Source: an uncultured Kineosporia sp. (GTDB taxonomy: Bacteria > Actinomycetota > Actinomycetes > Actinomycetales > Kineosporiaceae). From it: a DNA stretch of 18,946 bases. A model generated the notes under the pieces. The model was not told the origin of the DNA. It was given only the letters and a program-made list of their open reading frames with translations, and did not search any database. Both the position numbers and the translations under genes were made by a program. The stretch lies in the NCBI GenBank assembly GCA_937859855.1, contig CALMAR010000472.1, forward strand, positions 5,702 to 24,647, in the 5' to 3' direction. Below are positions 1-18,946 of this stretch, in pieces (positions within the stretch are counted from its first letter, which is position 1; the number at the start of each line of letters is the position of its first letter).

Positions 1-1828
1 GGCCGCCCGCGGCCAGCACCAGCATCGGGCCCAGATGCGGATCGCGGGTCATCCCGATCGAAAGCTCAGGCCCCGGTTCAGCGGCCGAGCAGATCAGCAC
101 GGCCGGGCCCAGCCGGGCGGAGAGGTCCTGGTACGCCGACCGCAGCTGAGCCTCCTCGCCGATGCCCAGCAGCACTCCGCTTGCCTCGCTCTTGTGCTCG
201 ATGCCGGGCTGATCGGTCTTCAGCACCACCGGATAACCCAGAGCCGCCGCCGCTTTCACCGCCTGATCCAGATCCCTGGCGGGGAGCACCGAGCTGGTCG
301 GCACACCGTAATCCCGCAACAGCTGAAAGGATTCGGCTCCGTCCAGCGGGACGCCGCAGCTCAGCCGGGTCCGCCACCGGGCCCGGCGCCCCGGCTGCGC
401 CGATTCGGGCCCGGAGCCGGGCGACCGAAGGCTCTGCTGCAGCTGGAGCAGGTTGCGCAGCGCGATCAGCCCGCTGCGGGTGCCCTCCAGCACGGCTACT
501 CCGTTGCGGCGCAGCCGGGCGGCCGCCTCCTGGTCGATCGCCGAGGGAAGCCCCGTCAGCACCGCGATCGGTCCGGCGCCGTGGCCGGCCAGCTCGGTCG
601 CGGCCAGCACAGCGTCGGGGTAGGCGGTGTCCCCGTCGTACTCGGGCACCAGATCGACCGCCAGCACGGTGGCGCCGGTATCTGGATCGCCGGCCATCGC
701 CACCAGGCACCGGGTGAACAGCTCCCGGGTGCCCGCGCCGGTGCCCCAGACGTCCAGCGGGTTCTCGGCGGTCAGCCCCTCGTCCAGCACGGCCCGCAGC
801 GATTCCTTGGTCGCCGAACTGATCCGCGCGAACCGGACGCCCAGCCGATCGGCCAGATCAGCGGTCAGCGCCCGCTCGGCCCCCGAGTCGTGCACGAGCG
901 CAATCCCTTGTGGCGCGGCGGTTCCAGAACCAGCCCGGGGCCGCCGGCGGCGTCCCAGCGCGACCAGTTCGAGGGTATCGGTCAGTTCGGCCAGGTCGGT
1001 CACCGGCAACGCGCCGGTGTCCTCGCACAGCGCCTCCCACATCGCACCGTCCCCGGCCAGCGCACCGGAATGGGCCTTGACCAGGCGCGATCCGGCTGCT
1101 GAACCACCCACCGGCAGCAGGATCACCGGCACGTCCAGTTCGGCGGCCCGGCGCAACTGCAGGCGCAATTGCGCCGCGTCCCGGACGGTCTCCAGCACCA
1201 GGGCGATCACCGCATCGCCGGGGCGCTGATCCAGCGCGTACCCCAGGTACTGGGCCGCGGTGGTAACCAGTTCCTGGCCCGACGACACGGCCAGTGAATA
1301 GCCGATCGCCCGCCGGGTCCGCAGCATCGCCGAGAACACCGATCCGGAATGGGTGATCAGGGTGACCGGGCCGGCCGGAAGCGGATCCCGCTCGAGGTAG
1401 CCGACGGCGCGCAGGCCGGTCGCCACATTGACGAAGCCCATGCATCCCCCGCCGCACAGCGCCATTCCCGCCTCGGCGGCGATCTCCGCCAGCCGTTCGC
1501 GCAGTCCGGGCGCGGGCACACTGCCGAATACGACCGCCGAGCGGGCGCCGATCCCGGCAGCGTCCAGCAGTTGCTGCTCGACCGCGCGATCGCCCACCCC
1601 GAGCAGGACCAGGTCGGGCGCTTCGCCCAGCTCAGCCAGGGACGCCGCGCAGGCCCGGCCCTCGATCCGCGGATAGCGGGGGTTGACCGGATGCACCGTG
1701 GCCGGTCCTCGCAGTGCCTCGATCACCATCCGATGGCCGAAGCTGCCCGGCCGCGGGCTGGCGCCGACCACGGCGACCGAGGCGGCGTCCAGCATCGCCG
1801 TCACCGGGTCACCGGCCGGGAGGTCCAC
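1..1828 (-). CDS. NDP-forming acyl-CoA synthetase (acetate--CoA ligase family, fused alpha/beta), 3' end outside window
   Basis: This enzyme family activates a carboxylic acid to its CoA thioester with ATP or GTP, releasing NDP and phosphate. About 609 residues are visible. An N-terminal CoA-binding Rossmann domain carries SVAVVGASPRPGSFG near residues 17-31. Succinyl-CoA-ligase-like domains follow, with LITHSGSVFSAML near 157-169. KAHSGALAG (His about 253) matches the loop that carries the phosphohistidine in this family. An ATP-grasp domain starts near residue 500 (GYPVVLKTDQPGIEHKSEASG, about 531-551) and is cut by the left edge. The first possible start, GTG at 1840, overlaps the upstream TGA in a GTGA arrangement. 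I chose GTG 1828 because GTGAGG lies 6 bases before it; GTG 1804 and ATG 1795 remain possible. It is coupled to the FAD oxidoreductase upstream, so it probably takes the acid made by that pathway. The substrate is unknown. Confidence 0.88.
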   Translation of the reverse strand, partial: MDLPAGDPVTAMLDAASVAVVGASPRPGSFGHRMVIEALRGPATVHPVNPRYPRIEGRACAASLAELGEAPDLVLLGVGDRAVEQQLLDAAGIGARSAVVFGSVPAPGLRERLAEIAAEAGMALCGGGCMGFVNVATGLRAVGYLERDPLPAGPVTLITHSGSVFSAMLRTRRAIGYSLAVSSGQELVTTAAQYLGYALDQRPGDAVIALVLETVRDAAQLRLQLRRAAELDVPVILLPVGGSAAGSRLVKAHSGALAGDGAMWEALCEDTGALPVTDLAELTDTLELVALGRRRRPRAGSGTAAPQGIALVHDSGAERALTADLADRLGVRFARISSATKESLRAVLDEGLTAENPLDVWGTGAGTRELFTRCLVAMAGDPDTGATVLAVDLVPEYDGDTAYPDAVLAATELAGHGAGPIAVLTGLPSAIDQEAAARLRRNGVAVLEGTRSGLIALRNLLQLQQSLRSPGSGPESAQPGRRARWRTRLSCGVPLDGAESFQLLRDYGVPTSSVLPARDLDQAVKAAAALGYPVVLKTDQPGIEHKSEASGVLLGIGEEAQLRSAYQDLSARLGPAVLICSAAEPGPELSIGMTRDPHLGPMLVLAAGG

Positions 1829-1836
1829 CGCCGACC

Positions 1837-3474
1837 TCACCCGCGACTGCGGACCAGCCGGCCGGCGCTCCGGCGATTGTCCGCGATCGCCGCCCGGGCC
1901 GCCTGCCAGCCGGGAATGCCGCAGACGCCGCCACCGGCGTGGGTGGCCGAACTGCCGTAGTACAGGCCGGAGATCGGCGTCCGGTAGTCGGCGTAGCCAG
2001 GAGCGGGCCGCAGGTGGAACAGCTGCTCCAGCGACAGCTCACCGTGGAAGATGTTGCCGCCGATCAGCCCGTACTCGGTCTCCATCTGGTGCGGCCCGAC
2101 CACGTCCCGGTGCAGGATCGAGCCCTTGAATCCGGGGGCCACCTCGTCGTAGAGGTCGATCAGGCGGTCGGCGTAGGCATCGAGTTCTCCGGTGTGCGGC
2201 TCGTTCACCCAGTCGGCCGGGACCCACTGGGTGAACAGCGAGAAGATGTGCGTGCCATCGGGATTCAGGGTGCGATCCAGAGTGGTCGGGATCACCCCAT
2301 CGCTGAACGGGAACTGGGCGGGCCGGCCCTCGCGGGCGTCGCTGAACGCCCGCTCGATGTACTCCATGCTGGGGGCCATCTCCACCGAGCCGGTCAGGTG
2401 CTCGGGGATGTCGGAGTCGTTCGGGTCGGCGGTGAAACTCGGCAGCTCAGCCAGGGCCAGATTGATCTTCACCACGCCGCTGCGGGTCTTCCAGTGTTCG
2501 ATGTCCGCGACGAAGTCGCTGGGTAGTTCCTGACGGGGAATCTGTTCCAGGAAAGCAGTTTTCGGATGCAACGTGGTCACTACGGTGGCCGCCCGCAGTT
2601 CCTCACCCGATTGCAGGACCACACCCTGGACCCGGCCGTTGCTGACCAGCAGCCGATCAACCGGGGTGTCGCAGCGGATCTGCGCGCCGAAACTTCGCGC
2701 CGACGCGGCGATCGCGGCTGATACCGCGCCCATCCCGCCTTCCGGGTAGCCCCAGCTGCCGAGCTGACCGTCCCCGACGTCGCCGATGGAGTGGTGGGCC
2801 ATCACATAGGCGGTCCCCGGCTCGAACGGCCCGGCCCAGGTACCGATCACGCCGTTGACCGCCAGCGCGGCCTTGATCTGCGGAGATTCGAACCAGTCAT
2901 CGAGCAGGTCGGCGATGCTCATGGTGAGCAGCCGGGTCACGTCCGCGGTGGTGCGGACGTTCAGCCCGCGCTGGCTCCAGGCCAGCTTGGCCAGCTCGAG
3001 CAGGTCGGCGGGCCGCTTGGAGCCGATATTGGGCGGCACCCGGGTCAGCATCGGGCCGAGCACGCCGGCCAGGCCCTCCAGCCAGGCGTTCCAGCGCGGC
3101 CAGGCGTCTGCATCGCGTTTGGACCAGCGGGCGATCTGGTCATGGGTCCGGGCCGGGTCGTCCTCGTAGATGGTCAGCGACCCGCCCTCGGGAAACGCCT
3201 GGTAGTACGGGCCCATTGGGTGCACCACGTAGCCGTGCCGCTCCAGGTTCAGGTCGCGCACGATGGTCGGCGGCATCAGGCTCATCACGTAGGACAGCCG
3301 GGTGACCCGCAGCTGCGGTGCGTCGTCCCACGGCGCTTCGGTGGTCGCCGCTCCCCCGGGCTGACGCCGGGATTCCAGCACCACCGTGCGCGCCCCGGCC
3401 CGGGCCAGGTACGCGGCCGCGACCAGCCCGTTGTGCCCTCCACCGACGACAATCGCGTCGTAGCTGCCCGGCAT
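1837..3474 (-). CDS. NAD(P)/FAD-dependent oxidoreductase, PYROXD2/phytoene-desaturase-like (copy 1)
   Basis: The 545-residue flavoprotein belongs to the CrtI/PYROXD2 type of FAD amine-oxidase-fold proteins. The N-terminal dinucleotide-binding motif is YDAIVVGGGHNGLVAAAYLA (residues 5-24), with the ribose-binding Glu at 34 in VVLESRRQPGGA. A second FAD-contacting segment at the C-terminus reads GLYYGSSATHAGGGVCGIPG. The middle contains GVIGTWAGPFEPGTA, a block also found in the second copy at 11523-13133. ATG 3474 is preceded by GGAAAGG at good spacing. It is the first gene of the minus-strand unit driven from the 3475-3615 control region and overlaps the acyl-CoA synthetase by a few bases or nearly so. 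Members of this family oxidise C-C or C-N bonds, but bacterial copies are mostly uncharacterised, so the reaction here is unknown. An oxidative step between the Rieske enzyme and the CoA ligase is inference. Confidence 0.9.
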   Translation of the reverse strand: MPGSYDAIVVGGGHNGLVAAAYLARAGARTVVLESRRQPGGAATTEAPWDDAPQLRVTRLSYVMSLMPPTIVRDLNLERHGYVVHPMGPYYQAFPEGGSLTIYEDDPARTHDQIARWSKRDADAWPRWNAWLEGLAGVLGPMLTRVPPNIGSKRPADLLELAKLAWSQRGLNVRTTADVTRLLTMSIADLLDDWFESPQIKAALAVNGVIGTWAGPFEPGTAYVMAHHSIGDVGDGQLGSWGYPEGGMGAVSAAIAASARSFGAQIRCDTPVDRLLVSNGRVQGVVLQSGEELRAATVVTTLHPKTAFLEQIPRQELPSDFVADIEHWKTRSGVVKINLALAELPSFTADPNDSDIPEHLTGSVEMAPSMEYIERAFSDAREGRPAQFPFSDGVIPTTLDRTLNPDGTHIFSLFTQWVPADWVNEPHTGELDAYADRLIDLYDEVAPGFKGSILHRDVVGPHQMETEYGLIGGNIFHGELSLEQLFHLRPAPGYADYRTPISGLYYGSSATHAGGGVCGIPGWQAARAAIADNRRSAGRLVRSRG

Positions 3475-3506
3475 AATGAGGCCTTTCCGCTATTTGGCCA
3501 TTGTTT

Positions 3507-3522
3507 GACTGACTGTTCAATC
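3507..3522. promoter_or_regulatory. Operator A: predicted TetR-family site
   Basis: GACTGACTGTTCAATC is an imperfect palindrome in the divergent region between the FAD oxidoreductase and the TetR gene. It matches operator B in 13 of 16 positions and operator C in 14 of 16. The position implies control of the oxidoreductase unit and autoregulation of the regulator. Binding by this particular TetR protein is inferred from adjacency. Confidence 0.7.
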
Positions 3523-3539
3523 TAAGCCGGTGATAGAAT
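3509..3539 (+). promoter_or_regulatory. Candidate promoter of the TetR-family regulator
   Basis: The -10 TAGAAT (3534-3539) differs from TATAAT at one base. The best -35 is CTGACT (3509-3514), with a long 19-base spacer. The -35 lies inside operator A, consistent with autorepression. The leader to ATG 3616 would be about 70 bases. The long spacer makes this weaker than the opposing promoter. Confidence 0.4.
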
Positions 3540-3547
3540 TCCGGCAA
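3519..3547 (-). promoter_or_regulatory. Candidate promoter of the FAD oxidoreductase / acyl-CoA synthetase unit
   Basis: On the minus strand a -35 TTGCCG (3542-3547) and a -10 TAGATT (3519-3524) are separated by exactly 17 bases. Each hexamer matches four of six consensus positions. The -10 overlaps the inverted repeat at 3507-3522, so a bound repressor would block polymerase. The predicted leader is about 37 bases. The promoter upstream of the aminotransferase (7093-7121) has the same geometry relative to its repeat, which strengthens both calls. Confidence 0.55.
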
Positions 3548-3615
3548 GGGTCGAGCAGCGGCACCTCCACGACATTCGCCGGATCCGCCCGGCGATCGAA
3601 CAAGGCGGTACAGGT

Positions 3616-4335
3616 ATGGCTGAGGTGGCACCGCCGACCCAGCAGAATGAACGACGCCGACTCCAGATCCTTACTGCGGCAGCGGAACTCATCGTCGAGA
3701 ACGGCATCTCCGAGGCCCGGATCGCTGACGTGGCCAAGCGGGCCGAGGTCAGTTCGGCGCTGGTGATCTATTACTTCGGCACCCGGGATCGGCTGCTGGT
3801 CGATGCCCTGCGTTTCTCCGAGCAGAACTTCTATGACGCGGCCGAGAAGATGCTGGCCACCGTCCGGCCGATCCGGGAGCGGCTCTCGCTGCTGGTCCGG
3901 GCCACCTGCGTACCCCAGGCGGACGGCGAGATCCCCGGCGCCTGGGGTCTGTGGTTCGACCTGTGGGCTCAGGCCTTCCGGCATCCCGAGGTCGCCCAGG
4001 ATCGGATCGACCTGGACAACCGGTGGCGCTCGATGATCACCGGCGTAGTCGAAGCCGGGATCAGGGACGGTGAGGCCAGCTGCGCCGATCCGCACCGCTT
4101 CGCGCTCACCTTCGCCTGCCTGCTGGACGGGCTCTCCATCCAGGTCGCACTGGAGGATCCGGAGATCGACCCCGAGCTGGCGTGCGAGATCGCGATGGAG
4201 GATGCCGAGCGCGAACTCAGCCTGGCCCCGGTGCCCGCTTCCGCACGGACCGGCCGTCGTCCGTCCCGGCGATCGGGCAACTCAGCTGGCTCCGTCAGCT
4301 CACCATCGAAACAGGCTGCACCGCAGACCGTTTGA
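3616..4335 (+). CDS. TetR/AcrR-family transcriptional regulator, BetI-like
   Basis: The 239-residue protein has an N-terminal helix-turn-helix (about residues 15-62) with ARIADVAKRAEVSSALVIYY, the usual TetR recognition-helix pattern. The ligand-binding half contains WGLWFDLWAQAFRHPEV, typical of the BetI-type C-terminal domain found in regulators of amine and choline-type pathways. The last 25-30 residues are a basic, Ser/Pro-rich tail beyond the usual fold. ATG 3616 has AAGGCGG seven bases upstream. It is divergent from the FAD oxidoreductase, with operator A between them. Matching operators at 7081 and 10348 suggest it represses the whole catabolic cluster until a ligand, perhaps the transported substrate or an acyl-CoA, binds. 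Its 3' end overlaps the convergent ABC ATPase gene by 41 bases. The family is clear; target and ligand are inferred. Confidence 0.9.
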   Translation: MAEVAPPTQQNERRRLQILTAAAELIVENGISEARIADVAKRAEVSSALVIYYFGTRDRLLVDALRFSEQNFYDAAEKMLATVRPIRERLSLLVRATCVPQADGEIPGAWGLWFDLWAQAFRHPEVAQDRIDLDNRWRSMITGVVEAGIRDGEASCADPHRFALTFACLLDGLSIQVALEDPEIDPELACEIAMEDAERELSLAPVPASARTGRRPSRRSGNSAGSVSSPSKQAAPQTV

Positions 4336-5467
4336 GAACGCGGACGGCATCTGGAGCGCAGGAGCAGACCACTGCGTCACCCGGCCTCAAGTCCACCGAG
4401 GACGGCCCGTGGTGGTTGGGCACCTCGACGGTGAGCGGCGCCTCACCGTCGTCGGTGTCGACGTCCACCAGCACCTGGGTGTTCGAACCCAGATACACCA
4501 CATCGCGGACGGTGCCCCGCATCTGATTGCTGCCGCTGGACCCGCGGCTGGACGGCGATTCCACCGCATCGTGGCGGAGCATCACGATCCGCTCGGGCCG
4601 GATCACGATCGCGGCGGGCCCCGGATCCAGCGAGGAGTCCAGCATCGCCTCGACCGGGCCGCCCAGCGCCCGGCACCGGGCCTCGCCAGTGGGGCTGGAC
4701 GAGAGCAGTTCGGCGTCGAAGATGTTGGCCGAACCCAGGAAGCCGGCCACATACGTGGTGGCCGGGCAGGAGTAGATCTCCTGCGGCGCGCCGACCTGCT
4801 CGATCCGCCCGCCGGCCAGCACCGCGATCCGGTCGCTCATCGTCAGTGCCTCCTCCTGGTCATGGGTCACGTAGACGAACGTGATCCCGACCTCCCGCTG
4901 CAACGCACGCAGCTCCAGTTGAAGCTGACGGCGAAGCTGGGCGTCCAGCGCACCCAGCGGCTCGTCCAGCAGCAGCACCTTGGGGTTCTGCACCAGGGCC
5001 GGGGCCAGAGCCACCCGCTGCTGCTGGCCGCCGGACAACTGACCGGGCCTGCGCTTGGCGTAACTGCCCATCCGGGTCAGCTCCAGCGCCGAGCCGACCC
5101 GGCGGCTGATCTCAGCTTTGCTGGCCTTCTGGTAGCTCAGCCCGAAGCCAACATTCTCGGCCACCGACAGATGCGGGAACAGGGCATAGTTCTGAAAGAC
5201 CGTGTTCACCGGCCGCTGGTGTGGCGGGTCCTGCGCCACATCCCGCCCGTCCAGCAGGATCCGCCCGGCATCCGGCTGTTCGAAACCAGCAATCATCCTC
5301 AGCGTGGTGGTCTTGCCGCAGCCCGAGGCCCCGAGCAGGGAGAAGAACTCACCGCCGGCGATGTCCAGGTCGATGCCGGTGACCGCAGGCACCCCGTCGA
5401 AGGCCTTGGCCAGATCGTTCAGCTCGATCTGGCCGCCCTTTGCCGTCACCGATGCGTCATCCTTCAC
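4295..5467 (-). CDS. ABC transporter ATP-binding protein, PotA/spermidine-putrescine type
   Basis: This 390-residue cytoplasmic ATPase powers the importer encoded on the opposite strand at 7182-10293. Walker A is GASGCGKT (residues 46-53), the Q-loop is at Gln92, the signature LSGGQ at 144-148, Walker B VLLLDEP at 164-170, and the H-loop His at 202. The C-terminal part is a TOBE-type domain (RPERIVML onward), as in PotA, FbpC and related subunits. Oddly, residue 156 just after the signature is Pro (QQRVALAPALV), where the family nearly always has Arg. The GTG start at 5467 has GAGG directly abutting it, so the in-frame GTG at 5449, with AAGGA about 10 bases upstream, is a real alternative. 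The gene follows the aminotransferase by 48 bases and is probably cotranscribed. The PotA-like fold suggests an organic cation or amine but does not prove it. Confidence 0.92.
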   Translation of the reverse strand: MKDDASVTAKGGQIELNDLAKAFDGVPAVTGIDLDIAGGEFFSLLGASGCGKTTTLRMIAGFEQPDAGRILLDGRDVAQDPPHQRPVNTVFQNYALFPHLSVAENVGFGLSYQKASKAEISRRVGSALELTRMGSYAKRRPGQLSGGQQQRVALAPALVQNPKVLLLDEPLGALDAQLRRQLQLELRALQREVGITFVYVTHDQEEALTMSDRIAVLAGGRIEQVGAPQEIYSCPATTYVAGFLGSANIFDAELLSSSPTGEARCRALGGPVEAMLDSSLDPGPAAIVIRPERIVMLRHDAVESPSSRGSSGSNQMRGTVRDVVYLGSNTQVLVDVDTDDGEAPLTVEVPNHHGPSSVDLRPGDAVVCSCAPDAVRVLKRSAVQPVSMVS

Positions 5468-5515
5468 CCTCGCTCTGAGCAGGCTGTCCGCCGATGGTTC
5501 TGTTCGCCCAGCGGT

Positions 5516-7030
5516 TCACTGTGCCGTCTGAATCACCCGATCCACCAGGGTGGCGAAGTTAGCAGTCAATCGCTCAATATCACCCGGCTGATGCTGGACC
5601 GAGATCAGCCACTGCTCGACCTTGCCCCACGGCGGCAGGAACACCCCACCGTTGTGCTGGATCAGCCAATGCGCCTGACCCAGCCGATCATCGATGGTGA
5701 GGAAGTCGCGGTACTCCCTGACCGGCCCGCGGGTGAAAGTGACGCAACCCTTGGCCCCGGCCGTGACCACCTGCCATTCGGCGCCGGCGCGGGCGATGGT
5801 CGCCTCCAGCGACGTCCGCAGCTGAGCGGCCAGCCGGTCCAGGTGGGCGTATCCGTCGTCGTTCAGCACCTCGCCCAGGGTGGCCCGGGCGGCGGCCATC
5901 GCCAGCGGGTTGCCGTTGAAGGTTCCGACCTGCTCGTAGGTGCCGTCGGCGATCGCGGACATCACCGACGTGGTGCCGCCGATGGCCGCCACCGAGATGC
6001 CGCCGCCCAGCGCCTTGGCCAGGCAGACCAGATCAGGGACGACCCCGGAACTGGCCGTGACGCCACCGGGCCCGGTGGTGAAACCGGTCTTGACCTCGTC
6101 GAAGGTGAGCAGGGCCCCGGCCGCGTGCAGGCGCTCGCGCAGGCCGGCCAGATAGCCGGGCTCCGGCTTGATGATCCCGGCGTTCATCATGATCGGCTCG
6201 AGGATCATCCCGGCGACCCGGTCCGGATATTGGGCCAGCATCCGGTCGACGGCGTCCAGGTCATTGAACGGGACCACCAGCACCAGGTCACGGATGGCCG
6301 ACGGTATCCCCGAGTTGCCCGGCACCCGGGCCGGATGATCGCGGGGGCCGATCTCGTCCGCCTCGGGCAGCACCGAGACCTGGACCGAGTCGTGGTGGCC
6401 GTGATAGCAGCCCTCCACTTTGATGATCAGATCCCGGCCGGTGACCGCGCGCATCAGGTGCACCGCGTCCATGGTTGCCTCGGTGCCCGAGTTGGCGAAC
6501 CGCCACAGCGGCAGGCCGAAGCGGCGGCCCAGCTCGGTGGCGACCCAGATCGCATCCTGCGTCGGTTGCGCGAAGTGGGTACCGCGGCGGACCCGCTCAC
6601 TGACCGCGGCCACGATGGCCGGGTGAGCGTGCCCGGCGATGGACGCGCCGTAGCCGCCGTGCATGTCGACGTACTCGGTGCCGTCAACGTCGTACAGCTT
6701 CGATCCGGCGCCGTGACTCAGCCAGACCGCCTGCGGCAGCGCGATCTGCCAGTTGGAGGTCGCCCCTCCGGCCAGAACGGCCCCGGCCTCGCGGATCAGC
6801 TCGGCACTGCGCGGCTGCCGGGCCAGGAAGATGCGCTCCTGCTCCTCGATCAGTTGCTCGACCGGGTCCGCACTGGGGAGTGGACCGGCCCCCGGCTGAA
6901 CCCCGCGGCCCTTCGCCGCCCCGGTCGCAGGGTCGATTGCTGGGCCGGCTGCTGGGCCGATCGAAGGGCCCTGATCCGAACCGGGCGCCCGGGCTGGCTC
7001 AGTCGCGGCGTCCTGAGTGATCGAAGCCAT
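5516..7030 (-). CDS. Class III PLP-dependent aminotransferase, glutamate-1-semialdehyde aminotransferase-like
   Basis: The 504-residue protein is a fold-type I PLP enzyme of the class III group, which moves amino groups between amines or amino acids and keto acids or aldehydes. Visible landmarks are SGTEATMDA (PLP phosphate contact, about 181-189), CYHGHHDS (about 208-215), the PLP-pyridine Asp in TFDEVKTGF (about 311) and the Schiff-base Lys in CLAKALGGGIS (about 339). The arrangement resembles glutamate-1-semialdehyde aminomutase. It sits in a catabolic cluster rather than with heme genes, so a catabolic transaminase is more likely. ATG 7030 has GGAGG nine bases upstream. The TTG at 7039 would leave no spacing to that site and is rejected. 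Residues about 10-55 are a Pro/Ala/Gly-rich, probably disordered extension not typical of the family. It is the first gene of the unit that continues into the ABC ATPase. Confidence 0.9.
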   Translation of the reverse strand: MASITQDAATEPARAPGSDQGPSIGPAAGPAIDPATGAAKGRGVQPGAGPLPSADPVEQLIEEQERIFLARQPRSAELIREAGAVLAGGATSNWQIALPQAVWLSHGAGSKLYDVDGTEYVDMHGGYGASIAGHAHPAIVAAVSERVRRGTHFAQPTQDAIWVATELGRRFGLPLWRFANSGTEATMDAVHLMRAVTGRDLIIKVEGCYHGHHDSVQVSVLPEADEIGPRDHPARVPGNSGIPSAIRDLVLVVPFNDLDAVDRMLAQYPDRVAGMILEPIMMNAGIIKPEPGYLAGLRERLHAAGALLTFDEVKTGFTTGPGGVTASSGVVPDLVCLAKALGGGISVAAIGGTTSVMSAIADGTYEQVGTFNGNPLAMAAARATLGEVLNDDGYAHLDRLAAQLRTSLEATIARAGAEWQVVTAGAKGCVTFTRGPVREYRDFLTIDDRLGQAHWLIQHNGGVFLPPWGKVEQWLISVQHQPGDIERLTANFATLVDRVIQTAQ

Positions 7031-7074
7031 CTGCGCCAACCTCCATGCTGGCGCACTAAAGGCACCAAAATCGT

Positions 7075-7080
7075 TACATT
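7075..7080 (+). promoter_or_regulatory. Candidate -10 element for the transporter unit
   Basis: TACATT directly abuts operator B on the plus strand, in the same geometry as TATCCT against operator C. No convincing -35 is visible at 16-19 bases upstream. TACCCT at 7111-7116 is another possible -10, so the start of transcription is unresolved. Confidence 0.3.
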
Positions 7081-7096
7081 GACTGAGTATTCAGTC
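7081..7096. promoter_or_regulatory. Operator B: predicted TetR-family site, near-perfect palindrome
   Basis: GACTGAGTATTCAGTC is palindromic at seven of eight base pairs. It lies between the divergent aminotransferase and solute-binding protein genes and would control both. It is the most symmetrical of the three copies in the window and probably the closest to the ideal site. Confidence 0.72.
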
Positions 7097-7121
7097 TATG
7101 TCAGAGACGCTACCCTCACAA
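7093..7121 (-). promoter_or_regulatory. Candidate promoter of the aminotransferase / ABC ATPase unit
   Basis: On the minus strand a -35 TTGTGA (7116-7121) and a -10 TAGACT (7093-7098) are separated by 17 bases. The -10 runs into operator B, just as TAGATT runs into operator A at 3519-3524. The predicted leader to ATG 7030 is about 55 bases. Confidence 0.55.
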
Positions 7122-7181
7122 CGCACACCCGAAGCTGGTGCCACAATCGCACCAGTCGCCTCGTGAGCCTGAGGGAGACCG

Positions 7182-8435
7182 ATGCCTCCGCGTAGCTTCG
7201 ATCACGGCGGGCCCAGCCGCCGGCAGTTCCTGACCAGGGCAGGACTGGTGGCGCTCGGCGGCCCAGCACTGGTCGCTGCCTGCACCCGCCAGTCCGGCGG
7301 CGGCACCACCAGTACCCAGAAGGGCACGCAGCCACTCGAGCTGGCCTCGCCGGCCAACCCCGTCAAGTGGCCGATCAATCCGGGCAACGAGCCGATCAAG
7401 GACGGCTTGACGCCGGAGAAGGGCGCCACCCTGCAGGTCTACAACTACGCCGACTACGTCGATCGCGGCGTCGTGACGGCTTTCGAGAAGAAGTACGCCT
7501 GCAAGGTTTCGATCTCCACCTTCAACGACATAGATGAGGCGCTGACCAAGATCCGGCAGGGATCGGTGCCCTACGACGTCTGGCTCGGCTCGGGTTACGA
7601 CATCACCTCCCGGCTGGTGACCACGTCGCTGATCCGGCCGCTGAACCACAGCTACATTCCGAACATCAGCAACGTCTGGCCATACTTCACCAACCCCTGG
7701 TACGACCAGGGCTGGCAATACACCGTGCCGTTCACCGTGTACAGCACCGGAATCGGCTGGCGCACGGACAAGATCAAGACCGACATCCCGGCGCTGGAGA
7801 ACCCTTACAACACACTGTGGGACGCGCAGTACCGGGGCCAGACCGCCGTCCTGGACGACTACCGGTCCGCCATCGAGATGTGCTTGTTGCGGTCCGGCAT
7901 CACCGACGTGAACACGGCCAAGGCGGCTGACCTGGACAAGGCCTCGGCCGCTCTGACCGAGTTGACCAAGAACGTGAAGCCCAGGGTCACGATCAACATG
8001 TACGACGACCTGCCCGCCGGGGCGTACGGCCAGGCGGAGATGTGGTCCGGAGATGTGGTCAACGCCGCCGCCAACGGCGCCGCCAAGCCGGAGCTGTTCC
8101 GCTACTGGTTTCCGCCGGACGGCAAAGGCATGGTCGACAATGACGTGATCGTGATGCCCGCCAGTGGGAAGAACCCGGTGCTGGCCCACCTGTTCCTGAA
8201 CCACATGCTCGATTCCAGCTCGGCCACCGCCAACTTCACCTTCACCGGCTACCAGCCGCCTCAGGTGACACTGGTTCCGGACACGCTGGTGAGTAAGGGC
8301 ATCATCCCGGCCAACCTGGCCAGCGTGGTGGTCAAGGAGACCGATCTCAAGAACGGTTACCCGGCGCTGGAGCTGAGTACCGAAGCCAACAGCGCCTGGC
8401 ACAGCATCTGGCTGGCCTTCAAGGCCGGGAACTGA
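7182..8435 (+). CDS. ABC transporter substrate-binding lipoprotein, PotD-like, Tat-exported
   Basis: The 417-residue extracytoplasmic receptor starts with a twin-arginine signal (SRRQFLTRAG, residues 12-21), a short hydrophobic stretch and the lipobox LVAAC (Cys34), so it should be exported folded and anchored by lipid. The mature part has the class of PotD-like binding proteins for polyamines and related organic cations: LQVYNYADYVDRGVVTAFEK near the N-terminus, VPYDVWLGSGYDITSRL, and a late segment that resembles the hinge and lobe-closing region. ATG 7182 is preceded by GAGGGAG at good spacing. It heads the unit with the two permeases 18 and 16 bases apart, and the ATPase is divergently encoded at 4295-5467. 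The ligand cannot be read from sequence; the enzymes around it suggest an amine or amino compound. Confidence 0.92.
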   Translation: MPPRSFDHGGPSRRQFLTRAGLVALGGPALVAACTRQSGGGTTSTQKGTQPLELASPANPVKWPINPGNEPIKDGLTPEKGATLQVYNYADYVDRGVVTAFEKKYACKVSISTFNDIDEALTKIRQGSVPYDVWLGSGYDITSRLVTTSLIRPLNHSYIPNISNVWPYFTNPWYDQGWQYTVPFTVYSTGIGWRTDKIKTDIPALENPYNTLWDAQYRGQTAVLDDYRSAIEMCLLRSGITDVNTAKAADLDKASAALTELTKNVKPRVTINMYDDLPAGAYGQAEMWSGDVVNAAANGAAKPELFRYWFPPDGKGMVDNDVIVMPASGKNPVLAHLFLNHMLDSSSATANFTFTGYQPPQVTLVPDTLVSKGIIPANLASVVVKETDLKNGYPALELSTEANSAWHSIWLAFKAGN

Positions 8436-8453
8436 CCGTCCGGTGATGACCCG

Positions 8454-9404
8454 GTGGTGCTGACCCAGGAGCGTCCGGAGGCGCCCGCGTCGTCATCACC
8501 CACCAGCAGCCGAAAGCCATCGGCCGGCCCCTGGCGGCTGCTGGCACTGCCGGGAATCGCCTGGCTGTGCATCTTCTTCGTGGTTCCGCTGTATCTGGTG
8601 CTGGCCATCGTCTTCGGACGGGTGGATCCGGTCTTCCGCACGCCCTTGCCGGTATGGAACCCGTTGCAGTGGGATTTCACCGAGTTCGGCCACGTGATCC
8701 GCCAGACCGTCGGCCCGGGAGCGATCTTCGGTGCCGCGCTGATCCGGACCCTGGTGTTCGTGCTGCTGGCCAGTGCGCTGTGCGTGCTGATCGCCTTCCC
8801 GGTGGCCTACTACGTGGCCCGGCTGGCCGGGCGCTGGCGCGGAATGCTGCTCGGCCTGCTGATCGCCCCCTTCTGGATCAGCTACATGATGCGGATGCTG
8901 GCCTGGGTCAACCTGTTGCGGGACGATGGCCTGGTCAACCGGGTGCTCAGCCTGGGCGGCCTGCTCGACGTCCATCTGAACTGGCTGAACGGCAACGCGC
9001 TGGTGGTGGTGCTGGGGCTGGTCTACGGGTATGTGCCATACATGATCCTGCCGCTGTACGCCGGGCTGGACCGGCTGCCCCAATCGGTGCTCGAAGCCGC
9101 GCGGGACCTGGGCGCCACCCGGTCCTCGGCGTTCTGGCGGGTCACCCTGCCGATGGGCCGGCCCACCATCGTCGCCAGTGTGCTGCTGACCTGCCTGCCC
9201 ATGCTGGGCGACTACTTCACCAACGACCTGCTCTCGGCCTCTCCCACCACCTCGATGGTTGGCAACCTGATCAACAACACCGTGCTGATCCCCGGCCAGA
9301 CCAGCGCCGCCGGGGCGTATGTGCTGATCGTGCTGGTGATTTCGCTGATCCCGATGCTGTACTACGTGCGCAGCGTGGCTCGCGGCGACGAGGCGCGAAC
9401 ATGA
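8454..9404 (+). CDS. ABC transporter permease, PotB-like
   Basis: The 316-residue inner-membrane subunit has six likely transmembrane segments, at about residues 29-54, 94-124, 130-152, 182-203, 237-257 and 286-305. The cytoplasmic EAA loop that docks on the ATPase is EAARDLGATRSSAFWRVTLP (214-233), followed by PLP-type residues as in PotB and related type I importers. The cytoplasmic N-terminus is about 28 residues long and Ser/Pro-rich. The start is GTG 8454 or GTG 8457, since an in-frame stop (the TGA of the binding protein) excludes anything further upstream. The ribosome site is weak, so translation may depend on reinitiation from the upstream gene. Confidence 0.93.
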   Translation: MVLTQERPEAPASSSPTSSRKPSAGPWRLLALPGIAWLCIFFVVPLYLVLAIVFGRVDPVFRTPLPVWNPLQWDFTEFGHVIRQTVGPGAIFGAALIRTLVFVLLASALCVLIAFPVAYYVARLAGRWRGMLLGLLIAPFWISYMMRMLAWVNLLRDDGLVNRVLSLGGLLDVHLNWLNGNALVVVLGLVYGYVPYMILPLYAGLDRLPQSVLEAARDLGATRSSAFWRVTLPMGRPTIVASVLLTCLPMLGDYFTNDLLSASPTTSMVGNLINNTVLIPGQTSAAGAYVLIVLVISLIPMLYYVRSVARGDEART

Positions 9405-9424
9405 GCCGCGTGATCGCCTCATGA
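9401..9424 (+). other. Seven-codon open frame bridging the two permease genes
   Basis: ATG 9401 overlaps the upstream permease stop as ATGA, encodes MSRVIAS, and ends in a TGA that itself overlaps the ATG of the next permease as ATGA. It may be a relay for translational coupling, or the remnant of an older start of the downstream permease that is now one base out of frame. No function is shown. Confidence 0.3.
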
Positions 9425-10293
9425 TCCGCTGGTGGAACAACCCCTGGCGCAAGCCCCGCATGCTGGCCACGGTGACCGTCGTCTACCTGCTCTGGTCCCT
9501 GGTTCCGGTCCTGATCGCGGTGCTCTTCTCGTTCAACAGCGCCCGGTCCCGGACCTCCTTCCAGGGCTTCTCGATGCGCTGGTACTGGGGCGACGCCACC
9601 CGATCGGTATGGCATGACGCCTCGTTGCATGCGGCGCTGCTGCAGACGGTCAAGCTGGGCCTGATCACCACGGTGATCACGGTTCCGCTGGGGGTGGCAT
9701 TCGCGATCGGCATGGATCGCTGGCGCGGCAGGCTGCCGGAGACGGCCAATGTGGTGATGCTGCTGTCCTTCGTGATCCCCGAGACGCTGCTCGCGGTGGC
9801 CCTGCTGTTCCTGGTCACCACCATTGTGCTGCCCTTCTCGCTCGGTACCGCCGCCCAGGTCGCGGGCCTGGTCACCTTTCAGATCTCTTATCCGGCGGTG
9901 ATCGTGCGGGCCCGGCTGGCGACCATCGGCAAGCACTACGAAGAAGCAGCCATGGATCTGGGCGCTTCTCCGATGGGGGCGCTGCGCCGGGTGATTCTGC
10001 CGATGCTGACTCCGGCCATCCTGGCCAGCACGGTGCTGGTGTTCGCCGACGTGATCGACGATTTCGTGCTGGTGCGCTACCTGTCCGGGTCGGCGTCCAC
10101 CGAACCGGTGTCGGTCAAGATCTACAACACCGCCCGGGCCGCCCCGACTCCGGCGATCAATGCGATGGCCACCCTGTTGCTGCTCGCCTCAATGATCGCG
10201 GTGCTGGCCGGGTTCCTGATCTTCCGGTGGATGACCCGCGGCGACAGCACGCAGGACGACCGCGGAATCGGCGCCTTCGCCGGAGAACTGTGA
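9421..10293 (+). CDS. ABC transporter permease, PotC-like
   Basis: The 290-residue partner permease has about six membrane segments, at roughly residues 15-38, 72-98, 109-137, 142-163, 197-217 and 244-265. Its EAA loop is EAAMDLGASPMGALRRVILP (175-194). With the PotB-like protein it should form the heterodimeric channel for the lipoprotein and the PotA-like ATPase. ATG 9421 has no good ribosome site and is bridged to the previous gene by the tiny frame at 9401-9424. The gene ends 60 bases before the Rieske gene. That gap holds a weak CCTGG/CCAGG stem (10301-10315) and then a promoter and operator, so the Rieske unit is probably transcribed separately or by both routes. Confidence 0.93.
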   Translation: MIRWWNNPWRKPRMLATVTVVYLLWSLVPVLIAVLFSFNSARSRTSFQGFSMRWYWGDATRSVWHDASLHAALLQTVKLGLITTVITVPLGVAFAIGMDRWRGRLPETANVVMLLSFVIPETLLAVALLFLVTTIVLPFSLGTAAQVAGLVTFQISYPAVIVRARLATIGKHYEEAAMDLGASPMGALRRVILPMLTPAILASTVLVFADVIDDFVLVRYLSGSASTEPVSVKIYNTARAAPTPAINAMATLLLLASMIAVLAGFLIFRWMTRGDSTQDDRGIGAFAGEL

Positions 10294-10317
10294 GCCCGTT
10301 CCTGGTCTGGCCAGGTA

Positions 10318-10347
10318 TGGACCCGGCGGGTTGTTCCGTTTTATCCT
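10318..10347 (+). promoter_or_regulatory. Candidate promoter of the Rieske oxygenase unit (leaderless)
   Basis: The -10 TATCCT (10342-10347) and a -35 TGGACC (10318-10323) are separated by 18 bases. ATG 10354 lies six bases after the -10, where transcription should begin, and no ribosome site precedes it. Such leaderless starts are common in actinomycetes. Operator C begins directly after the -10. Confidence 0.5.
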
Positions 10348-10363
10348 GACTGTATGTTCAATC
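10348..10363. promoter_or_regulatory. Operator C: predicted TetR-family site over the Rieske start codon
   Basis: GACTGTATGTTCAATC matches operator A in 14 of 16 positions, and 13 columns are invariant across all three copies. It covers the predicted transcription start and the ATG at 10354. The first codons of the Rieske gene are therefore constrained by the operator if that ATG is used. Confidence 0.66.
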
Positions 10364-11514
10364 AGCTCCGGGGAATGCCCGCTCCGCTGGACACCGCTGG
10401 CCTGGCCGCCGCCCTGGCCCCGTTCGGCAACTCCCGCATGCTGCCCCCAGCCGCCTACACCGATCCGGCCGTCTTCGGCTGGGAACAGGCCAACATCCTG
10501 TCCGGCTGGGTCTGCGCCGGGCATGCGGGTGAGCTGGCTGAGCCGGGGTCGCAGCGGGCCATCGACACCGGAGCCGGCAGCGTGCTGCTGACCCGGGACG
10601 AGGACGGCGGCCTGCATGCCTTCGCCAACACCTGCCGGCACCGCGGCCACGAACTGGTGCCCTGCGGAGCGAGCCGGCAGGCGAACAGCATCATCTGCCC
10701 CTATCACTCCTGGACCTACAAGCTCGACGGTTCGCTGCGGCACGCGCCCGGGTTCCGCGGGGCCGCGGGTTTCGAGGCGGGCCAGTTCGGCCTGGTGCCG
10801 GTGCCGGCGGTGGAGTGGCAGGGTTATCTGTTCGCCGATCCGTCCGGCCAGGCCGGCGATTTCGCCCATCACCTGCCGGGGCTGGACGACGTGGTGGGCC
10901 CCTACCGCCCGCAGGATCTGGTGGTGGTGGCCAGGCACTCCTACGAGCTGGCCACCAACTGGAAGGTGATCGTCGAGAACTATCAGGAGTGTTACCACTG
11001 CGCCACCATCCATCCGGAGCTGAGCCGGATCAGCCCGCCGAAGAGCGGGGAGAACCTGGAGGGCGCGGGGGAATGGATGGCCGGCTGGATGGACCTGATC
11101 CCGCAGGCGCAGACCATGTCGCTGGACGGCCACAGCGACGGCAGGCCGATCATCGGCCTGTCCGAGCACGAACTGCGCACGGTGATGTATGTGGTCGCCT
11201 ACCCGAACCTGCTGATCAGCCTGCACCCGGACTACGTGATGACGCACGTGCTGACGCCGCTGGCGGCGGGCCGTACCCACGTCGAGTGCGCCTGGGCCTT
11301 TCCGTCCGATGTGGCCTCGGCCGAAGGCTTCGACCCCAGCTACGCGGTCGACTTCTGGGACCTGACCAACCGGCAGGACTGGGCCGCTTGCGAATCCGTG
11401 CAGCGCGGGCTCGCCTCACCGCACGCGGTGGCCGGGCCGATGGCGCCCGAGGAGGACGGCGTGTACCAGTTCGTCACCCGGGTCGCTCAGGCCTATCTCG
11501 GATCGGGAAGGTGA
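10354..11514 (+). CDS. Rieske non-heme iron oxygenase, alpha subunit (aromatic-ring-hydroxylating / quaternary-amine oxygenase family)
   Basis: The 386-residue oxygenase component activates O2 at a mononuclear iron, fed by electrons through a Rieske cluster. The cluster ligands are Cys94, His96, Cys115 and His118 (TCRHRGHE and ICPYHSWTY). The catalytic iron ligands are His215 and His220 in ENYQECYHCATIHP, and probably Asp342 in TNRQDWAACESVQRGL. The ECYHC pattern and the length place it near the GbcA/CntA-like group, which attacks betaine- or carnitine-type compounds, although ring hydroxylases share the fold. ATG 10354 fits a leaderless transcript; ATG 10375 in the same frame is an alternative, with GGGG lying too close to it. 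No ferredoxin or reductase partner is in the window. An FAD oxidoreductase follows after 8 bases. Confidence 0.92.
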   Translation: MFNQLRGMPAPLDTAGLAAALAPFGNSRMLPPAAYTDPAVFGWEQANILSGWVCAGHAGELAEPGSQRAIDTGAGSVLLTRDEDGGLHAFANTCRHRGHELVPCGASRQANSIICPYHSWTYKLDGSLRHAPGFRGAAGFEAGQFGLVPVPAVEWQGYLFADPSGQAGDFAHHLPGLDDVVGPYRPQDLVVVARHSYELATNWKVIVENYQECYHCATIHPELSRISPPKSGENLEGAGEWMAGWMDLIPQAQTMSLDGHSDGRPIIGLSEHELRTVMYVVAYPNLLISLHPDYVMTHVLTPLAAGRTHVECAWAFPSDVASAEGFDPSYAVDFWDLTNRQDWAACESVQRGLASPHAVAGPMAPEEDGVYQFVTRVAQAYLGSGR

Positions 11515-11522
11515 GCGCAGCC

Positions 11523-13133
11523 ATGAGCTTCGACGTCTCGGCAATGAACTCGATCGCCGCCCGGCTGGGCAAGGTCGGCCTGCCCGCGCCCATCAGCGAA
11601 CTGGCCGCGCGAACGTGGGACGTGATCGTGGTTGGCGGCGGGCACAACGGGCTGACCTGTGCGGCCTACCTGGCCCGGGCCGGGCAGCGGGTGCTGGTCC
11701 TGGAAGCCCGCGAAAGACTGGGCGGGGCCTGCACTCTGGACCAGCCGTTCGACGACGAGAACTACGTGATCAGCCCCTGCGCCTACGTGGTCGGGTTGCT
11801 CGACGACGACGTCATCCGGGACCTTGATCTGCGCCACCGGGGCCTCGAGGTGTACGTCGCCGATCCGCAGCTGTGGGTGCCATTCGAGGATGGGACGGCG
11901 TTCGCGCAGTGGATGAGCCACGAGCGCACGGTGCGCGGATTACAGGAGCTGGGGCTGGCGCAGAAGGAGATTGACGGCTATCTGGCCTACGAGGACTTCT
12001 TCGACCAGATGCGGCTGCGGCTGCGCAAGGGCACCCGGGACACCTGGGTGGGCGATTCGCCATCCCGGGCCGAACTGGAGGAACTGCTCGGCGACCAGAT
12101 GATGATCGACGCGCTGTTCGAGGCATCGATCTCCGACGTCCTGGACCACTTCGTCACCGATCAGCGGCTCAAGGACGCGCTTTTCGGCCAAGGCGTGATC
12201 GGAACCTTCGCCGGGCCACGGGATCCGGGTACAGCATCGGTGAAACTGATGCACTTCCAGGGTGATCTGGAGGGCGAAGGCCCGGTCTGGGGCTACGTGA
12301 AGGGCGGCATGGGCATGATCAGTTTCGCGATCGCCGACGCCGCCGAGGAGGCGGGGGCGGTGCTGGCGGCCGGCGTTCCGGTAGGTGAGATCGTGCCCGG
12401 CGAAGGAGTCCGGCTGGACGACGGCACCTTCATCGCCGCGCCGGTGGTGGTCAGCAACGCCGATCCCAAGCGAGTGCTGAACATGGTTGCGGGACAAGCG
12501 ATACCGGCGTCCTACCGGCAGCGGCTGGAGTCGTGGGACATCCGCTCGCCGGTGGTCAAGTTCAACGCGGCGCTGAACCGGCTGCCGTCCTGGACGGCCG
12601 CCCCGGGAGAGACCTTCATGGCCCTGGGCACGGTGGACGTGACCAGCGGACTGGACGCCGCCCAGGCTGCGTTCGAACGCTGCGCGGCAGGCGAGCCCGC
12701 CGTCGGCTTCGGTGAGATCTACGTGCAGACCCTGCACGACCCGACACCGGCGCCGGCCGGGAAGCACCTGATGAGCGTGTTCGGCCAGTACGCGTCCTAC
12801 GACCTGAACGGTGGCTGGGATGCCCGGCGTCCCGAGGTGGCCCGTCAGTTCATCGACCTGATCGGGCGCTATGCGCCGGACTTCGAGGACTGCCTGGAGT
12901 CCTACGAGGTGCTGGGGGCGCCCGACATCGAAGCCAAGGTCGGGCTGACCGGCGGCCACATCTTCCAGGGCGAAGTCCGCCCGGATCAGATGTGGGAGCA
13001 CCGGCTGAGCCCGCGCACCCCCATACCAGGCGTCTATCTCTGCGGAGCGGCCACCCATCCAGCCGGCAGTGTGATCGCGACCAACGGCCGCAACGCCGCC
13101 AGCGCCGTGCTGGCCGATCTCAAGCAGCTGTAG
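11523..13133 (+). CDS. NAD(P)/FAD-dependent oxidoreductase, PYROXD2/phytoene-desaturase-like (copy 2)
   Basis: The 536-residue flavoprotein is a paralogue of the one at 1837-3474. The dinucleotide motif is WDVIVVGGGHNGLTCAAYLA (residues 32-51), with the ribose-binding Glu at 61 in VLVLEARERLGGAC. It shares the block GVIGTFAGPRDPGTA and the C-terminal GVYLCGAATHPAGSV, but lacks the GGGVxGxPG seen in copy 1 and has SVIATNGRNAAS instead. An N-terminal extension of about 30 residues precedes the fold; MNS at codon 8 is another possible start. ATG 11523 follows the Rieske stop by 8 bases, with GGGAAGG about 11 bases upstream, so the two are cotranscribed. It may oxidise the Rieske product or serve an adjacent step. 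A direct reductase role for the Rieske enzyme is unlikely from its family but untested. Confidence 0.9.
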   Translation: MSFDVSAMNSIAARLGKVGLPAPISELAARTWDVIVVGGGHNGLTCAAYLARAGQRVLVLEARERLGGACTLDQPFDDENYVISPCAYVVGLLDDDVIRDLDLRHRGLEVYVADPQLWVPFEDGTAFAQWMSHERTVRGLQELGLAQKEIDGYLAYEDFFDQMRLRLRKGTRDTWVGDSPSRAELEELLGDQMMIDALFEASISDVLDHFVTDQRLKDALFGQGVIGTFAGPRDPGTASVKLMHFQGDLEGEGPVWGYVKGGMGMISFAIADAAEEAGAVLAAGVPVGEIVPGEGVRLDDGTFIAAPVVVSNADPKRVLNMVAGQAIPASYRQRLESWDIRSPVVKFNAALNRLPSWTAAPGETFMALGTVDVTSGLDAAQAAFERCAAGEPAVGFGEIYVQTLHDPTPAPAGKHLMSVFGQYASYDLNGGWDARRPEVARQFIDLIGRYAPDFEDCLESYEVLGAPDIEAKVGLTGGHIFQGEVRPDQMWEHRLSPRTPIPGVYLCGAATHPAGSVIATNGRNAASAVLADLKQL

Positions 13134-13134
13134 C

Positions 13135-14820
13135 TCAGGCCTCGATCACCAGGGGGATGATCATGGGGCGGCGGCGGTAGGACTCGCTCACCCAGCGGCC
13201 GACCACCCGGCGCACCACCTGCTGCAACTGGAAGGTGTCGGCCGGCCCGGCGTTGGCAGCGTCCCGCAGGGCATCCACGATCCGCGGCCGGACCCGGTCG
13301 AACACCGACTCGTCCTCGGCGAAGCCGCGAGCATGGATCTCCGGCCCGGCCACCACCTTCCCGCTGGCGGAGTCCACCACCACGATGATCGAGATGAAGC
13401 CCTCCTCACCCAGGATCCGCCGGTCCTTGAGATCGGCCTCGGTGATCTCGCCGACGCTGGCGCCGTCCACGTACACGTATCCGCAGGGCACCTGGCCCAC
13501 GATCGCCGCCCGGCCCCCGGCCAGATCGACCACGATGCCGTCGTCGGCGAACATCACCCGCTCGGGCGGCACCCCGGTCCGGACGGCCAGATCACCGTTC
13601 GCCTTCAGATGCCGGGCCTCTCCGTGCACGGGCATCACGTTGCGCGGCCGCACGATGTTGTAGCAGTACAGCAACTCCCCCGCGCTGGCATGGCCGGACA
13701 CGTGCACCCGGGCGTTGCCCTGATGGATCACCCGGGCCCCCAGCCGGGTCAGGCCATTGATCACCCGGTAGACCGAGTTCTCATTGCCCGGGATCAGGGA
13801 TGACGCCAGCACAACGGTGTCGCCGGGCCCGACCTGGATCCGATGATCCCGGTTGGCCATCCGGGACAGCGCGGCCATCGGTTCACCCTGGGAGCCGGTG
13901 CACATCAGCACCACCCGCTCGTCCGGCAGATCGTCCACCGCTTTCACGTCCACCAGTACGTCCGGCGGCACGGTCAGGTATCCCAGATCCTTGGCGATGC
14001 CCATGTTGCGGACCATCGACCGGCCGACCAGCGCCACTTTCCGGCCGTGCGCATGCGCGGTGTCCAGCACCTGCTGGACCCGGTGCACATGGGAGGCGAA
14101 CGACGCCACGATGATTCGCCGGTCGGCGCGGTCGAACACCGCATCCAGGACCGGGGTGATCTCTCGTTCCGAGACCGTGAAACCGGGTACCTCGGCGTTG
14201 GTCGAGTCGACCATGAACAGGTCGACCCCGGCCTCCCCCAGCCGAGCAAAGGCGCGCAGATCGGTGATCCGCCCGTCCAGCGGCAGCTGGTCCATCTTGA
14301 AGTCCCCGGTGTGCAACACCGTTCCGGCCGGGGTGCTCACCGCCACCGCCAGCGCGTCCGGGATCGAGTGGTTGACCGCGACGAACTCGCACTGGAACGG
14401 ACCCAGCCGTTCGGTCTGCCCCTCCTTCACGGTCAGCGTGAGCGGGGTGATCTGGTGTTCCTTCAGCTTCGCCTCGACCAGGGCCAGAGTCAGCTGGGAG
14501 CCCAGCAGCGGGATGTCGGGCTTGAGCCGGAGCAGGTACGGCACCGCCCCGATGTGGTCCTCGTGCCCGTGGGTGAGGATCACCGCGACCACGTCGGACA
14601 ACCGGTCGGCGATGTAGGAGAAGTCGGGCAGGATCAGGTCCACCCCGGGCTGATGGTCCTCCGGGAACAGCACGCCGCAGTCGATCACCAGCAGCTGGCG
14701 GCCGAACTCCAGCACGGCCATGTTCCGTCCCACCTCACCCAGGCCACCGAGTGGAACGATTCGCAGGGTGCCCGCGGGCAGCGGGGCCGGCAGCCCGAGC
14801 TCAGGGTGGGACTGACTCAT
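13135..14820 (-). CDS. rnj: Ribonuclease J
   Basis: The 561-residue metallo-beta-lactamase/beta-CASP ribonuclease handles mRNA decay and rRNA maturation. The zinc motif is HGHEDH (His84, His86, Asp88, His89), followed by downstream metal and CASP elements such as LHTGDFKMD, VDSTNAE and HVSGHAS. The C-terminal dimer/J domain is present (GYVYVDGASVG onward), and the length matches actinobacterial RNase J (about 560). Its ATG at 14820 overlaps the dapA stop as ATGA, so it is translationally coupled to dapA, an arrangement also found in Mycobacterium. It converges on the copy-2 FAD oxidoreductase with a one-base gap and no visible terminator. Confidence 0.96.
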   Translation of the reverse strand: MSQSHPELGLPAPLPAGTLRIVPLGGLGEVGRNMAVLEFGRQLLVIDCGVLFPEDHQPGVDLILPDFSYIADRLSDVVAVILTHGHEDHIGAVPYLLRLKPDIPLLGSQLTLALVEAKLKEHQITPLTLTVKEGQTERLGPFQCEFVAVNHSIPDALAVAVSTPAGTVLHTGDFKMDQLPLDGRITDLRAFARLGEAGVDLFMVDSTNAEVPGFTVSEREITPVLDAVFDRADRRIIVASFASHVHRVQQVLDTAHAHGRKVALVGRSMVRNMGIAKDLGYLTVPPDVLVDVKAVDDLPDERVVLMCTGSQGEPMAALSRMANRDHRIQVGPGDTVVLASSLIPGNENSVYRVINGLTRLGARVIHQGNARVHVSGHASAGELLYCYNIVRPRNVMPVHGEARHLKANGDLAVRTGVPPERVMFADDGIVVDLAGGRAAIVGQVPCGYVYVDGASVGEITEADLKDRRILGEEGFISIIVVVDSASGKVVAGPEIHARGFAEDESVFDRVRPRIVDALRDAANAGPADTFQLQQVVRRVVGRWVSESYRRRPMIIPLVIEA

Positions 14821-15716
14821 AGAAGCTGTGCCTCCTCGAGGTCGGCGCGCAGCACCGTGACCTGTTCGTCGGTGGCCGCGATCAGCGGCAGTCTCATCGT
14901 CCGGCTGGGCAGCCGGCCGGACAGTTCCAGTGCGGCCTTGGCCATGATGGCGCCCTGGGTCCGCATCATCATGCCGCGCACGGCGGGAAGCAGCTGGTTG
15001 TGCGTGGCCTGGGCGGTGATCAGGTCTCCGGCTTCGACCGCGGCCAGCATCCGCCGGTAGTGTCCAGCGGCCAGGTGGCCGACCACGCTGACCACCCCCG
15101 ATGCGCCGAGCGCCAGCCAGGCCAGGTTCAGCTCATCGCTGCCGGAGTAATAGGCCAGATCGGTGCGGGACAACACCCAGGTTCCTTCGAACAGGTCGTT
15201 CTTGGCGTCCTTGACCGCGACGATCTGCGGGTGCGCGCTGAGCGTGATCAGGCTTTCGGCACTGATCGGGACACCGGAACGGCTTGGGATGTCGTAGAGC
15301 ATCACCGGCAGGTCGGTGGCGCTGGCCACGGCCTGGAAGTGGGCGACCAAGCCCGGCTGCGGCGGCTTGGAGTAGTACGGCGTGACCACCAGCAGGCCAT
15401 CCGCTCCGGCCTTGGCTGCCTGCTGAGCCAGCTCCACCGTGTGAGCCGTGTCGTTGCTGCCGACTCCGGCCAGGACGGTGGCCCGGTGCCCGGCGGCGTC
15501 CACCACGGCCCGCAGCAGGGCGTCCTTCTCGGCGTCCGACGTGGTCGGCGATTCACCCGTCGTCCCGGACACGACCAGTCCGTCACACCCGTCCTCGACC
15601 AGCTGGCTGGCCAGTTGCCCGGCCGCCTCGCAGTCGAGTCCGCCGGCTGCGGTGAAGGGGGTGATCATGGCCACGAGCACGGACCCGAACGGGCGCAGAA
15701 CGGGTTCAGTGGGCAT
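14817..15716 (-). CDS. dapA: 4-hydroxy-tetrahydrodipicolinate synthase
   Basis: The 299-residue enzyme condenses pyruvate and aspartate semialdehyde, the first committed step to diaminopimelate and lysine. The Schiff-base Lys is 169 (IVAVKDAKND), the catalytic Tyr is in MLYDIPSRSG (Tyr141), and the substrate-binding TTGE is at 52-55. ATG 15716, with GGTGGGG just upstream, begins MPTEPVLRPFGSVLVAMITP and gives the normal length. An in-frame GTG at 15821 would add 35 residues and run through half of the strong hairpin at 15784-15829, so I reject it. It overlaps rnj by four bases and lies downstream of folA, separated by the hairpin. Confidence 0.95.
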   Translation of the reverse strand: MPTEPVLRPFGSVLVAMITPFTAAGGLDCEAAGQLASQLVEDGCDGLVVSGTTGESPTTSDAEKDALLRAVVDAAGHRATVLAGVGSNDTAHTVELAQQAAKAGADGLLVVTPYYSKPPQPGLVAHFQAVASATDLPVMLYDIPSRSGVPISAESLITLSAHPQIVAVKDAKNDLFEGTWVLSRTDLAYYSGSDELNLAWLALGASGVVSVVGHLAAGHYRRMLAAVEAGDLITAQATHNQLLPAVRGMMMRTQGAIMAKAALELSGRLPSRTMRLPLIAATDEQVTVLRADLEEAQLL

Positions 15717-15783
15717 GAGCCCCACCGTACCGGGCGGACCCGGCAACCCCACGCGGGCGAACAGCCCGGGAGCCGAATTGGAA

Positions 15784-15829
15784 GAATTCCGGTGCCGCTC
15801 GCTCGGGGGTTCGAGCGACACCGGAATTC
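15784..15829. terminator. Strong hairpin between folA and dapA, probable intrinsic terminator of the thyA-folA unit
   Basis: Two 18-base arms (15784-15801 and 15812-15829) pair at 17 of 18 positions around a 10-base loop, CTCGGGGGTT. Each arm ends in an EcoRI-like GAATTC. There is no T-run on either strand after the stem, as is common for actinobacterial terminators. It lies in the 191-base gap after the folA stop. It could instead act as an mRNA-stabilising or processing element for the dapA leader. Confidence 0.6.
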
Positions 15830-15852
15830 AGGTCTCTCATCGGCAGGACCTG
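15829..15852. repeat. Small inverted repeat adjoining the folA-dapA hairpin
   Basis: CAGGTC (15829-15834) and GACCTG (15847-15852) can form a perfect 6-bp stem with a 12-base loop. It shares one base with the large stem, so the two may form tandem or competing structures. The rest of the gap, to 15907, holds no gene that I can support. Confidence 0.3.
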
Positions 15853-15907
15853 GCCGGATGTTACGAGTCCGGGGTCTCGGCCTGCTTCTGGCCGTTCCAC
15901 TGGCCGG

Positions 15908-16405
15908 TCACTCATCGCAGGCCCTCCGGATGTCGCAAACCGCGTATCGCAGGCCATTCCGGGAACTGAGCCACCCCTCGGGCGGCCGGCGATCCACGCA
16001 TCTCCACTCATTTCCCAGCTGCGGGGCGAACGTGTCGCCGTGCACACTCAGATCAATCAGGGTGCAGATCACCCGCCCGGCGTAGGGCAGCAGGGCCGCA
16101 TAGATCGAGGCGCCACCGATCACCCAGGCGTCCGGGTAGGCCTGCCGGGCTTGCTCCGGTGAGTTCACGACGCGCGCACCGGGCGCCATCCAGCCCGGAT
16201 CGCGGGTGATGACCACGTTGGCCCGATCCGGAAGCGGCTGCAACGGCGGCGGCAGCGAGTCCCAGGTCGCCCGGCCCATGATCACCGGGTGCCCGGTGGT
16301 GATCCGCTTGAACATGGCCAGGTCCTCGGGCAGCCGCCAGGGCAGGGCACCGTCGATACCGATCACCCGGCGGCGGGCCTGGGCCCAGATCATGCTGAGC
16401 GGCAC
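15908..16405 (-). CDS. folA: Dihydrofolate reductase
   Basis: The 165-residue enzyme reduces dihydrofolate with NADPH, regenerating the cofactor that thymidylate synthase oxidises. The N-terminus shows IWAQARRRVIGIDGALPW, then LPEDLAMFKRIT with the catalytic acid Asp28 (the E. coli Asp27 position), PVIMGRATWDSLP, and the NADPH-binding VIGGASIY. It starts at GTG 16405, 15 bases after the thyA stop. An in-frame ATG at 16393 would remove only four residues, and neither has a clear ribosome site. The thyA-folA order is a common actinobacterial pairing. Confidence 0.95.
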   Translation of the reverse strand: MPLSMIWAQARRRVIGIDGALPWRLPEDLAMFKRITTGHPVIMGRATWDSLPPPLQPLPDRANVVITRDPGWMAPGARVVNSPEQARQAYPDAWVIGGASIYAALLPYAGRVICTLIDLSVHGDTFAPQLGNEWRCVDRRPPEGWLSSRNGLRYAVCDIRRACDE

Positions 16406-16420
16406 GGCTGGAGGCTGGCC

Positions 16421-17266
16421 TCAGACCGCGACGGGGGCCGAGATGGCCGGATGATGCTGATAGTTCAGCAGGTGGAAGTGCTCGTAGCCGTAGCCGAACA
16501 GGGACGGCGCCGGATCGAGGGCGAGCTGCGGGAACGGCAGCACCGGGCGGGACAGCTGTTCGCGCACCTGCTCGGCATGGTTGTCGTAGATGTGGCAGTC
16601 GCCGCCGACCCAGATGAAGTCGCCCGGCTCCAGCCCGGTCTGGGCGGCGGTCATCCGGGTCAGCAGCGCATAGCTGGCGATGTTGAACGGCACGCCGAGG
16701 AACAGGTCGGCGCTGCGCTGGTAGAGCTGGCAGGAGAGCCGGCCGCCGGCCACGTAGAACTGGAACAGCGCGTGGCAGGGCTGCAGCGCCATCTTCGGCA
16801 GGTCGGCCACGTTCCAGGCCGACACGATCATCCGCCGGGAATCCGGATCGAGGCGCAGGGTCTCCAGCACTGCGGCCAGCTGGTCGATGGTGCCGCCGTC
16901 CGGCGCCGGCCACGACCGCCACTGCGCGCCGTAGACCGGCCCCAGATCCCCGTCCGGAGCGGCCCACTCGTCCCAGATGGTGACCCGGTGCTCCTGCAGC
17001 CAGCGCACGTTCCGTTCCCCGCGCAGGAACCAGAGCAGTTCGTAGGCGAGGGAGCGGAAGTGCACCCGCTTGGTGGTGATCAGCGGAAAGCTGCGACTCA
17101 GGTCATAGCGCAGCCGTTCCCCGAAGCTGCTGCGGGTACCGGTGCCGGTGCGGTCGTCCTTGTGCACACCATGATCGAGTACTCGCTGGAGCAGGTCCTC
17201 GTACTGGGTGTCGACCCCGGCATCCGCGGCTTGGTCCAGATCGAGCGTCACGCTGCTTGACGTCAC
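16421..17266 (-). CDS. thyA: Thymidylate synthase (ThyA)
   Basis: The 281-residue enzyme methylates dUMP to dTMP using methylene-tetrahydrofolate. The catalytic Cys164 is in [12 protein letters not shown], the phosphate-binding arginines are in DPDSRRM (144-145), and the substrate contacts [12 protein letters not shown] and HIYDNH (225-230) are intact. The N-terminal [18 protein letters not shown] and the C-terminal [10 protein letters not shown] are standard. The GTG start at 17266 overlaps the HAD phosphatase stop by four bases (GTGA), so translation is likely coupled. The first 15-18 residues vary in the family, and a later start is possible. Confidence 0.96.
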
Positions 17267-17937
17267 AGGCGCAGGCTATCGCCCGCCGGGCTCGCGGCGT
17301 GAAGCACCACACCATCCGGCCCCGACTCGAAACTGACTGCGCTCAGATCGGTCACGATGGCACTGGCCACCAGCTGGCCACGTTCGTGAGTGGTGATCAC
17401 AGCGAGGCTGGTCATGCCCGCCGCCGCGGCGGCACTCAGCCCGGCCGGGGCATCCTCCACCACCAGGCAGCGGTGAGGATCCACACCCAGTCGCTGCGCG
17501 GCCAGCAGGAACGGCTCCGGGTCCGGCTTGCCGTTGCTCACCTGATCAGCGGTGACCAGGACCGCCGGGGCGTGGAACCCCACGGCACCCAGCCGGGCCT
17601 TGGCCAGCGGCATGCTGCAGGATGTGACGATCGAGGCCCGATCGCCGCATCCAGCCAGCGCCTGCGCCGCCCCCGGCAACGCCACCAGATCATCGACGTC
17701 GGAGATCTCGATCTGCTGGATCCGGGCCAGGCCCATCGCTTGCTGCTCGGGCGGCAGGAGAGTAGCTACCACCGAGGCGGCCGGACGGCCGTGCCAGCTG
17801 TGCCCGTCCAGATCCAGGTTGAACTCCCGGCCCCAGCGGCGCCATGAGCGCAGGACCACCGCGGTGGAGTCGATCAGGGTGCCGTCGAGATCGAACAGCA
17901 CAGCAGCGAACGCGCGATCATCGAATGGGCCGGACAC
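17263..17937 (-). CDS. HAD-superfamily hydrolase, subfamily IA (sugar-phosphate/phosphoglycolate phosphatase-like)
   Basis: The 224-residue phosphatase has all four HAD motifs: the nucleophile Asp16 and acid Asp18 in [11 protein letters not shown], Thr105/Ser106 in SIVTSCS, Lys137 in NGKPDPEPF and the acidic pair 161-162 in [13 protein letters not shown] helical cap of about 65 residues follows motif I, as in beta-phosphoglucomutase and sugar-phosphatase types. The substrate is not predictable. The GTG at 17937 follows the upstream hypothetical gene by 5 bases, with AGGGGAA unusually close before it. It overlaps thyA by four bases. The link to nucleotide metabolism is positional only. Confidence 0.9.
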
Positions 17938-17942
17938 TTCCC

Positions 17943-18251
17943 CTAGGCTACTGAAGGATCACTCCGATCCTGCTCCAGCCAGCTGGTCCCCGGCGGTGTG
18001 GTGTCGCGGAAGCGCTGATAGTCGGCCATCACCAGCCACGGCTCGATCGAGGCCCCGACCGCTCGGACTGAACCGTCCTCGCGATCTATCACCAGGTTGA
18101 CTCCGCCGAAAGTCAGTCCCAGCTGCCGGGGCAGCACGTACACCATCCACCCGCCGGCAAATTCCTCGGCCTCAAGCCGTACATGGTCAGTGCTCCCGTC
18201 GTGAGCGCTGATCACCCTGGCCGCTGCAGCCAATGCAGCCTCGGTGTCCAT
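17943..18251 (-). CDS. Hypothetical protein, small (102 aa)
   Basis: I do not recognise this 102-residue protein with confidence. It is acidic, with no signal peptide or membrane segment. Its central segment, WMVYVLPRQLGLTFGGVNLV followed by IDREDGSVRAVGAS, suggests a short beta-sheet. This is loosely reminiscent of the YrhB/Imm35-type fold seen in small immunity-like proteins, but that is a weak impression. ATG 18251 has GAGGA six bases upstream, which supports a genuine gene. It heads the minus-strand run leading into the HAD phosphatase, thyA and folA. Confidence 0.7.
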   Translation of the reverse strand: MDTEAALAAAARVISAHDGSTDHVRLEAEEFAGGWMVYVLPRQLGLTFGGVNLVIDREDGSVRAVGASIEPWLVMADYQRFRDTTPPGTSWLEQDRSDPSVA

Positions 18252-18385
18252 GTCCCGTCCTCATCCCCGCGGATCTTTACCCCAGTTCTGTCGTAGCCGA
18301 ACCGTCTTTGACGCCCAAAGTTTACCGTCCCCTGGCCGGGGCGGGCACCCCGTGACCCGGTAGCAGCCGATGAAAGGATGGCGGG

Positions 18386-18946
18386 ATGGCTACCGCAAAC
18401 GCCTTCGTCCGGCCCGCGCGCGGCGGCGATCCGGCCGCGATCGGCGCCATTCAGGCCCGCGCCTGGCGGATGGCCTACGCCAGCCTGCTGCCCGAACAGG
18501 CTCTGGCCGCCCTGGTCCCGCAGACGCTGGCTCCGGCCTGGGAGCGCGCGGTCGCAGCGCCGCCCTCGCCGCGCCACCAGGTCCTGGTCGCGGTGGCTGA
18601 CGACATCGTGGTGGGGTTCGTCTCGGCTGGACCCAGCCCAGACCGCGACGCCGCCGAGCGCGACGGGCAGATCGGTGTGCTGGTGGTGGATCCGGCTCAT
18701 CAGCGCTCCGGGCACGGATCGCGCCTGCTGTCGGCGGCGGCGGATCACCTGCGCGAACAGGGGATGACCGCGGTGACCAGCTGGCTGCCGGAGGGTGACC
18801 TGGCTCGCAGCGCGTTCCTGACCTCAGCGGGAATGGTCACCGACGGCGCCCGCCGGACGTTCATCGGGCCAGGTGACCTGCCGGTGGCCGAGGTTCGCTA
18901 CGCCGCCCGGCTCGGTTCCGATCTCCCACTCACCCCGGCGGCCGCC
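18386..18946 (+). CDS. GNAT-family N-acetyltransferase, 3' end outside window
   Basis: The visible 187 residues fit a GCN5-related acetyltransferase that moves acetyl from acetyl-CoA to an amine. The N-terminal VRPARGGDPAAIGAIQARAW is the usual first strand and helix. The acetyl-CoA-binding motif A is IGVLVVDPAHQRSGHGSRLL, with QRSGHG at 106-111. The late LARSAFLTSAGMVTDG is the common terminal region. ATG 18386 has AAAGGA seven bases upstream. The frame is open to the window edge beyond residue 187, longer than a minimal GNAT, so a second domain or duplicated GNAT is possible. It is divergent from the hypothetical gene. The 134-base gap contains no clear promoter pair that I would defend. 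Confidence 0.87.
   Translation, partial: MATANAFVRPARGGDPAAIGAIQARAWRMAYASLLPEQALAALVPQTLAPAWERAVAAPPSPRHQVLVAVADDIVVGFVSAGPSPDRDAAERDGQIGVLVVDPAHQRSGHGSRLLSAAADHLREQGMTAVTSWLPEGDLARSAFLTSAGMVTDGARRTFIGPGDLPVAEVRYAARLGSDLPLTPAAA

Follow-up and report, generated by a model that had tools for sequence, protein, structure and literature searches.

Among the closest described systems are the TetR-family regulators of mycobacteria, whose genes mostly stand divergent to a neighbour according to the available part of PMC4482099. The mycobacterial bkaR, kstR and kstR2 regulons, as presented in the accessible parts of PMC4482099, PMC3920632 and PMC3068626, are run by local repressors that bind palindromic motifs and act on catabolic genes close by; the locus analysed here resembles them in this respect and differs from them in its genes. 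Local, autoregulated TetR switches are a common and known kind. In the available part of PMC4482099 the motif table lists Rv-numbered regulators with logos given as images, and the main text does not mention polyamine, Rieske or aminotransferase. Our search of open-licence full texts found no paper on this regulon, and the literature search returned no printed matches to five variants of the site described below. Another relative is BetI, the choline-sensing TetR-family repressor, which shares the C-terminal domain PF13977 with the TetR protein of our locus. The latter also has a TetR_N helix-turn-helix domain (PF00440, scoring 40.6 bits where the cut-off is 24), but it scores below both BetI cut-offs (78.9 against 201.3 for TIGR03384 and 74.9 against 118 for NF001978). 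Neither choline dehydrogenase nor betaine aldehyde dehydrogenase was found among the cluster genes examined.

The genes of the cluster lie as follows in the window, by which we mean the whole stretch of 18,946 nucleotides that was analysed.

2..1840, minus strand: NDP-forming acyl-CoA ligase, downstream of the oxidoreductase and cut by the left end of the window
1837..3474, minus strand: FAD-dependent oxidoreductase, CrtI/CrtO-like (profile matches)
3616..4335, plus strand: TetR-family regulator with BetI-type C-terminal domain (PF00440, PF13977; below the BetI equivalog cut-off)
4295..5467, minus strand: PotA-like ABC transporter ATPase (profile matches)
5516..7039, minus strand: class III aminotransferase, glutamate-1-semialdehyde / beta-amino-acid type, with two possible starts, TTG 7039 and ATG 7030
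7182..8435, plus strand: PotD/PotF-like substrate-binding protein (profile matches)
8454..9404, plus strand: PotB-like permease (profile matches)
9421..10293, plus strand: PotC-like permease (profile matches)
10354..11514, plus strand: Rieske oxygenase alpha subunit; the nearest NCBIfam model is glycine betaine monooxygenase, below its cut-off
11526..13133, plus strand: a further CrtI/CrtO-like FAD oxidoreductase, following immediately on the Rieske gene, with a start chosen by us

The Rieske protein is related to carnitine monooxygenase structures, and as a guide to substrate the comparisons with solved structures gave broad family matches only. A CrtI/CrtO-like gene adjoins the Rieske gene in the related locus L107 as well.

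Three 16-mers occupy the control regions of this cluster, exactly where the original prediction had placed them.

3507..3522, plus strand: site 1, GACTGACTGTTCAATC, predicted operator in the control region from which tetR and the FAD-oxidoreductase unit diverge; exact match, conserved
7081..7096, plus strand: site 2, GACTGAGTATTCAGTC, predicted operator in the control region from which the aminotransferase and binding-protein units diverge; exact match, conserved
10348..10363, plus strand: site 3, GACTGTATGTTCAATC, predicted operator containing the Rieske ATG at 10354; exact match, conserved

Their sequence, placement and conservation indicate that they are very probably operators of the BetI-type TetR repressor whose gene lies at 3616-4335 and whose regulon would be local and autoregulated. 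The sites share 12 invariant positions, not the 13 counted previously, and differ at positions 6, 7, 9 and 14. Their description as inverted repeats holds well for site 2 alone, where 14 of 16 bases are self-complementary; the figure for sites 1 and 3 is 10 of 16 each. The window has no further exact match to GACTGNNTNTTCANTC, and none appeared in 200 shuffles (shuffle mean 0.00), but GACTGNNTNTTCANTC was built from the three sites, so that this test is post hoc and the independent test is conservation elsewhere. The symmetric pattern GACTGANNNNTCAGTC, with two mismatches allowed, has four matches in the window against 0.69 expected; the fourth, a weak one at 17949-17964, is distant from the cluster. 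A pattern suited to scanning the source genome for these sites is GACTGNNYRTTCARNC. No structured RNA or tRNA was found as a source of the repeats. For comparison with BetI we used a 22-base stretch of the BetI gate promoter, which we take to be the BetI operator. Site 1 with its flanks matches it at 16 of 22 bases, the best score in the window and one reached by none of 200 Markov sequences; sites 2 and 3 score 14 of 22, within the range of the best chance matches. The box was taken from the synthetic gate promoter as printed in the available part of PMC7058928.

Conservation was assessed in 74 loci (L001-L074) fetched with the TetR protein, the window being excluded from these counts; L073 and L074 are spurious TetR matches without cluster genes. 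A gene was counted if its alignment began within 40 residues of the query start, passed the identity floor and had enough upstream DNA. Both strands were read, and a looser consensus was used for the Rieske site. The site recurs in related clusters, a check named by the original prediction: with at most one mismatch it stands before TetR in 70 of the 72 testable loci, before the binding-protein gene in 61/62 and, scored against the site-3 consensus, across the Rieske start codon in 48/57. A fourth site, beyond the window, precedes a DAO-type oxidase gene in all 36 loci, and the site also precedes an acyl-CoA dehydrogenase gene (37/42), all under the same limit of one mismatch; the loci are related and the counts are not independent. 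Genes for which no site is predicted seldom have one (PotB 0/60, PotA 2/65, ACS 3/67), and random windows of the same loci contain it in 0.4-3.1% of cases. Information content is 1.83-1.93 bits per base within the site and 0.17-0.77 in flanks 26-45 bases off. The nine loci that lack the Rieske site are L052, L061, L064-L067, L069, L070 and L072. L064 and L069 have a one-mismatch site 160-190 bases upstream, and L061 has a site in a leader; no such site was noted in the other six. The named related loci are mostly Mycobacterium/Mycolicibacterium and Nocardioides. Each site has its own, largely conserved asymmetry: most loci have TCAATC at site 1, sites 2 and 4 have TCAGTC, and site 3 has GACTGT...TCAAAC or TCAATC.

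The sites were grouped (71 for site 1, 63 from 62 loci for site 2, 49 for site 3 and 37 for site 4, the window being in the first three groups) and candidate promoter elements were read around sites 1 and 2.

3519..3547, minus strand: candidate promoter of the FAD-oxidoreductase unit, with -35 TTGCCG (3547-3542), 17-base spacer and -10 TAGATT (3524-3519) overlapping site 1
3531..3539, plus strand: TGATAGAAT, candidate extended -10 of tetR, immediately downstream of site 1
7093..7121, minus strand: candidate promoter of the aminotransferase/potA unit, with -35 TTGTGA (7121-7116), 17-base spacer and -10 TAGACT (7098-7093) overlapping site 2
7079..7084, plus strand: TTGACT, on the left edge of site 2, which may serve as the -35 of the binding-protein operon

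Both minus-strand promoters are as originally described, TTGCCG-N17-TAGATT and TTGTGA-N17-TAGACT, with the -10 extending into the site. The equivalent of the former -10 is TAGATT in 60 and TAGACT in nine of the 71 site-1 loci, and TAGACT is found at 60 of the 63 site-2 sites. On the plus strand, TGNTANNNT stands at the same offset from site 1 in 62/71 loci, which is consistent with TGATAGAAT being an extended -10 element of tetR. TTGACT is kept at the left edge of 58 of the 63 site-2 sites, as would suit a -35 of the binding-protein operon, and 51 of the 63 have a NANNGT hexamer 17 bases beyond it; the window has only CAGAGA there. Two plus-strand -10 candidates had been proposed, TATCCT at site 3 and TACATT at site 2. 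Both abut their sites, and TATCCT is backed by the relatives, but TACATT is not conserved and is unsupported as a shared -10 at site 2. It may nonetheless be used in this organism, because CAGAGA, the window's counterpart of the conserved -10, has no final T. These positions bear on whether TetR could bind the sites and activate, or act as a dual regulator at some of them. Activators do exist in the family, such as LuxR of Vibrio harveyi (in the available part of PMC2628434), but the sites overlap or abut the -10 and do not lie upstream of the -35, which is the usual placement for repression, and we consider an activating or dual role very unlikely.

The distribution of the motif links it to this regulator. 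In 19 TetR-bearing relatives, a scan that leaves out the genome of L054, a loose pattern gave 89 matches against 14 for its reversed control, which refutes genome-wide scatter there. By our reading of the list, in which one G011 palindrome counts twice, 70 of the 89 belong either to displaced cluster genes or to the cluster itself, no more than 16 kb from site 1; detached fourth sites were checked on the DNA for G001, G011, G016 and G019 only, and the others were placed by their distance from site 1. In the relatives the sites are thus confined to the neighbourhood and common to several units. Where clusters are split the sites stay with their genes: they follow the genes in the rearranged cluster of G019 (L107, L108), in which the scan found three sites and none at a DAO gene, and in G011 (L106) and G016 (L109) the DAO gene is on a separate contig together with its site. 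Across 399 genomes of two families, searched with about 15 TetR candidates scored per genome, 9 of 11 genomes that have the TetR also contain the strict motif, as do 6 of the 388 that lack it (Fisher p 4e-13, uncorrected for relatedness); the search centres G001 and G002 were picked for having the TetR, and leaving them out gives 7/9. The two TetR-bearing genomes without the strict motif are G047, which has a two-frame TetR remnant with no other cluster gene within 20 kb and no site, and G274, which has a different cluster like that of L062, where a one-mismatch site separates two other genes.

Other regulators can have the motif too. In three of the six TetR-lacking genomes that have it, G230, G167 and G132 (L113, L114, L115), a strict match stands just before a TetR_C_25-type TetR gene; in G079 (L116) it lies within the 5' part of another TetR frame, in G393 (L112) before an amino-acid permease gene and in G182 (L117) within a coding frame. 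Four of these six stray genomes thus have it next to a different TetR gene, so that this TetR has no monopoly on the motif; GACTGA-N4-TCAGTC can probably be read by more than one protein, and alone it cannot name its regulator. The same four genomes favour the possibility that another regulator, encoded elsewhere, binds the sites and that TetR is simply a member of its regulon. We judge this very unlikely, as it is opposed both by the rarity of the strict motif in same-family genomes lacking this TetR and by the near-complete retention of the site before TetR. In the loci with the GACTGG variant, L068 and L072, TetR has Q or E after YYF, a position at which most others have G, with S in L060; a pair of cases does not suffice to claim that the recognition helix covaries with the motif.

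At site 3 the predicted operator runs into the gene itself.

10318..10347, plus strand: candidate promoter of the Rieske gene, with -35 TGGACC (10318-10323), 18-base spacer and -10 TATCCT (10342-10347) abutting site 3

A TANNNT hexamer abuts the site in 45 of the 49 grouped loci, window included, and is one base off in the remaining four; 34 of the 49 combine an abutting hexamer with a TGGACC-like -35 at 15-19 bases. The ATG keeps its register within the site in 48 of 49 loci, the window among them. This spacing suggests that the Rieske mRNA is probably leaderless, with its 5' end at the ATG. The arrangement resembles the leaderless genes of mycobacteria in having a -10 positioned so that the mRNA would start at the ATG, and differs from them in that the start codon also falls within a predicted repressor site and the mRNA start is itself predicted. 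Ten of the 16 bases of site 3 are coding, and its conservation could in principle reflect an N-terminal Met-Phe-Asn/Lys with no operator. This explanation is highly improbable, and protein-coding constraint is ruled out as the whole cause: the non-coding part of the site, six bases ahead of the ATG, reads GACTGT (44) or GACTGC (4) in all 48 loci, and the third codon is always of the less used A/T-ending form, AAA or AAT, in these 48 (window included), as opposed to only 111 of 775 later AAN codons of the same Rieske genes. In L061, moreover, a site-3-like sequence, read by eye, stands before a later ATG. That the three sites are chance repeats within a 19-kb window has a negligible probability, for although the pattern was picked after the sites had been seen, and three allowed mismatches give 14 matches to it in the window against 7.68 expected, their conservation in more than 60 related clusters rejects such a reading.

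We therefore return to operators of the TetR encoded at 3616. From the sequence we infer TetR binding, repression and not activation, the promoters and the kind of ligand. A ligand-free TetR dimer would occupy each site and block RNA polymerase. The first two operators would overlap the minus-strand -10 and lie against or inside the plus-strand promoter, and from this position one dimer could therefore shut both divergent units; the co-control of these units by TetR, as first proposed, is supported by the conservation of the sites and their co-occurrence with TetR. Site 1 would make TetR autoregulated, and at site 3 the bound protein would cover a stretch that begins where the -10 ends and takes in the Rieske start codon. 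An amine-type substrate or its product, imported by the Pot-like transporter, would probably lift repression, and uptake, transamination, oxygenation and CoA activation would then be released together. A more elaborate version, which we hold to be doubtful, is that the single repressor uses the site asymmetries to derepress oxidoreductase/tetR, transport and oxygenase one after another in a set order, the oxygenase start codon being part of its operator. The ordered release is weakened because much of the asymmetry is already accounted for by the overlapping -10 elements and the ATG. If it were true, repressor, polymerase and initiating ribosome would share the same bases at a leaderless oxygenase mRNA.

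With these sites a conserved actinobacterial regulator gains a precise candidate operator and a small predicted regulon of four sites and about 12 genes. One purified protein and four short DNAs are enough to put its ligand and pathway to the test, and the predicted operator at the start codon would offer a clean natural case for studying the repression of leaderless genes.

The three 16-mers of the window lie exactly where the original prediction placed them and are the sole full matches in the window to the pattern common to them; the observation of three sites is confirmed. They and the genes that matter most here are:

3507-3522: site 1, predicted operator of the TetR protein
3616-4335: TetR gene
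7081-7096: site 2, predicted operator
10348-10363: site 3, predicted operator
10354-11514, plus strand: Rieske oxygenase alpha subunit gene, with its ATG at 10354 inside site 3
11526-13133: second FAD oxidoreductase gene, directly after the Rieske gene

The sites share 12 invariant positions, one fewer than originally counted. Their description as inverted repeats holds well for site 2 only, which matches GACTGA-N4-TCAGTC in full; site 1 is off by one base and site 3 by two. One more two-mismatch match to this palindrome occurs in the window, at 17949, remote from the sites. The minus-strand promoters proposed at sites 1 and 2 are present, with 17-base spacers and a -10 element extending into the site. 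Among the proposed plus-strand promoters, the one at site 3 reads right, but TACATT at site 2 is not conserved in relatives. Besides the TetR regulator, whose C-terminal domain is of the BetI type, the genes around the sites encode the Rieske oxygenase alpha subunit, a class III aminotransferase, a Pot-like ABC transporter and two FAD oxidoreductases of the CrtI/CrtO-like type; a further gene, for an NDP-forming acyl-CoA ligase, is truncated at the left edge of the window. The housekeeping genes to the right of the cluster are those for RNase J and a dihydrofolate reductase, together with dapA and thyA. The second FAD oxidoreductase gene also follows the Rieske gene in Nocardioides sp. SR21 (L107:2586-4163), and it was seen in none of the 74 listed TetR loci, some of which stop shortly past the Rieske gene.

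The search that fetched these 74 loci used a profile built from 30 TetR proteins, including that of the window. The sites are kept in these related clusters: allowing at most one mismatch and counting only loci with a placeable gene start, a site precedes the TetR gene in 70 of 72 loci, and the same holds for the binding-protein gene in 61 of 62; at the start of the Rieske gene it is present in 48 of 57. Beyond the window, a fourth control region, a divergent one, carries a site before the DAO-type oxidase gene (36/36) and the acyl-CoA dehydrogenase gene (37/42), for example at L005:4700-4715, between the two divergent genes. In the window's own genome this fourth operator would be expected to the left of base 1 or at some other place. 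Control genes without a predicted site gave 0/60 (PotB), 2/65 (PotA) and 3/67 (ACS), and 0.4-3.1% of random windows of the same loci match, with the real sites left in. Conservation drops outside the site and the promoter elements, from 1.83-1.93 bits per base within the site to 0.17-0.77 in flanks 26-45 bases away. One locus, L035, is titled Bifidobacterium breve, but its cluster resembles that of Mycobacterium loci and the title may be wrong.

In 48 of the 49 grouped loci, a set that includes the window, the Rieske ATG falls on bases 7-9 of site 3. The six preceding bases are GACTGT (44) or GACTGC (4), and codon 3 is AAA (44) or AAT (4); of the 775 AAN codons further along in these genes, just 111 end in A or T. 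A TANNNT hexamer adjoins the site in 45 of the 49 loci and lies one base away in the other 4, so the Rieske mRNA should, by this prediction, start at or beside the ATG. Leaderless mRNAs are frequent in mycobacteria (PMC4633059). Nine loci, mostly of more distant clades, lack the start-codon arrangement; a site lies within a leader in L061 and farther upstream in L064 and L069.

Genome-wide, the motif is not scattered at random. A loose pattern gave 89 matches in the 19 relatives' genomes behind the loci, against 14 for a reversed control, and by our own reading of the matches, 70 of those 89 are sites of the cluster. GACTGCTCGTTCAGGC, perhaps a conserved coding stretch, recurs in dozens of the family's genomes and raises loose-pattern counts. 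In two family sets (201 genomes around G001 and 198 around G002), the TetR was found at E <= 1e-40 in 11 genomes, and the strict pattern GACTGANYRTTCARTC in 9 of these versus 6 of the 388 others (Fisher p 4e-13, relatedness ignored); G001 and G002 were picked as TetR-bearing centres, and without them the count is 7 of 9. The two exceptions are G274, with a different cluster and a distant TetR, and G047 (L105), which has a TetR remnant in two pieces in different frames; within 20 kb it has no other gene of the cluster, and the remnant was apparently left behind when the cluster was lost. The sites follow their genes: in the rearranged cluster of G019 the TetR/oxidoreductase, aminotransferase/binding-protein and Rieske units each retain their own site, and the DAO gene, which is on another contig in G011 and G016, has its site with it there. 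These results support the proposed TetR regulon and sharpen it, with TetR binding as a prediction.

Strict matches were inspected in all 6 genomes without this TetR. In G230, G167 and G132 the palindrome directly precedes another type of TetR gene (TetR_C_25), adjoined by an ABC transporter ATPase gene:

L113:6208-6223: GACTGA-N4-TCAGTC palindrome before the TetR_C_25-type gene
L114:6121-6163: two copies of the palindrome before the TetR_C_25-type gene
L115:4074-4089: palindrome before the TetR_C_25-type gene

The recognition-helix region of these three proteins reads ALI-x-HHFGSKD. The palindrome lies within the 5' part of another TetR_N-bearing frame in G079, within a coding frame in G182, and upstream of an amino-acid permease in G393, with no TetR among the frames listed nearby. 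Because strict matches sit beside other TetR genes, the motif belongs to a class of motifs that may be read by several TetR proteins, and the predicted assignment of the sites to the window's TetR rests on linkage and co-occurrence. L068 and L072 have variant operators (GACTGGCC...), and in the recognition-helix region of their TetR, YYF is followed by Q or E and not by G, a possible covariation in two loci.

For BetI we compared a 22-base stretch that is presumably its operator. The window's best match to it is site 1, with 16/22, a score that no sequence in a set of 200 order-1 Markov sequences attained; the 14 scored by sites 2 and 3 is frequent in random sequences. One of these sites is the locus's best match in 70 of 71 loci, cases that are not independent because the sites resemble each other. 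The stretch is the one given for the BetI gate promoter in PMC7058928. The window's TetR may act like BetI but is not classed as BetI: it falls well under the BetI equivalog cut-offs, and the gene set of the cluster differs from that for choline oxidation.

The regulon prediction is a good one of a familiar kind, and its unusual detail is an operator containing a start codon. In the most likely mechanism, for which we infer TetR binding, control direction, ligand and substrate, TetR dimers would shut down the divergent promoters of sites 1, 2 and 4, a dimer at site 3 would block both the Rieske promoter and the start codon, and a pathway compound would free the dimers from the sites. The Rieske oxygenase is similar to betaine and carnitine monooxygenases, and the fourth-site genes to the sarcosine-oxidase-like and acyl-CoA dehydrogenase families; because of these resemblances, the most natural guess is that the substrate is an amine or quaternary amine degraded via a CoA ester.
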